The notes below the pieces were generated by a model. It ran no database searches and was not told the DNA's origin. It worked only from the letters and a program-made list of their open reading frames with translations. From assembly GCF_900166655.1 (NCBI RefSeq), contig NZ_FVZB01000007.1, forward strand, positions 1 to 64,000: a stretch of DNA of 64,000 nt. The letters are read 5' to 3'. This stretch comes from Halobacillus hunanensis. Lineage in GTDB: Bacteria > Bacillota > Bacilli > Bacillales > Halobacillaceae. Shown here in pieces: positions 1-64,000 of the stretch; the first letter of the stretch is position 1, and each line of letters opens with the position of its first letter. The position numbers were made by a program, and so were the translations under genes.

Positions 1-63
1 GTCCGAGGTGGAAGCGTGGTGACACGTGGAGCTGACGGATACTAATCAATCGATGACTTAACT
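1..63 (+). rRNA. 23S rRNA, 3' end only
   Basis: The first ~60 bases match the conserved 3' terminus of Bacillus 23S rRNA (the GTCCGAGGTGGAAGCGTGG region through GACTTAA). The gene begins outside the window; the exact mature end is estimated from the B. subtilis sequence as I remember it. Confidence 0.93.
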
Positions 64-308
64 ATATTCAAAAGCGGAGACGACCGTTTAAGTCCGCTGG
101 GCTAAGCAAGCTCACATTAAGGCTGTGATTTTTCAGCCTTGAGGGGAGATAGCTTAGAACATGAGGACTTGGGAGTCGGAGCTAGATGATAAAATATGTT
201 TGATAACTTGAATGTCTTATCCAGTTTTGAGGGTTTTCAAAAAAACTCTTGATATTTTCCTTCAAGGATCTTATAATATATCTTGTCCTTGAAAATGAAT
301 AATAGAGA
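64..308 (+). other. 23S-5S spacer with hairpins
   Basis: This spacer is about 245 bases, long compared with the roughly 50-100 bases usual in Bacillus. It holds hairpins typical of rRNA processing: AGCGGA/TCCGCT around 72-98, AAGGCTG/CAGCCTT around 119-140, and a longer-range CTAAGC/GCTTAG pairing (about 102-107 with 172-177). Its 3' half is AT-rich and contains a promoter (separate entry). No protein gene is seen. Confidence 0.7.
249..277 (+). promoter_or_regulatory. SigA-type promoter inside the 23S-5S spacer
   Basis: TTGATA (249-254), a spacer of exactly 17 bases, then a perfect TATAAT (272-277), ending about 31 bases before the 5S gene. It would let the 5S gene and the tRNA cluster be transcribed separately from 16S and 23S. 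Seen directly; activity is inferred. Confidence 0.7.
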
Positions 309-422
309 TCTGGTAACGATAGCGAAGAGGTCACACCTGTTCCCATGCCGAACACAGCAGTTAAGCTCTTCAGCGCCGATGGTAGTCGGGTCGATCCCCG
401 TGAGAGTAGGACGCTGCCAGGT
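309..422 (+). rRNA. rrf: 5S rRNA
   Basis: Strong match to Bacillus 5S rRNA, with the conserved segments GCGAAGAGGTCACACC, GTTCCCATGCCGAACACAG and GAGAGTAGGACG. The ends are placed by pairing of the terminal TCTGG and CCAGG stems. Confidence 0.95.
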
Positions 423-433
423 TTCATACTTAT

Positions 434-508
434 TCCACCGTAGCTCAGTGGTAGAGCAATCGGCTGTTAACCGATCGGTCGTAGGTTCGAATCCTACCGG
501 TGGAGCCA
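434..508 (+). tRNA. tRNA-Asn (GTT)
   Basis: Full cloverleaf with TCCACCG/CGGTGGA acceptor stem, anticodon GTT and encoded CCA. First tRNA of the post-5S cluster. Confidence 0.97.
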
Positions 509-513
509 TTTAC

Positions 514-606
514 GGAGAGCTGTCCGAGCTGGCCGAAGGAGCACGATTGGAATTCGTGTAAACCGTTTTCGCGGTTTCGAGGGTTCGAATCCCTCGCTCT
601 CCGCCA
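514..606 (+). tRNA. tRNA-Ser (GGA)
   Basis: 93-base class II tRNA with a long variable arm, GGAGAGC acceptor stem, anticodon GGA and encoded CCA. Confidence 0.97.
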
Positions 607-624
607 TATCGAAGATATTCGTTT

Positions 625-699
625 GGCCCGTTGGTCAAGTGGTTAAGACACCGCCCTTTCACGGCGGTAACACGGGTTCGAATCCCGTACGGGTCACCA
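625..699 (+). tRNA. tRNA-Glu (TTC)
   Basis: Cloverleaf with GGCCCGT/ACGGGTC acceptor stem, anticodon TTC and encoded CCA. Confidence 0.97.
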
Positions 700-754
700 A
701 CAAATGCATGATGTACATATTCACCTTACTCATGCTTAGGCACATTCCTTTTGT

Positions 755-830
755 GGAGGATTAGCTCAGCTGGGAGAGCACTTGCCTTACAAGCAAGGGG
801 TCGCAGGTTCGAGCCCTGCATCCTCCACCA
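755..830 (+). tRNA. tRNA-Val (TAC)
   Basis: Cloverleaf with GGAGGAT/ATCCTCC acceptor stem, anticodon TAC and encoded CCA. Confidence 0.97.
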
Positions 831-876
831 TTTATTTCATTATTATGGGAACCAAATAAAGGTTCACCCACATTAT

Positions 877-954
<78 letters not shown>

Positions 955-959
955 AATAC

Positions 960-1036
960 GGTCCGGTAGTTCAGTTGGTTAGAATGCCTGCCTGTCACGC
1001 AGGAGGTCGCGGGTTCGAGTCCCGTCCGGACCGCCA
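960..1036 (+). tRNA. tRNA-Asp (GTC)
   Basis: Cloverleaf with GGTCCGG/CCGGACC acceptor stem, anticodon GTC and encoded CCA. Confidence 0.97.
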
Positions 1037-1072
1037 CTGATTACATTTTTACATACAATCATAGATTGATTT

Positions 1073-1148
<76 letters not shown>

Positions 1149-1160
1149 TTTCATCAGCTT

Positions 1161-1236
1161 GCCGGCCTAGCTCAACTGGCAGAGCAACTGATTTGTAATC
1201 AGTAGGTTGGGGGTTCAAGTCCTCTGGCCGGCACCA
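1161..1236 (+). tRNA. tRNA-Thr (TGT)
   Basis: Cloverleaf with GCCGGCC/GGCCGGC acceptor stem, anticodon TGT and encoded CCA. Confidence 0.97.
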
Positions 1237-1248
1237 TTTATTTAATAT

Positions 1249-1334
1249 GGAGGGATAGCGAAGTTGGCCAAACGCGGCGGACTGTAAATCCGCTCCCATC
1301 GGGTTCGTAGGTTCGAGTCCTACTCCCTCCACCA
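1249..1334 (+). tRNA. tRNA-Tyr (GTA)
   Basis: 86-base class II tRNA with long variable arm, GGAGGGA acceptor stem, anticodon GTA and encoded CCA. Confidence 0.97.
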
Positions 1335-1343
1335 TTTTTTCAT

Positions 1344-1414
1344 AGGGGTATAGTTTAATGGTAAAACTACGGTCTCCAAAACCGTCAATGTGGGTTCGAT
1401 TCCTACTACCCCTG
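1344..1414 (+). tRNA. tRNA-Trp (CCA anticodon)
   Basis: Cloverleaf with AGGGGTA/TACCCCT acceptor stem and anticodon CCA. The discriminator G1414 is followed by CTT, so the 3' CCA is not encoded and must be added by tRNA nucleotidyltransferase. Confidence 0.95.
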
Positions 1415-1433
1415 CTTTTCTACTATTAATTAT

Positions 1434-1510
1434 GGCGGCTATGGCGAAGGGGTTAACGCACCGGATTGTGGTTCCGGCATGCGTGGGTTCAAATCCCACT
1501 AGTCGCCCCA
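1434..1510 (+). tRNA. tRNA-His (GTG)
   Basis: Anticodon GTG. The extra 5' G (1434) can pair with C1507, the hallmark G-1:C73 pair of tRNA-His. CCA is encoded. Confidence 0.96.
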
Positions 1511-1530
1511 TTTTTTTAAAAAAATGTTGT

Positions 1531-1605
1531 TGGGCCATAGCCAAGCGGTAAGGCAACGGTTTTTGGTACCGTCATGCGCTGGTTCGAATCCAGCTGGCCC
1601 AGCCA
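1531..1605 (+). tRNA. tRNA-Gln (TTG)
   Basis: Cloverleaf with TGGGCCA/TGGCCCA acceptor stem, anticodon TTG and encoded CCA. Confidence 0.97.
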
Positions 1606-1611
1606 ATAAAT

Positions 1612-1686
1612 GCGGGAGTAGTTCAGTGGTAGAACACCACCTTGCCAAGGTGGGGGTCGCGGGTTCGAATCCCGTCTCCCGCTCCA
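1612..1686 (+). tRNA. tRNA-Gly (GCC)
   Basis: Cloverleaf with GCGGGAG/CTCCCGC acceptor stem, anticodon GCC and encoded CCA. Distinct from the TCC isoacceptor at 8741. Confidence 0.97.
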
Positions 1687-1729
1687 TTTTATATTCATAA
1701 TATTGAAATGACTGTATAGAATGTAATAT

Positions 1730-1803
1730 GGCGGCATAGCCAAGCGGTAAGGCAGAGGACTGCAACTCCTTTATCACCGGTTCGATTCCGGTTGCCGCCT
1801 CCA
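1730..1803 (+). tRNA. tRNA-Cys (GCA)
   Basis: Cloverleaf with GGCGGCA/TGCCGCC acceptor stem, anticodon GCA and encoded CCA. It ends one base before the next tRNA gene. Confidence 0.97.
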
Positions 1804-1804
1804 T

Positions 1805-1886
1805 GCCGGTGTGGCGGAATTGGCAGACGCGCACGACTCAAAATCGTGTTCCTTCGGGAGTGCCGGTTCGACCCCGGCCACCGGTA
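1805..1886 (+). tRNA. tRNA-Leu (CAA)
   Basis: Class II tRNA with GCCGGTG acceptor stem, anticodon CAA (reads UUG) and long variable arm. The 3' CCA is not encoded (ends ..GGTA then TTA). Last tRNA of the 15-gene cluster. Confidence 0.95.
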
Positions 1887-1905
1887 TTACAAAATAGCCA
1901 AAAGT

Positions 1906-1940
1906 AGACGTTCTTGCGTAAAGCAAGGCGTCTTTTTTTC
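1906..1940 (+). terminator. Terminator of the rrn-tRNA operon
   Basis: Hairpin AGACG..TTGC / GCAAGGCGTCT followed by seven or more T, 20 bases after the last tRNA. Confidence 0.85.
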
Positions 1941-2371
1941 TGGGAGTAAAGGTAATGAACGATTCACAGTTTGCAGAATCGAAAAATCCTATTGACTACT
2001 TATAAGAGGGATACAAAAAGTCGTAGAGACGTTGAATAATTCTATTGTATACGAAAATGGTACGTTTTTAAGGAAGTTCCAAAACAAGTGAACGTGTTGA
2101 GTTGGGGTGAACGAAAAAACATCACCGTTATTACAAATACATGCACAACAAGACTTCAACGATAATGTTGTGGTCTTTTTTAATTCTCATAGTGATTATT
2201 GTATAATAAAACTTTAATCAAGGATAAAATCAGTTTTAATAGATGTGAGATGAAGTACGGTAACCATTACAACAAGTTGATAAAGTGAAAAATAGCAAGA
2301 ACCTGAAAAAGAAGAACACAGAAGTCTAGTTGTATAAATTGTAAACTACGTATCGAGAGTAGGTGGAAATA
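1941..2371. other. Intergenic stretch after the tRNA cluster
   Basis: AT-rich stretch with no convincing gene. It contains a small GGTGA/TCACC hairpin (about 2105-2125), a second terminator-like hairpin CACAACA/TGTTGTG with a T-run (2144-2181), and a TATAAT box at 2202-2207 without a good -35, possibly the promoter of the next gene. Confidence 0.5.
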
Positions 2372-3577
2372 GTGAGTGGAAAGAAACTAGATAAAGAGAT
2401 GAAATCGGTTTTTTCAAGATTAGAAAGGGTGCAAAGAGAGCAGGAGGAGAAACAGTATAATCGGCATTGGAGTGAAATAAAAGTTCCTTTTACGCTATAT
2501 GAAGGACTAAGCAAATATACGAAATATGAACTAGATGCTATCAGAAAAAATTTAAAAGTTAAAAATGCGAGCAGCTTGAAGAAGAAGGAATTAATAGCAG
2601 TATTAGAAGAAAGGGTTCAACTTTACCTTAAGCAAATTCCCCTCTTATGGGATAGCGAACGTTTTAAGTTGCTAACCAACATAGCTAGTAATGGTGGTTA
2701 TGTGGTCGCGCCAAAATTGGAAGCCGATCAAGTCGAGTATTTTCGTGCTTATGGTTTGATTTATACTGGAACCCTGGAAGGGGAGAAAATACTGGCTGTA
2801 CCTGATGAGTTGATTAAGCCAATCCTATCCTTAAAAAATGATTTAAAAGTAAGAGCGGCAATAAGTAGAAATACAGAGTGGATTAAGCTGACACAAGGGC
2901 TTTTGTATTATTATGGAACATTAAGCAGCAGGCAATTAATAAGCTTGCTGGAAAAGTACACAAAAGATACGTTCAATTTTGCAGAATATATAGAAATAAT
3001 TGCTGATGCCATTTCTTATCATGAGGAAGTATATATAGATGAGGAGGGCTTCTCAAATATTCGTGTGTTTGATCCGAAACGGGTAAAACAGGAACATGAA
3101 ATGAGAGGAAATGTACCGTTCTATCCTTTTACTAAGCAACAAGTTCTAACAGCAGGGGAACCAGGATTTGTGGATAGGAACAAAAGTTATAAGCAATTAG
3201 TCAACTTCTTTACAAAGCATTTTGGAATGGGTAAAGAGGAAGCAGACGGCACTGTAGAAGAATGCGTCTATGCTACTAGGATTGGGCATGGTCCAAATGA
3301 TGTTTTAACTTATTTATCAAATTTATTAGAATTTGATAGTAAGGAAACTGTCCAAGCTGTAATGGATAAAGTCGTGTATTTAATGAATAACACTAGGGAA
3401 TGGTTTCTTAAAGGATATACATCAACAGAGTTGAGTACGCGGGAGAAAAAACATCTACAGCCATTACCGTCATCTGAATTTAACCACAATGATGGTAAAA
3501 AGGTTGTGAAGATAGGCAGAAATGAACTATGCCCCTGTGGGAGTGGAAAGAAATATAAGAAGTGCTGTGGCAGATAA
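2372..3577 (+). CDS. SEC-C motif protein with SAP-like N-terminus
   Basis: Predicted protein of about 401 residues. The last residues carry a SEC-C zinc motif, CPCGSGKKYKKCC (cysteines about 387, 389, 398, 399), the same type found at the end of SecA and in many YecA-like proteins. Residues about 40-85 resemble a SAP/Rho-N-like helix pair (Leu-Tyr-Glu-Gly-Leu then Lys-Lys-Lys-Glu-Leu). The middle has no family I recognise. The GTG at 2372 is preferred because AGGTGG lies five bases before it; an in-frame GTG at 2363 is possible. It stands alone between two terminators. Its low GC and position just after a tRNA array suggest an accessory gene, which is inference. Function unknown. Confidence 0.75.
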   Translation: MSGKKLDKEMKSVFSRLERVQREQEEKQYNRHWSEIKVPFTLYEGLSKYTKYELDAIRKNLKVKNASSLKKKELIAVLEERVQLYLKQIPLLWDSERFKLLTNIASNGGYVVAPKLEADQVEYFRAYGLIYTGTLEGEKILAVPDELIKPILSLKNDLKVRAAISRNTEWIKLTQGLLYYYGTLSSRQLISLLEKYTKDTFNFAEYIEIIADAISYHEEVYIDEEGFSNIRVFDPKRVKQEHEMRGNVPFYPFTKQQVLTAGEPGFVDRNKSYKQLVNFFTKHFGMGKEEADGTVEECVYATRIGHGPNDVLTYLSNLLEFDSKETVQAVMDKVVYLMNNTREWFLKGYTSTELSTREKKHLQPLPSSEFNHNDGKKVVKIGRNELCPCGSGKKYKKCCGR

Positions 3578-3638
3578 AAAGATAAAATGCTTAGAAAGAG
3601 CTGAGCTGCCCCAAGTATTATGAAAATAGTGAAATGAA

Positions 3639-3669
3639 GGCGCCCTGTCCCCACAGGGCGTTTTTTTAA
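3639..3669 (+). terminator. Terminator after the SEC-C gene
   Basis: CGCCCTGT/ACAGGGCG hairpin with a T7 tail. Confidence 0.85.
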
Positions 3670-3677
3670 AAAAACTG

Positions 3678-3707
3678 TTGACGTATATAAGTCTTTGTAA
3701 CTATTAT
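3678..3707 (+). promoter_or_regulatory. SigA-type promoter
   Basis: TTGACG (3678-3683), 18 bases, TATTAT (3702-3707), about 55 bases before the start of the next gene. Confidence 0.6.
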
Positions 3708-3763
3708 ATAAGTAGTGTTAAATGTAAAATTTTGAAAATGGAAAATTAGAGGGAGAAGATGAT

Positions 3764-4411
3764 ATGCTTCAATATTACAGAGATGAGCAGCTGCTGTTAT
3801 GGACTAAGTTATTACATGAGCTATTTCCTAATGGTGTACCTAATAAAGCTGACTGGGATAAAAAAGAGGACATTATGAAAGTATTAAAGTTTGTAGGTGA
3901 GCATAAGGCTTCAAACCACACATTTTTGCCTGAAAGTGGCGGTTTGGATTTAGTTGGTGCTGATTTGGCTACAGAGGAAGAGACTATAGAATTACTATTT
4001 GACGGAAACCCTCAAATTTTAAAACCAAAGGTACTACATTTTCGTTGGAATCAGGAAGCAGATTCAGAATGGGCATATTTTTATTTGGAGGCTGGTGAGC
4101 TGCCTGATAGTAAAGTTTATTCTAATTCTAGTAACCACGAAGAATTAGCGGAGCTGGATCCAGGAGAGTATGTTGACCGTGGCTGTTGGGAGAAGGGAGA
4201 AATAGGCGGACAGAAAATACCGAGAAGCGCAAGACTAATCAAAAGGCACCGAAGTGGTTCATTTGTGATATTTTCAAAGGGATCCAAGTATAATGCTGTG
4301 ACAGGTACATATGACGGACGTCATGACAAATTCGGTTTTAAAAACTTTGAGAAATATATTAGCGGTACCATAGAGGCCATTAATGATGAAGTTCGGCACA
4401 CATTAACCTAA
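3764..4411 (+). CDS. Hypothetical soluble protein, 215 aa
   Basis: I do not recognise a family. The protein is acidic, without signal peptide or membrane segment. It has a central Trp/Phe-rich stretch (FRWNQEADSEWAYFYLEAGEL) and a C-terminal part with SGSFVIFSKGSKYNAVTGTYDGRHD. The ATG at 3764 has a good ribosome site (AGGGAGAAG, seven bases upstream), its own promoter and its own terminator, so it is a single-gene unit. Codon use is AT-rich like the SEC-C gene before it, and both may belong to one acquired islet downstream of the tRNA cluster. No role is proposed. Confidence 0.7.
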   Translation: MLQYYRDEQLLLWTKLLHELFPNGVPNKADWDKKEDIMKVLKFVGEHKASNHTFLPESGGLDLVGADLATEEETIELLFDGNPQILKPKVLHFRWNQEADSEWAYFYLEAGELPDSKVYSNSSNHEELAELDPGEYVDRGCWEKGEIGGQKIPRSARLIKRHRSGSFVIFSKGSKYNAVTGTYDGRHDKFGFKNFEKYISGTIEAINDEVRHTLT

Positions 4412-4493
4412 ATGGAAAGAATTGTTTTTTAAATTTTATGGTGGGAAATATCGCACCTATTGAATGAGTTAGGAATGATCAACTTAGAAAATA

Positions 4494-4519
4494 AACCGCC
4501 ATACTTTGGCGGTTTTTTA
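4494..4519 (+). terminator. Terminator
   Basis: AACCGCC/GGCGGTT hairpin with a T6 tail. Confidence 0.85.
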
Positions 4520-4528
4520 CTGGAATAA

Positions 4529-4557
4529 TTTACACGTATATGCGACTTTGTTACGAT
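4529..4557 (+). promoter_or_regulatory. Possible SigA promoter
   Basis: TTTACA (4529-4534), 17 bases, TACGAT (4552-4557), upstream of the next gene. The -10 is poor. Confidence 0.4.
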
Positions 4558-4598
4558 AATATTACAATAAAGATGAGAAAAAGGTGGGATACGATAAA

Positions 4599-5153
4599 AT
4601 GACATTCAAAAGAACGATGTGGACTCTCGGAATTATTGCTTTCCTCGTGTTAGCTGTGTTCGTTTACCTTGTTGTTTCGGACGTAATGACGAAGGAGGAT
4701 GTGGCAAGCGAGTCTAGTCAAACGGAGGAAGCTGCAAGCGATTCCGGTCAAACGAAGGAAGCGGAAGCCGGGGAGGTTTCAACAGAGAAAATTGAAGAAA
4801 CGCAGGCAACGGTTGGAGAAGCAAATAAAGACGTTGGGGAGTTTGTTTCAAAGACACATGATTTTTACAATGATACAACAGGTTATGGGGCGATCGCCTC
4901 TTTAAATTGGAATGACCAAAGGAAAAAGGCCGAGACGATTCTTTCACAGATCGAGACGTTAAAACCGAATGTTACGTCAAATAGCCTTAAGTCTGATTTG
5001 GAGGAAATAGGCTCTTATGCCTCCACAGTGCTTGAGAATAAGGATAAAGAAACGGTTCGTAATCTTCACCGAATGTTTCATGATCTGGATATTGCGTTAA
5101 ATTCTTATAGTGGAACTGACAAAGTTTGGGGAATTACGGAAACGCTGGATTAG
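4599..5153 (+). CDS. Membrane-anchored extracytoplasmic protein, unknown
   Basis: About 184 residues. One N-terminal membrane segment (roughly residues 9-28, IIAFLVLAVFVYLVV) is followed by a Glu/Ser/Gln-rich low-complexity linker (about 35-80, with two SSQTEEA/SGQTKEA-like repeats) and a helical C-terminal domain. This is the arrangement of an anchored protein facing the wall. ATG 4599 is taken as start, with AAGGTGG about 11 bases upstream; an in-frame GTG at 4584 overlaps that ribosome site and is less likely. No family is recognised. The short direct repeats in the linker (GAAGCTGCAAGCGATTCCGG type) may come from slippage. Confidence 0.65.
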   Translation: MTFKRTMWTLGIIAFLVLAVFVYLVVSDVMTKEDVASESSQTEEAASDSGQTKEAEAGEVSTEKIEETQATVGEANKDVGEFVSKTHDFYNDTTGYGAIASLNWNDQRKKAETILSQIETLKPNVTSNSLKSDLEEIGSYASTVLENKDKETVRNLHRMFHDLDIALNSYSGTDKVWGITETLD

Positions 5154-5333
5154 AAAACACCCAATGAAGTTCCCTGCACATGGTATTTTTTTAACGTATG
5201 TAGAATGAAAACGAATTCATAATGTCTTGATTTGTCTTGTTTTATCTTCCTTTGTCAAAAGCATTTACATACACATAATAATCCTAGATAATAATGTCTG
5301 GTTGTGACAAAAACATATAGGAGATGTGGGGAA

Positions 5334-5516
5334 TTGTTGAATGTAAGACAGTTGATAAAATGGTGTATTGATAAAAAGAGAGTTGAAATGATTGAACTTG
5401 GCATGGAAAAGGGACTTACCAACAAAGAAGTCATTAAATGCAGTCAACAGTTAGATGAGCTGCTCAACGTTTATAGCAAGGTGATGGGGGAGAGTCAGCT
5501 TACCTCTTCTGTATAA
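5334..5516 (+). CDS. Spo0E-like aspartyl-phosphate phosphatase
   Basis: Small helical protein of about 60 residues with the Spo0E-family pattern: an N-terminal helix (DKKRVEMIELGMEKGLTNKEV) and the signature S-x-x-L-D within CSQQLDELLNVY. Family members dephosphorylate Spo0A-P and so delay entry into sporulation. The start is uncertain: TTG at 5334 or 5337 follow an AGGAG at 5319-5323, while a GTG at 5304 would give 70 residues. Spo0E-family genes are commonly this short and often begin with unusual codons. It is followed by a long hairpin shared with the convergent gene. The family call is from the motif only. Confidence 0.7.
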   Translation: MLNVRQLIKWCIDKKRVEMIELGMEKGLTNKEVIKCSQQLDELLNVYSKVMGESQLTSSV

Positions 5517-5605
5517 TTCGATTGAGGGCATAACGTGGTGGACAGCTGATGATGATTACACATAATTCAAGTATGAGTGTACTTATAAATAATAGTTCGT
5601 ATCAG

Positions 5606-5652
5606 AAGGTTTCCTGGCTGTTTGTAGGCCATGGAACCTTGTTTATTTTTTC
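5606..5652. terminator. Terminator between convergent genes
   Basis: Hairpin AAGGTTTCCTGGC/GCCATGGAACCTT with one bulge, followed by GTTTATTTTTT on the + strand. It serves the Spo0E-like gene and overlaps the end of the convergent small gene. Confidence 0.65.
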
Positions 5653-5849
5653 ATATAGTTGAGTTCAGCTCCAATAGACTTTAAGATTTCTTTCTTAAGT
5701 TCTCGTTTTTGTTCTAGAACCTCTCTGCTGTAGCCGGGGTCCAGTTGGTTAATATACTTATTGAGGTCTTCTAGGTCAGCTTGTGCTTCTGTTTCCAATT
5801 CTTGAAGGTTGGTGATCTTTACGTGTAATGGGTCGTTCCAATTTAACAT
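5643..5849 (-). CDS. Small helical protein, 68 aa, unknown
   Basis: The reading frame is open to 6050, but the likely start is the internal ATG at 5849 on the minus strand, which follows a good ribosome site (AGGAG, nine bases). The product begins MLNWNDPLHVKITNLQEL, is very rich in Glu, Lys, Leu and Gln, and looks like two amphipathic helices with a DPGYSREV turn between. There are no cysteines and no membrane segment. I do not recognise it. It lies downstream of the FUSC exporter gene on the same strand, after that gene's terminator. Confidence 0.5.
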   Translation of the reverse strand: MLNWNDPLHVKITNLQELETEAQADLEDLNKYINQLDPGYSREVLEQKRELKKEILKSIGAELNYMKK

Positions 5850-5948
5850 GTAGCTCAGCTCCTGAAAAAATAGATATTTTGCTCTAGTATAGCCAGCTAT
5901 ACTGCTAGAATATACATTTTCGCCTGTTCGCCCCCCTGGATAATTTAT

Positions 5949-5988
5949 AAAAATGACCTGACACCCATTTAGTGTCAGGTCGTTTTTT
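5949..5988 (-). terminator. Strong terminator of the FUSC exporter gene
   Basis: Perfect 10-bp stem GACCTGACAC/GTGTCAGGTC with T-runs on both sides, so it can act in both directions. The TGA stop of the exporter gene (5975-5977) lies inside the stem. Confidence 0.85.
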
Positions 5989-8161
5989 GGTCTTTTTCTT
6001 CCGCACCCATTTCTTTTCCTAAGAGGACGATCGATTGATTGATCCTCCATACATAGTATAGATGATGGATGAGGTCACTTTGGCTCCCATGATGGGCAGG
6101 CGCGTATTGTTCGGTTTGTTTTCTTTCTTCATTCATATTAAATGTGATTCCGCTTCGGTCTCCTGTTGTCATCATATGAGTTAACGTCTCTATGTTGGAC
6201 TTGAATTTATCCTCCATTGAGATGAAAACAGCCTCGAACTCTTCCGGATAAGTAAAATGCTTTTGGTATGAGGAAGCTACCAGGTGTTTAGCGTAATAGT
6301 TGATCGCTGTAAAAATCGTGATCCATCGTGGTAGTTCACGATGTCTTAGGGCTCCCGGCCGTTGAAGAAGCGATTTGGACTCATCCTTAATGGCTTGAAC
6401 CTTTTCATCCATTTTAAAGGCATGGTCAGCTAATTCTTTAATGTCCATAGGTTCACGAAAACTGTGGATGTACTGGGTCACATATGAACTGAGTTCTTCA
6501 AGGTAGTCATTAAAGGCTTCGGATACTTTTTCCATCGTTTTCTTTGGGAAAATCAAAGCTGCAATGGTTAAGGCAATGGCTGCTCCTGCAATAGTGTCTA
6601 TTACGCGTGCTCCTAATAGAGCGAAGCTGATTCCTCCTAGTAATAGGTCATACATGAAGGCGATGAGCAACGTGATGAGCATACTCATTAGCGTGTAAGA
6701 GACCGCCACAATGTAAAAAGCTAAAAATACAACGGTAAAAAGAAGAACGATTTCTATAATGGAATGTCCTGAAACGGCCTTGGCTAATACGAAGCCAATT
6801 ACGGCACCAATGACTGTTCCTACTGATCGCTGCAAGCCTTTCATATACGTGCGGCCAACGGACTCTGTACCGAGCTGAACGATAAATGTCGTTAACAATA
6901 CCCAATAGGGCTGGACTGGCGAGATGAGGTGCCCGACAATAATCGCGATGGTCCCAGCAATTAACGATTGGTACGCTTTTTTCGTAGAGGGCCTTAACTT
7001 CTTGCTGTCCTCTTGATCGTTGTCGTCTGCTTCGCTTGCTTCCTCCTCCTTCTTCTGAGTAGGTTGTTGGCCTGAGTGCAGCGATTGTTGGATGGCTAAC
7101 GCCCCATTTGTTACATGTGTAGCAATCGATTCGATTCTGCGTATTAAATAAAGCCATCCTTCAGGTCGTGAATTTTCCCTGGCAAACAAATGAGTACTCA
7201 TGTGGCGTAACTCTTCGGTAGCTGCTTGAGCCTTTGCAAGATTTTGTACTTCATAATCTTGTGAAAGAACTTCGGCTTTGTGAAGCGAGGTAATGACCTT
7301 GGCTAAAAGGTCTTGTAATTCTTTTGCTTCTAGTGCATCTTCCTTCTTCAACCGGTGGAGGGAATCGGCCAGGGTTACAACAAGCATCGACGTATCAAAA
7401 ACATACAGTCTTAACTGTGAGGTGGTGAGACCTGGCCAGACTTCTGTTACATCCTGTGTGTTAAGGTCAGTTGCGACATGGCTGGCATATTCCCTAAGCT
7501 TACTGACGTTATATTGAAGCTTTTTAATGCGGGAATGATTGATCTCTGGATCCTGAATGATTTCAATTAGAAGATCAAATGCTAAATTGGCTTGGATATG
7601 AAAAGAACGCATGCTTCTTTTTAACAATTGAGCTGAATCTTTAAAGACGATAAAGTTATATAAAAATGCGAAAGATCCTCCGATCACGATCCCCAAATAA
7701 AACCAAGGGAATTGACTAGGAGATAGTCCTAAAAAAGAAGATAAATAAACCGTCATAAATCCAATCATGCCTAGAGAAAAATAACGGCTTCCGAAACGTG
7801 AAAAGTAAAATCCGCAAAAAATGATCAGAATCATAAGCGCGGAAACTAGGTAAGCGTTCGAGGCTAACAAAGAACCTGCAGTTACCCCACATGCAGCGGA
7901 GACGCCGAGCAGCAAAGTGGTTACTTTCTTTTTCTCTTTCGTGTCATCCATAACTGTCATAATCCCAAGCATACCTGTGATTCCTGCCACAATAGCTGGC
8001 ATCAGAGGAGGTTGTCCTAATAAATTCAGAACAAGGATGACGGTGACGACAGCGGAAATCAAGCTAATTGTCGCTTTTCCAGCTTGGTTGAGCCTTTTCC
8101 TACCTGGATCTGAGGCAAGAAAACGGCTTATCCAATAGTTTTTTCTTTGTAATAACCTCAA
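5975..8161 (-). CDS. FUSC-family (aromatic acid exporter-like) membrane protein
   Basis: 728-residue integral membrane protein with the two-block layout of the FUSC/aromatic acid exporter superfamily. A first cluster of membrane helices (about 25-170) is followed by a long helical cytoplasmic region with a charged linker (about 370-390, KKEEEASEADDNDQEDSKK). A second cluster (about 395-535, including PYWVLLTTFIVQLGTESVGRT typical of FUSC_2) precedes a C-terminal helical tail. Relatives export small aromatic carboxylates or p-hydroxybenzoate; the substrate here is unknown. Translation appears to start at TTG 8161, with GAAGG about 11 bases upstream; an ATG nearby is out of frame. It is a single-gene unit with its own terminator. 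A palindrome at 8264-8284 upstream could be its operator. Confidence 0.8.
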   Translation of the reverse strand: MRLLQRKNYWISRFLASDPGRKRLNQAGKATISLISAVVTVILVLNLLGQPPLMPAIVAGITGMLGIMTVMDDTKEKKKVTTLLLGVSAACGVTAGSLLASNAYLVSALMILIIFCGFYFSRFGSRYFSLGMIGFMTVYLSSFLGLSPSQFPWFYLGIVIGGSFAFLYNFIVFKDSAQLLKRSMRSFHIQANLAFDLLIEIIQDPEINHSRIKKLQYNVSKLREYASHVATDLNTQDVTEVWPGLTTSQLRLYVFDTSMLVVTLADSLHRLKKEDALEAKELQDLLAKVITSLHKAEVLSQDYEVQNLAKAQAATEELRHMSTHLFARENSRPEGWLYLIRRIESIATHVTNGALAIQQSLHSGQQPTQKKEEEASEADDNDQEDSKKLRPSTKKAYQSLIAGTIAIIVGHLISPVQPYWVLLTTFIVQLGTESVGRTYMKGLQRSVGTVIGAVIGFVLAKAVSGHSIIEIVLLFTVVFLAFYIVAVSYTLMSMLITLLIAFMYDLLLGGISFALLGARVIDTIAGAAIALTIAALIFPKKTMEKVSEAFNDYLEELSSYVTQYIHSFREPMDIKELADHAFKMDEKVQAIKDESKSLLQRPGALRHRELPRWITIFTAINYYAKHLVASSYQKHFTYPEEFEAVFISMEDKFKSNIETLTHMMTTGDRSGITFNMNEERKQTEQYAPAHHGSQSDLIHHLYYVWRINQSIVLLGKEMGAEEKDQKTT

Positions 8162-8263
8162 TGTTTCATCAACCTTCTTTATTAAAATCGCTATTTGTGC
8201 TCTCCTTATCGTAAGGCTCTTTGTCCGTCAATTCAACTGTTTCAGTTTAAATAGCTATGGTAA

Positions 8264-8284
8264 ATACCTGTACTTAACAGGTAT
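8264..8284. promoter_or_regulatory. Palindrome ATACCTGT-N5-ACAGGTAT
   Basis: Perfect 8+8 base inverted repeat with a 5-base centre, about 105 bases upstream of the FUSC gene start. It is not followed by a T-run on either strand, so an operator fits better than a terminator. Which repressor would bind is unknown. Confidence 0.4.
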
Positions 8285-8546
8285 AGGGTAATCACGGTGA
8301 ATACGAGAAGGAGGAGGATGAATTGCTTTTTTGACAAGGGCGTTATTCGGGTCGAATAGATAACTCCAAATTTATAAGCCGATTACGATAAGCGTGGTCA
8401 ACCCGATCGCTAAAGTTAATCATGTAATTTCTCCTTATCTATATTATTTTTAAGAAAGTAATGTATAGAATGGCTAGGTAACTACTATACTAGTAATAGA
8501 TAAGATGAACTATTCGACAAAAATCGATAGTTTCGTGTTGCATCCT

Positions 8547-8576
8547 TTGGATAGGGTTGTTATAATTTGAATTACG
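8547..8576 (+). promoter_or_regulatory. Promoter of the tRNA-Gly unit
   Basis: TTGGAT (8547-8552), 18 bases, TATAAT (8571-8576). The next transcribed-looking feature is the disrupted tRNA copy starting 21 bases downstream. Confidence 0.6.
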
Positions 8577-8597
8577 GTTTCGAAATAAGAACGATTT

Positions 8598-8667
8598 GCG
8601 GGTGTAGTTTAGTGGTAAAACCTCAGCCACGAGCGATACTTCATGAGTATGCTTCGAGTTGCCCGCC
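8598..8667 (+). pseudogene. Disrupted tRNA-Gly copy
   Basis: The first 31 bases (8598-8628) are identical to the 5' half of the intact tRNA-Gly at 8741. The anticodon arm is gone and replaced by an imperfect hairpin (arms around ATACT/AGTAT, 8636-8650). A TTCGAGT T-loop remnant and TGCCCGC (8660-8666) remain, and TGCCCGC can still pair with GCGGGTG. It has no TCC anticodon and so cannot decode as Gly. It sits between the promoter and the intact gene. Confidence 0.6.
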
Positions 8668-8740
8668 CCGATTAGCTTCTTTGAATAAGCTAGTTAGAGG
8701 TAAGGGCATGTAAATACGCGGCTAATGAAACTGTTTAAAC

Positions 8741-8814
8741 GCGGGTGTAGTTTAGTGGTAAAACCTCAGCCTTCCAAGCTGATGACGAGGGTTCGATTCC
8801 CTTCACCCGCTCCA
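8741..8814 (+). tRNA. tRNA-Gly (TCC)
   Basis: Intact cloverleaf: GCGGGTG/CACCCGC acceptor stem, TCAGC/GCTGA anticodon stem with TCC, TTCGATT T-loop, encoded CCA. A solitary Gly tRNA lies in a similar place upstream of the yhb region in B. subtilis. Confidence 0.96.
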
Positions 8815-8860
8815 TGACTACCAATTGAGTAGGAAGCAATAATACCTAAATATGTGAGCC

Positions 8861-8906
8861 AACGCAGTGTTTCGTTTATTCAAGTAACGAAGCATTGCGT
8901 TTTTTA
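8861..8906 (+). terminator. Terminator after tRNA-Gly
   Basis: Long hairpin AACGCA..TTTCGTT / AACGAA..TTGCGTT ending in T6. Confidence 0.8.
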
Positions 8907-8949
8907 ATGAAGATGATAGGATACATAGGTAGTAGAGGAGTGACGTGCG

Positions 8950-10656
8950 ATGAATAAATTAAGAAATATGCTGCAACAAATAGATGGCAAGAGTTATAAA
9001 GGTTATAAGCAAATTCAGGGGCGTTATTTTTTCTCAGCTTATGAGTTGATGATTGATTACGTTCAGGGAGATCCGTTTGCTGCTCCTTCGAAAATACGGC
9101 TTCGCATCCCCGCTAAGACCCGCAAGATCGACGAAGAATGGATCTCAACAAGGAAGCGGAAAGTTTTCGCTGAAGATGTGATGACGAGAAAGGTAGCTCA
9201 GGCGATTTACCAAACTGGTTCTGATGTGCGCGGTTCTGGAAAAAGCGGTCTCGTAGCCATTGATCGGCCAGGGCAGGAAGTGTTAGAGCGGACAGCGGTC
9301 AATTTTGAGAATGGGTTTACAACCGTATGTTTAACAGTCGGTCTGCCCGCGAACGGTCGCAGGATTAATGGTAAGCAGGCTGAGAAGTTATTTTTCCAAT
9401 TGCTCCCTGACATCATTGAGAAGTCTGTTCTTAGTATAAAAGATCAGGAAATTGCAGAGTCGGTAAAATTAGCAGATCAGCATGAAACGGTTTTGAATAA
9501 AATGAAGGAAGAAGGCTACATTTCGTTTGTAGCGGATGGGGCTATTTTGCCTCGTGCAAGCGGAGTAAGCGACAAACCGATGAAGGAAGCGGTGGCCTTT
9601 CAAAGTCCTGAAGCCAACCGGGTTTCGATTGATTTACCGCACCGCGAACAGCCGCTGACAGGCATGGCGATTCGTAAAGGAATTGTCCTGATTGTTGGTG
9701 GAGGTTATCATGGAAAAAGTACGTTATTAAAAGCGATTGAGCGTGGCGTTTATCCGCATATTAAAGGAGACGGCCGTGAATACGTCGTGACAGATCCTCA
9801 GGCTGTTAAAGTAAGAGCCGAAGATGGCCGTCAGGTGACCAATGTTGACATTTCACCTTTTATTAAAAATCTGCCTCATGGCGTGGATACGACACAATTT
9901 TCAACAGAAAATGCCAGTGGCAGTACATCACAGGCTGCCAATGTAATTGAAGCGATTGAAGCTGGTGCTGATACGCTCTTGATCGATGAAGATACGAGTG
10001 CCACGAACTTTATGATTCGGGATGAGCGCATGCAGGAGCTTGTCGTTCGAGAGAAGGAACCGATCACCCCGTTTATTGATAAAATTCAGCAGATGCGCGA
10101 TGAACTTGATGTGTCTACCATCTTAGTGATGGGCGGTTCCGGAGACTATTTTCACGCCGCTGATGAAGTGATTATGATGGATCAATATGTGCCTCATCAG
10201 GTGACAGAGCAGGCGAAACAAATTGCAGCCAAATATCCGAGTAAACGGGAATCCGTGGCTGAATACTTTGGAACTTTGCCAGCGAGATCGTTTGCCCCTC
10301 AATCGATTCAAGCTAAAAAAGGGAAGAAAGAGAAAGTGCAGGCAAAAGGCAGAACGCTTATTTTAATGGGAAGAACAGAATTGACACTTGACGCTGTGGA
10401 ACAGCTGGTCGATACGTCGCAAACACGATTAGTGGCTGACCTTTTGTTACATTTAGATAAAAAAGGGATATTAAAACAAAACTTAACGTTACATGAACTG
10501 CTGGATAAACTTGACCAGCAGCTTGATGAACAGGGACTCGCTTCATTTGCTCCTTTTAAGGATCAGCATCCAGGGGAGTTAGCCCGCCCGCGCAGATTTG
10601 AAATCGCGGCTGCTCTTAATCGGCTGCGTACAGCTAAAGTGAACGATATGAGATAA
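8950..10656 (+). CDS. Predicted ATPase of the ABC class
   Basis: 568 residues, matching the layout of the 'predicted ABC-class ATPase' family. A conserved N-terminal region about residues 1-240 (RIPAKTRKIDEEW) is followed by Walker A GGGYHGKST at about 250 and a Walker B-like LLIDEDTSATNFMIRD around 340. An E-P-I-T-P-F segment comes next, and the region about 390-405 reads STILVMGGSGDYFHAADEVI. The cellular role of this family is not established. ATG 8950 follows GAGGAG nine bases upstream. queG follows after 23 bases, so the two are probably co-transcribed. Confidence 0.85.
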   Translation: MNKLRNMLQQIDGKSYKGYKQIQGRYFFSAYELMIDYVQGDPFAAPSKIRLRIPAKTRKIDEEWISTRKRKVFAEDVMTRKVAQAIYQTGSDVRGSGKSGLVAIDRPGQEVLERTAVNFENGFTTVCLTVGLPANGRRINGKQAEKLFFQLLPDIIEKSVLSIKDQEIAESVKLADQHETVLNKMKEEGYISFVADGAILPRASGVSDKPMKEAVAFQSPEANRVSIDLPHREQPLTGMAIRKGIVLIVGGGYHGKSTLLKAIERGVYPHIKGDGREYVVTDPQAVKVRAEDGRQVTNVDISPFIKNLPHGVDTTQFSTENASGSTSQAANVIEAIEAGADTLLIDEDTSATNFMIRDERMQELVVREKEPITPFIDKIQQMRDELDVSTILVMGGSGDYFHAADEVIMMDQYVPHQVTEQAKQIAAKYPSKRESVAEYFGTLPARSFAPQSIQAKKGKKEKVQAKGRTLILMGRTELTLDAVEQLVDTSQTRLVADLLLHLDKKGILKQNLTLHELLDKLDQQLDEQGLASFAPFKDQHPGELARPRRFEIAAALNRLRTAKVNDMR

Positions 10657-10679
10657 ATTGTTGAAGGGAGGTAGTCAAG

Positions 10680-11813
10680 GTGGGCATTCACACATTCAAG
10701 GAAGAAGTTATTGCATACAGTAAAGAAGTTGGCATAGACAAAATTGGCTTTGCCTCTGTCGATGTATTTGGAGAGCTGAAAGCAAGACTGAAAAGACAAC
10801 AGGACCTTGGCTATCAATCCGGGTTTGAGAAAGGGAGTCTTGAGGAGCGGACTGAGCCTGATCGTTTGCTTCCTGGATCTCAATCGATCATTTCAGTGGC
10901 GCTTGCCTATCCTTCGAAAATGCACGACGCCCCTCGCAGTGTGAAAGGCGAACGGCGTGGGATTTTTTGTCGTGCTTCATGGGGCCGGGATTATCATGAT
11001 GTATTGCGGGATCGTTTACAGAAATTAGCTGCGTTTATTAAGGAACGTTTTCCCGAAGCAGAACTGGCTTCTATGGTTGATACAGGTGAATTATCTGATC
11101 GCGCTGTAGCCGAACGCGCTGGCATCGGATTTAGCGGGAAAAATAGTGCGATTATTACCGAGGAATTCGGCTCCTATGTGTATTTAGGCGAAATGGTAAC
11201 GAACATTCCGTTTGAACCAGATGAACCAGTTGATGACAGTTGTGGAGATTGCAATATATGTGTGGATACTTGTCCAACAGGAGCACTCGTTGAGGGCGGC
11301 CAGCTTAATGCCCAGCGTTGTATCGCTTTTCTAACCCAGACGAAAGATTTTCTGCCTGAGGAATTTAGAAATAAACTGGGCAATAGACTATATGGATGTG
11401 ATACTTGTCAAACGGTTTGCCCTAAAAACAAGAAAAAAGACTTTCACAATCATAAAGAATTTGAGCCGGACCCGGAAGTGGCTAAGCCGAAGCTGATTCC
11501 GCTGTTGTCCATTTCCAATCGTGAGTTTAAAGAAAAGTTTGGGCCGATGTCGGGTTCATGGCGTGGGAAAAAGCCGATTCAGCGCAATGCAATTCTGGCT
11601 TTAGCTCATTATAAAGATGAAACGGCAGTGGATGAATTGGTTCGTTTGATGAAGGAAGATCCCAGACCAGTTATAAGAGGAACAGCGGCCTATGGACTTG
11701 GGAAAATTGGTACGGCCGCATGCTACGCTGCCATTGAAGAAGCACAAGCGATAGAAGAAAACGAAGAAGTGCTTTTTGAAATGGAAAAGGGCCTGAAATT
11801 CCAAAAACAATAA
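10680..11813 (+). CDS. queG: Epoxyqueuosine reductase QueG
   Basis: 377 residues. QueG reduces epoxyqueuosine to queuosine in the wobble position of tRNAs for Asn, Asp, His and Tyr, using cobalamin and two 4Fe-4S clusters. Visible are the active-site Asp in MVDTGELSD (residue 134), the first cluster motif CGDCNICVDTCPTGA (cysteines 188, 191, 194, 198) and further cysteines at 214, 240, 243 and 247 in CDTCQTVCPK. A C-terminal HEAT-like segment covers about residues 300-375. The GTG start at 10680 is preceded by GGGAGG. This is yhbA of B. subtilis, whose neighbours yhbB and trmL also follow here. Confidence 0.95.
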   Translation: MGIHTFKEEVIAYSKEVGIDKIGFASVDVFGELKARLKRQQDLGYQSGFEKGSLEERTEPDRLLPGSQSIISVALAYPSKMHDAPRSVKGERRGIFCRASWGRDYHDVLRDRLQKLAAFIKERFPEAELASMVDTGELSDRAVAERAGIGFSGKNSAIITEEFGSYVYLGEMVTNIPFEPDEPVDDSCGDCNICVDTCPTGALVEGGQLNAQRCIAFLTQTKDFLPEEFRNKLGNRLYGCDTCQTVCPKNKKKDFHNHKEFEPDPEVAKPKLIPLLSISNREFKEKFGPMSGSWRGKKPIQRNAILALAHYKDETAVDELVRLMKEDPRPVIRGTAAYGLGKIGTAACYAAIEEAQAIEENEEVLFEMEKGLKFQKQ

Positions 11814-11883
11814 TATAGTATACCTTTTCATATGGAGATAGATTATTGTATAATAGAAAAAAATGTTAATAAGGGGACTATCT

Positions 11884-12429
11884 ATGAATCATCCATCTTA
11901 TTTGTATTATGACGTGTTTGACTCCCCTGTGGGTCCAATAACAGTGTTAGCTGATGACAAAGGGGTAAACCGGATTGATTATGGACAGTTTGAAGAACGG
12001 ATAACATTTTACCAAGCATGGACGAAGAAGCACTTTTTAAAAGGTGAATTTAAACGAGATGCCGATCAGCAATATGTGAAGCAAACTAAGATGGAAATTA
12101 ATGAGTACTTCAGCGGAAACCGTAAACAGTTTACCATCCCGCTCAATTGTTATGGCACTTCTTTTCAACGAAGTGTGTGGAGAGCACTGCTTCATTCCAT
12201 TCCACATGGAGAGGTGAAGTCTTATAAGGAGGTTGCGGTTGTATTGCAAGCTCCTAAGTCAGTGCGAGCAGTTGGCGGGGCTGTCAACAAAAATCCTTTC
12301 TCCATCGTTGTTCCTTGTCATCGAGTGATCGGGAGTAACGGGAAGCTGGTAGGTTATGCTGGCGGATTGGATAAAAAGCAGAAACTGCTTGAATGGGAAG
12401 GAAATCCACAACTTCAGCAAGCTGAATAG
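11884..12429 (+). CDS. ogt: Methylated-DNA--protein-cysteine methyltransferase
   Basis: About 181 residues. This is a suicide repair protein that moves an alkyl group from O6-alkylguanine in DNA to its own cysteine. The active-site motif is VVPCHRVIGSNG, with the acceptor Cys at about 145, and the DNA-binding part includes KSYKEVA and the RAVGGAVNKNP finger. The N-terminal domain is short. ATG 11884 is chosen because AGGGGA lies seven bases before it; the frame is open to an ATG at 11863. It has its own TATAAT box at 11849-11854 and a terminator after it. Naming it ogt rather than another paralogue is by general type. Confidence 0.9.
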   Translation: MNHPSYLYYDVFDSPVGPITVLADDKGVNRIDYGQFEERITFYQAWTKKHFLKGEFKRDADQQYVKQTKMEINEYFSGNRKQFTIPLNCYGTSFQRSVWRALLHSIPHGEVKSYKEVAVVLQAPKSVRAVGGAVNKNPFSIVVPCHRVIGSNGKLVGYAGGLDKKQKLLEWEGNPQLQQAE

Positions 12430-12439
12430 CGAAACAAAA

Positions 12440-12468
12440 AGGGATGCGCCAGGCGCATCCCTTTTTTG
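12440..12468 (+). terminator. Terminator after ogt
   Basis: Perfect 10-bp stem GGGATGCGCC/GGCGCATCCC followed by T6. Confidence 0.9.
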
Positions 12469-12543
12469 TAAGCGCCGGAATAAAAGCAATTCCGCTCATG
12501 GTTTTAAATTTTCGCTCATAACTTGTAAAAAGGGGCGATGTGA

Positions 12544-13401
12544 ATGGATGCTTTAAGGAAGTACTGGGAAGACATCATGAAGCGGTTATTGGACCAGAAA
12601 GAAGAACCATGGCTTGAGCGCAAAGTGAAAAAGCTTCATGAAAGAGGCCAGCTGGTTAAACGAGCTACATTTGGTGTGAAGCCTTTTCATAGCGTTCGAT
12701 ATGAGAGAGTGAGTGATATGTCATATATGCTTTCGTTGTCTCTCCTTATTAAAGATCGGCAGGATTATTACTTAGAAGAAGGGGTCTATCGCTGTAGGGC
12801 TTTTTTAAATGGCGGGAAGTTAATAGAACAGGTAACGGAAACGGAAGCAAGTACAACAGGGGAAGAACGACTCGCTTCAGCGTTTACGGATAAGCATCAA
12901 GATCAGCGGCTGCCTTTCAAATACGATAGGAGGGCGGCTGTTCAATATGCTGAACGATGGTGGGATAGTTACAATCCGGCTTACAAACATTTTGATGTGG
13001 ATTGCACCAATTATGTATCTCAATGCCTTCGAGCTGGCGGTGCGCCAGTGTGGGGACAGCCGAACCGTGGCAGGGGCTGGTGGTACTCAGGGTCCAACTG
13101 GAGCTACAGCTGGGCTGTTGCCCACTCGCTTCGTTGGTATTTAAGCGGGGCAAGGCAAGGATTAACAGCAAAAGAAGTATCAGATGCAGCTCTATTATCG
13201 CCAGGTGACGTCATTTGTTATGACTTTGAAGGAGATGGGCGGTTTGATCATAATACAATTGTAGTGAAAATGACCAGTAAAGGTCTGCCTTTAGTCAACG
13301 CCCACACAATGAACAGCCGCCATCGATTCTGGGATTATGAAGACTCTACAGCTTATACTCCGGCTATTCAATATAAATTTTTCAAGATAGGAGCGGAATA
13401 A
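12544..13401 (+). CDS. yhbB: Amidase-domain protein (YhbB-like)
   Basis: 285 residues. The C-terminal half (about 130-282) matches the putative amidase domain family found in many Bacillus proteins: AAVQYAERWWDSYNPAY, then a Cys in FDVDCTNYVSQC, the Trp/Gly-rich GQPNRGRGWWYSGSNWSYSW, and a late His in DFEGDGRFDHNTIVV. Together these suggest a Cys-His hydrolase. The N-terminal half is not recognised, and there is no signal peptide. The reaction is unproven; peptidoglycan or peptide amide bonds are plausible. ATG 12544 follows AGGGGCGATGTGA. The place between queG and trmL matches yhbB in B. subtilis. Confidence 0.8.
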   Translation: MDALRKYWEDIMKRLLDQKEEPWLERKVKKLHERGQLVKRATFGVKPFHSVRYERVSDMSYMLSLSLLIKDRQDYYLEEGVYRCRAFLNGGKLIEQVTETEASTTGEERLASAFTDKHQDQRLPFKYDRRAAVQYAERWWDSYNPAYKHFDVDCTNYVSQCLRAGGAPVWGQPNRGRGWWYSGSNWSYSWAVAHSLRWYLSGARQGLTAKEVSDAALLSPGDVICYDFEGDGRFDHNTIVVKMTSKGLPLVNAHTMNSRHRFWDYEDSTAYTPAIQYKFFKIGAE

Positions 13402-13407
13402 ATATGG

Positions 13408-13413
13408 TATAAT
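13408..13413 (+). promoter_or_regulatory. -10 box upstream of trmL
   Basis: Perfect TATAAT, 37 bases before the trmL start; no convincing -35 was found. Confidence 0.4.
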
Positions 13414-13449
13414 AGTCAGGTTGATTCTGTAGACAACGAGGTGAACAAA

Positions 13450-13926
13450 ATGGCTAACCATATCGTATTATTTCAACCAGAAATTCCTGCCAATACAGGT
13501 AATATTGCTCGTACATGTTTAGCTACGAATACCCAGCTGCATTTGGTTCGGCCGCTTGGATTCTCAACGGATGACAAGATGCTTAGAAGAGCTGGTCTGG
13601 ATTATTGGCATGACGTGACAATAAACTATTACGATTCGATTGAAGAGCTTTATGCATCTTATCCGAATGGGGAGTTTTATTATATTGAGAATTTTGGCAC
13701 CCGCTCTTTCGTAGACTTTGATTTTAGCGATGAGGCACAGGAGTGGTTTTTCGTATTTGGAAGAGAGTCAGACGGGATTCCTAAGACTCTGCTCGAGGGC
13801 TTGGAAGATCGCTGCCTGCGTATTCCCATGACGGACAAAGTACGTTCATTAAATTTAGCTAACACGGCTTCTATCATCTTATTCAACGCTTTAAAACAGC
13901 AGAATTTCCCTGGTTTGATCAAATAA
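13450..13926 (+). CDS. trmL: tRNA (cytidine(34)-2'-O)-methyltransferase TrmL
   Basis: 158 residues, the usual length for this SPOUT-class enzyme, which methylates the 2'-O of the wobble nucleotide of tRNA-Leu(CAA/UAA). Family hallmarks seen are QPEIPANTGNIARTC near the N-terminus (motif 1), FGRESDGIPKTLLE (motif 2) and the knot segment RIPMTDKVRSLNLANTAS (motif 3). ATG 13450 is preferred over GTG 13441 because GAGGTG precedes it at the right distance. The window also carries the tRNA-Leu(CAA) substrate gene. Formerly cspR in B. subtilis. Confidence 0.95.
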   Translation: MANHIVLFQPEIPANTGNIARTCLATNTQLHLVRPLGFSTDDKMLRRAGLDYWHDVTINYYDSIEELYASYPNGEFYYIENFGTRSFVDFDFSDEAQEWFFVFGRESDGIPKTLLEGLEDRCLRIPMTDKVRSLNLANTASIILFNALKQQNFPGLIK

Positions 13927-13941
13927 AATTTTTTTATTAAA

Positions 13942-13972
13942 AAAATCGCATCCCAGCAGGGGTGCGATTTTG
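13942..13972 (+). terminator. Terminator after trmL
   Basis: AAAATCGCATCCC/GGGGTGCGATTTT stem, T-rich on both strands, so it can also serve the small convergent gene at 13981. Confidence 0.85.
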
Positions 13973-13980
13973 TCCATCCA

Positions 13981-14076
13981 TTACTTTTTAGGTCTACCTG
14001 CTTTCGTATCATATCCTGCTGAAAAAATAGATACTAAGTACGTCACACAAACTAAGATAATCAATGTTAATTTCAT
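13981..14076 (-). CDS. 31-residue membrane peptide
   Basis: A short gene on the minus strand with a strong ribosome site (AAAGGAGG, nine bases before ATG). The product is MKLTLIILVCVTYLVSIF then SAGYDTKAGRPKK: one membrane helix (about residues 3-19) and a basic, cytoplasm-type tail ending RPKK. It ends just before the trmL terminator and is followed by no other gene. I cannot name it; small one-helix proteins of this type are common in Bacillaceae and often missed. Support comes from the ribosome site, start and stop, and the membrane-helix-like composition. Confidence 0.65.
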   Translation of the reverse strand: MKLTLIILVCVTYLVSIFSAGYDTKAGRPKK

Positions 14077-14276
14077 GTATGTCGGCCTCCTTTAAAGTCT
14101 TTAAAGACAAGCATGCTGTTGTTTATTATACCCCATATCCTGGTTAATGTGAATCGCCTGTCTATGGAATATCTTAAGAAATTATCAATGGCTGGGTTAA
14201 ATGCCTACACAATAGGTTTTTCCCCACATAGATTGAAACGTAGGTGATTAACCAAGGCTGAAATGGAGGAATAGTA

Positions 14277-14597
14277 ATGGATCAGTACCAGCCCTATCCT
14301 TATCAGTATGGGTATTATGATGAGGAACATGCACGAATTGCTGATCAACAGATGTTTGGCTATGAACACGGTTATGATGACGACCGATTTTTTGGACCAT
14401 TTTTCGGGGGTCCATTTGTAGGAGGATTTCTTGGAGGATTACTAGGAAGTGTAATCGTGCCTCCTGGTGGTTTCGGAGGAGGATATTATGGCCCGGGACC
14501 TGGGCCAGGGCCAGGATACGGGCCGGGCTATGGTTATGGCTATGAATATCCACCGCCATATGGACGTCCGCCTTATTATTATGGATCTCCCTGGTAA
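14277..14597 (+). CDS. Gly/Tyr/Pro-rich coat-like protein
   Basis: 106 residues of strongly biased composition: an N-terminal Tyr/Gln/Pro-rich head (MDQYQPYPYQYGYYDE), a Gly/Phe-rich middle (FFGGPFVGGFLGGLLG, residues about 43-60) and a GPGPGPGPGYGPGYGYGY repeat followed by PPPYGRPPYYYGSPW. Such composition is typical of spore coat and crust proteins and some phage-tail-like or surface proteins. No family signature is visible. ATG 14277 follows GGAGG. An AC-N16/18-CATAGATTG arrangement upstream (about 14207-14235) resembles a sigma-K promoter, which would suit a late mother-cell coat protein; this is tentative. Confidence 0.65.
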   Translation: MDQYQPYPYQYGYYDEEHARIADQQMFGYEHGYDDDRFFGPFFGGPFVGGFLGGLLGSVIVPPGGFGGGYYGPGPGPGPGYGPGYGYGYEYPPPYGRPPYYYGSPW

Positions 14598-14608
14598 AAA
14601 TATTTGCA

Positions 14609-14637
14609 ATAGCCGTCGAATAGGCGGCTATTTTCTT
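14609..14637 (+). terminator. Terminator
   Basis: ATAGCCG/CGGCTAT stem with TTTTCTT. Confidence 0.7.
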
Positions 14638-14718
14638 ATATTATGGTACAATATGTATATATTATAAGACCAATCATCGAGTCGATAGGGAAATTTTTAA
14701 AAAAGGAGCGTAGGTAAT

Positions 14719-15504
14719 GTGAAGGCTGTCATGATGTCGTTCTTGTTGGGGAGCTTTTGTTTATCTCTAGCTGCATGTGATCAAGCGCAAGGAGAGGAGG
14801 GACAGGCGGAAGATCCGATAACTGTTACGCTTGAGAAAAAAGTGGACAAGGATAAGCAATCTGACATAAAAACAGACAAGAAAGAAAAAGACAATGAGAA
14901 AGAGGATTCTACTAACAAAACTGAGGAAGATAATGATCAAGTAACACAGGAAATAAACGATGAAACCTTCATGAAAAGTAATGAAGGGGACCAAGTTTTA
15001 AACAGTTCTGAACCAGACTACTCAACTGAGTCGAACGAAAGCAATTATACATATCAAGATAATAATACGTCTGGTTACAGTTCCCCGTCCTCCAGTTACT
15101 CTGAGGGTCGTTCTTCAAGTGGGTCTACAACTACTACACCTTCTTATAACGACACAGATGATACGGAGGAGGAGGTTAGAGAAGAGGAACCTGATAAGGA
15201 GACATCGACTGAGAAAGATCCGGTTAGTAAGGAACCTGAAGAAGAGGAAGATACGCACAGACCAGATGAACCTGAAGAGCCAATAGAAGAAGAGGACGAT
15301 TCTAGTGACATAACCGATCGAGATCCAAGCGATGGTCAAGATGAAGAAAATAAGTATTCTGATGAACAGGAAGAAAATTCTGATGAACAAGAATCAGATG
15401 GTGGTTCACAAGAATCAGGTGAATCAGGTGAATCAGGTGAATCAGGTTCATCACCAGAAGAACAATTTTCAAATGAAGAGGAAAACAATAAAAATCAGTC
15501 ATAA
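14719..15504 (+). CDS. Acidic low-complexity lipoprotein
   Basis: 261 residues starting at GTG 14719, behind AAAGGAG. The signal peptide ends in a lipobox, SLAAC (Cys about 20), so it should be lipid-anchored outside the membrane. The rest is extremely rich in Glu, Asp, Ser, Thr and Lys with no globular domain: an E/K segment (about 35-75), a Ser/Thr/Tyr segment (about 95-140), an E/D/P segment, and a tail of four ESG repeats. Such acidic surface proteins suit a salt-adapted cell, though that is inference. No family is recognised, and the length could vary by slippage in the repeats. Confidence 0.75.
   Translation: MKAVMMSFLLGSFCLSLAACDQAQGEEGQAEDPITVTLEKKVDKDKQSDIKTDKKEKDNEKEDSTNKTEEDNDQVTQEINDETFMKSNEGDQVLNSSEPDYSTESNESNYTYQDNNTSGYSSPSSSYSEGRSSSGSTTTTPSYNDTDDTEEEVREEEPDKETSTEKDPVSKEPEEEEDTHRPDEPEEPIEEEDDSSDITDRDPSDGQDEENKYSDEQEENSDEQESDGGSQESGESGESGESGSSPEEQFSNEEENNKNQS
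15412..15447 (+). repeat. Four tandem GAATCAGGT repeats
   Basis: Four exact copies of the 9-mer GAATCAGGT inside the lipoprotein gene, encoding (ESG)4. Copy number change would keep the frame. Confidence 0.9.
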
Positions 15505-15506
15505 AA

Positions 15507-15534
15507 AAAGTCGCCCAACGAGGCGACTTTTTAC
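15507..15534. terminator. Bidirectional terminator
   Basis: AAAAGTCGCC/GGCGACTTTT stem with A and T runs on both sides, between the lipoprotein gene and the convergent lipA. Confidence 0.9.
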
Positions 15535-15536
15535 TA

Positions 15537-16484
15537 TTAGATGTTCGTCGTATCTAACTTTTCTCCCTGAGATTCGTACCCTTTCATATACTTGATGCGG
15601 CGCTGAGCAGACGTTTCATTAACTTGCTCATCAGCGTGGTAGGAAGAACGGACCATTGGGCCAGCTTCACAATGTTTGAAGCCCTTTTCCATAGCAATAT
15701 TCTTTAACTCTTCAAATTCATCCGGGTGATAATAACGTTCGACGTTCAAGTGCTTTTTCGTTGGTTGTAAATATTGGCCAATCGTCATGATATCAACGTT
15801 ATGGGCAAGAAGATCATCCATAGCCTGGACAATTTCTTCCTTTGTTTCTCCAAGCCCGACCATGATGCTTGATTTTGTTGGTGTATCTGGACGAATTTCT
15901 TTCACACGTTTCAGTAATTCGAGGGACCGGTCATACATCGCACGGGCACGAACTTTTTTAGTTAAACGACGGACTGTTTCAATGTTGTGATTAAAGATGT
16001 CCGGTTCCCCGCCCATTAACGTGTGCAGGCTTTCGTAGTCGCCTTTCATATCAGAAGGCAGGATTTCAACTGTACAGCCTGGAACTTTACGACGAATCGC
16101 CTTTACGGTTTCGCCAAAAACAGCAGCTCCGCCATCTTTTAAGTCATCGCGGGCTACCGCTGTAACGACAACGTGTTTAAGACCCATAATTTCCACGGAT
16201 TCAGCCACTCGTTCTGGCTCGCCCCAGTCCAGCTCGTTTGGCAGGCCTGTCTTAACGGCACAGAAGCGGCATCCGCGCGTACATGTGTCGCCTAAAATCA
16301 TAAACGTAGCTGTTTTTCTTTCACTCCAGCACTCATGAATGTTCGGGCAGCGTGCTTCCTCGCATACTGTATTGAGTTTCTTTTCCCGCATGAGTTTTTT
16401 TAAACCTGTGTAAGATTTGTTGGTATTAATTTTAATTTTAAGCCAATCTGGTTTTCTTATGTAATCCTGATTCTTTTTTGCCAC
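15537..16484 (-). CDS. lipA: Lipoyl synthase LipA
   Basis: 315 residues. This radical-SAM enzyme inserts two sulfurs into octanoyl groups on lipoyl domains, such as the one in OdhB encoded in this window. The auxiliary-cluster cysteines are in [12 protein letters not shown] (about 41, 46, 52) and the radical-SAM cysteines in CTRGCRFC (about 68, 72, 75). The C-terminal RSSYHADE motif is present. The start is GTG 16484, because GAGGAG precedes it; the frame is open further upstream but overlaps lipM. It lies 37 bases after lipM on the same strand, and the two form an operon. Confidence 0.95.
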
Positions 16485-16521
16485 GATTGATCCACTCCTC
16501 AGATGGTTTTTTAATCTTAAG

Positions 16522-17340
16522 TTATCGGGAATAATTCCATTTGTCATTGCTGTATTTCTCTTCAGCAATTTGATTCACTTCAGCCCATTGTTCTTCATCT
16601 AAATGAAAGGGCTCCAAATTCAGGTTTAATCCTTTTTCAAATCCCTGTTGGAAAGCTTTTTTTACTTCAGTATACGACTTTTTAGCCGGGCTCAGGTTGT
16701 TAATGGAAATGGCTTTGTCGCTAAAGGCTTTTCGAGCTCTCTCTTTTATTCGCTCATTCTTATAAATAAACATATCGAAAAGCTTGGTTTCATCGACTTC
16801 TATAGGTATCGACCCGTGCTGGAGGATGATTCCTTTCTTCCTCGTTTGGGCACTGCCGGCAGCTTTCTTACCATCTACGATCAGTTCATACCACGAGGGC
16901 TCTTCAAAGCAAACAGCCGACCCGTTTGTGTCGAGCTTCCCTTCAGGGATCGCAAATTCAGCAGCGATGTCAAGTTCCTTAAAACCTTCCAATAATCCTT
17001 GTGAAATGACTAAGTAAGCCTCTTTTACAGAAGCAGGCATATCAGGGTGTTGTTCTGAAACAATGACGCTATATGTAAGTTCATTGTCATGAAGGACAGC
17101 ACGACCACCTGTTTGACGGCGGACAAGTTCATATCCATGGTTCTTTACGCTTTCTACGTCAATTTTTCCGTGAACTTTTTGAAAATAACCAACGGATAGA
17201 CCAGCTGGATCCCAACCATAAAAGCGTAAAACAGGGGGGATTTTTCCTTCACGATGCCAATTCATCAACGCTTCATCCATAGCCATATTTAAGGCTGGAG
17301 TGAGGTGGTCAGAATCGACAAAGTACCATGTTTCCATCAT
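16522..17340 (-). CDS. lipM: Octanoyl-[ACP]:protein octanoyltransferase LipM
   Basis: 272 residues, close in length to B. subtilis LipM (about 278) and similar throughout. It moves octanoate from acyl-carrier protein to the H protein (GcvH), the first step of lipoate assembly in Bacilli. Visible features are MAMDEAL near the N-terminus, [18 protein letters not shown] (about 75-92), the catalytic Cys in [13 protein letters not shown] (about 144) and [21 protein letters not shown]. The ATG at 17340 follows GAAGG; an immediately following ATG is also possible. First gene of the lipM-lipA unit. Confidence 0.95.
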
Positions 17341-17547
17341 GTTAGCCTTCTTTCCATTATAAAATTCCTTGCCAGCTTATAATATCAAGATAATTCTAAC
17401 AAGGTAAAAATTCCAAGTCAAAAGCTATGTTTTAAATGAATTGCTCATTTATCTGATAGTATACACCCTTGTCCACATAACAGGCTAGGGGTTGTCATAT
17501 TCTTTCCCATAACAAGTTTTAAAGACTTTCTAAATGTTTTGTGAGAT

Positions 17548-17576
17548 TCATTTTTTTGTAAGGTTGGGCATAGAAT
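17548..17576 (+). promoter_or_regulatory. Sigma-E-like promoter of prkA
   Basis: TCATTTT (17548-17554), 14 bases, CATAGAAT (17569-17576). This fits the mother-cell sigma-E pattern; prkA is a sigma-E gene in B. subtilis. Position relative to the start is good (41 bases). Confidence 0.6.
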
Positions 17577-17616
17577 GAAATTAACTTCTGGTTGTTACGA
17601 CGAGGGAGGTCGTTAA

Positions 17617-19515
17617 GTGGATATTTTAAAAAGAGTCCAGGAACGAAGAGAGCAAGAAGAGGAATTGAAGTGGGAAGGTACCTTTCGAGAATACTTGGAT
17701 CTATTAAAAGAGAAGCCGCATTTAGCTCAGTCCGCTCACTCGCGTGTATATAATATGGTTACACAAGCTGGTGTGGAAGAGGAAGAAAACGGCCATAAGA
17801 AGTATGCTTTTTTTGATGAAGATATTTATGGGTTGGATGAAGCAATGGAACGGCTCGTGGAAGAGTACTTCCATCCGGCTGCCAGAAGGTTAGATGTGAG
17901 AAAGAGAATCTTATTATTAATGGGACCTGTAAGCGGCGGTAAATCAACCCTTGTAAATTTATTAAAACGAGGGCTTGAAAAGTATTCGTATACAGATGAG
18001 GGAGCTGTATTTGCAATTAAGGGATGTCCGATGCATGAGGACCCTCTTCATATGATTCCGCATCATTTAAGGGATGAGTTTAGGGAGGAGTATGGCATTC
18101 GGGTTGAGGGAAGTCTCTCTCCATTAAACACGATGCGACTTGAGCAGGATTACGAGGGACGTATGGAAGATGTACTAGTTGAAAGAATTTTTTTCTCAGA
18201 AGATAAACGAACAGGGATTGGAACCTTCAGTCCGTCTGATCCGAAGTCCCAGGATATTGCTGATTTGACTGGCTCCATTGACTTTTCGACTATAGCTGAA
18301 TATGGTTCGGAATCTGATCCAAGGGCTTACCGCTTCGACGGGGAGTTAAATAAAGCGAACCGAGGCATGATGGAGTTTCAGGAAATGTTAAAATGTGATG
18401 AGAAATTCTTATGGCATTTGTTAAGCCTGACACAGGAAGGCAATTTTAAAGCGGGGAGATTTGCTTTAATTTCAGCCGATGAACTGATCGTTGCCCATAC
18501 AAACGAAGCGGAGTATCGTTCTTTTATAGCCAATAAGAAAAATGAGGCACTCCATTCTCGGATGATTGTCATGCCTGTTCCATATAACCTGAGGGTCACG
18601 CAAGAAGAGAGAATTTATGAAAAAATGATTCGCGAAAGTGATATTCGTGATGTGCATATTGCCCCACATACATTAAAAGTGGCCGCGATGTTTACGATTT
18701 TAACTCGTTTGAAAGAATCGAAGAAGGCGTCTGTCGATGTGTTGAAGAAGATGTACCTGTATGATGGAGAAGATGTTGAAGGCTTTAGCGATGTTGATGT
18801 TGAAGAGCTGAAGAAAGAATTCTCAGATGAGGGAATGAGCGGAATTGACCCACGTTACGTCATAAACCGAATTTCCTCGACCATTATTAAAAAGGAAATG
18901 ACTTCGATTAATGCGCTCGACGTACTTCGTTCCCTTAAGGATGGGCTGGACAGTCATCCGTCGATTTCTAAAGAAGACAAAGAACGGTATTTAGAATTTA
19001 TTTCACTTGCTAGAAAACAATACGACGACCTGGCTAAGAAAGAAGTTCAAAAAGCATTTGTTTATTCGTACGAAGAGTCAGCACGCACACTGATGGATAA
19101 TTATTTGGATAATGTTGAGGCCTATTGCAATAAGGCTAAACTAAGAGATCCACTGACAGGGGAAGAAATGAATCCAGATGAGCGATTAATGCGTTCCATT
19201 GAGGAACAAATCGGAGTCTCTGAGAACGCGAAAAAGGCTTTCCGAGAAGAAATCCTTATCCGAATCTCAGCCTATGCACGGAAAGGCAAGAAGTTCGATT
19301 ATCAATCTCATGAGCGGCTTCGTGAAGCCATTCAGAAGAAATTGTTCGCGGATCTTAAGGATATTGTTAAGATTACGACCTCTACGAAGACGCCGGATGA
19401 ACAGCAGCTGAAGAAAATTAATGAAGTTGTCGCGACCTTGATTGACGAGCATGGATACAATTCAACTTCAGCTAACGAACTATTAAAATATGTGGGAAGT
19501 TTATTAAATCGATAG
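17617..19515 (+). CDS. prkA: Serine protein kinase/AAA+ protein PrkA
   Basis: 632 residues, full length for the family. An N-terminal AAA+ module contains the Walker A GPVSGGKST (about 103-111), and the kinase-like C-terminal part extends from about residue 400. In B. subtilis PrkA acts in sporulation and transition-phase control; related proteins are reported as Lon-type or kinase-like, so the biochemical role is not settled. GTG 17617 follows GAGGGAGG. In many Bacilli prkA and yhbH are adjacent; here odhA-odhB stand between them. Confidence 0.93.
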   Translation: MDILKRVQERREQEEELKWEGTFREYLDLLKEKPHLAQSAHSRVYNMVTQAGVEEEENGHKKYAFFDEDIYGLDEAMERLVEEYFHPAARRLDVRKRILLLMGPVSGGKSTLVNLLKRGLEKYSYTDEGAVFAIKGCPMHEDPLHMIPHHLRDEFREEYGIRVEGSLSPLNTMRLEQDYEGRMEDVLVERIFFSEDKRTGIGTFSPSDPKSQDIADLTGSIDFSTIAEYGSESDPRAYRFDGELNKANRGMMEFQEMLKCDEKFLWHLLSLTQEGNFKAGRFALISADELIVAHTNEAEYRSFIANKKNEALHSRMIVMPVPYNLRVTQEERIYEKMIRESDIRDVHIAPHTLKVAAMFTILTRLKESKKASVDVLKKMYLYDGEDVEGFSDVDVEELKKEFSDEGMSGIDPRYVINRISSTIIKKEMTSINALDVLRSLKDGLDSHPSISKEDKERYLEFISLARKQYDDLAKKEVQKAFVYSYEESARTLMDNYLDNVEAYCNKAKLRDPLTGEEMNPDERLMRSIEEQIGVSENAKKAFREEILIRISAYARKGKKFDYQSHERLREAIQKKLFADLKDIVKITTSTKTPDEQQLKKINEVVATLIDEHGYNSTSANELLKYVGSLLNR

Positions 19516-19532
19516 TTCAGTAATTTAAAGAA

Positions 19533-19568
19533 GCAAGGCCATCCGAATTTCGGGTGGTCTTGTTTTTA
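19533..19568 (+). terminator. Terminator after prkA
   Basis: CAAGGCCATCCG/CGGGTGGTCTTG stem with TGTTTTTAT tail. Confidence 0.85.
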
Positions 19569-19807
19569 TTTTCAGGGAAACATGTTTTACATAGTACGAA
19601 GATGGGAATAATGAAGAGCGGTAATCGTAGTCGATTAGACAAAATCCGACAACATCCTATTTGCAATGGGTCTGAGTAATCACTGAAAACTATGAATATT
19701 CTTATTATGTCGCTTTAGTAATAAAAAGTGAAAAAGGCGCCCCATTGCTACATCTTTCTTGTTATAATAGAACTGTTGTTTAAGCTTCAAAAAATAAGTG
19801 CTATATG

Positions 19808-19837
19808 TTGAATTTCGGGACGTTTCGACTCTATAAT
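19808..19837 (+). promoter_or_regulatory. SigA promoter of odhAB
   Basis: TTGAAT (19808-19813), 18 bases, perfect TATAAT (19832-19837). Confidence 0.7.
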
Positions 19838-19849
19838 AGAATGTGTATT

Positions 19850-19863
19850 TGCAAACGTTTACG
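19850..19863 (+). promoter_or_regulatory. CcpA cre-like site at the odhA promoter
   Basis: TGCAAACGTTTACG matches 12 of 14 positions of the B. subtilis cre consensus TGWAARCGYTWNCW, including the central AACGTT-type core. It begins 13 bases after the -10 box, just past the expected transcription start, a position that represses. Confidence 0.65.
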
Positions 19864-19904
19864 TTCTAGCATTGGACAACAACTACTTGTGGGGGTATTT
19901 AGAC

Positions 19905-22787
19905 GTGTCAAATCAAGGCTCCAGTGAAAGCTTTTGGGAAAAATTTCACGGCCCCAATATGGGGTATATTGAGGAACAATACGAGTTATATGTAACAGAT
20001 GCAAATTCTGTTGACGCTTCATTAAAAGAATTATTTGATGCTCATGGTGCACCAGCATGGATGAGTACATCAGTATCTTCAGTAACGAATGGAGAAGCAC
20101 AGGCATCAGCTCAAGCTTCATCAGAAGATATTGTTAAAGTAACCTCAGCATTGAAACTTGTTGAGGCTATTCGTCGTCATGGACATCTAGAGGCAGACAT
20201 CTATGCTGTGGGCGGTAAAGATCGTCAAGAAACACAGCTAACAGACATTAAGAATTATGGGTTAACTGAGGAAGACTTGAAGAGAATTCCGGCAGAATGG
20301 ATATGGCCAGAATCCCCTGTCAAATTAGATAATGCCTTAAGTGTTGTCCGCACACTCAAAGAAAGGTACTCTGGTACAATTTCCTTTGAGTACGACCATG
20401 TAAACAACGATGACGAACGGATGTGGCTGCAAAATAAAGTAGAGTCAGCGGCTTTTCAAGTGAAATTAGGCAATGAAGAGAAGAAGCAGCTTCTTAAAAG
20501 ACTGGCCGATGTGGAAGGGTTCGAGAACTTCCTGGCTAAAACTTTTGTAGCGCAAAAACGCTTCTCTATTGAAGGTTTGGATGTCATGGTCCCGATGCTG
20601 GATCATTTAGTTCAATCAGCTTCAGCTGATAAAATTAATCATATTATGATGGGCATGGCCCACCGCGGAAGATTAAATGTGCTTGCTCACGTCTTAGGCA
20701 AGCCTTACGATCGGATTTTTTCTGAGTTTCATCATTCTCCTAATAAGGAACTGGTACCTTCAGAAGGATCTACAGGCATTAACTACGGATGGACGGGCGA
20801 TGTGAAATATCACTTCGGTGCCCGGCGTGAAATTGGTGATGGAGAGCAAACGAGCACTCGTGTCACCCTAAGTCACAATCCATCTCACTTAGAGTACGTA
20901 AATCCTGTCGTTCAAGGTTTCACCAGAGCGGCTCAAGACGATCGTTCGAATCCTGGCTATGCCCAAATGGATGAGGAAGAAGCCTTTGGTGTGCTCATTC
21001 ATGGGGACGCTGCCTTCATTGGTGAGGGAGTTGTAGCAGAAGGGTTGAATATGAGTGATCTGCCTGGGTATCGTACAGGCGGAATGCTTCATATCATTGC
21101 AAATAACTTAGTAGGTTTTACAACGAATAGGCGCGATGGCCGTTCCACTCGATACGCAAGTGATTTGGCAAAAGGTTTCGAAATTCCTGTCATTCATGTG
21201 AATGCTGATGATCCTATTGCTTGTTTATCTGCTATATCACTATCTTATGAGTACCGTCAAAAGTTCCATAAGGATATTTTAATTGATTTGGTCGGGTACC
21301 GCCGTTACGGCCACAATGAAATAGACGAGCCACGCTCTACGCAGCCGAGGCTCTATAAGGAAATCGATGAGCACCCGACAGTGGCTAATCTATTTGAGAA
21401 AACTCTCGTAAATGAGGGGTTAGTCGAGGTAGGATCTCTCTCTCAAATCAATGAAGAAATTGAGAAAAACCTTCGTGAGACATACAATAATATGAAAGAA
21501 AATGAGACTGAGGAAGCCGATGTAAAAGATCGTCCAGGCGGGGTAGAACGTCCGCTTGATGAATTCGAAACAAAGGTTGAACTGGGCCGTTTGAAACAGT
21601 TGAATCAGGATCTGCTCAAACGTCCTGAAGGATTCAACGGGTTTAAGAAACTTGAAAAAATTCTGAAGCGACGGAGCGATATGCTGGATGACGGCAACAA
21701 GGTCGATTGGGGTGCAGCTGAGGCACTCGCTTTTGCATCGATCTTAGAAGATGGAACTCCAATTAGAATTACCGGACAAGATACGGAGCGTGGAACATTC
21801 GCGCATCGTCATATGGTTCTCCATGATATTGAAACAGATGAAACATATAGTCCGCTTCACGGATTGGACCAGGCAAAGGCCTCCTTCGATATTTATAATA
21901 GTCCATTGTCTGAAGCTGGTGTAATTGGCTTTGAATATGGATACAGTGTTCAAGCGGCTGAATCACTTGTCATTTGGGAAGCGCAATTCGGCGACTTTGC
22001 TAATGCGGGTCAAGTTATTTTTGATCAATTTGTTGCAGCCGGCCGTGCTAAATGGGGAGAGAAATCAAGTATGGTATTCTTGCTTCCTCATGGCTATGAA
22101 GGCCAGGGTCCTGAACACTCCAGTGCTCGACTGGAACGTTTCTTACAATTAGCCGCTGAAAACAACTGGACAGTGGCAAACGTGACATCTTCAGCTCAAT
22201 ACTTCCACTTACTAAGACGCCAGGCAGCGATTAGTAATAAAGAAGAAGCTAGACCATTAGTTGTTATGTCACCAAAGAGTCTGCTTCGTAACCAGAGAGT
22301 GGCGGTAGAAGCTGAACGTTTTAGTGAAGGAAGCTTCCAATCGATCCTAAGACAACCTGGTTTAACTAAAGAAGGAAAAGCTAAAGAGAAAGTGACATCA
22401 TTGCTCATCGGCAGCGGGAAAATCATGGTTGAAATTGAAGATGCAGTAGAGAAGGCAGACCAAAAATTCGAAGCCGTTGATGCAGTTCGAATCGAACAAA
22501 TTTACCCATTCCCGGACAAGAAACTTGCTGAGATTCTAGAGGCTTATCCAAATCTGGAAGAGCTCGTATGGGTTCAAGAAGAACCGCAAAACATGGGAAG
22601 CTGGTATTTTGTAGAAGGCATCCTTCACAAGCTGCTTAAAGAAGGACAAATTCACCGCTACGTAGGCAGACCGCATCGTGCATCTCCTTCCGTAGGTGAA
22701 CCGAACATTCATAAAACAGAACAAAACCGAATCATCCAGGAAGCGTTACAGATGTCTAAAGGAGGAAAATCAAATGAAGGAAATTAA
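19905..22787 (+). CDS. odhA: 2-oxoglutarate dehydrogenase E1 component OdhA
   Basis: About 960 residues. This thiamine-diphosphate E1 subunit decarboxylates 2-oxoglutarate in the citric acid cycle and passes the succinyl group to OdhB. Recognisable segments are [58 protein letters not shown] with the ThDP/Mg region, [10 protein letters not shown], and a C-terminal transketolase-like domain with RGTFAHRH and [24 protein letters not shown] 19905 is preferred (GGGGG upstream) over the in-frame TTG at 19872. It overlaps odhB by 14 bases, so the two are one operon. The E3 subunit is not encoded in this window. Confidence 0.96.
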
Positions 22788-24078
22788 AGTTCCTGAATTA
22801 GCTGAATCCATCACAGAAGGCACAATTGCCGAGTGGCTCGTAAAAAAAGGGGATCAAGTAGAAAAAGGTGATCCTGTACTCGAGCTAGAGACAGATAAAG
22901 TAAATGTGGAAGTGAACGCCGATGCAAGCGGCGTAATTGCGGAGCTTTTAAAAGAAGAAGGTGATGACGTAGAAGTTGGGGACGTTATCGCTAAAGTGGA
23001 TGAGAACGGTGAAGCAGGCGGATCTTCTGATGACAGTTCCGATGATAAGCAGGAAGAAAAACAGGAAGAGCCTAAGGAAGAAAAACAAGAGCAGCAACAA
23101 AGCACTGCTTCAGAGCAAAAAGAAGAAAAGAAACAAGCAAGTTCAAATGAACAAGAAGGCAGCACTAAAGGCGATGTGATCGCTACACCAGCAGCGCGTA
23201 AACGTGCGCGTGAGCTAGGGATCGACCTGAGTGAGATTTCTGCACGAGACCCATTAGGCCGAATTCGCCCAGAAGATGTGGACTCTGCGGCTAGCAGCAA
23301 GAATGAGAAAAAAGCTGCTCCTAAGCAGGAGAAGAAAGAAAGCAAGAAAGAATCAAGTGAGAAGACAGAGTTTGATAAGCCGGTAGTGCGCGAGAAAATG
23401 TCTCGCCGCCGCCAAACGATCGCTAAGCGTCTTGTAGAAGCGCAGCAAAACTCTGCTATGCTTACTACGTTCAACGAAGTAGACATGACGAATGTAATGA
23501 ATCTTCGTAAAGAACGTAAAGATTCGTTCTTGAAGAAGCATGATATTAAATTAGGATTCATGTCGTTCTTTACGAAGGCCGCTGTTGGAGCTCTGAAAGA
23601 ATTCCCACTGATCAATGCTGAAATTCAGGGCAATGAAATAGTGAAGAAGCAATTCTATGACATTGGCATGGCTGTTTCTACAGAAGAAGGTCTGGTCGTT
23701 CCAGTTGTCCGCGATGCTGACCGTCTTGATTTTGCCGGCATTGAAAAAGGGATTGCTGATGTAGCTACGAAAGCTCGTAATAAAGAGCTTCAGCTCGAAG
23801 ACTTACAAGGTGGTTCCTTTACGATTACAAATGGTGGAATTTTTGGTTCTATGTTGTCCACACCGATCTTGAATTCACCACAAGTTGGTATTCTTGGCTT
23901 GCACAATATCGAGAAGCGAGCTAAAGTTATGCCTGATGATACGATTCAGGCACGTCCAATGATGTACATTGCTCTTTCCTATGATCACCGAATCGTTGAT
24001 GGTAAAGATGCGGTACAATTCTTACGCCGAATTAAAGAAATGATTGAAGATCCTTACGATCTACTATTAGAAGGATAA
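22774..24078 (+). CDS. odhB: Dihydrolipoyl succinyltransferase E2 component OdhB
   Basis: 434 residues. The lipoyl domain (about 1-76) has the lipoylated Lys42 in [10 protein letters not shown] long Glu/Lys/Gln/Ser-rich linker (about 80-134) precedes the E1/E3-binding domain (about 136-170, [20 protein letters not shown]). A second charged linker leads to the catalytic domain, with the active-site His405 and Asp409 in [13 protein letters not shown]. The enzyme transfers succinyl to CoA as core of the 2-oxoglutarate dehydrogenase complex. ATG 22774 follows GGAGG inside the end of odhA, suggesting translational coupling. The first linker looks longer and more acidic than I would expect, possibly a salt adaptation. 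Confidence 0.96.
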
Positions 24079-24090
24079 AGTTTGAGAGAA

Positions 24091-24127
24091 GCACCTTGCT
24101 ACTTATGAAGCGAGGTGCTTTTTTATG
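24091..24127 (+). terminator. Terminator after odhB
   Basis: AGCACCTTGCT/AGCGAGGTGCT stem with T6. Confidence 0.85.
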
Positions 24128-24227
24128 TGCTTTTATAAAGGAGTGGGAGATGTGGAGCCTGTTTTTGTACAGGTGAGGGTTTCCTTGCGCGAATTTGTGT
24201 GGATTTTTCCTTGATGCTTGCGGGTGT

Positions 24228-24361
24228 ACGGGCCCTGAGGTTCGTGGGTTCGACCCTAGCACGCGCTTATTCGGCCCGAGGCTTCAAGGATTCGGCCCTA
24301 GCACGCACAAATTCTACCCAAAGCTCCGGCAGTTCTGCCCCAGTAGGTGCGTTTTCTCCAC
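24228..24361. repeat. Degenerate 21-bp tandem repeat array
   Basis: Between odhB and yhbH. The core TTCGGCCC (variants TTCGACCC, TTCTACCC, TTCTGCCC, TTCTCCAC) recurs at 24228, 24249, 24270, 24291, 24312, 24333 and 24354, exactly 21 bases apart; the rest of each unit (AGCACGCRC type) is partly conserved. The stretch 24128-24582 has no other gene-like feature apart from the yhbH promoter. Confidence 0.75.
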
Positions 24362-24518
24362 ACCTCTGAGTATCCATTACTCATTCAATAGTTTCATCGT
24401 TATGTCTTCAAGCCTTGCAATCTTTTAATTTTTTCTGCGCGCTTAATGAGTTTCTTTTTTAAAAAAATAGGCATACATTTCTTTTTTCAGAAATAATCAA
24501 ACCTTCGTTGATTTCGCT

Positions 24519-24547
24519 TCATCCATTGACATGGACCTGCATACGAT
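24519..24547 (+). promoter_or_regulatory. Sigma-E-like promoter of yhbH
   Basis: TCATCCA (24519-24525), 14 bases, CATACGAT (24540-24547), 35 bases before the start codon. The -10 matches the sigma-E pattern CATANNNT; the -35 is weaker. Confidence 0.55.
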
Positions 24548-24582
24548 AGAGTAATACTCAAAGCTAGGAGGGGAATTTGTAA

Positions 24583-25746
24583 ATGGATGATAAGAAAAGT
24601 TTCGTAATTGCTGAAGACGACTGGTCCCTCCACCGGAAAGGCTATGATGATCAGCGCCGGCATCAGGAAAAAGTAAAAGATGCAATGAATAAACAACTTC
24701 CTGATCTAATTACGGAAGAAAACATTGTGATGTCTAATGGGAAGAAAGTTGTAAAGATACCGATTCGGTCACTTGATGAATATAAGATTCGCTACAACCA
24801 CGACAAGAATAAGCATGCTGGTCAAGGAGACGGTGAAAGTGAAGTTGGCGATGTATTAGGCAGGTCACAGGAGAAACAAGGCAAGCCCGGTCAAGGAGAA
24901 GGTGCTGGAGACCAGGCAGGAGAAGATTATTATGAGGCAGAAATCAGCCTTGCTGAGCTGGAAGAAGCTTTCTTTAAAGAATTAACACTGCCGAACTTAG
25001 CTGAGAAAGAAAAAGATACGATTGTTCATGAGGACATTGAATTTCGCGATATCCGGAAAACAGGTTTGACAGGAAATATTGACAAGAAGCGGACGATGCT
25101 TGAGGCGTATAAACGCAATGCGCTTGGCGGCAAAGCAACTTTTGCCCCGATTTATCCTGAAGATATTCGCTACAAAACGTGGACAGATCAAGAGAAACCG
25201 GAGTCAAAAGCTGTTGTTATTGCAATGATGGATACAAGTGGCTCTATGGGGCAATGGGAAAAATATATGGCTCGAAGTTTTTTCTTTTGGATGAATCGAT
25301 TCTTAAATAAAAATTATGAGACAGTAGATGTAGAGTTTATTGCGCACCATACGCAGGCAAAGGTAGTCAGTGAAGAAGACTTTTTCTCAAAAGGTGAAAG
25401 TGGCGGGACGATTTGTTCCTCGGCCTATCGTCGAGCACTGCAGCTTATCGATGAAAAGTATTCCCCGGAACGTTATAACATTTATCCTTTTCATTTTTCT
25501 GATGGCGATAATCTTACTTCTGATAACAAGCGGTGTATTTCCTTAATTAAAGATTTAATTGAAGTATCGCAAATGTTTGGATATGGGGAAGTGAACCAGT
25601 ATAATCGTTCTTCCAGTTTAATGCAGGCCTATAAATCTATTGATCATCCTAAATTCAGACATCATATTTTAAGAAAAAAACCAGATGTGTTTCATGCTAT
25701 GAAAGCGTTTTTTAATGATGAAGAAAGTGTTGAAGCAATGAGTTAA
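24583..25746 (+). CDS. yhbH: Sporulation protein YhbH (UPF0229)
   Basis: 387 residues, the usual family length. N-terminal [29 protein letters not shown] is typical of YhbH. A Gly/Gln/Glu-rich linker follows (about 80-110). The C-terminal part is a von Willebrand A-like domain with a metal-site motif MDTSGSMG (about 213-220) and [15 protein letters not shown]. The gene is needed for normal sporulation in B. subtilis, and its products are linked genetically with PrkA and SpoVR across many bacteria. All three occur in this window. ATG 24583 follows AGGAGGGG. Confidence 0.93.
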
Positions 25747-25751
25747 GAGGG

Positions 25752-25784
25752 GAAGCCAGGTTCAAAAGGAACCTGGCTTCTTTA
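25752..25784 (+). terminator. Terminator after yhbH
   Basis: Perfect 12-bp stem GAAGCCAGGTTC/GAACCTGGCTTC with an A4 loop and T3 tail. Confidence 0.85.
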
Positions 25785-25848
25785 TATTAGAAAGTGGTTT
25801 AATTTTTTTAAAAATGGGAAAAAGATAGATACGCTGGCTTACCCCACG

Positions 25849-25883
25849 AAAAAAGCTGAGCTTGAAGGCAGCTCAGCTTTTTT
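25849..25883. terminator. Second, bidirectional terminator-like hairpin
   Basis: AAAAAAGCTGAGCT/AGCTCAGCTTTTTT, with A and T runs on both sides. No gene ends here in either direction, so it may back up the yhbH terminator or be left from a lost gene. Confidence 0.6.
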
Positions 25884-26074
25884 CGTAGCAGCTATGATAT
25901 TTGTTGTGATTCGTTATGATATGAAGAATACACTGTTAATTATAGTAAAGCAGGTTGAATTTGTAAAGGCTTTATCAAGAAAAAATAATCCATCCACCTT
26001 TCTAAATGGATAAGAGATTGTAGTAGAAGTCATATTCGGATACAATGAGAATCACAAGAAAGGGGTGTTGTGCG

Positions 26075-26887
26075 GTGGATAAACAAATAGGGTTCCTGGG
26101 TTGCGGTTCCATGGGTCAGGCGATGATTCAAGGGATGATCCAGTCGAATTTGGTAAAGCCGGAGCAAATTGCGGCCACTGCTTTAAGCGATGAAACCATC
26201 GATTTCGTCGATGAAGAGTATGGGATTCATATCTCTACTGATAATAAAAAATTGGCGCAGGAAAGTGACATTTTGTTTCTGGCTGTGAAACCTTATATCT
26301 ATCAAGGGGTTATCCAGGAGATTAAATCATCAATCCATGAACATACTGTCATCGTAACAGTGGCAGCTGGAATAACGCTTGATCAAGTAAAAGAATCATT
26401 TGGATCGCAAGTTAAAGTGATTCGGTCCATGCCAAATACACCATCACTCGTGGGTGCCGGAATGAGTGTCCTTTGCCCGAATGACTTCATTACGGAAGAG
26501 GATCTTCATGATGTGAAGGAACTCTTTGAAAGCTTTGGCGAGGCTGAAGTGATAGAGGAGCACTTAATGGATGCTGTGCCGGCACTGAGCGGATCATCGC
26601 CAGCATTCGTCTATATGTTTATTGAGGCAATGGCTGATACAGCGGTGCAGCAGGGGTTTCCAAGAGACAAGGCCTATAAGCTTGCTTCACAGGCCGTGCA
26701 GGGGGCAGCGAAAATGGTGCTGGAAACAGGTAAGCATCCTGGTGAACTAAAAGATGCGGTCTGTACGCCAGGCGGCACGACCATTGAAGGGGTGACTGCG
26801 CTTGAACAGACAGGTTTGAGAAGTTCGGTCATTCAAGCTATGACGGCTTGCACCAATAAATCAAAAGAATTATCCAGTGGTTCATAA
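26075..26887 (+). CDS. proC: Pyrroline-5-carboxylate reductase
   Basis: About 270 residues. It catalyses the last step of proline synthesis, reducing 1-pyrroline-5-carboxylate with NADPH. The N-terminal Rossmann motif is IGFLGCGSMGQAM, and further family segments are SMPNTPSLVGAGMSV and the C-terminal signature HPGELKDAVCTPGGTTIEGV. GTG 26075 is taken as start because AAAGGGG lies nine bases upstream; the frame is open to 26045. Proline is also a compatible solute in halophilic Bacilli, so the gene could serve osmoadaptation. B. subtilis has several paralogues (proG, proH, proI), and I cannot tell which is closest. Confidence 0.92.
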   Translation: MDKQIGFLGCGSMGQAMIQGMIQSNLVKPEQIAATALSDETIDFVDEEYGIHISTDNKKLAQESDILFLAVKPYIYQGVIQEIKSSIHEHTVIVTVAAGITLDQVKESFGSQVKVIRSMPNTPSLVGAGMSVLCPNDFITEEDLHDVKELFESFGEAEVIEEHLMDAVPALSGSSPAFVYMFIEAMADTAVQQGFPRDKAYKLASQAVQGAAKMVLETGKHPGELKDAVCTPGGTTIEGVTALEQTGLRSSVIQAMTACTNKSKELSSGS

Positions 26888-26894
26888 AGGGCGT

Positions 26895-26925
26895 AAAATC
26901 CAGGCTTTTTTGGTCTGGATTTTAT
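26895..26925 (+). terminator. Terminator after proC
   Basis: AAAATCCAG/CTGGATTTT stem with T-rich tail. Confidence 0.8.
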
Positions 26926-26990
26926 TATGATGAAACCTAACGGTGAGATCGCTCGTAGAAGATATAGCAGAGAGAAAAGGGGGGCTGTTC

Positions 26991-27467
26991 ATGAATGCAC
27001 CTACAAAACAAATTTCAAAACGTGCCCTTTCATTGTGGAGGGTTCATGGGTGTATCAGCACAGGGATCAGTGTCATCGTAGCTGTCGCGGTCCTGGTTCT
27101 AACGAATCTGTTCTCATGGCCGGTCTGGCCAAGTCTTGTGATTGGGGCTGTGATTCTGTTAGAAATTATTTTTTCCATTTGGCTGATTCCTTCAATCAGG
27201 TGGGAGCGGCTCAGGTATGAGGTTAGGGAGCAGGAAATCGACTATCAATATGGTCTGTTTATTGTGAAACGCACGTTAATACCAATGGTTCGTGTCCAGC
27301 ATGTGGATACAGAACAAGGGCCATTGCTGCGCAAATATCGTTTGGCAACGATCAGCATTTCTACTGCAGCTACTGTACATAAAATCCCAGCGCTGGATGA
27401 AACAGAAGCAGAAGAACTGCGGCGTTCGATTTCATCATTAGCACGGGTGGCTGAAGATGATGTTTGA
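26991..27467 (+). CDS. PH-domain membrane protein (YdbS-like)
   Basis: 158 residues: two membrane helices (about 28-50 and 53-73) followed by a bacterial PH-like domain (bPH2). The domain shows the family pattern RYEVREQEIDYQYGLFIVKRTLIPMVRVQHVDTEQGPLLRKYRLATISI. It pairs with the next, larger gene of the same family, as ydbS-ydbT do in B. subtilis, where they give resistance to a bacteriocin (amylocyclicin). ATG 26991 is chosen because of the AAAAGGGGGG site; the frame is open upstream. The two genes overlap by about 11 bases, so they are coupled. Confidence 0.85.
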   Translation: MNAPTKQISKRALSLWRVHGCISTGISVIVAVAVLVLTNLFSWPVWPSLVIGAVILLEIIFSIWLIPSIRWERLRYEVREQEIDYQYGLFIVKRTLIPMVRVQHVDTEQGPLLRKYRLATISISTAATVHKIPALDETEAEELRRSISSLARVAEDDV

Positions 27468-28902
27468 ACCGAAACGTCTTCATCCTATTTCAGCTGTACT
27501 TAACTTCGCAAAAGGGCTAAAAGATGCAATTCTGCCAATCGTTGCGATTTTCTTTTTTAATGGAAACAGCGAGGGAGGGTTTCTTGGCTGGCTGCCGCTT
27601 ATTTTAACAGGAGTATTTTTATTAATTATTTTAATTGGCGGTGTGGTCAAGTGGCTTCGTTTTGTTTATTGGATTGACGAAGGAGAATTGCGAATCGAAC
27701 ACGGTTTACTGTTCCGGAAAAAACGTTATATTCCGCTGGAACGTATTCAAAGTCTGGATTTCTCAGAAGGTATTTTGCACAGGCCGTTTCAGCTTGTCAA
27801 AGTGTCGATCGAAACGGCTGCCACTTCGGGGTTAGAAGCTGAAGCGGTATTGACGGCAATTAAACGCCTCGACGCGAAAGAGCTTGAGAAAACGATCTAT
27901 CAGCAGAAATCTGATCCTTCTTCTGCCGAAAGTGACGCAGAAATCATAGAAGAAACAAGTCGTTCGCTCGTTTATCAAATGACGACGAAAGACCTGATCC
28001 TTATGGCTGTAACTTCAGGCGGGGCAGGAGTTGTGATTTCAGGGGTAGCTGTCTTTCTTTCGCAAATTACTGAATTTTTACCGGTTGGCGCAATTTATAA
28101 TGAGGTAGTAAACTGGCTGCAATTTGGTGTTGTCATTGCGGGAGTCATAGCTGCCTTTGTTTTGATCATTGCTTATGGACTAGCTGTTATTTTAACGATT
28201 CTGCGTTTTGGAAACTTTTCTGTTTTTCATGAGGGAGACGATTTGGTAATTACTCGCGGGCTCTTGGAAAAGAAACAAGTTACGATCCCGCTCAATCGAA
28301 TTCAAGGAATCAGGATTGATGAGAACATAGTCAGGCAGCCTTTAGGTTTCGCTACAGTCTCGATTATTAGTGCCGGAGGATCAGTTAAGGAAGGGGCAGA
28401 TCAGCAATTTAAAATTCTTCCTTTTATCAAGCGAGACCAAATTGAACCAGTGCTGACAAGCATTCTTCCTCAGTATGAGCTAGAAGTTTCTCCTGAAAGT
28501 CCTCCAAAACGTGCCAAACGTCGTTATGTCTTCAGATGTATATGGCTTCCTTTACTGATTTCGATCGGAGTTAGTGTGTTTTTCTGGCCGCTGGGCTTAC
28601 TATCGTTCATAATGATTCCTGCTTTCATCGGGCTGGGAATGTTAAATTACCGTGATGCTGGCTGGAATATTCGAGAAAAACAATTGATGCTCAGCAATCG
28701 TCTCATTACGAAACAAACTTATTTTATTAAGAAGCATCGTATCCAATCCTGTCAGTTCTCGAGGTCGATCCCTGAACAGCGTGGCCGGCTTTCCTCTATT
28801 GAAGTCATGGTCAAGACCGGGGCTGGAAAGACAAGGGCCCGGTGCCTTTACTTAGACCAGGATGATTCCGAAACCATAATGAGTTGGTTCCAAACTAAAT
28901 GA
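27457..28902 (+). CDS. PH-domain membrane protein (YdbT-like)
   Basis: 481 residues with three bPH2 repeats alternating with membrane helix pairs. Repeat 1 is about 75-145 (GELRIEHGLLFRKKRYIPLERIQSLDF), repeat 2 about 260-330 (DDLVITRGLLEKKQVTIPLNRIQGIRI) and repeat 3 about 400-478 (KQLMLSNRLITKQTYFIKKHRIQS). The helix pairs are near 20-65, 180-250 and 360-395. Start ATG 27457 (a second ATG follows directly) overlaps the end of the smaller partner. The likely role is envelope protection with the partner, inferred from the B. subtilis ydbST pair. Confidence 0.85.
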   Translation: MMFEPKRLHPISAVLNFAKGLKDAILPIVAIFFFNGNSEGGFLGWLPLILTGVFLLIILIGGVVKWLRFVYWIDEGELRIEHGLLFRKKRYIPLERIQSLDFSEGILHRPFQLVKVSIETAATSGLEAEAVLTAIKRLDAKELEKTIYQQKSDPSSAESDAEIIEETSRSLVYQMTTKDLILMAVTSGGAGVVISGVAVFLSQITEFLPVGAIYNEVVNWLQFGVVIAGVIAAFVLIIAYGLAVILTILRFGNFSVFHEGDDLVITRGLLEKKQVTIPLNRIQGIRIDENIVRQPLGFATVSIISAGGSVKEGADQQFKILPFIKRDQIEPVLTSILPQYELEVSPESPPKRAKRRYVFRCIWLPLLISIGVSVFFWPLGLLSFIMIPAFIGLGMLNYRDAGWNIREKQLMLSNRLITKQTYFIKKHRIQSCQFSRSIPEQRGRLSSIEVMVKTGAGKTRARCLYLDQDDSETIMSWFQTK

Positions 28903-28912
28903 TCGTTTTTCT

Positions 28913-28947
28913 ATCGATTTCTGCTCTTAAGCAGGAATCGATTTTTT
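28913..28947 (+). terminator. Terminator after the ydbT-like gene
   Basis: ATCGATTTCTGC/GCAGGAATCGAT stem with T6. Confidence 0.85.
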
Positions 28948-28951
28948 GTTA

Positions 28952-28995
28952 AAAGACGAACATTTTATGGACATCCCTTGAAATTTGTTCGTAAA
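28952..28995. promoter_or_regulatory. Paired PurBoxes (PurR operator)
   Basis: AAAGACGAACATTTT (28952-28966) and, inverted, AAATTTGTTCGTAAA (28981-28995) both fit the PurR PurBox core CGAAC flanked by A/T. They are separated by 14 bases and overlap the -35 of the promoter at 28978. Confidence 0.75.
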
Positions 28996-29006
28996 ACGAA
29001 TATTAT
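28978..29006 (+). promoter_or_regulatory. Promoter of the purine permease gene
   Basis: TTGAAA (28978-28983), 17 bases, TATTAT (29001-29006). It lies on the second PurBox, so PurR binding would block or remodel it. Confidence 0.7.
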
Positions 29007-29049
29007 TAAGGATGTTGTGATTTTTCATTCGGAAAGTAAGGTGTTGGTG

Positions 29050-30345
29050 ATGTTGAAGATGTTTCGTTTACAAGAAAACAATACAACCGTCCGAACAGAG
29101 CTATTAGCAGGCCTGACTACATTTCTAACTATGGTTTATATCGTTGTCGTGAACCCGGCGATTTTATCGGCTGCTGGTTTACCGTTTGAGCAAGTCTTTA
29201 TGGCGACTGTTATTGCAGCGATTATTGGTACGTTAGTTATGGCGCTTGCTGCCAATTACCCGATTGCGATTGCACCGGGGATGGGAATGAATGCTTACTT
29301 TGTAACGGAAGTTGTTCAGCAGGATGTCAGCTATTCCGTTATTTTAGGTACTGTTTTCCTTGCTGGGATCTTATTTGTTATTTTAAGTTTAACGAAATTA
29401 AGGGAAACGCTGATTATAGCGATTCCTCCTTCGCTCAAATACGGAATTACCTCCGGGATCGGCCTCTTTATTGCTTTTTTAGGGCTGCGCATGTCAGGGA
29501 TTATTGTCGCTAGTGAGTCAACGCTGGTTACAATGGGCGACTTGACGGCCCCTGGGACGGTGTTAACGATTGTCGGTCTATTTGTCACACTTGGGCTTAT
29601 TGCCCGTCGAGTAACTGGGGCGTTATTTATTGGCATGGCCATAACAGCATTGTTAGGCGTATTTACCGGCCAGCTTGAGTTTGAGAATGGTATCACTTCT
29701 GTACCGCCAGCACCAGTTTTTTGGGATATTGACATAGCAGGTGTGTTTAGCAACGGGCTTTATACAGTTATTTTCGCCTTTTTGCTTGTGACGATTTTTG
29801 ATACAACAGGAACGATGATTGGGGTAGCGGAGCAAGCTGGCTTTATCCGCAAAGATGGAAGCCTGCCGAGAGCACGTGCAGCTTTGATGGCTGACGCAAC
29901 TGCCACCACAGCGGGAGCGATGTTTGGAACCAGTCCTTCTTCTGCGTATATTGAATCGTCTTCCGGAGTTGCGGCAGGAGGGAGAACTGGGCTGACGACA
30001 GTTGTCGTGGCAGCTTTGTTCTTCATTTCTATCTTTTTCTCTCCGCTGGTAGGAGCGGTTTCCAGCTTATCTGCGATCACAGCGCCGGTATTGATTATTG
30101 TTGGCTGCTTTATGATGGAAGGGTTAGCAAAGATTAATTGGCAGGCGTTCGATGAAGCATTTCCGGCTTTTATTATTATTTTATCGATGCCGCTTACTTC
30201 AAGCATTGCAACCGGCATCGCCTTTGGATTTATTTCTTACCCACTCTTGAAAATCATGTCTGGAAGAGCGAAAGATGTTCACTGGATTCTGTATTTATTC
30301 GGATTTATCTTCATCTTGCAAATGATCTTCTTCCCCGGATATTAA
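29050..30345 (+). CDS. NCS2-family purine (guanine/hypoxanthine) permease
   Basis: About 431 residues with some 12-14 membrane helices and the AzgA/PbuG-type pattern: RTELLAGLTTFLTMVYIVVVNP at the start, ANYPIAIAPGMGMNAYF (about 74-90), FDTTGTMIGVAEQAGF and the GTSPSSAYIESSSGVAAGGRTGLT motif. It imports purine bases with protons. The start is ATG 29050 (AAGGTG upstream), because the mapped promoter would put the transcript start near 29013, downstream of the first in-frame start at 28978. The PurBoxes support a purine role. B. subtilis has two such paralogues, PbuG and PbuO; which one this is cannot be told. Confidence 0.9.
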   Translation: MLKMFRLQENNTTVRTELLAGLTTFLTMVYIVVVNPAILSAAGLPFEQVFMATVIAAIIGTLVMALAANYPIAIAPGMGMNAYFVTEVVQQDVSYSVILGTVFLAGILFVILSLTKLRETLIIAIPPSLKYGITSGIGLFIAFLGLRMSGIIVASESTLVTMGDLTAPGTVLTIVGLFVTLGLIARRVTGALFIGMAITALLGVFTGQLEFENGITSVPPAPVFWDIDIAGVFSNGLYTVIFAFLLVTIFDTTGTMIGVAEQAGFIRKDGSLPRARAALMADATATTAGAMFGTSPSSAYIESSSGVAAGGRTGLTTVVVAALFFISIFFSPLVGAVSSLSAITAPVLIIVGCFMMEGLAKINWQAFDEAFPAFIIILSMPLTSSIATGIAFGFISYPLLKIMSGRAKDVHWILYLFGFIFILQMIFFPGY

Positions 30346-30354
30346 CACACATCA

Positions 30355-30386
30355 CCACCACTGCATTCTCGCAGTGGTGGTTTTTT
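30355..30386 (+). terminator. Terminator after the purine permease gene
   Basis: ACCACCACTGC/GCAGTGGTGGT stem with T6. Confidence 0.9.
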
Positions 30387-30396
30387 ACATAAACTT

Positions 30397-30414
30397 CCAC
30401 CTCAGGTCATCCAG
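30397..30414. repeat. 18-mer shared with the terminator at 62038
   Basis: CCACCTCAGGTCATCCAG occurs here and as the left arm of the terminator at 62038-62055. Here the right arm is degraded (CTGGGTGGGGATG), so this looks like a decayed copy of the same hairpin. Confidence 0.7.
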
Positions 30415-30429
30415 TTTCTGGGTGGGGAT

Positions 30430-30458
30430 GCATATTTGGTCTTTTTTGGTGCATTCTA
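30430..30458 (+). promoter_or_regulatory. Sigma-G-like promoter of the ger operon
   Basis: GCATA (30430-30434), 17 bases, CATTCTA (30452-30458). Both boxes fit the forespore sigma-G consensus (GMATR and CATNMTA); ger operons are sigma-G controlled in B. subtilis. Confidence 0.65.
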
Positions 30459-30474
30459 TTTTTAGGTGATGAAT

Positions 30475-32031
30475 ATGGGATTCTTTAAAAAATTTCTAGT
30501 TGGAAAAAGTGAGCAAGGCAACAAGCAAGAGAAAGCATTCGAACATGAACTACCGCAGAAGCCACATTATGCTCAACCTCAACAGATGAGTTCATCTGCT
30601 CAATTATCCGAAAATATCGACTACCTTTTTTCGCAGTGTAAACAAACAGGTGATTTAAAGGTTAGAGCCTTAGATGACGGTCGTGCGGCTTTGGTATTTT
30701 ACGAAACACTCGTTGATCATGAAAAAATGCAAAAGAAAATATTTGCTCCTATTGAAATGGGACATGTGGGACGAATACCGGATCTTCCTAATTCCAGACA
30801 AATGACAAATTTAGATGAAGCTATAAAAAAACTGTTAAGCGGCCATGTGCTGTATTTTGATGAAGACAGCACACGAATTACTTATTTTGACGTGACTGCG
30901 TCTTTTAATCGTAGTGTAGAAGAACCAGTTAATGAGAAAGTAGTAAGAGGATCACATGAAGGATTTGTCGAGAATATCAAAACTAATGTTAATTTAATTC
31001 GAAAGCGTATCGAGGATAAGAGTTTAGTCGTCAAATACTTCAAGGTTGGCAAGAAGACGAATACAAATATCGCCATTGTATACATGAATGGGATTGCTGA
31101 TCCGGAAATCGTTCGTAAAATCGAACAAAGGATCACTGATATTTCTGTGGATATGGTACAGAGTCCAGGTTTCATTGAAGAGTTTATCGAGGATTCAACT
31201 TCATCGCCATTTCCGCAAATGCTTAATACGGAACGGCCAGACAGGGTGTCTGCTAACATCATGGAGGGACGCATTGCAGTGATGGCGGAGGGAAGCCCGA
31301 CAAGTTTAATCGCCCCTTCCACCTTTTTTATGTTTTATCAATCTCCCGATGACTATAATATGCGGTGGTATACGGGGACATTTATTCGTTTAATTCGATT
31401 GACTAGTTTCTTAATTGCTATTGGGCTGCCGGCGTTTTACATAGCTGTCGTCAGCTTCCACTTTGAAGTGATCCCTGATGATTTGATTGTTCCTGTGAAA
31501 AGTTCTATCAACGATATTGCCTACCCGCCACTTGTAGAGGCATTGGTCATGGTTATTATTATCGAGTTGATACGGGAAGCCGGGATTAGGCTGCCATCTC
31601 CTGTCGGTCAAACGATTGGGATCGTAGGAGGCTTGGTGATCGGAGATGCCGTTGTACGTGCAGGTCTAATTTCAAATCTCATGATTATTGTCGTCGCCTT
31701 GACGGCTATTGCATCGTTCGTCGTTCCTTCGAATGAACTGAGTACAACACTTAGGCTGTTAACTTTTCCGCTCATATTCCTGGCCGGAACTTTAGGGTTT
31801 GTGGGTATCATGTTTGGATTATTGTTTATCGCGATTCATTTAACAAAACTCGAATCGTTTGGAGTGCCTTATTTTGCTCCTATCGCACCGTTGAGCCTTA
31901 ATGATTTAAAAGACACGTTTGTAAGAATCCCGCTTTATAAAATGAACAAACGGCCGAAAGATGCCCATCCCACCAAGCAGTTAGCAATGGAGGAATCAAG
32001 GGAGTGGAAGAAGAATGAGCAGTCAAAGTAA
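30475..32031 (+). CDS. GerA-family germinant receptor subunit A
   Basis: About 518 residues, typical of GerAA/GerKA. A hydrophilic N-terminal domain (about 1-290) contains DYLFSQCKQTGDLKVR, YFDVTASFNRSVEEPVNEKVVRGSHEGF and the conserved SPFPQMLNTERPDRV. It is followed by several membrane helices (about 310-480, with YPPLVEALVMVIIIELIREAGIRLPSPVGQ). It sits in the inner spore membrane as part of a nutrient receptor. ATG 30475 fits the AGGTG site best; ATG 30469 and GTG 30466 are also in frame. First gene of a three-gene operon. Confidence 0.92.
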   Translation: MGFFKKFLVGKSEQGNKQEKAFEHELPQKPHYAQPQQMSSSAQLSENIDYLFSQCKQTGDLKVRALDDGRAALVFYETLVDHEKMQKKIFAPIEMGHVGRIPDLPNSRQMTNLDEAIKKLLSGHVLYFDEDSTRITYFDVTASFNRSVEEPVNEKVVRGSHEGFVENIKTNVNLIRKRIEDKSLVVKYFKVGKKTNTNIAIVYMNGIADPEIVRKIEQRITDISVDMVQSPGFIEEFIEDSTSSPFPQMLNTERPDRVSANIMEGRIAVMAEGSPTSLIAPSTFFMFYQSPDDYNMRWYTGTFIRLIRLTSFLIAIGLPAFYIAVVSFHFEVIPDDLIVPVKSSINDIAYPPLVEALVMVIIIELIREAGIRLPSPVGQTIGIVGGLVIGDAVVRAGLISNLMIIVVALTAIASFVVPSNELSTTLRLLTFPLIFLAGTLGFVGIMFGLLFIAIHLTKLESFGVPYFAPIAPLSLNDLKDTFVRIPLYKMNKRPKDAHPTKQLAMEESREWKKNEQSK

Positions 32032-33124
32032 ACCAATGATATCCCGGCGGCAATTCTTTTTCATTATCGTTCAAACCGAAATAGGTGTAGGGGTCTTATC
32101 GATGCCTTATGACCTTCACGGCATCGCAAAACAAGATGGGTGGATATCCCTGCTTATTACGGCCTTTTCCTTACTGATTATCCTGTTCTTGTTGTGGATG
32201 CTGGCTAAACGTCATCCATCCTTGAACTTTTTCCAAATTTTAGAACGAGTGTTTAGCAAATGGCCTGGCAAATTCATTATTGTCGCTTATATTATCTATT
32301 TCACCTCTGTGTCGGTATTAATTGTACTATTATTTGGCCGAATGCTCAGTCTCTGGGTCTTGCCGAGTACTCCTTTCTGGGTCTTGTCGATTTTGATGGT
32401 ATCTGTTTGCTTGTATTTAACAGCGAGTGGTTTGAAAATTATTGCTCGCCTATATACAAGCCTCTCGCTGTTTTTATTTATTCTGATCTTTCTTATGGTC
32501 TTTTGTTTTTCAGAATTGGAGATCCTCTATATTCTACCTGTGGCCCAGTCTGGTTGGATAAATATTGTCAAAGGGGCGAATGAAGGATTACTGTCCTATT
32601 TCGGCTTTATTGTCACACTCGTTATCTATACGTATGTAGAGGGAAAACCGAAAGATAAATTTAAAACGGTCTTTTGGGCTCACTGTTTTGTCACTTGCTT
32701 CTACTTATTTGTAGTGCTTGTGAGTTTTACATTCTTTAGTACGAAGGAAATTGCTCTCGTTCAAGAGCCAGTCCTTTATATGCTAAAATCCTTTCAGTTT
32801 CCTATTATAGCAAGAATCGATTTATTCTTTCTTTCGATTTGGGTGGTTTCGGTGGCCACTTCATTTGCAACGTATCTCTTTATGACAGGAATGGGACTGC
32901 AAACAGTTTTTCAAAAACAATCCAGTATTCTGGTCACGCTGGCAGCCATCAGTATCTTTATCATTTCAATATTCTTTGGTTTCGAGAGTGAACGGCTTGA
33001 ATTGTTAGGGAATGTGGTCGTTTTTCTTGGGTATGCGTTCGGGATTTTTATTCCAATCTTTACGTTATGTATAAGTGCCCTTAGGTTTAAAGCAAAAAAG
33101 GAAGGGGGGAAGCAGAGTGAATAA
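32015..33124 (+). CDS. Germinant receptor subunit B (spore germination permease)
   Basis: 369 residues with about ten membrane helices and the GerAB/GerKB endospore germination permease pattern: ISRRQFFFIIVQTEIGVGVLSMPYDL at the start and YFGFIVTLVIYTYVEGK in the middle. Members belong to the amino acid transporter fold and bind the germinant. It overlaps the subunit A gene by 17 bases and the subunit C gene by 8, so the three are translated together. Confidence 0.93.
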   Translation: MSSQSKPMISRRQFFFIIVQTEIGVGVLSMPYDLHGIAKQDGWISLLITAFSLLIILFLLWMLAKRHPSLNFFQILERVFSKWPGKFIIVAYIIYFTSVSVLIVLLFGRMLSLWVLPSTPFWVLSILMVSVCLYLTASGLKIIARLYTSLSLFLFILIFLMVFCFSELEILYILPVAQSGWINIVKGANEGLLSYFGFIVTLVIYTYVEGKPKDKFKTVFWAHCFVTCFYLFVVLVSFTFFSTKEIALVQEPVLYMLKSFQFPIIARIDLFFLSIWVVSVATSFATYLFMTGMGLQTVFQKQSSILVTLAAISIFIISIFFGFESERLELLGNVVVFLGYAFGIFIPIFTLCISALRFKAKKEGGKQSE

Positions 33125-34238
33125 GGTAATATGCGTAATCCTCTCTCTTTTAGTCCTGACTGGATGCTGGGATCAAAGGCATTTTAAGAACTATAATCTT
33201 GCTCTATCCGTTGGCTTTGATCAATTAGAAAATGGAAGCATTATTGAAACAGTTTCTATTCCGACCATTATGGGAAGTCCAGAGGGACCGCTTAAACCAA
33301 AAGTCCAAATTGTGTCCTCGAAAGCTCCTACGACTTTAGATGCTCGGGAAAAAATTGACCAAAGAATCTCAGCTTCCTTTGACCCTTCTAAACTTCAGGT
33401 CGTCTTAGTTGGAGAAGATTTGGCGAAGCGGGACATTTATCCAGTTTTAGACGGATTTTACCGTAATCCAAATAGTAATCTAAACGCACGATTAGCCGTT
33501 GTCGAAGGATCAGCTAAAGAGGTCATTTCAGTAAAAACACCAAATGAATCAAGAGTCAGCCAATATATAACAGGTTTGCTTGAAAGCGTCGTGTTAGGAA
33601 CTTATTCAACAGGCGAAAACCTTCAGCTTATTAGTGCAGAATTAATGGAGCCTGGAGAAGACTTTACTCTTCCGATATTAAAAAAAGTAGTTCAAGGCGA
33701 TGAGCAGTTAGTAGAATATAACGGTTTAGGTCTTTTCCATAACCGTTCTTACACAGGCGAGAAAATTAAACAGGAAGACGCTGTACTGTTCGTATTGATG
33801 CAAGGACAAAAAGGGAAGAGGGCTCGGATTACAAGGAAAGTCAATAATGATAAAGCGTACGAACCATTAAACTATGTGACCATTAAAGTGATGAAGATAA
33901 AAAGAGATTTAAATGTTAAAGTTCAAGGTGGTGAGGTGAAAGCTGATTTATCTTTAAAAATTTCTGCCCGGATTCTGGAGTATCCGCATAATCAACTTGT
34001 ATCATTACAGATTATTAATAAACTTTCCGATCGACTAACACGTGTTTTAACAAAAGATGCGAAAGAAATCGCAGCCAAAACTCAATCGGCAAACAGTGAC
34101 GTATTTTCGATTGGAAGGCGGGTCAAAGCCTATTATCCTGAGGTTTGGAACCAGATGGACTGGAATAAAGACTATCCAAACATAACGATTACTCCTAAGG
34201 TAGAAGTTGATGTGAAACAGCATGGTATTATTAATTAA
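33117..34238 (+). CDS. Germinant receptor subunit C (lipoprotein)
   Basis: About 373 residues. The signal peptide ends in the lipobox LTGC, followed by WDQRHF typical of Ger(x)C proteins. Family segments include ALSVGFDQLENGSI and the C-terminal YPEVWNQMDWNKDYPNITITPKVEVDVK. It is lipid-anchored to the outer face of the spore inner membrane. GTG 33117 is chosen because AAGGGGGG precedes it; the frame is open upstream inside the subunit B gene. Last gene of the operon. Confidence 0.93.
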   Translation: MNKVICVILSLLVLTGCWDQRHFKNYNLALSVGFDQLENGSIIETVSIPTIMGSPEGPLKPKVQIVSSKAPTTLDAREKIDQRISASFDPSKLQVVLVGEDLAKRDIYPVLDGFYRNPNSNLNARLAVVEGSAKEVISVKTPNESRVSQYITGLLESVVLGTYSTGENLQLISAELMEPGEDFTLPILKKVVQGDEQLVEYNGLGLFHNRSYTGEKIKQEDAVLFVLMQGQKGKRARITRKVNNDKAYEPLNYVTIKVMKIKRDLNVKVQGGEVKADLSLKISARILEYPHNQLVSLQIINKLSDRLTRVLTKDAKEIAAKTQSANSDVFSIGRRVKAYYPEVWNQMDWNKDYPNITITPKVEVDVKQHGIIN

Positions 34239-34421
34239 TCAAGGGAATTGCAGATTTTTGAAACCTGAAGCTCTGTTTTGTCGTCTAATAGTTAAGAATC
34301 ACTTTAAAGCGTTAAGTGAATCCTATAAGTCAAAGATCCATTTAGCAAAATTGGGTGAACAGGACGTAGTAGTAAAAGCAGTCCTTTCATTATATAAAAG
34401 ATATACCTCCCCTTAGGTATA

Positions 34422-34456
34422 GCACCTTTCGGTTGACCGCCGGAAGGTGCATTTTA
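34422..34456 (+). terminator. Terminator of the ger operon
   Basis: GCACCTTTCGG/CCGGAAGGTGC stem with ATTTTA tail, about 185 bases after the last stop codon. Confidence 0.7.
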
Positions 34457-34642
34457 GTGTGTGTTTTCATGTTAGTTCAGACCAAATAGAAAATAGGAAA
34501 AAAGTCTTTCGAGAATTATTTATGAAAAACCCCTCGAAATCTAGATGTTTTTGATGTAGTGTAAATGCTGTAGTTTAGGGAATAATGTCCATATATGAGG
34601 ATAAAGATCTATTTTATGAAAATTCTTTTTATTTGATAACTA

Positions 34643-34671
34643 TTGCAAGACGTCTGACAACCTGTTAAAAT
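34643..34671 (+). promoter_or_regulatory. SigA promoter of the nucleoside transporter gene
   Basis: TTGCAA (34643-34648), 17 bases, TAAAAT (34666-34671). Confidence 0.6.
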
Positions 34672-34690
34672 CCTTAATAGAAACAGATCA

Positions 34691-34704
34691 TGAAAGCATT
34701 TTCA
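34691..34704 (+). promoter_or_regulatory. CcpA cre-like site
   Basis: TGAAAGCATTTTCA matches 13 of 14 positions of the cre consensus and lies 20 bases after the -10 box, a repressing position. Nucleoside uptake (nupC-pdp) is under catabolite repression in B. subtilis. Confidence 0.6.
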
Positions 34705-34749
34705 TTTTTTGTGATTCTGACGACTTAAAACTTTTGAGGGGGAACCTAA

Positions 34750-35949
34750 GTGGGTATTGTAGGTATCTTATTGGGCATTTTGGGTATAATCGTGATTCTT
34801 GGAATAGCCTTCCTAATGTCTAATGATCGTAAAAATATAAATTATTTCGGTATCGGTGTCATGCTTGTGGCGCAGCTTCTAACAACCTTTGTGATGTTTG
34901 AGACAGAAGTCGGTGCCTGGATCATTAATAAAATTTCATGGGTTTTTAACAAACTCATTGAATATGGAACAGTCGGGGTGAACTTTGTTCTAGGCGGAGT
35001 AGCGACAGAAGATGGTGCATCTGTTTTCTTCTTTAATGTATTGCTGCTTATTATTTTCTTCGCAACTATTCTTTCTGTGCTTACGTATTTGAAAATTCTT
35101 CCGTTTATTATCAAGTATTTTGGTCAGTTTTTATCGTATATTACTCGTCTTCCTAAGATCGAATCGTTCAACGCGGTAAACAGTATCTTTTTTGGTCAAT
35201 CTGAGGCAATTATTGCGATTAAATCTCAGTTTAAGCACTTAAGTGATAATCGTCTATTTATTGTAAGTGCATCAGCAATGGGGTCCGTATCCGCTTCCAT
35301 CGTAGGGGCATATATCGGCATTCTGCCTGCTGAGTATGTTCTTGTCGCCCTTCCATTAAACATGTTTAGTGCACTAATTATTGCTTCCTTGATTGCGCCG
35401 GTTAAAGTATCTAAGGAAGATGATTACGTAGATATTCACGATGTATCTGGTTCGAAGAGTATCTTCGAAGCGATGGGAAATGGTGCTTTAGATGGTGGTA
35501 AAATTGCCTTGATCGTAGCAGCCATGCTAATTGCATTTATTGCTTCACTGGAATTGGTCAATGCATTGTTCTCCTTCTTATTTGCGGGCTTTACCTTGCA
35601 GGAAGGGCTTGGATATATCATTGCTCCACTCGGTCTTCTAATGGGAATCCCGGCATCAGAAGTACTTGATGCAGGTGCCATTATGGGGACGAAAATTGTG
35701 ACAAACGAATTTGTTGCCATGCTTGAATTCCAGGGAATGGTTGATCAAGTATCAGAAAAAACAGTCGGTATTGTTACAGTATTCTTAACCAGTTTCGCTA
35801 ACTTCTCTTCTATTGGGATCATCGCGGGAACTGTACAAGGAATTGATGCCGATAAAGGTGCCCGAGTATCAGGTTTCGGTATGAAACTTCTGATTGGTGC
35901 AACACTTGGTTCTATGCTTTCCGCTACAATGGCTGGTTTATTTTTATAA
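34750..35949 (+). CDS. NupC-family concentrative nucleoside transporter
   Basis: 399 residues with about ten membrane helices. The family pattern is clear: GVNFVLGG near residue 75, then INSIFFGQSEAIIAIKSQF, SASAMGSVSASIVGAYIGILPAEYV, and near the C-terminus GTKIVTNEFVAM and TVFLTSFANFSSIGIIAGTVQG. It imports nucleosides with Na+ or H+. GTG 34750 follows GAGGGGG. It is a single-gene unit with its own promoter, cre-like site and terminator; no phosphorylase gene follows as in nupC-pdp. Which B. subtilis paralogue (NupC, NupG, YutK) it equals is not determined. Confidence 0.9.
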   Translation: MGIVGILLGILGIIVILGIAFLMSNDRKNINYFGIGVMLVAQLLTTFVMFETEVGAWIINKISWVFNKLIEYGTVGVNFVLGGVATEDGASVFFFNVLLLIIFFATILSVLTYLKILPFIIKYFGQFLSYITRLPKIESFNAVNSIFFGQSEAIIAIKSQFKHLSDNRLFIVSASAMGSVSASIVGAYIGILPAEYVLVALPLNMFSALIIASLIAPVKVSKEDDYVDIHDVSGSKSIFEAMGNGALDGGKIALIVAAMLIAFIASLELVNALFSFLFAGFTLQEGLGYIIAPLGLLMGIPASEVLDAGAIMGTKIVTNEFVAMLEFQGMVDQVSEKTVGIVTVFLTSFANFSSIGIIAGTVQGIDADKGARVSGFGMKLLIGATLGSMLSATMAGLFL

Positions 35950-35963
35950 AAAACTGATGGACA

Positions 35964-36001
35964 AACCTGGCTGGAGAGAAAATTCTCTCGCCAGGTTTTT
36001 T
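35964..36001 (+). terminator. Terminator after the nucleoside transporter gene
   Basis: AACCTGGC..AGAGAA / TTCTCTCGCCAGGTT stem with T6. Confidence 0.9.
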
Positions 36002-36131
36002 GTATGAGCAATTTTTTTCTTTTCCCCATGATTAGTCTTTCTAAACATGTTGTTTGTCCTGTATGGGTGTTTACACGGTGACGAAAAAGGCTATATTCCC
36101 TATAGATTCCATTTGAAAGGGAGTATGTATC

Positions 36132-37559
36132 GTGGTAAAGCAATATAAATTATATATCGACGGTCAATGGACAGGAACGAATGAATCAATAGATGTAGGA
36201 AATAAATATACGCAAGATACATTTGCTCAAGTCGCCAAAGCGTCTGAAAAAGAGGTGGATGCGGCAATCAGTGCGGCTGAACGTGCCTATAAAGGCGGAC
36301 CTTTAGCTCCTTATAAGCGTTATCAGGTACTTAAGCGTGTCAGTGAGCTGTTACAGGACAACAAAGAAGAGTTCGCTCAGACGATTGTGATGGAAGCTGG
36401 AAAACCGCTTAAACAAGCCCGTACTGAAGTAGACCGCGCAACACAGACAATTGAGATTTCGGCAGAAGAGGCGAAGCGGATTCATGGGGAAGGCGTACCT
36501 GTTGAATCTGCCCCTGGCTCTGAGAATCGTATGGCTTTTACAATTAAGGTGCCAGTTGGTGTGGTCGGGGCGATTAGCCCGTTTAACTTTCCCCTTAATC
36601 TCGTGTCCCATAAAATCGCACCTGCTATTGCGGCGGGAAACACGGTAGTGTTGAAGCCTGCAAGTAAAACACCTGTAGCTTCCTTAATGTTAGCTGAAAT
36701 GTTTCAGGAAGCCGGCTTGCCAAAAGGGTTCTTTAACGTTGTGGTAGGCTCAGGATCAACAGTCGGTAATCAAATGATGCAAGATGAACGGATCCAGCTT
36801 TATACGTTTACAGGAAGTGCTGAAGTCGGACTGAAACTGAAACAGAATACCGGGCTCAATAAGCTGATCCTTGAGCTCGGAAATAATTCACCGGTTATTG
36901 TTGATAAAGAGGCAGATATTGATGCAGCAGCCCAAAACACGGCAGCAAAGAGCTTTGCTTTTGCCGGGCAAGTTTGTTTATCAGTGCAGCGTCTTTATGT
37001 ACACGAAGACGTTCGCGACGAGTTTCAAGAGAAATTTATAAAAGCGGTGAAGGAACTGAACGTCGGTGATCCGAGTGATGATGAAACAGATGTTGGGCCG
37101 ATGATCAGTGAAGATGAGGCCAAACGTGCTGAGCAGTGGGTAGAGGAAGCGAAGCATGCTGGAGCGACGGTCGTGCATGGCGGCAAACGGGAAGGTGCCC
37201 TGCTTCAGCCGACCGTTCTTCAGGACATCACGCACGATATGAAAGTGGTATGCGAAGAAATATTCGCACCAGTTGTCAGCTTGATTCCGTTTACAGATAT
37301 AAAAGAATGCATCGATGAAGTGAACCAGTCTCCGTATGGTTTACAAGGTGGAATCTTCACACAAAATTTAGATACTGCATTTTATGCAGCTAAACATGTC
37401 GAGGTAGGCGGAATGATGGTCAATGATTCTTCCCAATACCGCGTAGATCTTATGCCATATGGTGGTGTGAAAGATAGTGGTTCCGGCAAAGAAGGCCCTA
37501 AGTATTCCATTGAAGAAATGACGGAGGAGCGCCTGGTTGTACTGAATTTAAATCAATAA
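36132..37559 (+). CDS. NAD(P)-dependent aldehyde dehydrogenase
   Basis: 475 residues, normal ALDH length. The cofactor-binding segment SPFNFPLNLVSHKIAPAIAAGNTVVLKPAS, the GSAEVG turn, the catalytic Glu248 in LELGNNSPVIV and the nucleophile Cys282 in FAGQVCLSVQR are all present, so it should be active. The Cys context (GQVCLSVQR, not GQICTAVKR) points to the succinate-semialdehyde/lactaldehyde/sulfoacetaldehyde type rather than betaine-aldehyde dehydrogenase, but the substrate is open. GTG 36132 follows AAAGGGAG. It stands alone, followed by repeat elements. Confidence 0.88.
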   Translation: MVKQYKLYIDGQWTGTNESIDVGNKYTQDTFAQVAKASEKEVDAAISAAERAYKGGPLAPYKRYQVLKRVSELLQDNKEEFAQTIVMEAGKPLKQARTEVDRATQTIEISAEEAKRIHGEGVPVESAPGSENRMAFTIKVPVGVVGAISPFNFPLNLVSHKIAPAIAAGNTVVLKPASKTPVASLMLAEMFQEAGLPKGFFNVVVGSGSTVGNQMMQDERIQLYTFTGSAEVGLKLKQNTGLNKLILELGNNSPVIVDKEADIDAAAQNTAAKSFAFAGQVCLSVQRLYVHEDVRDEFQEKFIKAVKELNVGDPSDDETDVGPMISEDEAKRAEQWVEEAKHAGATVVHGGKREGALLQPTVLQDITHDMKVVCEEIFAPVVSLIPFTDIKECIDEVNQSPYGLQGGIFTQNLDTAFYAAKHVEVGGMMVNDSSQYRVDLMPYGGVKDSGSGKEGPKYSIEEMTEERLVVLNLNQ

Positions 37560-37582
37560 GAATAGGATTCTCTTTGCAAAAA

Positions 37583-37718
37583 GTGGCTGGGACATAACTA
37601 AACTTTTTAAGTAAAAAGACGAACGATATGCTTTATTTTCGCAGCGGATTATACAACATTCATAGTTTCTGCTTAGTTCGGATTTTCATTTGGTAAAAGT
37701 ATTTTTGTCCCAGCCTCT
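37583..37718. repeat. Inverted-repeat intergenic element with GGCTGGGACA ends
   Basis: GGCTGGGACA (37585-37594) and its exact complement TGTCCCAGCC (37706-37715) bound a ~130-base AT-rich stretch with no gene. Sequences reading GAGGCTGGGACA or TGTCCCAGCCTC recur in intergenic regions of many Firmicutes, as I recall. Confidence 0.65.
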
Positions 37719-37775
37719 TTTCAGCTTGAAGTGAAACCATTTGCTTTCCTTTATAAGCATTATAACCACGTACGG

Positions 37776-37920
37776 GCGAATCCAGCTATCTTCTCGCGAA
37801 AATGCTAGAATAGGCGATTCGGGGATATATCCTCATTTTAGCGGTTATATTCTAATAGTCGCGGATATATTTTAAAAATCGCGGTAATATCGAAGTTATC
37901 GCGGATAAACATCAAAAGGT
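37776..37920. repeat. Degenerate 20-bp tandem repeat array
   Basis: The core GCGGWTATAT type (GGGGATATAT, GCGGTTATAT, GCGGATATAT, GCGGTAATAT, GCGGATAAAC) starts at 37821, 37841, 37861, 37881 and 37901, exactly 20 bases apart. GCGAA at 37776 and 37796 extends it upstream, out of phase. It fills the gap between the convergent aldehyde dehydrogenase and MATE genes. Confidence 0.7.
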
Positions 37921-37938
37921 TTAATTTGTGCGCTTTCC

Positions 37939-39300
37939 TCATCCCTTTTGATAAAGGCGAATATTCTTCTGCTGCAGGTAGAGCATACGCAGCATCAATG
38001 TAATGGCTCCGGCAGTTAAACCGATAATTAAGCTCATCCAGTAGCCGTAGGGACCAAGCTCCGTATAATTGGCCAAAATATAACCGCTGGGTAAACCAAT
38101 CACCCAATAAGAAATAAACGACATAAGGAGCGTAATCGTGACGTCCTTGTAGCCTCGTAAAATTCCTTGAATTGGGGCTCCGAAACCGTCGGATAGTTGA
38201 AAGAAGATAGCAAAAATAATAAAGTTCTTTGTTAATTCAATCACGCGTTGATTGGAACTGTACAGGCGCGCAACTGAGTCGTCGAAGATATACAGTATAG
38301 CCCCCGCCACAACTGACATACAGACGGCAAATGAAATCCCAAGATAGGAGTAGGTTCTGGCATCTGTGAATCGCTTCGCCCCTACTTCATACCCAACGGC
38401 AATCGTTAAGGCAAAAGCGATGCTCAGAGGCATCATATAGACGAAAGAAGCAAAGTTAATGGCTGCCTGGTGTGCGGCAACGGTGTACGTATCATAAGTG
38501 GTCATGAAAAAAGTAACGGCTGAAAAGATACTCGTTTCAAAAAAGATCGCAAATCCAATTGGGATACCAATTTTCAGTTGTTCCCACCAGCTTTTAAAGG
38601 AAGGTGTGACCCAGCTTCTAAAGATACCGTACGTGCGCAATGGGTAAAGTTTATGAATCACAACAGCAATAATGGCAAAAGCCACCCAATAGGTTAAGGA
38701 GGTTGCTAAGCCTGCGCCGATTCCACCGAGTTCAGGGAAGCCCCATTTTCCAAAAATCAATACATAGTTAAAGAAAACGTTTGTTGGTAGTGTTAGTAAA
38801 ATGATCATCATTGATATTCTAGTGTGACCGAGTGCATCGATAAATGAACGCAGTAGATTAAAAATGAACAAAGGAATGATCCCAGTTCCAAGAGCAATTA
38901 AATAATATTTCGCAATATGCTGTACAGATTCCTCGAGCTCCATTAATGACAAAATAGGGTCAATCAACAAGAAGCCGATTCCTGCGATTACCACAGCAAT
39001 GGCGATCGATAAATATACCCCTTGTTTGACGGATTCGGGAATATCCGCATCCTTTCTCGCCCCTTTAAGCTGAGCTACGATGGGGGAAATCGCCATCAGG
39101 ATTCCGTTTAATCCGGTGAATATCGGCAGCCATATACTTGATCCGATTGCTACACCAGCCAAGTCTTCCGGCCCTGCCTGACCGGACATGATCGTATCAA
39201 AAAAGTTCATCGCATACATGCCGACTTGCGTAATAAAAATAGGTATGAGAATCATGGTGAATAATTTTATTTTTTCTTTTAATGTCGTTGTTTCATACAT
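37939..39300 (-). CDS. MATE-family multidrug/Na+ antiporter
   Basis: 453 residues with twelve membrane helices in two similar halves. MATE hallmarks are IPIFITQVGMYAMNFFDTIMSGQAGPEDLAGVAIGSSIW at the start and the repeat-two counterpart LKIGIPIGFAIFFETSIFSAVTFFM (about 240-265). It exports cationic drugs or toxins in exchange for Na+ or H+ (NorM-like). ATG 39300 follows AAGGAG. No terminator hairpin is seen at its 3' end, only the 20-bp repeat array. Confidence 0.88.
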   Translation of the reverse strand: MYETTTLKEKIKLFTMILIPIFITQVGMYAMNFFDTIMSGQAGPEDLAGVAIGSSIWLPIFTGLNGILMAISPIVAQLKGARKDADIPESVKQGVYLSIAIAVVIAGIGFLLIDPILSLMELEESVQHIAKYYLIALGTGIIPLFIFNLLRSFIDALGHTRISMMIILLTLPTNVFFNYVLIFGKWGFPELGGIGAGLATSLTYWVAFAIIAVVIHKLYPLRTYGIFRSWVTPSFKSWWEQLKIGIPIGFAIFFETSIFSAVTFFMTTYDTYTVAAHQAAINFASFVYMMPLSIAFALTIAVGYEVGAKRFTDARTYSYLGISFAVCMSVVAGAILYIFDDSVARLYSSNQRVIELTKNFIIFAIFFQLSDGFGAPIQGILRGYKDVTITLLMSFISYWVIGLPSGYILANYTELGPYGYWMSLIIGLTAGAITLMLRMLYLQQKNIRLYQKG

Positions 39301-39398
39301 AGGACTTCTCCTTTTTGGTACAATTCCTATAGGACACGAGGATTATAGCACATTTTGTATCGTGGCAGCTAACAGAGCCACTGATGAAAGGACGATGA

Positions 39399-40484
39399 AT
39401 GTTGAATCAGAAACGGATTTTATTTACAGGAGGAGGAACAGCAGGGCACGTGATTGTGAACCTGGCTCTCATTCCTGAATTTCAGAAACAAGGTTACCAA
39501 GTTGATTATATAGGGTCCTATAATGGAATAGAAAAACAGTTAATCGGTTCTTTAGAAGGCGTCACGTATCATGGCATTTCAACAGGGAAGCTGCGCCGTT
39601 ATATGTCTAAGGAAAATATAAAAGACCCTTTCAAGGTTATGAAAGGGCTTATGCAGTCGATCCGGATCATTCGTAAACGAAAGCCGCAGGTTATTTTTTC
39701 TAAAGGTGGATTTGTATCAGTGCCTGTTGTGGCGGCCGCAAAATTAAACCGCGTTCCGGCTATTATTCATGAATCTGATTATACCCCCGGTCTTGCCAAT
39801 AAGCTGTCGTTTCCTTTTGCCAAAAAGGTGCTGGCTACATTCCCAGAAACGATGAAGCACTTGCCTGATGGGAAGGGGCAATATATTGGAGCTGTTGTAA
39901 GGGAAGAGCTGTTTACCGGAGATGAAAGAAGAGGTCTATCCTTTAGTGGATTGACTTCTCAGAAACCCGTTGTACTGGTGATGGGCGGCAGTACGGGATC
40001 CAAGAAAATTAATGATGCGATCCGTTCTAATTTAGACGAGTTGCTAAAAGATCTTCAAATCATCCATATTTGCGGCCAAGGACATAAGGACGAATCAATC
40101 AACCGACCTGGGTACGCTCAATTTGAATATGTAAATGATGAATTAAAGGATTTGTTTGCGGCAAGTGATTTTATTATTTCACGTGCTGGTTCCAATGCAA
40201 TCTTTGAATTTTTAGCCCTGAAAAAGCCGATGCTGCTTATTCCTTTATCAAGAAAAGCAAGTCGCGGCGACCAAATTTTAAACGCGGATTCTTTTGTGAA
40301 ACAGGGATATGCTCATAAGCTTGAGGAGGAAGAGCTGACTTCTGAAAGCTTGCTGACAGAGGTGAAACGGTTAATGGATTCCAAAGAAGAGTTGCTCCAT
40401 CATATGAATAACTATGAAAGTAGACGAACGAAAAATGAAGTCATTTCCATTATTCAACATGCGCAAAAAGCAGGGAACAGGTAA
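39399..40484 (+). CDS. MurG-like N-acetylglucosaminyltransferase (second copy type)
   Basis: 361 residues, GT28 family. N-terminal FTGGGTAGHVIVNLALIP (Gly-rich loop, about 9-26), QVIFSKGGFVSVPVVAAAKLN (about 96-116), VLVMGGSTGSKKIN and the UDP-GlcNAc site FIISRAGSNAIFEFLALKKPMLLIPL are present. MurG adds GlcNAc to lipid I to make lipid II. The sequence resembles the stand-alone second MurG of some Bacillus species more than the one in the mur-fts cluster, and no other mur gene is nearby, so it may be an auxiliary copy. ATG 39399; the ribosome site is modest (AAAGGAC). Confidence 0.85.
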   Translation: MLNQKRILFTGGGTAGHVIVNLALIPEFQKQGYQVDYIGSYNGIEKQLIGSLEGVTYHGISTGKLRRYMSKENIKDPFKVMKGLMQSIRIIRKRKPQVIFSKGGFVSVPVVAAAKLNRVPAIIHESDYTPGLANKLSFPFAKKVLATFPETMKHLPDGKGQYIGAVVREELFTGDERRGLSFSGLTSQKPVVLVMGGSTGSKKINDAIRSNLDELLKDLQIIHICGQGHKDESINRPGYAQFEYVNDELKDLFAASDFIISRAGSNAIFEFLALKKPMLLIPLSRKASRGDQILNADSFVKQGYAHKLEEEELTSESLLTEVKRLMDSKEELLHHMNNYESRRTKNEVISIIQHAQKAGNR

Positions 40485-40550
40485 GTATGCAAGCAAGGCC
40501 CCATGAGTTATAATAAAATTAGAAATAAATCTATATCAGGGGTAGATGAT

Positions 40551-40904
40551 GTGAAATCAAAAATGTGTCGTTATTGCTACAAGCCGATTCGGGATCGTGA
40601 TGAGCTGGTTACGGCCTCAAATTGGTTTAGAATTCGACCTTACCATTACAGATGTTTTCAAGAGGTAGAGCAAGATACAAAAACGATTGTTGGAACGTGG
40701 ACACCTATTAATGGTCCGGCAGGCTTAGTGACAATGATCTTGATGCTCGCTTTAGCGCTGTGGATGTATTCGACGAATACGCTCGGGGTAATAGGTGATA
40801 TTATTGGATTGTTGGCGTTTTATCCTGTTTTGCTGCGAGTCGCATCTTTTGTATTCATAGAGAGTAAGTTACCTAAATATGTGGAGAACAAAAAATATCA
40901 ATGA
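40551..40904 (+). CDS. Small membrane protein with Cys pairs
   Basis: About 117 residues from GTG 40551, which follows AGGGG; a frame open to ATG 40503 would add 16 residues, but a TATAAT-like box (40508-40513) overlaps that part. The N-terminal head has CRYCYKPIRDRDELV..HYRCF (C-x2-C then a C/H pair), a likely treble-clef or zinc-ribbon site. Two membrane helices follow (about 50-72 and 78-100). Unknown family. Starting 66 bases after the MurG-like gene, it could be co-transcribed with it. Confidence 0.6.
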   Translation: MKSKMCRYCYKPIRDRDELVTASNWFRIRPYHYRCFQEVEQDTKTIVGTWTPINGPAGLVTMILMLALALWMYSTNTLGVIGDIIGLLAFYPVLLRVASFVFIESKLPKYVENKKYQ

Positions 40905-40936
40905 GTCTGCTATTTCTATGAATAGCAGACTTTTTT
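40904..40936 (+). terminator. Terminator
   Basis: Perfect 11-bp stem AGTCTGCTATT/AATAGCAGACT with T6; the stop codon of the preceding gene touches it. Confidence 0.9.
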
Positions 40937-40948
40937 GGTGAAAATGGG

Positions 40949-41075
40949 GTTAGGGCGTTATCCTCATGCGTTAGGGTGCTATCGCTCTAGGTTAGGGCAC
41001 TATCCGCAGGCGTTAGGCAGCTATCGTAACTAGTTAAGTCTTTATACGCCAATGTTAGGGCGGTATTTAAATTTA
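40949..41075. repeat. 21-bp tandem repeat array (GTTAGGG type)
   Basis: Six units begin at 40949, 40970, 40991, 41012, 41033 and 41054, each exactly 21 bases apart, with consensus near GTTAGGGCGCTATCCNCANGC. The remaining 41076-41252 is AT-rich with no gene seen. Confidence 0.85.
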
Positions 41076-41252
41076 AAGAGCCGAAAATAGCCGTCTTAAA
41101 AGGCAATTTGACTTAAGGTTTTACAGCTATTAAAATTTATGATTGCGCTTACAGAAAATTTGTGGTATGTTTATTTCTCGTTGCTTCGAATAGGCTCCAC
41201 TTAGGCCGGTTACATAGTCATTCCGATCACATAACGAAAGGGAGAATGGCGT

Positions 41253-43523
41253 ATGTCTATGTATGATGAGCACTTGCAAAGTGAAAAAGAACGACTACTG
41301 TTCACGAAGGAGTACATGAATCACTTAATTACCCTTCAAGAATCAGGCCAACAAGCACTAAAGGAACAGCAGGAAGATACCTTGCAAAAGCTCGATTTTA
41401 AAGACAGCAGTCTTCGCTATCAGGAGATGTTGACCCACTCAAGTTTTATGAAGTTATCGAAGGATCAACTGGAAAACCTCAAGAATCTACGTAAGAAACC
41501 TTATTTTGCCCGCATTGATTTTCACCGTAAAGAAAAACCAGACAAAGAAATCTTTTATATTGGAAAAGTCTCTCTGTTCGATCGCGAAACACAGTTGCCG
41601 ATTATTCTAGATTGGCGCTCACCGCTAGCCAATGTGTATTATGAAGGGCGCTTGGGCGAGGTCAGCTATAAAGCTCATGGAGAAGAATATGAAGGCAATG
41701 TTTCACTGAAGCGTCAGTATCAAATTGAGGATGGCGAACTGTTAGAATTCCGTGATATTGACTTAACGACAAAAGATGAATTGCTGCAGGATTCTCTTGC
41801 CCAAAATGCTGAACATCGTTTAACAGAAATTGTGTCAACGATTCAGGAGGAGCAGAACAGGGTCATTCGTGCTGACTTAAGGAAGCCGATTATCGTTCAG
41901 GGGGCAGCGGGAAGCGGCAAGACTACTATTGCTTTACATCGCATCTCCTACTTTTTGTACAGTATGCGGGATATTTTTAAACCTGATGAAATGCTGATCC
42001 TTGCTCCGAACCGTCTGTTCATTCAGTACATATCCGAGGTGCTTCCAGAGCTCGGTGTAAATAGAGCTAAACAAACAACATTCGCGAATTTTGTGCAAGA
42101 GATGGTGGATGTAGATTGGCCAGTCGTCAGCCAGCATGAAGTACTTATGGATACCATTGAAAAAACAGCAAATAAAGACGCACCTCACCTACAGGCAGCT
42201 GGGTTCAAAGGATCAAAAGCGTTCAAGCAGCTGCTGGACAGGTATATCCAAAAAGTAAAACAATCCTACATCGTTGAAGAAGATTTCATGCTGGGAGAAT
42301 TCAAAATTAGAAGCGGTTCCAGTATTAAACGGCTTTTTCTCAAAGACTTTCAACTTTTTCCTTATGAAGTACGGGTGGAAAAAATAAAACAAGTACTGCA
42401 AAGTGAATTGAGACGAAAGAAGAAAATCATCCTAGAGAAAATAGCCGCTAAATATGATGACGAGCTGGACAAAGCACTGTTTGGTATGAAGGATAAAGCG
42501 AAACGGAAAAAGAGAGTCAGTTTCCTGATTACGAGGAAAGAAGAGCGGCTAAAAGATCTAAAGAAACTAACGCGTACAGCGGTCTCTCGCTATATGAAGC
42601 AATTTCCCAAGCACAAGCTGACAACCCTTTACCGGGCGATGTTTGAGGAAGAGATGTTTTGTTCGTTAATAGATGAAGATTCCGAGCAAATGGAGTACCT
42701 GCGCACGATGACACGGCGCTATTTGCAAAAGAAGCGGCTCCATTCAGAAGACTTGGCTCCATTGCTATATATATTTACTTTTCTAAAAGGGCTGCATTCG
42801 GACGATCAAATGAAAAAAGTAGTCATCGATGAAGCGCAGGATTATAGTTTTCTTGAATTTTATAGTTTGAAAAAAGCTTTCCAAACAGACTTATTTACGG
42901 TTGTAGGCGATCTTGCTCAGGGAATCTATCGTTATAGGGGCTTAAGAAGCTGGGAATCTCTCAATGAAGTTTTTAGACAGCCAAATTACTTAACGCTGCA
43001 AAAAACGTATCGAACGACAATAGAAATCATGGATTTAGCGAATAGGCTGCTAACGTTGATGCCGGAAGACCTACCCATGGCCGAACCGGTGGTAAGACAT
43101 GGTCCGCTGCCAACTTTCATTGAAAAACAACCAGGGTGGCAAGAGGCTTTACTCAAGATTGTGAACCAGTTGAGTGACGAAGGGATGAAGAGTTTCGCAA
43201 TTGTTACAAAAACGATGAAAGAAACAGCTGCACTCCAGCACATTCCAGAAATTCGTTCTTTAAACTTTGAACCATTGAATGAAGAAACGGAAATGGGGAA
43301 GCGGATGATTTTGCCAGCTTACCTGGCTAAAGGATTGGAATTTGACGTGGTCTTTTTGTTCAGTGAAGATTCTCCTTTCACAAGAAATGAATTGGATATC
43401 AAAGTATTATATGTAGCCATGACAAGGCCGCTTCACAGGTTATATATGATCGGAAATCACCCAGATGATTTTTTATTACATCACCTGAATGAGCCGCCCT
43501 ATCAGCAGCATTCTCTGAAATAA
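41253..43523 (+). CDS. helD: RNA polymerase recycling motor ATPase HelD
   Basis: 756 residues, close to B. subtilis HelD (774). It is a UvrD/Rep-like superfamily 1 protein that binds RNA polymerase and uses ATP to free stalled complexes. An N-terminal coiled-coil arm (about 1-110) and RQYQIEDGELLEFRDIDLTTKDELLQ lead to Walker A VQGAAGSGKTTIALHR (about 216-231). The Walker B region is VVIDEAQDYSFLEFYSLKKAF, and later motifs are GDLAQGIYRYRG, LQKTYRTTIEIMDLAN and AKGLEFDVVFL..LYVAMTRPLHRLYMI. ATG 41253 follows AAAGGGAG. Confidence 0.93.
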   Translation: MSMYDEHLQSEKERLLFTKEYMNHLITLQESGQQALKEQQEDTLQKLDFKDSSLRYQEMLTHSSFMKLSKDQLENLKNLRKKPYFARIDFHRKEKPDKEIFYIGKVSLFDRETQLPIILDWRSPLANVYYEGRLGEVSYKAHGEEYEGNVSLKRQYQIEDGELLEFRDIDLTTKDELLQDSLAQNAEHRLTEIVSTIQEEQNRVIRADLRKPIIVQGAAGSGKTTIALHRISYFLYSMRDIFKPDEMLILAPNRLFIQYISEVLPELGVNRAKQTTFANFVQEMVDVDWPVVSQHEVLMDTIEKTANKDAPHLQAAGFKGSKAFKQLLDRYIQKVKQSYIVEEDFMLGEFKIRSGSSIKRLFLKDFQLFPYEVRVEKIKQVLQSELRRKKKIILEKIAAKYDDELDKALFGMKDKAKRKKRVSFLITRKEERLKDLKKLTRTAVSRYMKQFPKHKLTTLYRAMFEEEMFCSLIDEDSEQMEYLRTMTRRYLQKKRLHSEDLAPLLYIFTFLKGLHSDDQMKKVVIDEAQDYSFLEFYSLKKAFQTDLFTVVGDLAQGIYRYRGLRSWESLNEVFRQPNYLTLQKTYRTTIEIMDLANRLLTLMPEDLPMAEPVVRHGPLPTFIEKQPGWQEALLKIVNQLSDEGMKSFAIVTKTMKETAALQHIPEIRSLNFEPLNEETEMGKRMILPAYLAKGLEFDVVFLFSEDSPFTRNELDIKVLYVAMTRPLHRLYMIGNHPDDFLLHHLNEPPYQQHSLK

Positions 43524-43590
43524 ACAAGTTTCAAATGATTCTGAACAGGGTACAGAAGGGTTATGGTAAAAATAAAGGAGTGCATGTCAG

Positions 43591-44415
43591 ATGAGTCTAA
43601 CGGATACAACTCAATTATCCAATGGTGTACATATGCCGTGGGTCGGTCTCGGTGTTTACAAAATGGACAGTGGTGATGAAGTGGTCAACGCTGTTCGTTC
43701 GGCTCTGGACCTCGGGTATCGCCATTTGGATACAGCATCTTTCTATGATAATGAAGAAGGGGTAGGTCAGGCTATTCGTGAAAGTGACCTTTCGCGTGAG
43801 GAACTTTTTGTAACGACGAAGGTTTGGAATGATGAACAAGGGTATGAGGAGACTCTGGAGGCATTTGACCGAAGCCTGCGTAAATTAGGGCTGGTTTACC
43901 TCGATCTTTACCTCATACATTGGCCGATTGAAGGCAGCTATAAAGATACGTGGAAAGCGTTAGAGAAACTTTATAAGGATGGTAAAGTGAAGGCAATTGG
44001 TGTCAGCAACTTTATGACGCATCATTTGGACGACTTGTTACAGGATGCGGAAGTGACGCCGATGGTCAACCAGATTGAATTTCATCCCGAACTTTATCAA
44101 GCAGAGCTCGTCGATTATTGTAAACAACGTAGTATTCAAGTGGAAGCTTGGTCACCGATTGGCCGTGGCACATACTTGGATAACTCTGTTTTACAAGAGT
44201 TGGCGGAAAAATATAAGAAAACACCAGCGCAAATCATTTTAAGATGGGACTTGCAGCATGGAATTGTGACCATACCAAAATCAACCCATAAAGTGCGTCA
44301 AAAAGAGAACGCTGATGTCTTTGATTTTGAGTTGGCAGCAGCTGAAATGGACAAAATCAATTCCCTAGACAAAAACAATCGTTTAGGACCGCACCCTGAT
44401 GAAATGGGTAAATAA
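43591..44415 (+). CDS. Aldo/keto reductase (YvgN/YtbE type)
   Basis: 274 residues, AKR5-like. The catalytic tetrad is complete: Asp47, Tyr52, Lys77 and His110 (in HLDTASFYDNE, TTKVWN and YLIHWP). NADPH-site signatures are GVSNF and the C-terminal IPKSTHKVRQKENADVFDF. B. subtilis YvgN reduces glyoxal and methylglyoxal, a plausible role here. ATG 43591 follows AAAGGAG. It begins 67 bases after helD, and in B. subtilis yvgN lies near helD (yvgS) too, so the neighbourhood may be conserved. Confidence 0.9.
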   Translation: MSLTDTTQLSNGVHMPWVGLGVYKMDSGDEVVNAVRSALDLGYRHLDTASFYDNEEGVGQAIRESDLSREELFVTTKVWNDEQGYEETLEAFDRSLRKLGLVYLDLYLIHWPIEGSYKDTWKALEKLYKDGKVKAIGVSNFMTHHLDDLLQDAEVTPMVNQIEFHPELYQAELVDYCKQRSIQVEAWSPIGRGTYLDNSVLQELAEKYKKTPAQIILRWDLQHGIVTIPKSTHKVRQKENADVFDFELAAAEMDKINSLDKNNRLGPHPDEMGK

Positions 44416-44569
44416 CGCTCCCTGGATAATCTCACTCCTTGATTAGAAGTGGGGTTATTTCTTTTTATCGGTTAAAATAAATATACAGAAGTTACATAAC
44501 ATTCGGTTGTAAGCACTTATAGAATTTGCGGCACAACTGACAGGAATTTAATGATAGAGGAGGGGTTAC

Positions 44570-46084
44570 ATGAAGCCTCAAATATTAATTGCAGGTGCCG
44601 GTCCGACTGGACTTTCCTTAGCTTTGAGCCTGGCGAAGCAGCAGGTTCCTTTTAAGATTATTGACAAAGAGGCCGGTCCGGGGGAGTCATCAAGAGCGAT
44701 GGCCGTGATGCCGAGAACGCTTGAGTTTTATGATCAATTTAACTTCGCTGATGAATTCGTAACTGGCGGGATCAAGATTGAAGGCGTCCATGTCCATGTA
44801 GATGGTAAAGAAAAGGCACATCTCGATCTTGGGTCGATCGGTGAAGGGATAAGCCGCTTCACTTCGCCTTACAGTTTTCCACAGGATGAGCATGAGAAAG
44901 TTTTACTGAAACAGCTTGATCGGTATGGAGTAAACGTTGAGTGGAACACAGAGCTGTTGTCCTTTCAAGAGACTGATGAAGGGACAAGGGCAGTATTAGT
45001 TTGTGATGGTGAAGAAAGCGAACAAGAATTCCTTTATATATGCGGATGTGATGGCGCAAGCAGTGCGGTTCGTCATCAAATTGGTGCAGGTTTTCCAGGC
45101 GGGACGTATGAACAGGAATTTTATGTGATGGATATGAAGGCCGAAGGGGCACCGATTGGCTCTCATAGATTAGCGATGTGTATGCACGGGGAAGAGTTTG
45201 TCGTATTATTGCCTGTTCGCAGTACCGATACGACGAGAGCGATTGGTGTGGTTCCCGACTATATGACCTCAGCTTATAAAGAGATTACATCTGAAAATCT
45301 GGTGGATTACATGCAGTCGGCATTCAAGATAAACGTAAAAGAAGTCAATTGGTTCTCGACATACAAAGTGCATCATCGGGTGGCGGAAGTATTTAGAAAG
45401 GGAAGAGCTTTTCTAGTTGGGGATGCGGCCCATATTCATAGTCCAGCAGGCGGCCAGGGAATGAATACGGGGATTGGGGATGCGATGAATCTCGGCTGGA
45501 AACTGGCAGCCGTCGTACAAGGAAAAATGAAACAAGAGGTGCTCAAAACGTATGAGACGGAGCGAAAGGCCTTTGCAGAACGTCTAGTCGATACAACAGA
45601 CCGTGTGTTTACACGAGTAGTCTCTAAGAAGAGAGCCAATCGACTGTTTCGAAAAAGAATTGCTCCCCTGCTGATTCCATTAGCGAATCGATCAGATCGT
45701 GCCAGAAGAAAGCTGTTTATGATCCTTTCCCAAGTGCAGATTGAGTACACAAAAAGCCGGCTGAGCAGAGGAAAAGTAAACGAACTCCAAGCTGGTATTC
45801 GGCTCCCTTATACAGGGGAGAACTATGAAGCTTTACGTGCGTGGGATTGGCAAGTACATGTCTATGGCGGGGCCAACTCTGAGCTTCGCGACTTTTGTCA
45901 GGACCGTGGGTTGGCGCTTCATACATTCAAGTATGATTCTGCCGCAGAAAAACGAGGGTTTAGCGGAGGAGCCATTTATCTAGTGCGACCGGATGGGCAC
46001 ATTGGTTTCGTGCATCCTGATCGGAACGTGCAGAGACTTCAAAAGTATATGGATGACTGGGGAATGATCCCCTTTAAGGCTTAA
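44570..46084 (+). CDS. FAD-dependent aromatic-ring-hydroxylase-type monooxygenase
   Basis: 504 residues of the PheA/TfdB/UbiH flavoprotein fold. The N-terminal dinucleotide motif is ILIAGAGPTGLSLALSL (about 5-21), the DG motif YICGCDGASSAVRHQIG lies near 162-178, and the GD motif RAFLVGDAAHIHSPAGGQGMNTGIGDAMNLGWKL binds the FAD ribityl. A C-terminal thioredoxin-like extension (about 400-500) is typical of phenol-hydroxylase relatives. The substrate is unknown. ATG 44570 follows GAGGAGG. A SAM-methyltransferase remnant follows directly. Confidence 0.87.
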   Translation: MKPQILIAGAGPTGLSLALSLAKQQVPFKIIDKEAGPGESSRAMAVMPRTLEFYDQFNFADEFVTGGIKIEGVHVHVDGKEKAHLDLGSIGEGISRFTSPYSFPQDEHEKVLLKQLDRYGVNVEWNTELLSFQETDEGTRAVLVCDGEESEQEFLYICGCDGASSAVRHQIGAGFPGGTYEQEFYVMDMKAEGAPIGSHRLAMCMHGEEFVVLLPVRSTDTTRAIGVVPDYMTSAYKEITSENLVDYMQSAFKINVKEVNWFSTYKVHHRVAEVFRKGRAFLVGDAAHIHSPAGGQGMNTGIGDAMNLGWKLAAVVQGKMKQEVLKTYETERKAFAERLVDTTDRVFTRVVSKKRANRLFRKRIAPLLIPLANRSDRARRKLFMILSQVQIEYTKSRLSRGKVNELQAGIRLPYTGENYEALRAWDWQVHVYGGANSELRDFCQDRGLALHTFKYDSAAEKRGFSGGAIYLVRPDGHIGFVHPDRNVQRLQKYMDDWGMIPFKA

Positions 46085-46124
46085 TATTATTTTGCGAAGA
46101 GCGTGAAATACTGCTTTTAGATGA

Positions 46125-46495
46125 TCATTTAAAGAAATTTGTAAAAAGTTCCATGATGCTCTAGTCTCAGGAGGATCGTTTATATTTTCTGTTGAACACC
46201 CGATTTTTACCTCCCGTGAGGAACAAGACTGGTATGTGGATGAACAAGGAAATCGTCTGCATTGGCCAGTGGATAACTACCGGCTGGAGGGAATACGTGA
46301 AACGAACTTCTTAGGTAAAGATGTCATAAAGACCATCGGACATTATCAACTTATTTAAATATCCTGATTGAAGCTGGTCTTAAAGTGAAAGCTGTTGAGG
46401 AGCCTATGCCTTCAGATGAGGTGGTACAGAATAATCCCATGAAAGATGAAAACCGAAGACCTATGTTCCTGATTATTTCAGCAGAAAAGGAATAG
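46125..46495 (+). pseudogene. Truncated, frameshifted SAM-dependent methyltransferase
   Basis: No intact gene, but two frames read as the C-terminal half of a class I methyltransferase. Frame one (46125-about 46340) gives FKEICKKFHDALVSGG then SFIFSVEHPIF and YVDEQGNRLHWPVDNYRLEG. After about 46337 the protein continues in the next frame as HRTLSTYLNILIEAGLKVKAVEE..PMFLIISAEKE with TAG at 46493. The change fits loss of one base. The 5' half with the SAM-binding motif is missing. The decay looks recent, as the remaining protein is well conserved in pattern. Confidence 0.75.
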
Positions 46496-46507
46496 TGGGA
46501 TCAAAAA

Positions 46508-46540
46508 GAAGCATGAGGCCGACAGCCCCATGCTTTTTAA
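46508..46540. terminator. Bidirectional terminator before rlmN
   Basis: AAGCATG/CATGCTT stem with a long GC-rich loop (GGCC..CAGCC) and A/T runs on both sides; on the minus strand it follows rlmN. Confidence 0.6.
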
Positions 46541-47622
46541 TTTGCCTGTAATTTTTTCTTTTTACGAGCTTTTTCCTTTTCGATCTGTTTACTGCGAAGC
46601 TGACCACATGCTGCATCAATGTCTGTTCCGTGCTCAGTGCGGACACCACATTTTATTCCACGATCCATTAAAGTCTGATAGAAGGTAAGAATCGCTTCTT
46701 TTTCACTTCGCTCGTACGGATTATCCGCGACCGGATTGTACGGAATTAAGTTAACGTACGATAAATGGCGCTTATCTTTTAGTAAAGCGGCTAACTGTTC
46801 TGCTTCCTTCTTATGATCATTCACATCTTTTAATAGAATATATTCAAAGGTAATACGACGGTTCGTTTTTTCTAAATAGTAATCAATAGCTGGCATTAGT
46901 TTCTCTAATGGATAGGCGCGATTGATCTTCATAATTTTCGTACGGAGTTCGTTGTTAGGGGCGTGGATGGATAGTGCCAAATTGATTTGGATTCCTTCAT
47001 CCGCAAACTCGTACATTTTCGGCGCGATTCCACTTGTAGATACGGTGATGTGACGTGCTCCAATTGACAAGCCTTTTTGGTCATTAACGACGCGCAAGAA
47101 GTCAATCAAGTTGTCATAGTTATCGAACGGCTCACCGATTCCCATCACGACAATGTGGCTGACACGTTCGTCCTGGCCTTGCTCATCTAGATGGTGCTGC
47201 ACTTGCATAATTTGTTCGACAATCTCACCACTTGTTAAGTCACGATTTTTACGCAGAATGCCACTTGCACAGAACGAACAGCCAATATTACAGCCGACCT
47301 GTGTGGTGACACAAACGGAAAGACCATAGTTAAACCGCATCAGCACCGTTTCGATCACGTTGCCGTCGTCTAATTTAAATAGGAATTTAACCGTTCCATC
47401 TTTTGATTCCTGTTTAATTTCTTCCGTTAGCGTTTCTATCGTAAAATGCTGATCAAGAAGGTCGATACAGGACTGATTCACATTTTTCATTTGCGTGAAA
47501 TCAGTGACACGTTTCTGGTAAAGCCAGTTCCAAACTTGCTTTGAGCGGAACTTCTTCTCACCGTGCTCGATCATCCACTCCGTCAGTTGGTCAAAGGTTA
47601 ATCCGTAAATGGATTGTTTCAT
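46537..47622 (-). CDS. rlmN: 23S rRNA (adenine-2503-C2)-methyltransferase RlmN
   Basis: 361 residues. This radical-SAM enzyme methylates C2 of A2503 in 23S rRNA and A37 of some tRNAs. The radical-SAM cysteines are in CNIGCSFC (111, 115, 118). The second catalytic cysteine lies near residue 339 in [11 protein letters not shown]. The N-terminal RNA-binding part ([16 protein letters not shown]) and the basic C-terminal tail ([11 protein letters not shown]) are typical. The ATG at 47622 follows GGAG. It is transcribed alone, convergent with the monooxygenase region. Confidence 0.95.
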
Positions 47623-47761
47623 ATATACGCTCCTCTATAAAAAAATACGCTATTCCTATAATAATGGATATACAGGCTGTAAACAACCAGTATGGGAAAG
47701 TCAGAATCTTATTTTAACTTCCAGTACAAACATTTTAGCAGCTGCGTCATTGGAATAGAAG

Positions 47762-47885
47762 AAGGTGGTCGGGGAAATAACTCGCTTTCCGTGGGCGTAC
47801 GGTGAGCTTCCTCAGGCTTCCGCCTTCCGGGATCTCACCCTGTACTATAATCCCACAGGAGTCTCGTCATTTCCCCGACCACCTT
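47762..47885. repeat. Hairpin element, copy 1 (17-bp perfect terminal inverted repeats)
   Basis: AAGGTGGTCGGGGAAAT (47762-47778) and its exact complement (47869-47885) flank a core with ACTCGCTTTCC near one end and GGAGTCTCG near the other. No open frame of note. It is related to copy 2 in inverse orientation. Confidence 0.8.
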
Positions 47886-48056
47886 ACCTAGTAAAAGAAA
47901 CGGAACGGGTACCTGTCAGTGTAGGAACACTACATAGCCATTAATTATGACAGCTTTTATAGGTCTACCTTCATGAATGAACAGTACCGTTAAATTTAAT
48001 CTCCGTTAATGGAAGGCCCGATGCTCGTAAATGGTTCCGTAGAGCTCATTATCGAA
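47886..48056. other. Spacer between the two hairpin elements
   Basis: No gene seen. It contains a small hairpin TGTAG/CTACA near 47920-47935. GGTTCCGTA (48033-48041) has its complement TACGGAACC at 48192-48200, forming an outer inverted repeat around copy 2. A short AT-rich tail continues from 48201 to the bmr promoter. Confidence 0.5.
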
Positions 48057-48176
48057 ATGGGGATGGGAAACTGCGAGACTCCTACGGGAAAGGAAAGGCT
48101 GGCGAGGCCCCGGAGGTCGGAGACCGAGGAGACTTGCCGTCTTCCCCGTGGAAAGCGAGTGGTTTTCCATCCCCAT
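48057..48176. repeat. Hairpin element, copy 2 (inverse orientation)
   Basis: ATGGGGATGGGAAAC (48057-48071) pairs with GTTTTCCATCCCCAT (48162-48176), with one G-T. On the minus strand its core reads ACTCGCTTTCC .. CTCCTCGGTCTCCGACCTCC .. TAGGAGTCTCG, clearly the same core as copy 1, but the arms are different in sequence. Confidence 0.8.
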
Positions 48177-48275
48177 CCTCATATTAATAAATACGGAACC
48201 TTTATCAATCAGGACAATTTCATAATGACGGAACAGTTAAAACAGTAGAAAGGAATTAATTTCCTTAATAATCTG

Positions 48276-48304
48276 TTGCATTAATTTTCCGAAAATTGTA
48301 TAAT
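48276..48304 (+). promoter_or_regulatory. SigA promoter of the bmr operon leader
   Basis: TTGCAT (48276-48281), 17 bases, perfect TATAAT (48299-48304), 32 bases before a short leader frame. Confidence 0.75.
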
Positions 48305-48335
48305 ATATAATCATTGAGAAAAGGAGGTCACGACC

Positions 48336-48395
48336 ATGAAAAAACGAATTGTACGATCCCAGTCCAATTTCATATGGTTCGTGGCCAGCCGGTAA
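48336..48395 (+). CDS. Leader peptide (BmrB-like), 19 aa
   Basis: Short frame with a strong ribosome site (AAAGGAGG, nine bases before ATG): MKKRIVRSQSNFIWFVASR then TAA. Its last codons (TTCGTGGCC, 48378-48386) can pair with GGCCACG (48430-48436), which can otherwise pair with CGTGGCC (48444-48450). A terminator follows at 48467. In B. subtilis the homologous exporter operon is preceded by bmrB, a leader frame whose translation controls read-through when ribosomes stall under antibiotics. The B. subtilis leader is longer (about 54 codons), so the likeness is in arrangement; sequence homology was not checked. Confidence 0.65.
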   Translation: MKKRIVRSQSNFIWFVASR

Positions 48396-48428
48396 ACCTA
48401 GTTTATTCCATGAGAATAGTTTCATAGC

Positions 48429-48495
48429 GGGCCACGTATATTTCGTGGCCTATTTATGTGTTAGGAAAGCATACGTCACGTACGTATGCTTTTTT
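48429..48495 (+). promoter_or_regulatory. Attenuator of the bmr operon (hairpin plus terminator)
   Basis: Hairpin GGCCACG/CGTGGCC (48430-48450), then a terminator AAGCATACGT/ACGTATGCTT with a six-T tail (48467-48495). The hairpin's left arm can pair alternatively with the end of the leader frame, the usual layout for translation-controlled attenuation. Confidence 0.65.
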
Positions 48496-48593
48496 GCGTT
48501 TTTAGGTGTCTGTCATAAAGGACAGATCTTCATTTTCTTGGTGGCAAGCGGCTGGGACCGCTTCACATAAATACATGATTACAGGAGGTTTTT

Positions 48594-48659
48594 ATGAAAT
48601 GGGTAACAAGTGGATGCACAAAGAATGGAACGAAGAGTGGAAAGAAAGCGGTTAGCTAG
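48594..48659 (+). CDS. Possible second short leader frame
   Basis: Between the attenuator and bmrC lies an AGGAGG followed at a good distance by ATG 48594, opening a 21-codon frame (MKWVTSGCTKNGTKSGKKAVS). A second ATG at 48599 in another frame opens MGNKWMHKEWNEEWKESG, a Trp/Glu-rich 18-residue peptide that looks more protein-like. One of the two may be translated and help to couple translation into bmrC. Weak evidence. Confidence 0.35.
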   Translation: MKWVTSGCTKNGTKSGKKAVS

Positions 48660-48683
48660 TCAACAGATGAAAGGATGATAGCG

Positions 48684-50429
48684 ATGTTTAGTGTGTTAGT
48701 GAAATTACGTTGGTTTTTTAAGCAATATTGGAAAAGATACACGTTTGCCATTATCGCCTTAATTATTGTTAGTGCAATTGATTTAATCCCGCCAAAATTG
48801 GTTGGGATGGCGATTGACGAAATACAGTTTAACACCTTAACGATGGAACATTTAATTAATGTGTTGCTTTTATATGGCGGATTGATTATTGCCAGTTACA
48901 CGATCTCTTATTTATGGGATTATACGTTATTCAGCGGGGCAGCCATTATGGAGCAAAGCATGCGTTCAAGACTTATGAACCAGTTTCTGAAAATGACTCC
49001 GACTTTTTTTCAACGCAATAAGGTTGGCGATTTGATGGCCCGGAGTACAAATGACCTTAAAGCCATTGAAATGACGGCTGGCTTTGGGATACTAACGTTG
49101 ATCGACTCGACGATTTTTATGATCTTAATTATTGCGATGATGGGGGTGACGATCAGCTTTAAGTTAACCTTAGCAGCTTTGATTCCGCTTCCGATTATGG
49201 CATTTGTGATGAATAAGTATGGCGGTGTGATTCATAAGCGGTTTATGGAAGCTCAGGAAGCCTTCGGCGATTTAAATAATTATGTGCTGGAGTCAGTGAG
49301 AGGAGTTCGAGTGGTTCGGGCTTTTGTCCAGGAGCGACAGGACCAGCATAGATTTCAGAATATAACTGAAGATGTCTATGGAAAAAATGTCAAAGTAGCC
49401 AAGGTGGATGCTTTGTTTGAACCAACTATAACGGTGCTCGTAGGAATCTCCTACACCATCGGTCTTGGGTATGGGGCCTCACTTGTCTTTCACAATGTGA
49501 TTACGCTCGGTGAGATGGTGTCCTTTAACGTATATTTAGGGATGTTAATTTGGCCGATGTTTGCGGTTGGTGAGCTGATCAATGTGATGCAGCGTGGGAA
49601 TGCCTCGTTGGATCGAGTGAATGAAACGCTGCAGTATAAGCCTGACGTTTTGTCACCTAGTCAGCCGAGAAGGCTCGATTATCCAGATACGATCGAGTTT
49701 AAAGGGGTAGATTTTCAATATCCAGGGACAGAAGTTAAAGGGTTAAGTCAATTGAATGTGTCAATCAAACGCGGGCAGACGATTGGAATTGTCGGGAAGA
49801 CGGGTGCTGGGAAAACCACCCTGTTTAGACAGCTGCTCCGTGAATATCCGGGGCTTCAAGGCTCGCTGCAAATTAACGGGATCGACATCAAAAACCTGGA
49901 CTTAGATACGACACGATCCTGGATTGGCTATGTCCCACAAGAGCAAATTTTGTTCTCTAAGACCATTCGCGAGAACATTCAGTTTGGTAAAGAAGGTGCG
50001 ACGGATGAGGAAATTTATCGAGTCATGCGGTTAGCCCACTTTCTAGAGGATATGAAAATTTTACCGAAAGGGCTCGACACGATGGTGGGAGAAAGCGGAG
50101 TTACCTTGTCTGGAGGACAAAAGCAACGGGTGGCGATAGCCCGGGCTTTCATTATGGACCCGGAAATTCTCATGCTTGATGATGCAATGTCAGCTGTAGA
50201 TGGAGAGACAGAGGCAGCCATTATCGAACATCTTCGTAAGGAACGAGAAGGGAAAACAACGCTGATTGCTGCCCATCGATTGTCTGCGGTGACTCACGCT
50301 GATCATATTCTCGTCCTTGAAGAGGGCCGAATTGCTGAGCAAGGTACACATCAGGAGTTGATGAAGCAGAAAGGCTGGTATCAGACACAATACGATCATC
50401 AGCAGCTCGATCGGGAGGTGAAGGAATGA
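48684..50429 (+). CDS. bmrC: Multidrug ABC exporter subunit BmrC (YheI-like)
   Basis: About 581 residues, matching BmrC (585) in length and N-terminal pattern (MFSVLVKLRWFFKQYWKRYTF). It has six membrane helices (about 15-300) followed by an ATPase domain with Walker A GIVGKTGAGKTTL (about 373), the Q-loop YVPQEQILFSKTIRENI, the ABC signature LSGGQKQRVAIARA and Walker B ILMLDDAMSAVDGE. An Asp follows the Walker B Asp, where a catalytic Glu is usual, so this is the degenerate site of a heterodimer. ATG 48684 fits the AAAGG site; ATG 48675 is also in frame. It overlaps bmrD by four bases. Confidence 0.9.
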   Translation: MFSVLVKLRWFFKQYWKRYTFAIIALIIVSAIDLIPPKLVGMAIDEIQFNTLTMEHLINVLLLYGGLIIASYTISYLWDYTLFSGAAIMEQSMRSRLMNQFLKMTPTFFQRNKVGDLMARSTNDLKAIEMTAGFGILTLIDSTIFMILIIAMMGVTISFKLTLAALIPLPIMAFVMNKYGGVIHKRFMEAQEAFGDLNNYVLESVRGVRVVRAFVQERQDQHRFQNITEDVYGKNVKVAKVDALFEPTITVLVGISYTIGLGYGASLVFHNVITLGEMVSFNVYLGMLIWPMFAVGELINVMQRGNASLDRVNETLQYKPDVLSPSQPRRLDYPDTIEFKGVDFQYPGTEVKGLSQLNVSIKRGQTIGIVGKTGAGKTTLFRQLLREYPGLQGSLQINGIDIKNLDLDTTRSWIGYVPQEQILFSKTIRENIQFGKEGATDEEIYRVMRLAHFLEDMKILPKGLDTMVGESGVTLSGGQKQRVAIARAFIMDPEILMLDDAMSAVDGETEAAIIEHLRKEREGKTTLIAAHRLSAVTHADHILVLEEGRIAEQGTHQELMKQKGWYQTQYDHQQLDREVKE

Positions 50430-52456
50430 AGAAGCCTTCAACAGAACGTAAATTATTTAATTTTGCTTTATTGTATCGGAAAAGTATTCTTATTGGGCTT
50501 GTTTGTTTAATCATTGCGGTTGCTTTAGAGCTTACAGGACCATTTATTGCCAAACGTCTGATTGATGAACATATCGTCGGTATCGAAGACCAGTGGCATG
50601 AAGTGCAACAACACGATGGCTACACAGTTTCTTACAACGGAGAACTGTATAAACGGGCCGACCGTATTGAGGTTAATGATGAAGTAACCGATACGGCAAC
50701 CATTCTGCAAGTAGGCAGAAATTATATGTTTATCCCATCTGATGTGCCTCTGAAAGGAAATCGCTCCTATCAAGACGGTGTCATTACCATTACTTTAAAC
50801 GGGGAAACGGTGAAGACTGAAGCAGAGCAACTGTCTTTGACGGAGCTGTATCGTTTCTTCGAGCCTGAGCAGCGCTCCATCTACTGGCTGCTTGCCATCT
50901 ATCTTGGACTCCTGCTGATCGCAGCTGTGTTTCAATTCATTCACACTTTTATTCTGCAAAAGACGTCCAATCGTATCATTAAGCGAATGAGAGATGACGT
51001 ATTTGCTCACATTCACCGTCTGCCTGTGAATTATTTTATCGATCAGCCGGCCGGGAAAATTGTGGCGCGCGTTACAAACGATACAGAAGCGATTCGGGAG
51101 CTTTACGTCAAGGTGCTGGCTACATTTGTTACAAGTATCTTTTACATGGCGGGAATCTATGTCGCACTGTTTTTGCTGGATGTAAAGCTTGCTTTCATGT
51201 GTTTGCTGCTGATCCCGGTTATTCTGGTATGGATGAGGCTGTATAAGCATTATGGAGGCAAGTACAATACCGTTGTGCGATCTACCGTCAGTGATATGAA
51301 TGGAAGTATAAATGAAGCGATACAAGGCATGTCGATTATTCAAGCCTTTCGTCAGGAAAAACAAACGTCGGAGGATTTTGAACGTCTGAATACGAGACAT
51401 TTCAATTACCAACGTAAACTTGTACGACTGAGTGCTTTAACTTCGTTTAATTTGGTAAATGTATTAAGAAACATCGCTTTTGTTGCCTTTCTTTGGTATT
51501 TTGGTTCCTCATCAATTGGAGTGGAAGGGATTGTAACAGCTGGAGTGCTTTACGCTTTCGTGGATTATTTGAACCGGCTTTTTCAACCTGTAACGGATCT
51601 CGTTAATCAGCTGCCGCGGCTTGAACAGGCTCGTGTCGCTGCTGGGCGGGTATTCGAGCTGCTTGAACAACCGGTGGAACCTCAAGACCATCACCCTGTA
51701 TCTCGTTATCGAGGGAAGATTGAATTTAAACAGGTAACCTTTGCCTATACAAAAGGAGAAGACGTGCTCAAAGATATTAATTTCGAAGTACAGCCGGGAC
51801 AGACGGCTGCCTTTGTCGGTCACACAGGTTCTGGAAAAAGTTCGATCATGAACTTGCTATTTCGTTTTTATGACCCCCAAGCTGGTGAGATCACGATCGA
51901 TGGACACTCTACAAAAGAATGGTCACGGCAGCAGGTACGTAGTCACATGGGGATTGTGCTCCAGGATCCCTTTATTTTCTCAGGAACAATTTTGTCGAAT
52001 GTAACGATGAATGATGAAAAAATTTCCCGGGAAATGGCTATCAATGCCTTGAAAGCTGTGGGAGCAGATCGCTTTATAGAAAAGTTGCCAGCTCAATATG
52101 ATGCCATCCTGCAGGAAAAGGGAGATTCTTTATCCATGGGAGAGCGTCAGTTGATCTCCTTTGCCAGGGCACTAGCATTTGATCCGGCCATTTTAATCCT
52201 GGATGAAGCGACGGCGAACATTGATACGGAAACCGAGCAGATCATTCAGCAAGCTTTGGAAGTATTAAAGCAAGGTCGGACGACACTAGTGATCGCCCAC
52301 CGATTATCCACTATTCAGCAGGCAGATCAAATTTTCGTATTAAATCGTGGTACAATGATAGAGCGAGGAACACATAGTGAACTTCTGGCTGAAGGCGGCC
52401 AGTACTACCACATGTATCAAATGCAGCAGGGTGCCGTTAAAGCAGGTGCTATGTAG
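50426..52456 (+). CDS. bmrD: Multidrug ABC exporter subunit BmrD (YheH-like)
   Basis: 676 residues (B. subtilis BmrD 673). Compared with BmrC it has the typical large extracellular insertion between the first two membrane helices (about 40-150). The ATPase domain has Walker A FVGHTGSGKSS (about 469), Q-loop IVLQDPFIFSGTI and Walker B ILILDEATANID with the catalytic Glu, so this half carries the competent hydrolysis residues. The signature is LSMGERQLISFARA (Met and Glu replacing Gly and Gln), as often seen in this subunit. It forms a heterodimeric drug exporter with BmrC; the ATGA overlap implies translational coupling. Confidence 0.92.
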   Translation: MKKPSTERKLFNFALLYRKSILIGLVCLIIAVALELTGPFIAKRLIDEHIVGIEDQWHEVQQHDGYTVSYNGELYKRADRIEVNDEVTDTATILQVGRNYMFIPSDVPLKGNRSYQDGVITITLNGETVKTEAEQLSLTELYRFFEPEQRSIYWLLAIYLGLLLIAAVFQFIHTFILQKTSNRIIKRMRDDVFAHIHRLPVNYFIDQPAGKIVARVTNDTEAIRELYVKVLATFVTSIFYMAGIYVALFLLDVKLAFMCLLLIPVILVWMRLYKHYGGKYNTVVRSTVSDMNGSINEAIQGMSIIQAFRQEKQTSEDFERLNTRHFNYQRKLVRLSALTSFNLVNVLRNIAFVAFLWYFGSSSIGVEGIVTAGVLYAFVDYLNRLFQPVTDLVNQLPRLEQARVAAGRVFELLEQPVEPQDHHPVSRYRGKIEFKQVTFAYTKGEDVLKDINFEVQPGQTAAFVGHTGSGKSSIMNLLFRFYDPQAGEITIDGHSTKEWSRQQVRSHMGIVLQDPFIFSGTILSNVTMNDEKISREMAINALKAVGADRFIEKLPAQYDAILQEKGDSLSMGERQLISFARALAFDPAILILDEATANIDTETEQIIQQALEVLKQGRTTLVIAHRLSTIQQADQIFVLNRGTMIERGTHSELLAEGGQYYHMYQMQQGAVKAGAM

Positions 52457-52489
52457 TTCTTATTCTAATGGCTTATGAGGTGTCGATAC

Positions 52490-53320
52490 ATGAAAGACCA
52501 TGATGATCAAAAGCCGGATATCATTGATGATGATTTATATGAAGAAATAGATGATGAAGAATTATATGAACTTATTCAAGAGGAAAAGAGGCTGGCCTGG
52601 GAACACGAACGGGAAGAAAAAGAAGAGAGAAAATCTAAGCGTCCGTTTCCAAGATGGCTGTTCTTTCTAATCGCCTTTATGATGATAGCAAACATCATTG
52701 CTGTCATTCCGAAAACGTTCTCGATTCCCGCGATTGATTTCTTAGTGACGTCTGCAAAGCTCTCTACCAATCCAGACATTGATCGATATCAGGAAGCGGT
52801 CGTTGTTGTGGAAGCAGGGCAAAGTAAAGGGACGGGGTTCGCAATCGATAACGAGGGAACGATTATTACAAACCACCATGTGATTGAAGGAAAGAAACGG
52901 ATCTCTGTTGCATTTCCTGACGAGGGTTTGTTTGAAGCCAAAGTTGTTGAGAAGTTTCCTGAGGTTGACTTAGCTGTATTACAAGCCGAAGGAAGCGGCT
53001 TTCCACATCTTACATTGGCAGAACAAACATCTTTCGATGAAGGGGAACCTTTTTATTTTATCGGAAATCCGTTAAGTTTCACAGGAATTGCGAATAAAGG
53101 GACGATTATCGACTCTATTACATTAGAAGATTGGAAGCAGCCTGTTCTAATGCTTGATGCACCAATCTATCGAGGCAATTCGGGAAGTCCAGTCATTAAT
53201 CCTCAAGGAAAAGTGATTGCTGTGGTATTTGCTACCTTAGACCATGAGGAAAAAGGGCGGGTCGGCCTTGCTATCCCTATCGATTATTACTACGAGCGAA
53301 CAAATCAAGAAACCCCCTAA
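52490..53320 (+). CDS. Membrane-anchored trypsin-like serine protease
   Basis: About 276 residues. A very acidic cytoplasmic N-terminus (DDDLYEEIDDEELYELIQEE) is followed by one membrane helix (about 55-74) and an extracytoplasmic chymotrypsin-fold domain. The triad is visible: His130 in TNHHVIEG, Asp160 in EVDLAVLQ and Ser231 in GNSGSPVI. Unlike HtrA there is no PDZ domain, since the protein ends right after the protease. A role in envelope protein quality control or sensing is inferred. ATG 52490 follows GAGGTG; an ATG at 52475 is less supported. Confidence 0.85.
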   Translation: MKDHDDQKPDIIDDDLYEEIDDEELYELIQEEKRLAWEHEREEKEERKSKRPFPRWLFFLIAFMMIANIIAVIPKTFSIPAIDFLVTSAKLSTNPDIDRYQEAVVVVEAGQSKGTGFAIDNEGTIITNHHVIEGKKRISVAFPDEGLFEAKVVEKFPEVDLAVLQAEGSGFPHLTLAEQTSFDEGEPFYFIGNPLSFTGIANKGTIIDSITLEDWKQPVLMLDAPIYRGNSGSPVINPQGKVIAVVFATLDHEEKGRVGLAIPIDYYYERTNQETP

Positions 53321-53349
53321 GTAATAGCTGACGTTTTACTTAGGGGGTT
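53311..53349 (+). terminator. Hairpin at the end of the protease gene
   Basis: AACCCCCTAAGTA and its complement TACTTAGGGGGTT (13-bp stem, 13-base loop) overlap the stop codon. There is no T-run after it (TTAAATAGG), so it may stabilise the mRNA end rather than terminate strongly. Confidence 0.5.
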
Positions 53350-53693
53350 AAATAGGTATTATGAATCATTGTTTTGTAGTTCATAAGACTCATTAAGTGG
53401 GCATGTTTACGTTCTTAACTTGATAATGGTTATTGCGTGATTCTAAATACCTGTTTTTTGAAATGATTATTTAATAAAATGTAAATCGTGTGTGGTGGAA
53501 TACAAGTCGAATATTGAGTAAAATTGTCTTGCTCTATACAATATCCACATACCTGCCTTATACAATTAGTGAAAACTACTTCAGTTTTATATGGTTGATA
53601 CAAAATTGTAATAAAAATGAAACTTTTATTTAAAATACGCCCAAATAGATCAAATATGAAACGAAAATATTTATTAGCTGGAGGTGATGAAGG
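53350..53693. other. AT-rich region upstream of sigI
   Basis: No gene seen. An ACGCCC (53637-53642) and CGAAAAT (53662-53668) pair, 19 bases apart, loosely resembles a sigma-I promoter (C-rich -35, CGAA -10), which would make sigI autoregulated as in B. subtilis; the spacing is longer than I would expect. No other structure stands out. Confidence 0.4.
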
Positions 53694-54431
53694 TTGATCA
53701 GAGGTCTTTTTCGAACGAAGGACACCTCCCTTGATGAACTGGTAGCAGCTGCAAAACAGGGAGACGACAACATTAAAAATGAAATGCTTAAACAGTATCA
53801 ACCTTTTATCGCCAAAAGTGTTTCTGAAGTATGTAAAAGATACATTGATCCAACGAAAGATGATGAATACAGTATCGGTTTGCTCGCTTTTAACGAGGCC
53901 ATTGACGCTTATTCCTGTGACAAAGGCAGCTCGTTCTTATCTTTTGCGAAGCTTGTCATAAAGCGTAAAGTGATTGATTATATCCGAAACGAGCAAAAGC
54001 GTCTTAAAGTAGTTTCTCTTGACGAAGATTATGTTGAGGATGAACAAATGGAAAACCCTTCAGAGGTAAGAGCAGCGAAAGACCGCTATGTTCTTGAGAC
54101 CGAAGCGTGGTATCGCAGGGAGGAGATTCGTGAATTTCAGGCTCATTTGCGAAAGTACAAGCTTTCCTTTGCTGAATTAACAGAAGCTTCTCCTAAACAT
54201 GTGGACGCAAGAGAGTCTGCTATTCAGGTGGCACGTATCGTTTATGAAAACGATGAGCTTCGTCAGCAAGTGCTTGAAAAAGGCCGGCTGCCCATTAAAG
54301 ATCTCGTTAAAGTAGTAGAGGTCAGTAAGAAAACATTGGAGCGAAACCGTAAATTCATCATTGCTATGGTACTCATCTTTTCTGGTGACTATGTGTATCT
54401 AAAAGATTATCTAAAGGGGGTGGGTATGTGA
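53694..54431 (+). CDS. sigI: RNA polymerase sigma factor SigI
   Basis: 245 residues. The sigma-70-type region 2 is visible about residues 25-110 (DEYSIGLLAFNEAIDAYSCDKGSSFLSFAKLVIKRKVIDYIRNE). The C-terminal region (about 190-240, LPIKDLVKVVEVSKKTLERNRKFIIAMVLIFSGDYVYLKDYL) is the special SigI domain instead of a normal region 4. SigI responds to heat and envelope stress in Bacillus. TTG 53694 is the start, supported by a near-perfect ribosome site (GGAGGTGATGAAGG overlapping the spacer). It overlaps rsgI by four bases (GTGA). Confidence 0.95.
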   Translation: MIRGLFRTKDTSLDELVAAAKQGDDNIKNEMLKQYQPFIAKSVSEVCKRYIDPTKDDEYSIGLLAFNEAIDAYSCDKGSSFLSFAKLVIKRKVIDYIRNEQKRLKVVSLDEDYVEDEQMENPSEVRAAKDRYVLETEAWYRREEIREFQAHLRKYKLSFAELTEASPKHVDARESAIQVARIVYENDELRQQVLEKGRLPIKDLVKVVEVSKKTLERNRKFIIAMVLIFSGDYVYLKDYLKGVGM

Positions 54432-55603
54432 GAAAAGGTATTGTCATGGAGCAAAGCAGATCGTATACGATCGTGATGACAAATGATGGGAATTTCCATA
54501 AAGCGAAACTCTTAAAGCGGGCTGAAGTAGGAATGGAAGTGTATTTTCAACCTGCCGTTGTTAAACACAAAGGTTTTGCCCAGGTGTTTACACTGCCCAG
54601 GATGAAATTTGTCGCTGTTGCGTTAGCTTTATTGATTGCCTTATTTCCAGCCTATCTATGGTATGGGAGTAACAAAGCCTATGCTTTTGTAAATATTGAT
54701 ATGAACCCTAGTGTTGAACTTAAGCTTAATAAAAACATGCAAGTCATTGATGTGATTCCGCTGAATGAAGACGCGGAGGTCCTTTTATCAAAGCTTGAGG
54801 ATTGGAGGAATGACCCTGCCTCCGAAGTCACCTTTGACATGATTACATTAAGTCAGGAATTAGGTTATATTAATAACCAAAATCAGGTGCTGATTGGTGT
54901 AAGCTATGTCAAGAAGCATGATGAGGACTTTTCTGCCAAAATTGAAAGCTATTTAGCTAAACAATCTTTTAATATGTCGATAGCTTCCTATAATGTTCCC
55001 AGCCAATTAAGGAAACAGGCGAAAAAGGAAAAGGTATCTGTTAATGAATTGATGGCAGATTCACTTAGTGAATCTAAGAAAGGTGAATCAGCGAAAGTTA
55101 CGATTGAGGCTGACGATAAAGCCATTATACAATCCTTTTACAACCAATCAGAATCGTCAAATTCAAGCGGAAACGAAATGAAAAAGCCGTCTCAGAAGAT
55201 CAACCGTGATTCTTCCAAAGAAATGTTCATTGTCCCAAAGGGTGAATTTAAGCCTAAACCTTCTCAAGCAAAAGAAAAGCAGAATCCTCCAGGCCAAGCT
55301 AAAAAAAAGGATCCTTCACCTCACCCTGGTCAGGCAAACAGAAGTGATCAAGCAGATAAGCGTGCTCATGATCGTCCTGCTTCGGACAAAGAAAAAGCGA
55401 ACAAGAATCATTCATCAAAAGCAAAGAATAATCAACATAGCAAACCTGACCCCTCTAAACGAACTGATGATCATAAACCGGATAAAAAACCGAAACACAA
55501 TGACAAAAACCAGAAGAAAAGCAAAGGTCATAACGGAAATGGCCCTGGCAAGAAGCATAACCATGGCAAAGCGAACAAACATAATGGTAACGGACCTCAC
55601 TAA
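54428..55603 (+). CDS. rsgI: Anti-sigma-I factor RsgI
   Basis: 391 residues. The cytoplasmic N-terminal RsgI domain (about 1-58, MEQSRSYTIVMTNDGNFHKAKLL) binds and holds SigI. One membrane helix (about 60-79) and an outer domain beginning YAFVNIDMNPSVELKLNKNMQVIDVIPLN (about 84-210) follow. The last ~140 residues are a Lys/Asn/Pro/His-rich disordered tail with GPGKKHNHGKANKHNGNGPH at the end, which may touch wall polymers. In B. subtilis, proteolysis of RsgI releases SigI. GTG 54428 overlaps the sigI stop. Confidence 0.93.
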   Translation: MRKGIVMEQSRSYTIVMTNDGNFHKAKLLKRAEVGMEVYFQPAVVKHKGFAQVFTLPRMKFVAVALALLIALFPAYLWYGSNKAYAFVNIDMNPSVELKLNKNMQVIDVIPLNEDAEVLLSKLEDWRNDPASEVTFDMITLSQELGYINNQNQVLIGVSYVKKHDEDFSAKIESYLAKQSFNMSIASYNVPSQLRKQAKKEKVSVNELMADSLSESKKGESAKVTIEADDKAIIQSFYNQSESSNSSGNEMKKPSQKINRDSSKEMFIVPKGEFKPKPSQAKEKQNPPGQAKKKDPSPHPGQANRSDQADKRAHDRPASDKEKANKNHSSKAKNNQHSKPDPSKRTDDHKPDKKPKHNDKNQKKSKGHNGNGPGKKHNHGKANKHNGNGPH

Positions 55604-55630
55604 CACTTCGGCAGAACGAAGTGTTTTTTT
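55602..55630 (+). terminator. Terminator after rsgI
   Basis: ACACTTCG/CGAAGTGT stem with T7; the stop codon touches it. Confidence 0.9.
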
Positions 55631-55683
55631 GTTGTTCATTCTGTGAATATATAAGGGAGGACAGAAAAAGGAGAAGGGTAATC

Positions 55684-56082
55684 ATGGCTAAGGAATGGCT
55701 GGGAGTTAGAAATGGAGAATTAGCACCGTGTCCCAATTCTCCAAATTGTATATCTACACAGGCACAGCGACCCCCTCAGAAAATGGAGTCTTTACCATTT
55801 TTTCACGATAAAGATGGGGCAAAAAACGTCATCTTGAATATCATTGGTGCAGAGAAGGGGACTGAGATTCAAAGCCAGCATGAGGATTATTTACACGTTG
55901 TTTTTACATCGAAGTTTCTGAAGTTTAAAGACGATGTGGAGTTTTATTTTGATCAACTAGAGGAAAGGGTTCATTTTCGGTCTGCTTCAAGAGTTGGCTG
56001 CATAGATTTCGGGGTGAATCGTAAGCGAATGGAACGTATCTCCAAGGAATATCTCGACCAAATGAAAGGGGCATCTTCATGA
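55684..56082 (+). CDS. DUF1499 family protein
   Basis: 132 residues. Family pattern: APCPNSPNCISTQA near the N-terminus, then SQHEDYLHVVFTSKFLKFKDDVEFYFDQLEERVHFRSASRVGCIDFGVNRKRMERI. The function of DUF1499 is unknown. ATG 55684 is chosen because GGAG lies about ten bases before it; the frame is open upstream into the rsgI terminator. It overlaps the following flavin oxidoreductase gene by four bases (ATGA), so the two are co-translated and may act together. Confidence 0.85.
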   Translation: MAKEWLGVRNGELAPCPNSPNCISTQAQRPPQKMESLPFFHDKDGAKNVILNIIGAEKGTEIQSQHEDYLHVVFTSKFLKFKDDVEFYFDQLEERVHFRSASRVGCIDFGVNRKRMERISKEYLDQMKGASS

Positions 56083-57500
56083 AATTTGATTATCAACTGG
56101 CCGTGATCGGCGGTGGATCGGGTGGTTTGACTGTTGCAGCAGGAGCTGCAAGTTTAGGGGCCTCTGTAGCCTTGGTCGAACGCAAAACGGAGTTAGGCGG
56201 TGACTGTTTACATTATGGCTGTATGCCCTCAAAAGCTCTGATTCACAGTGCGGCAGAAGCGCATGTGACTGCAGAGCTGACTGAACTTTCCAGTGAGCAG
56301 TATGATTATTTGTTTACTGTAGCAATGGATAAGGTTTCGAAAGCGGTTGATGAGGTTCAGGCCCATGATTCTAAAGATCGCTTTCTTAAGTTAGGAGTAG
56401 ATCTGTTTGAGGAAGAAGCAAGCTTCGTGAATGAGCATACCCTTCAGGTCGGAGAGGATGTCATTACGGCAAAACGCATCGTGCTGGCTACAGGGTCATC
56501 GCCGGTTGTGCCGCCGATAGAAGGGATGGAGCAAGTCAGCTATTTGACGAATGAATCGATTTTTAATTTAAAGAAACGCCCTCAGTCACTCGTGGTGATT
56601 GGCGGTGGTGTGATTGGCCTTGAATTAGCCCAGGCGATGGCTCGGCTGGGAGTGAATGTTACGATCGTTGAAGCTGGGGATCAGATCGTTGGACAGGAGG
56701 ATCGTGAAATCGCCCAAATAGCGGAACAGGTGATTGGAGAAGAAGTATCGATCTTAACAAACGCGTCTGTGGATCGTGTTGAACAAGGAGCAGAGCAGGT
56801 CGTAGTTCATTATTCTCAAAATGGCATTCAAGGAAGTATCGAAGCTGATCAGCTATTGCTAGCAACAGGACGACAGGCAAATATTGAACGGCTTTCTCTT
56901 GAACGCGCAGGAATCAAGACAAAACATGGAGCCATTGAGGTCGATGATGGTTTGCGAACAAATCAGAACCATATTTATGCTGTTGGCGATTGCAACGGCT
57001 CGATGCCGTTTACTCATGTGGCCGGCATGGAAGGGAAACTTGTCGTTTCAAATGCAGTGCTTGGACTTTCAAGGAAAGTTTCTTATCAAAAGGTTCCATG
57101 GGTGATCTATTCGGCACCAGAAATCTATCATTTGGGCCTGACGGAAGAGCAGGCGAGAGAGAAATATAGGGATCGGCTGCTAACATTTAAGACGAAGCTT
57201 TCTGATCATGACCGATTTATAGCTGAGCGACAGACGGAAGGATTGGTAAAAGTACTAACAACGAGCAGTGGAAAAATTGTAGGCGCGCATGCTGTCGGTC
57301 CAGGTGCAGGGGAGTGGATGCAGGAAGTGGGTACGATCCAGAGCTTAAATAAAAAATTTCAGTCCTTATCCAATGTCATTCATCCTTATCCAGCACGAAA
57401 TACTATCGTTTCCCAGACAGCCGATATCTATTGGCGGGAAAAGCTGTTTGACAGCAATATGAATAGTTTGATCCGCTGGTATGTAAGGAAGTTTAGATAA
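56079..57500 (+). CDS. FAD-dependent disulfide oxidoreductase (mercuric-reductase/lipoamide-dehydrogenase type)
   Basis: 473 residues, class I pyridine nucleotide-disulfide oxidoreductase. FAD motif VIGGGSGGLTVAAGAASLG, redox pair GGDCLHYGCMPSKALIHSA (Cys43, Cys48), NAD motif VVIGGGVIGLELAQAMARLG and the second FAD motif IYAVGDCNGSMPFTHVAGMEG are present. The C-terminal HPYPARNTIVSQTADIYWRE keeps the His-Pro-Tyr-Pro of this subgroup. MerA's N-terminal metal domain and C-terminal Cys pair are absent, so mercury reduction is unlikely; the substrate is unknown. It is coupled to the DUF1499 gene. Confidence 0.88.
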   Translation: MKFDYQLAVIGGGSGGLTVAAGAASLGASVALVERKTELGGDCLHYGCMPSKALIHSAAEAHVTAELTELSSEQYDYLFTVAMDKVSKAVDEVQAHDSKDRFLKLGVDLFEEEASFVNEHTLQVGEDVITAKRIVLATGSSPVVPPIEGMEQVSYLTNESIFNLKKRPQSLVVIGGGVIGLELAQAMARLGVNVTIVEAGDQIVGQEDREIAQIAEQVIGEEVSILTNASVDRVEQGAEQVVVHYSQNGIQGSIEADQLLLATGRQANIERLSLERAGIKTKHGAIEVDDGLRTNQNHIYAVGDCNGSMPFTHVAGMEGKLVVSNAVLGLSRKVSYQKVPWVIYSAPEIYHLGLTEEQAREKYRDRLLTFKTKLSDHDRFIAERQTEGLVKVLTTSSGKIVGAHAVGPGAGEWMQEVGTIQSLNKKFQSLSNVIHPYPARNTIVSQTADIYWREKLFDSNMNSLIRWYVRKFR

Positions 57501-57536
57501 AAGCTGCCTCATCTTTTTTGAAAAAGAGGACAGCCA

Positions 57537-58136
57537 TTATGAAGGGTCGCCTAGTAATCCGTAGAAGAATAAGTGGGTGAATTCATCGGTGAATCGCTGG
57601 ATGTCTTCTTCTGTCCGATAAAGTTCTTTATGTTTTCGTAAAGCCTGAGCATACATATCGATATAAATCATAATCGATTGATAGGAAAGCTCATCAGAAA
57701 TGTATCCTTCCGCCTTTCCTTGTTCAATCAGTTCGATGAAAAGCGGGATCGATTCTTCGTTCGTAAAAGAACTGATAAACGCCTTAATTTCAGGATGCTC
57801 TGACATGATCGACTGGATAAAGTCAGCGTCCAGGTGAAAAAAACTTTCTTTCTCACTGAGGACCATGCGATCAAGTTTTCCTTTGAAATTAAGATCAGGG
57901 CTGTGGAGAATGGCACGGGAAGTTTCCAGTAGATCATAAGCGAATGATTTAATGGTTTCCAGCAGGAGCTGATCTTTCCCGCCAAAGTAATTATAAATGG
58001 TCACTTGGGAAACGTCGGCTGCTTTTGCAATTTGCTGGATGCTGACTTTCTGCACGCCATCCTTTGAAAAAAGTTCAAACGAGGCTGCAATAATATTATT
58101 TTTCTTCCGTTCTTTTCGTTTTTCAAACCCGTTCAT
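57537..58136 (-). CDS. TetR/AcrR-family transcriptional regulator
   Basis: About 199 residues. The N-terminal helix-turn-helix (about 12-58) reads NNIIAASFELFSKDGVQKVSIQQIAKAADVSQVTIYNYFGGKDQLL, a textbook TetR signature. The C-terminal ligand-binding domain is variable. ATG 58136 is preferred (GAGGTG upstream); an in-frame ATG lies at 58163. It converges with the flavin oxidoreductase gene and is divergent from yhcX. Its ligand and targets are unknown; the nearest divergent gene is yhcX. Confidence 0.88.
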   Translation of the reverse strand: MNGFEKRKERKKNNIIAASFELFSKDGVQKVSIQQIAKAADVSQVTIYNYFGGKDQLLLETIKSFAYDLLETSRAILHSPDLNFKGKLDRMVLSEKESFFHLDADFIQSIMSEHPEIKAFISSFTNEESIPLFIELIEQGKAEGYISDELSYQSIMIYIDMYAQALRKHKELYRTEEDIQRFTDEFTHLFFYGLLGDPS

Positions 58137-58302
58137 AGGCTTCACCTCACTTTTACTATACAATCAGTTATGAACTTAATCAAAATATTCATTTCATATT
58201 CAATATAGATAAAGAGGAAAGAGAACTAGACAGTTTAGTCGATTATTCAGTACGATAGAAGTGTTTCGCTTTGTAAGACTTTTCATAGAAAGGAACGAAC
58301 TT

Positions 58303-59865
58303 ATGTCTAAACTTGATTTATCACAATTTGAGAAAAAAATGATAGTACGTAATATGCAAGAAAATGATATAGAGCAGATTTTTGCGTTGCAGGAGTTGTG
58401 TTTTCCGAATATGGATCCATGGAAGAGGGCTCATCTTGAAAGTCATCTCAGGCATTTCCCTGAAGGACAGTTTGTCGTCGAATATGATGGCGAAATTATC
58501 GGAAGCTGTTCAAGTCTAATTGTTAATTTTGACGAGTACGATGATAAACATACATGGGATGATATTACGGATGAAGGGTATATCACAAACCATGACCCGG
58601 ATGGGTACAACCTGTACGGTATTGAAGTGATGGTGCATCCGGAATTTCGCCGGATGAAGATTGGCCGGAGGTTGTACGAAGCGCGGAAAGAATTGGCGCG
58701 TGAAATGAATTTAAAAAGTATCATCATCGGGGGCCGTATTCCGAACTATCATAAATATGAGCAGGAGATGTCACCAAGAGAATATGTCGAAGAGGTGCGT
58801 AATCAAAATATTTATGATCCTGTCTTAACGTTTCAAATAATTAACGGGTTCACAGTGATGCGTATCAACCCAAACTACTTGCCGGATGATAAGGCTTCAT
58901 CAAAATACGCCACATTAATGGAGTGGAATAATATTGATTATCGTGCGCGGACGAAACGTCATTTTAAGACGAGCCACCCTGTCCGTATTATGGTGATTCA
59001 ATACATGATGAAAAATATCGATTCTTTCGAAGAGTTCAGCCGACAGTGTGAGTATTATGTCGATGTTGCAGCGGATTATGGCTCAGACTTTGCTGTGTTT
59101 CCGGAAATTTTCACGACGCAGTTAATGTCTTTTCTCGAGGAAAAGGTGCCATCCCAGGCGGTAAGAAGATTATCTGACTTTACGGAGGACTATATTCGAA
59201 TGTTCGAGCACCTGGCAGTGAAGTACAATGTGAATATTATCGGTGGATCGCATTTCGTTGAAGAAGATGAGCAGATTTATAACATCTCTTATTTATTCAG
59301 ACGTGATGGTACGATCGAAAAGCAGTACAAAATTCACGTCACACCGAATGAGCGCACGTGGTGGGGGATCCAGCCTGGAGATGCGGTGAAAGTGTTTGAT
59401 ACCGATTGTGGAAAAATTGCCATCCAAATTTGTTATGACATTCAATTTCCTGAACTGGCCCGCTATGCAGTGGACCAGGGAGCCAATATTATTTTTGTTC
59501 CGTTCTGTACAGATGACCGCCAAGGTTACTTGCGCGTCCGCTATTGTGCTCAGGCTCGTGCGGTTGAAAATCAGGTATATACGGTCATTGCCGGAACGGT
59601 TGGCAACATGACGCAAGTTGAAAATATGGATATCCAATATGCTCAGTCCGGGGTTTTTACACCATCCGATTTTGAATTTGCACGTGATGGTGTGGTTGGA
59701 GAGTGTAACCCTAATGTGGAGACTGTTGTGGTCGGTGATGTCGACTTGGAAGTTTTGCGAAGACAGAGAAAGTCAGGTACGGTAAGACAGCTTCGCGATC
59801 GCCGTCGTGATTTATTTGAGTTGAATTATCATATTGATACAGAAGTTAAGCCGGATCGGACATAA
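58303..59865 (+). CDS. yhcX: GNAT acetyltransferase-nitrilase fusion (YhcX)
   Basis: About 520 residues joining two enzymes. Residues about 12-200 form a GNAT acyltransferase (VRNMQENDIEQIFALQELCFP; acetyl-CoA loop VHPEFRRMKIGRRLYEARKEL). Residues about 225-505 are a carbon-nitrogen hydrolase with the nitrilase triad Glu (AVFPEIF, ~267), Lys (QYKIHVTPNE, ~342) and Cys (IQICYDIQFPE, ~377). This domain order and length match B. subtilis YhcX. The substrate is not established. ATG 58303 is chosen over an upstream in-frame start because AAAGGAACG precedes it. Confidence 0.9.
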   Translation: MSKLDLSQFEKKMIVRNMQENDIEQIFALQELCFPNMDPWKRAHLESHLRHFPEGQFVVEYDGEIIGSCSSLIVNFDEYDDKHTWDDITDEGYITNHDPDGYNLYGIEVMVHPEFRRMKIGRRLYEARKELAREMNLKSIIIGGRIPNYHKYEQEMSPREYVEEVRNQNIYDPVLTFQIINGFTVMRINPNYLPDDKASSKYATLMEWNNIDYRARTKRHFKTSHPVRIMVIQYMMKNIDSFEEFSRQCEYYVDVAADYGSDFAVFPEIFTTQLMSFLEEKVPSQAVRRLSDFTEDYIRMFEHLAVKYNVNIIGGSHFVEEDEQIYNISYLFRRDGTIEKQYKIHVTPNERTWWGIQPGDAVKVFDTDCGKIAIQICYDIQFPELARYAVDQGANIIFVPFCTDDRQGYLRVRYCAQARAVENQVYTVIAGTVGNMTQVENMDIQYAQSGVFTPSDFEFARDGVVGECNPNVETVVVGDVDLEVLRRQRKSGTVRQLRDRRRDLFELNYHIDTEVKPDRT

Positions 59866-59876
59866 GATCAGCAGTT

Positions 59877-59912
59877 AAAAGGCGGACCAGCTCATGGTTC
59901 GTCTTTTTTACG
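59877..59912 (+). terminator. Terminator after yhcX
   Basis: AAGGCGGACC/GGTTCGTCTT stem (with G-T pairs) and T6. Confidence 0.8.
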
Positions 59913-59965
59913 TCGTGTTATAATCATTTTAATGAATTTTCTACATATAAGAAAAGGTGATGTTT

Positions 59966-61393
59966 ATGCATGATCCTTCATCTCAATTGAAAACATTAAA
60001 AAATATTGCTGAGTTGTTGAATGAGTCTACAAATAAACAGGTTCTCGGTAATGTGTTGAGAAAGTTCATTTCCATGACTGATTTTGAAACGGGATGGATT
60101 TTTCTTGAAAATAAAGCGGGAGTGCAGCTTGTGGCGGATGATGGGCTTCCTCCTGCGTTAGCCCGTAATCAGAAGCAGCGTATGTGCGGGGAGGACTGTC
60201 ATTGTGTATCGCGATTTAAAAATGGCCGGCTGACAAAGGCCACAAGTATTATTGCCTGTAAGCGGATTGAACAGGCATTGGAAGAAGGAATCGAGGGGAC
60301 GGATGGCATTACACATCATGCAACGGTGCCCTTGCAAACACCGGAGAGAGCGTTTGGCTTATTCAACGTCGCGATGAGACATAAGACAAGTTATTCGGAA
60401 GATCTGCAGTTGTTAGAGGCGGTTGCGCTGCAGATTGGTACAGCGCTTGAACGAATCGAGCGGTTTGAAGCGGAGGAAGAATGGAGCACGCTGCTCATGA
60501 AATCTCATCAGTTGACGAAAAGCATTCAAGAGGCGGACACGTTACATAGTTTACGAACGACTGTTGAACATGGTTTGCAAGAATTATACCCAGGAGGTTC
60601 GATTCAATGGTCCAGCGGAGAAGCAGACGAAGCGGCTGATTCGTTCGGTAGCATAAGCCCGCAGTTGATCGACATGGAAGGGCGGTCTTTTTCCAAAGCA
60701 GAAACAGAGATTTTTGAGCTGGTAAAGGAATATAGCAGGGTAGCAGAACGAAAGCTGTTGCTTAGTGAAAAGGAAAAAGCGATGGCTAGAAGAGAGGAAA
60801 GGTCGCGGTTTGCCCAGGATTTACATGATTCCGTCAATCAATTACTTTTCTCAATCGTGTTAACTTCAAAGGCCGTGAGCCGTTCAGCTATCTCGGTTCC
60901 AACTTTAAAAGAGCAAGTGGATTACATCCATGATATTTCATCACAGGCGTTGAAGGAAATGCGCGCACTCGTTACTGAGGAAAAAGGCGGTCGATTTAAG
61001 AAAGGTGTCTTAGCTGAATTGCGGTCATACGCAAGTACGATTGGGCTTCGGTGTACCGTTGATTCAGCGGGTACGACCTCCATACCCTATGCTGTAGAAG
61101 AGAGCTTGTTCAGAATTGGGCAAGAGTCGTTGCATAATGTCTGGAAGCATGCAGCAATCGACGTTGTTGCTGTAACGTTACAAAAGCTTCCCCATCAAGT
61201 GGTGCTTGAGATCCGTGATGAGGGCACAGGTTTTACGAATGTAGATTGTTATGATCACTCCTTTGGCTTATCGGGGATGCGGGAGAGAGCATCGCATCAT
61301 CGGGGCAAGGTTACGGTCACGAGTCAGCCTGAAGGAGGAACCACGGTTCGAGTGAAGATACCTGTAGAAGGGGGAGAAGTTAAAGATGATTAA
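59966..61393 (+). CDS. GAF-domain sensor histidine kinase (NarL-system type)
   Basis: About 475 residues, no membrane segment, so a cytoplasmic sensor. The N-terminal GAF domain (about 5-155) contains four cysteines, MCGEDCHC (74, 78, 80) and Cys98 in IIACKRIEQ, a possible metal, Fe-S or redox site. The kinase core has the HisKA_3 phospho-acceptor His287 in RFAQDLHDSVNQLLFS and an ATPase part with ESLFRIGQESLHNVWKHA and RDEGTGFTN..FGLSGMRERA. ATG 59966 follows AAAAGGTG. It overlaps the response regulator gene by eight bases. The signal is unknown. Confidence 0.9.
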   Translation: MHDPSSQLKTLKNIAELLNESTNKQVLGNVLRKFISMTDFETGWIFLENKAGVQLVADDGLPPALARNQKQRMCGEDCHCVSRFKNGRLTKATSIIACKRIEQALEEGIEGTDGITHHATVPLQTPERAFGLFNVAMRHKTSYSEDLQLLEAVALQIGTALERIERFEAEEEWSTLLMKSHQLTKSIQEADTLHSLRTTVEHGLQELYPGGSIQWSSGEADEAADSFGSISPQLIDMEGRSFSKAETEIFELVKEYSRVAERKLLLSEKEKAMARREERSRFAQDLHDSVNQLLFSIVLTSKAVSRSAISVPTLKEQVDYIHDISSQALKEMRALVTEEKGGRFKKGVLAELRSYASTIGLRCTVDSAGTTSIPYAVEESLFRIGQESLHNVWKHAAIDVVAVTLQKLPHQVVLEIRDEGTGFTNVDCYDHSFGLSGMRERASHHRGKVTVTSQPEGGTTVRVKIPVEGGEVKDD

Positions 61394-62021
61394 AATTGTG
61401 ATTGCGGATGACCATCAGGTCGTGCGAAAAGGACTGGTGTTCTTTTTTCAAACACAGGAAGATATTGAAGTTGTTTATGAGGCGGCAAATGGTCTAGAAG
61501 TTATTCAATATTTGGAAGGTCATCCGGCTGATGTCGTACTAATGGATATTCAAATGCCGACGATGGATGGCATTGAGGCAACGAAGCAGCTTCGCGAACA
61601 GTTTCCGGATATAAAAATAGTCATGCTGACAAGTTTTTCCGATTACGATACCGTCATTCCGGCGATTCAGGCTGGTGCTAATGGTTATCAAATGAAGGAT
61701 ATTGACCCAGACCAATTAGCTGATGTGATCAGGCGTGTTTATAAAGGTGAGACAATGATTGATGCTAAAGCAGCTACTCAGTTGATGACACACGTGACAG
61801 GCTCCCCTCAACAGGAAGAGGAGAAACGAATTCACGAGCTCACACGACGTGAGAAAGATGTACTGAAGGAGATTATGAAAGGGCGCAGCAATAAAGAAAT
61901 TGCCAACCATTTGTTTATTACTGAAAAAACGGTGAAAACGCACTTATCGAATATTTTCTCAAAATTAGAAGTCCACGACCGAACCCAAGCCGCCCTGTTC
62001 GGAGTAAAATATATGAAATAA
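61386..62021 (+). CDS. NarL/LuxR-type response regulator
   Basis: 211 residues. The receiver domain (about 1-120) has the acidic pair Asp8-Asp9, phospho-acceptor Asp54 in VVLMDIQMPTMDG and the conserved Lys near 104 (GYQMKDID). The C-terminal LuxR-type DNA-binding domain (about 145-208) reads LTRREKDVLKEIMKGRSNKEIANHLFITEKTVKTHLSNIFSKL. It is the partner of the overlapping GAF kinase. Sequence type is close to LiaR/VraR and DegU relatives, but the kinase is not LiaS-like, so those names are not used. Targets are unknown. Confidence 0.92.
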   Translation: MIKIVIADDHQVVRKGLVFFFQTQEDIEVVYEAANGLEVIQYLEGHPADVVLMDIQMPTMDGIEATKQLREQFPDIKIVMLTSFSDYDTVIPAIQAGANGYQMKDIDPDQLADVIRRVYKGETMIDAKAATQLMTHVTGSPQQEEEKRIHELTRREKDVLKEIMKGRSNKEIANHLFITEKTVKTHLSNIFSKLEVHDRTQAALFGVKYMK

Positions 62022-62035
62022 CAGCTGACAATAAA

Positions 62036-62080
62036 CACCACCTCAGGTCATCCAGAAAATGGATGACCTGAGGTGGTTAT
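62036..62080. terminator. Strong bidirectional terminator
   Basis: Perfect stem CCACCTCAGGTCATCC/GGATGACCTGAGGTGG (16 bp) with T-rich tails on both strands, between the response regulator gene and a small convergent gene. The left arm recurs at 30397. Confidence 0.9.
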
Positions 62081-62081
62081 T

Positions 62082-62315
62082 TTATACATATTGGGCTGGT
62101 TGTGTCGTAGCTTGGGCGTGGTCGATATAGTGTAACAGGCTTTCATGGCTTTCGAGCAGGGTGGTTTCATGTCCTGGGTAGTGAAAAGCATGGAGAAATG
62201 CTTCTATTTTCTTAGAAAGAAAATGGTCACGGGTTCTTACCATGAGTATAAGCAATTCATCCCACTCTCCCCAGATCATGTAATGCAATGCTTTGTCATA
62301 ATCTTGATAATACAT
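62082..62315 (-). CDS. Small hypothetical protein, 77 aa
   Basis: Begins MYYQDYDKALHYMIWGEWDELLILMVRTRDHFLSKKIEAFLHAF, rich in His, Tyr and Leu, likely all-helical, soluble, without cysteines. The ATG at 62315 is preceded by GAAGTG (close) and GGAAGG (farther). It ends at the bidirectional terminator. I do not recognise it, and neighbouring genes give no hint. Confidence 0.6.
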   Translation of the reverse strand: MYYQDYDKALHYMIWGEWDELLILMVRTRDHFLSKKIEAFLHAFHYPGHETTLLESHESLLHYIDHAQATTQPAQYV

Positions 62316-62494
62316 AATTTTTCACTTCATCCTTCCTTAGAAAGGATTGTTTTTATTGTCTCCATGAAGGGTAAGAATGAATCAGAAAGTTCTTCACAGA
62401 AATGGAAAATTCGACACTATTCATTTTTTTGAAAAGGATTGGTATGATGGTATGGAAATGATTTACTTGGTAAGGATGGAAGGAGAAATCAGTC

Positions 62495-62962
62495 ATGGAA
62501 GAACGATATTGGCTATGGATTAACCTTGGAGGAGTAAGCGCATTTGGATTGTTTATTTTGATCAGTCTATGTACAGCTATAAACGGACCTGCCGAGGGTG
62601 CCCTTGTTATGATCAGTGAGATCATCGCTTTACTTAGTTTTATTTTTGCTGGAGTGACGTTGTATTACATAAAAGATCGGCAGCGCTGGTTTGCAATTTC
62701 AGTACTTTCGTTTATCGGTGTCTGGATCGCATTTGGAATTGGATACGAAGTTGGGGTAAATCAAGGCACGAATCATGGCTGGATCTGGTTTTATTTATAT
62801 TATGTTGTATTTATTGCCAGCTTGGTCTTGCTGCGCTATAGTTACGCTAAAATAAAAGGATTGTTTAAATTAGCTCCGGTATTTTTTATATTTTTTAATG
62901 CAATGCTGACTTTATACATGGTAACCATTCACATCTGGTTCATGCTTCCAACTAGTGATTGA
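62495..62962 (+). CDS. Four-helix membrane protein, unknown
   Basis: 155 residues with four or five membrane helices (about 8-30, 36-58, 66-88, 97-117 and 124-147). The short loops contain KDRQRW and GYEVGVNQGTNHGW. There are no motifs of a known transporter family. ATG 62495 follows AAGGAG at a good distance. It stands alone with its own terminator. Confidence 0.7.
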   Translation: MEERYWLWINLGGVSAFGLFILISLCTAINGPAEGALVMISEIIALLSFIFAGVTLYYIKDRQRWFAISVLSFIGVWIAFGIGYEVGVNQGTNHGWIWFYLYYVVFIASLVLLRYSYAKIKGLFKLAPVFFIFFNAMLTLYMVTIHIWFMLPTSD

Positions 62963-62967
62963 TCATA

Positions 62968-63001
62968 GCAGTCCTTTCCGGAAAGAAAGGGCTGTTTTTT
63001 T
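62968..63001 (+). terminator. Terminator
   Basis: AGCAGTCCTTTC/GAAAGGGCTGTT stem with T6. Confidence 0.85.
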
Positions 63002-63107
63002 ATGGAAATAAAAATGCTTAATCGGGGTAAGATCGTAAGAAGTTAGACACTTTACCAAACCTTTCGAGCTGCTTGAAGAACTGTGCAATTTCCTCCATGT
63101 AATTTTA

Positions 63108-63136
63108 GTATATAAGTTTCTTCAAAACACATACTA
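63108..63136 (+). promoter_or_regulatory. Sigma-G/F-like promoter of yhcN
   Basis: GTATA (63108-63112), 17 bases, CATACTA (63130-63136). The -10 is a perfect sigma-G match; yhcN is a forespore gene in B. subtilis. Confidence 0.6.
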
Positions 63137-63164
63137 CAAGTAAGCTTGGAAGGAGGAATACACC

Positions 63165-63764
63165 ATGAAAATAAAAGCAGTTGCGCTTGGTCTACTCGTT
63201 GCTTCTTCTCTTGTTGCTTGTCAAGCTGATGAAGAACCAGGTAACGGCAACAACAATGAAGGTGCTCAAAACACGAGTTTTGAACGTATGGCTGACGATA
63301 TGAATGACCAAGGAAATAATAACAATGCAAACCGCGACGATAACCGTATGGGAGATAACAACGATGACAACCATATGGGAACTAGCAATGACAATAAGAA
63401 TGGTGCTGACCAGCATGAGTATGATGTAGCGGAGAAAGCTGCGCAAAACATCGAAGCTAACGTGAAGGGCATTAACGAAGCATATGTGTTAACGACAAAC
63501 GATAATGCCTACGTGGCAGCGGTTCTGGGTAACCAGAATGGTGAAGCGAAAACAGAAGTTAGTGATAAGGTTGAGCAGCAAATCACAAAAATTGTTAAGG
63601 ATGCAGATCAGGATATTAACAACGTGTATATTTCCACAAATCCGGACTTTGTTGACTTAACAAATAACTACGTGGATGACGTAGGAAATGGTGAACCAAT
63701 TCAAGGTTTCTTCCGTGAATTTGGCCGCATGACGGACCGTCTGTTTCCAGATGCTCAGTCATAA
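63165..63764 (+). CDS. yhcN: YhcN/YlaJ-family sporulation lipoprotein
   Basis: 199 residues. The signal peptide ends in the lipobox SLVAC (Cys19), followed by an Asn/Asp/Gly-rich low-complexity stretch (about 25-80, with repeated NNND, DDNRMGDN and DDNHMGTS). The conserved YhcN/YlaJ domain then reads EYDVAEKAAQNIEANVKGINEAYVLTTNDNAYVAAVL..KVEQQITKIVKDADQDINNVYISTNPDFVDL. YhcN is an inner-membrane lipoprotein of spores. ATG 63165 follows AAGGAGG. The Asn-rich linker seems long for the family. Whether it is the direct orthologue of yhcN or of another paralogue is not certain. Confidence 0.85.
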   Translation: MKIKAVALGLLVASSLVACQADEEPGNGNNNEGAQNTSFERMADDMNDQGNNNNANRDDNRMGDNNDDNHMGTSNDNKNGADQHEYDVAEKAAQNIEANVKGINEAYVLTTNDNAYVAAVLGNQNGEAKTEVSDKVEQQITKIVKDADQDINNVYISTNPDFVDLTNNYVDDVGNGEPIQGFFREFGRMTDRLFPDAQS

Positions 63765-63767
63765 TAT

Positions 63768-63803
63768 AAACGGGATTCTCAGCCGAGAGAATCCCGTTTT
63801 TTT
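63768..63803 (+). terminator. Terminator after yhcN
   Basis: Perfect 12-bp stem AACGGGATTCTC/GAGAATCCCGTT with T7. Confidence 0.92.
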
Positions 63804-63878
63804 ATGGAAAAAATAGTGATAGTCAAACATTTCCTCCTTCATAATTAAGCATTCCCTTCTAATAAAGACAGTTACATT

Positions 63879-63907
63879 TCATGTTCCTGGCTGTTCTTTC
63901 ATATAGT
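63879..63907 (+). promoter_or_regulatory. Sigma-E-like promoter of the spoVR-like gene
   Basis: TCATGTT (63879-63885), 14 bases, CATATAGT (63900-63907), 31 bases before the TTG start. Same layout as at prkA and yhbH. Confidence 0.55.
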
Positions 63908-63938
63908 AATGTAGGCAAAGCTTAAGGAGGGGGCATTT

Positions 63939-64000
63939 TTGAAACAAGAAGAACATCTTAATCTGGAAAAAGCGATACGAGAAATTACAGAAATTGCTGA
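63939..64000 (+). CDS. spoVR: SpoVR family protein, 5' end only
   Basis: The window ends 20 codons into this gene. TTG 63939 follows AAGGAGGGGG. The visible residues MKQEEHLNLEKAIREITEIA match the start of SpoVR, which I recall as an acidic helix ending in AIxxITEIA before KGFGLDFYPMRYEICP. SpoVR is needed for the spore cortex in B. subtilis and is a sigma-E gene; SpoVR, YhbH and PrkA occur together in many genomes. The call rests on a short segment plus the promoter type. Confidence 0.6.
   Translation, partial: MKQEEHLNLEKAIREITEIA

Follow-up and report, generated by a model that had tools for sequence, protein, structure and literature searches.

What is the origin of two hairpins that share a core, lie in opposite orientation, and have arms that change from one copy to the other while they keep pairing? 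The question was raised by positions 47762-48176 of a 64,000-nucleotide stretch of Halobacillus hunanensis DNA (the window, which covers positions 1 to 64,000 of contig NZ_FVZB01000007.1), for which the original prediction proposed two related ~120-nt elements with completely different, self-complementary arms and no transposase gene. Two such hairpins with a common core were indeed present at these places, on opposite strands. Hairpin A (arms and core, 47762-47885, + strand) has the arms AAGGTGGTCGGGGAAAT / ATTTCCCCGACCACCTT, paired in 17 of 17 columns, around a core, CTCGCTTTCC...GGAGTCTCG, that was located by pattern match at 47781-47866 on the + strand. Hairpin B (arms and core, 48057-48176, - strand) has its core, located in the same way, at 48074-48159 on the - strand, and its arms, ATGGGGATGGGAAAC / GTTTTCCATCCCCAT, form 14 Watson-Crick pairs and one G.T, of 15 columns. 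Fold z scores were -7.2 for A and -4.3 for B, and for neither hairpin was any of 200 shuffles equally stable. Self-complementarity within each copy was therefore as described. The arms do differ between the copies, but not completely, as GGGAAA beside the core is common to the arms of A and B. Direct reading also revealed outer repeats that had been overlooked: an inverted repeat around B, with GGTTCCGTA to its left (48033-48041) and TACGGAACC to its right (48192-48200), and AACGGAAC adjoining A (47899-47906), without a clear left-side partner. No transposase is encoded within 47732-48237, in agreement with the prediction; the sole open reading frame of at least 60 aa lying mostly inside this interval has 79 aa (48009-48248) and crosses hairpin B.

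The exact two-part core was found in 10 copies in the 3.98-Mb genome to which the window belongs (reversed-pattern control, 0). Of 150 genomes sampled from the order, 61 contained the core, as did 36 of 83 genera, compared to none for the control, and a scan of genome contigs gave at least 120 stretches; the core is thus widespread in Bacillaceae and their relatives, in line with the original prediction. Copy number varied from 2 to 195 across 11 Halobacillus genomes.

We then asked whether A and B are two elements or one. A blastn comparison of 46401-49600 of the window with genome G005 gave homology solely over 46521-47731 and 48238-49600. The 506 bp in between (47732-48237), a mosaic of two inward-facing hairpins and a ~170-bp middle, find no homologous counterpart at the syntenic G005 site, which carries ~1.4 kb of other sequence in their place. 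This sequence includes a small operon (L178:1900-2600) of what we take to be a padR-like regulator and a DUF1048-like gene, which suggests that the spot is an insertion-prone intergenic place. A clean empty site for the window copy was not recovered in this comparison. At another locus, L009, the flanks are 0-47 nt apart in 7 congeners vs ~700 bp in the window genome, while a remnant left by a deletion is seen in G005. When composites located at separate places of the window genome were compared, they aligned with each other over ~440-470 bp, and also with their own reverse complement.

The order of the hairpins was examined among Halobacillus cores less than 1 kb apart. There were 17 distinct +/- pairs (19 raw, two pairs having been met from two loci), no -/+ pair, 3 ++ and 3 --. 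Among the places listed, genomes G003 and G004 had 17 and 12 +/- pairs respectively, and -/+ pairs were found in neither; in ~144 kb of G003 stretches, which were chosen around pairs and are not independent, 16 neighbours were +/- and 1 was -/+. Same-orientation neighbours 79-140 bp apart were seen at L032, L076, L124 and L129. Because of this inward-facing order, and because the 506-bp stretch as a whole is missing at the G005 site, we conclude that hairpins A and B are internal modules of a single unit, A on its left and B on its right, a composite nature that had escaped the original prediction. At L003 and L007, a 30-aa open frame, MPKxxRNLLDIALSYLFE..., lies between the hairpins; over its first 18 codons, one amino-acid replacement and four synonymous changes separate the two versions. 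It was discarded as a general component, no counterpart being recognised in the other composites compared.

Ends typical of transposons were found in relatives of the window copy. Their terminal repeats (TIRs) read GGCTCTGTTAAA-N6-TGTTG(AT) and are bordered by exact 8-bp target duplications. Among 120 terminus-like sites, a sample nearly all from Halobacillus and biased, as loci were fetched by core or terminus, 82 had a core 53-75 nt inward, with 37 of the left-end and 36 of the right-end type; nine of the 82 were scored at 8 nt, a chance match inside the terminus, and the sequence there does show the core. The Halobacillus composites, followed outward, thus have different left and right ends, and the TIRs lie beyond these. 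Exact 8-bp duplications were observed for 13 of 30 end pairs among all loci then collected, and were absent from 17. Once four nested alternatives (3, 4, 5 and 5 of 8 positions identical) were left out, 13 of 26 pairs had an exact duplication and 20 of 26 were identical at 7 or more of 8 positions, compared to 2 and 5 respectively of 650 mispaired flanks. L263 and L266 have one duplication in common and also yield the 2 exact matches of the control; they probably go back to a single insertion shared by two close species, so that 12 independent exact cases are left. Single-hairpin elements of 172-189 bp with exact duplications were found at L015, L044, L075, L081 and L105; the flanks of the hairpin elements L111 (7/8), L063 (6/8) and L102 (1/8) are not exact duplications. 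Hosts of the elements with duplicated flanks are Bacillus sp., Cytobacillus, Paenibacillus bovis, Alkalihalobacillus and Halobacillus; the label of the L105 host, Pseudomonas sp. ISL-84, is probably a mislabel. For the L105 element, 16 plasmid records gave a match, in no case over more than 80% of the element, and phage records gave none; the window hairpin matched neither plasmid nor phage records.

Three Halobacillus elements with two hairpins have exact duplications: L091 (468 bp), L248 (848 bp) and L263 (927 bp). The first, from H. yeomjeoni, is a complete two-hairpin copy with TTATGTAA at either side. In all three, a single TIR pair and a single duplication surround both hairpins. This is difficult to reconcile with two independent single-hairpin insertions that landed side by side by chance, as is the set of +/- neighbours without any -/+. 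Single-hairpin elements are known from other genera and the six same-orientation neighbours exist, as such a coincidence would have it, and we regard it as very improbable nonetheless.

For the window copy itself, neither an 8-bp target duplication nor securely recognisable terminal repeats were found. Both TIRs were present within 2 mismatches in only 5 of 119 copies. The stretch 48178-48208, read on the - strand, resembles the outer part of the Halobacillus right-end consensus, with a local score of 17.5 against a null mean of 10.6 (2 of 300 shuffles scored as high), and also the left-end consensus (16.5; 7 of 300 shuffles as high). This similarity contains the outer repeat, and may be due to that repeat and not to a terminus. 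On the left side of the element, no end-consensus similarity was detected. In genome G059, the outer repeat is kept in most of the 17 copies, and no GGCTCTGTTAAA end was seen within 70-75 nt per side. Judging from sequence homology, the window copy would belong to the family through its paralogues and congeners, rather than through TIRs or a duplication of its own.

Elements with the same ends and a transposase gene were present in genome G007, in two copies of 2.0-2.8 kb, each with TIRs as in the hairpin elements and with exact duplications (L283:1452-4286, the longer one, and L291:505-2504). Their 350-aa transposase matches NF033547 IS1595 (NCBIfam, E 6e-62) and PF12762 (Pfam, E 2.5e-12). 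The longer copy also carries a passenger, a YesK-like gene (PF14150), and a ~60-bp palindrome, TCTCGATACTGAGTCTTCC...GGAAGACTCAGTTTCGAGA, lies between passenger and transposase. At E up to 1e-20, a relative of the transposase was found in 48 of the 150 order genomes searched, further genera included; the window genome is not among these 48, and fragments are present in G002 and G010. Among 30 transposase loci from the 150 genomes, both ends were found in 15, with exact 8-bp duplications in 10 of those, and the hairpin in none of the 30. The core and the transposase were found together in 22 genomes, given 61 and 48 of 150 respectively, which is no significant co-occurrence (p = 0.38), a missing association that is compatible with the copies being relics yet lends this no support.

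Termini of the GGAAGACTCAGTTTCGAGA type without hairpins were also met (L253-L257, L259-L262, L264, L269, L271, L287 and L288). They adjoin accessory genes, presumably VOC, NUDIX and acetyltransferase-like, and resemble mobile insertion cassettes. An integron-like gene-cassette reading of these sites was dropped once the IS1595 TIRs and duplications appeared. Three near-identical G004 loci proved to be larger duplications (1.7 to 3.0 kb of common sequence) and are no proof of cassette movement.

Since the hairpin elements have TIRs and 8-bp duplications, and since transposase-carrying elements have the same ends and duplications, they can be placed among the IS1595-family MITEs. We consider it likely that A and B, its two internal hairpin modules, belong to what is left (~506 bp) of a MITE-like, non-autonomous IS1595-family transposon. 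Points against this reading are the insecure ends of the window copy, the 17 end pairs with inexact duplications, the small number of copies that have both TIRs, the G059 copies, and the transposase loci, which contain no hairpin and are not significantly associated with the core. The original prediction had implied that no transposon was involved, and held that a standard duplication together with a known transposase would speak against it. The first of these views is not supported, and the combination named in the second is seen in the relatives, which show both the exact duplications and the IS1595-family transposase; for the window copy, the empty-site comparison was not clean.

Palindromes in inverse orientation are also a hallmark of REP/BIME-like elements, which are spread by a RAYT (TnpA-REP) transposase, and a Y1_Tnp match was obtained in 11 of 11 Halobacillus genomes, the one of G004 having two stops. 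However, the relaxed core was found in just 4 of 13 Y1_Tnp loci (L198-L210, most of them with the match in open frames of 185-218 aa), and in both RAYT-like loci examined, other short palindromes flank the gene. These are its own palindromes, GTACCAGGTAC and CCACCTCAGGTCATCC at L200 and L201, and they differ between species. To our knowledge, REPs have neither TIRs nor 8-bp duplications, unlike the hairpin elements. Spread by a RAYT enzyme is hence hardly credible.

To come to the second part of the question, pairing of the arms was measured in 280 distinct copies, collected with a relaxed core (at most 2 mismatches per half), a set that includes degraded or chance matches. At least 8 of 10 positions paired in the best window for 197 of them, compared to 39 when the right arm was taken from another copy, and 8 when it was shuffled. 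For exact-core copies the figures were 160 of 190, vs 43 with another copy's arm. The original prediction was exposed to finding copies with non-complementary arms; weak pairing was indeed observed in 83 of the 280 copies (53 with an inexact core, 18 with an arm of the TTGAT type), and in 30 of the 190 with an exact core, while the remainder pair. In the TTGAT-type arm (52 copies), a middle block of ~10 nt is repeated directly, not invertedly.

A fold with 41 pairs was derived from the 10 copies of the window genome. Pairing was found in 94.1% of its cells (83.0% in shuffles), both-side changes in 18 pairs and 50 cells (11.4 and 19.0 in shuffles), and the covariation score was 0.362, vs 0.161 for shuffled and at most 0.105 for slid versions, over which the structure has an advantage as it came from the same sequences as those tested. 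None of 500 shuffles reached the observed values for these measures; for further pair types (31), 38 of 500 did. From the 153 of 280 copies that had 9 or more of 13 arm columns paired, 39 arm-distinct representatives were chosen; among these, 62% of the differing columns were compensatory, compared to a mean of 6% and a maximum of 11% in 200 shuffles. Pairing is thus kept despite changing sequence, far above the shuffled, slid and swapped-arm controls. The inner helix also varies yet stays self-complementary, as in genome G103 the core takes another form, whose inner stem (CTTGGCAAAG...CTTTGCCAAG) is not the usual one.

Such arms could result from a copying process rather than from selection: replication template switching, by which one arm is made from the other, is described for hairpins in passages of PMC8794818, and would leave selection little or no part in the pairing. 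Two observations resemble its products. The divergent arms of L270 and L272 are identical over 20 of 20 columns, and the direct repeat block of the TTGAT-type arm is what inverting one arm segment is expected to give. Copying in blocks should cluster the compensatory changes; between sister copies, these fell into 18 single and 2 double runs, where random placement gives 18.4 and 1.4. Being mostly single columns, the changes do not separate selection from template switching. The core strands CTCGCTT and GTCTCG, moreover, are conserved and largely unpaired, and thus not homogenised by copying; their conservation suggests a bound protein or a fixed motif. On balance, we see template switching as a possible but doubtful main cause of the pairing.

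Covariation together with invariant unpaired strands is also what a functional RNA, or a single-stranded DNA structure, would display, the repeats being its copies and the GCGAGACTCC strand the most likely functional one. Mismatches in the arms were therefore counted by strand. On the CTCGC strand, all well-paired copies taken together had 218 A.C and 24 G.T mismatches, a lean to A.C that would read as G.U on the other strand. Of these, 173 A.C and 0 G.T come from the two columns adjoining the core, which may not be pairs, and this weakens the argument; beyond column 2, the numbers were 45 and 24, or 35 and 19 distinct events. Split by context, distinct events were 30 to 4 when unflanked (p = 6e-6), and 28 to 15 when flanked (p = 0.066). 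In a mixed core alignment, 247 G.U and 110 A.C cells were counted, 172 of the G.U cells coming from two near-invariant U.G columns, and the consensus fold was more stable on the strand opposite CTCGC (-15.4 vs -11.4 kcal/mol). Between sister copies, however, changes from pair to mismatch were balanced, with 23 A.C and 22 G.T.

Other signs of a transcript were sought at the level of gene context. With a simple ORF rule used to define genes, 98 of 113 copies lay between genes, 8 inside ORFs of at least 100 aa, and 7 had no flanking gene in the stretch available. Between tandem genes, 31 copies had the same orientation as the genes and 38 the opposite one, that is, no bias; divergent gene pairs were under-represented (9 of 98 copies vs 111 of 507 gaps, p = 0.003). 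An RNA terminator was rejected, with 0 terminator-like sites vs 0.8 in shuffles. Rfam gave no match around the hairpins (47600-48340) at E up to 1, and nothing besides rRNA and tRNA across the window. A strand bias by replichore was rejected as well: the first-listed places of G059 are all +, but its copies of one subfamily are 8 forward and 9 reverse, mixed along the contig. Two further points weigh against a functional RNA: the target duplications show mobility as DNA, and since the Halobacillus pairs are inverted, either strand carries one hairpin in antisense. We judge a functional RNA or single-stranded DNA structure to be improbable, and infer, with less assurance than for the family assignment, that the hairpin acts at the DNA level, perhaps with one preferred strand.

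For the IS1595-related MITE that we favour, a mechanism can be proposed. An IS1595-type transposase would have moved the hairpin elements in trans, and in the window genome this mobility would since have been lost, the window copy no longer being able to move. Extrusion of the ~120-nt hairpin inside an element of ~185 bp might bring the transposon ends together for synapsis, in which case any arm sequence would serve provided the arms pair, and pairing would be maintained by selection, by replication template switching, or by both. End-synapsis does not account for the conserved unpaired core strands, and a role in double-stranded DNA does not predict the lean of the arm mismatches to one strand. 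A broader proposal is that of a structured module found across the superfamily and selected for pairing, whose extrusion, as a cruciform or a single-strand hairpin, joins closely spaced ends or whose unpaired strands recruit a host protein, and which would be a structure-defined transposition enhancer of the transposase-less forms only; we hold this to be rather unlikely.

What was an unlabelled intergenic repeat becomes a recognisable kind of mobile element, whose ends can be tested and for which a transposase family is a candidate. Strong covariation need not imply an RNA, as pairs vary here inside mobile DNA and the signs of a functional strand are mixed, and such repeats are at risk of being misread as non-coding RNAs in covariation screens. 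Hairpins restricted to transposase-less forms would allow the role of structure in a miniature transposon to be put directly to the test.

Insertion sequences of the IS1595 family, and transporter transposons, were reportedly treated by Siguier et al. 2009. The relatives of the window copy have what is expected of an IS1595 MITE: TIRs in both single- and two-hairpin forms, an 8-bp duplication, and an autonomous partner. A section of PMC10045372 gives this duplication length for Merlin as well as for the IS1016 group of IS1595. Like that family, as far as it is set out there, the elements described here have TIRs and 8-bp duplications, and a passenger gene is found in L283 (YesK-like); unlike it, the hairpin elements are without a transposase gene and contain covarying internal hairpins, which none of the 30 transposase loci do. 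MITEs and mobile insertion cassettes such as MIC231 of B. cereus, in the portion of PMC3129680 concerned, likewise have IS ends without transposase and optional passenger genes, and are presumably moved in trans, but the ends of the hairpin elements are of the IS1595 type, not IS231, and a conserved structured module of ~120 nt is added. The bcr1 repeat is, by a partial account in PMC6542083, also short, foldable and mobile-looking in Bacillaceae; there, TTTAT repeats go with bcr elements and bcr1 is linked to the B. cereus group, whereas the hairpin elements have other 8-bp borders (L015, L081, L091, L105) and many host genera. Bhal-1 of B. halodurans (74 nt, 36 copies, type I, with a conserved stem-loop, in an extract of PMC2267715) may have the same core. 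REP/BIME palindromes differ in being 20-40 nt long and in flanking a RAYT gene, compared to a hairpin unit of ~120-190 nt here. No description of the present element was found among the results listed from open-access full texts. Its kind, that of IS-derived MITEs and cassettes, is already known; the covarying module, not seen in any of the transposase loci examined, makes it a variant of this kind.
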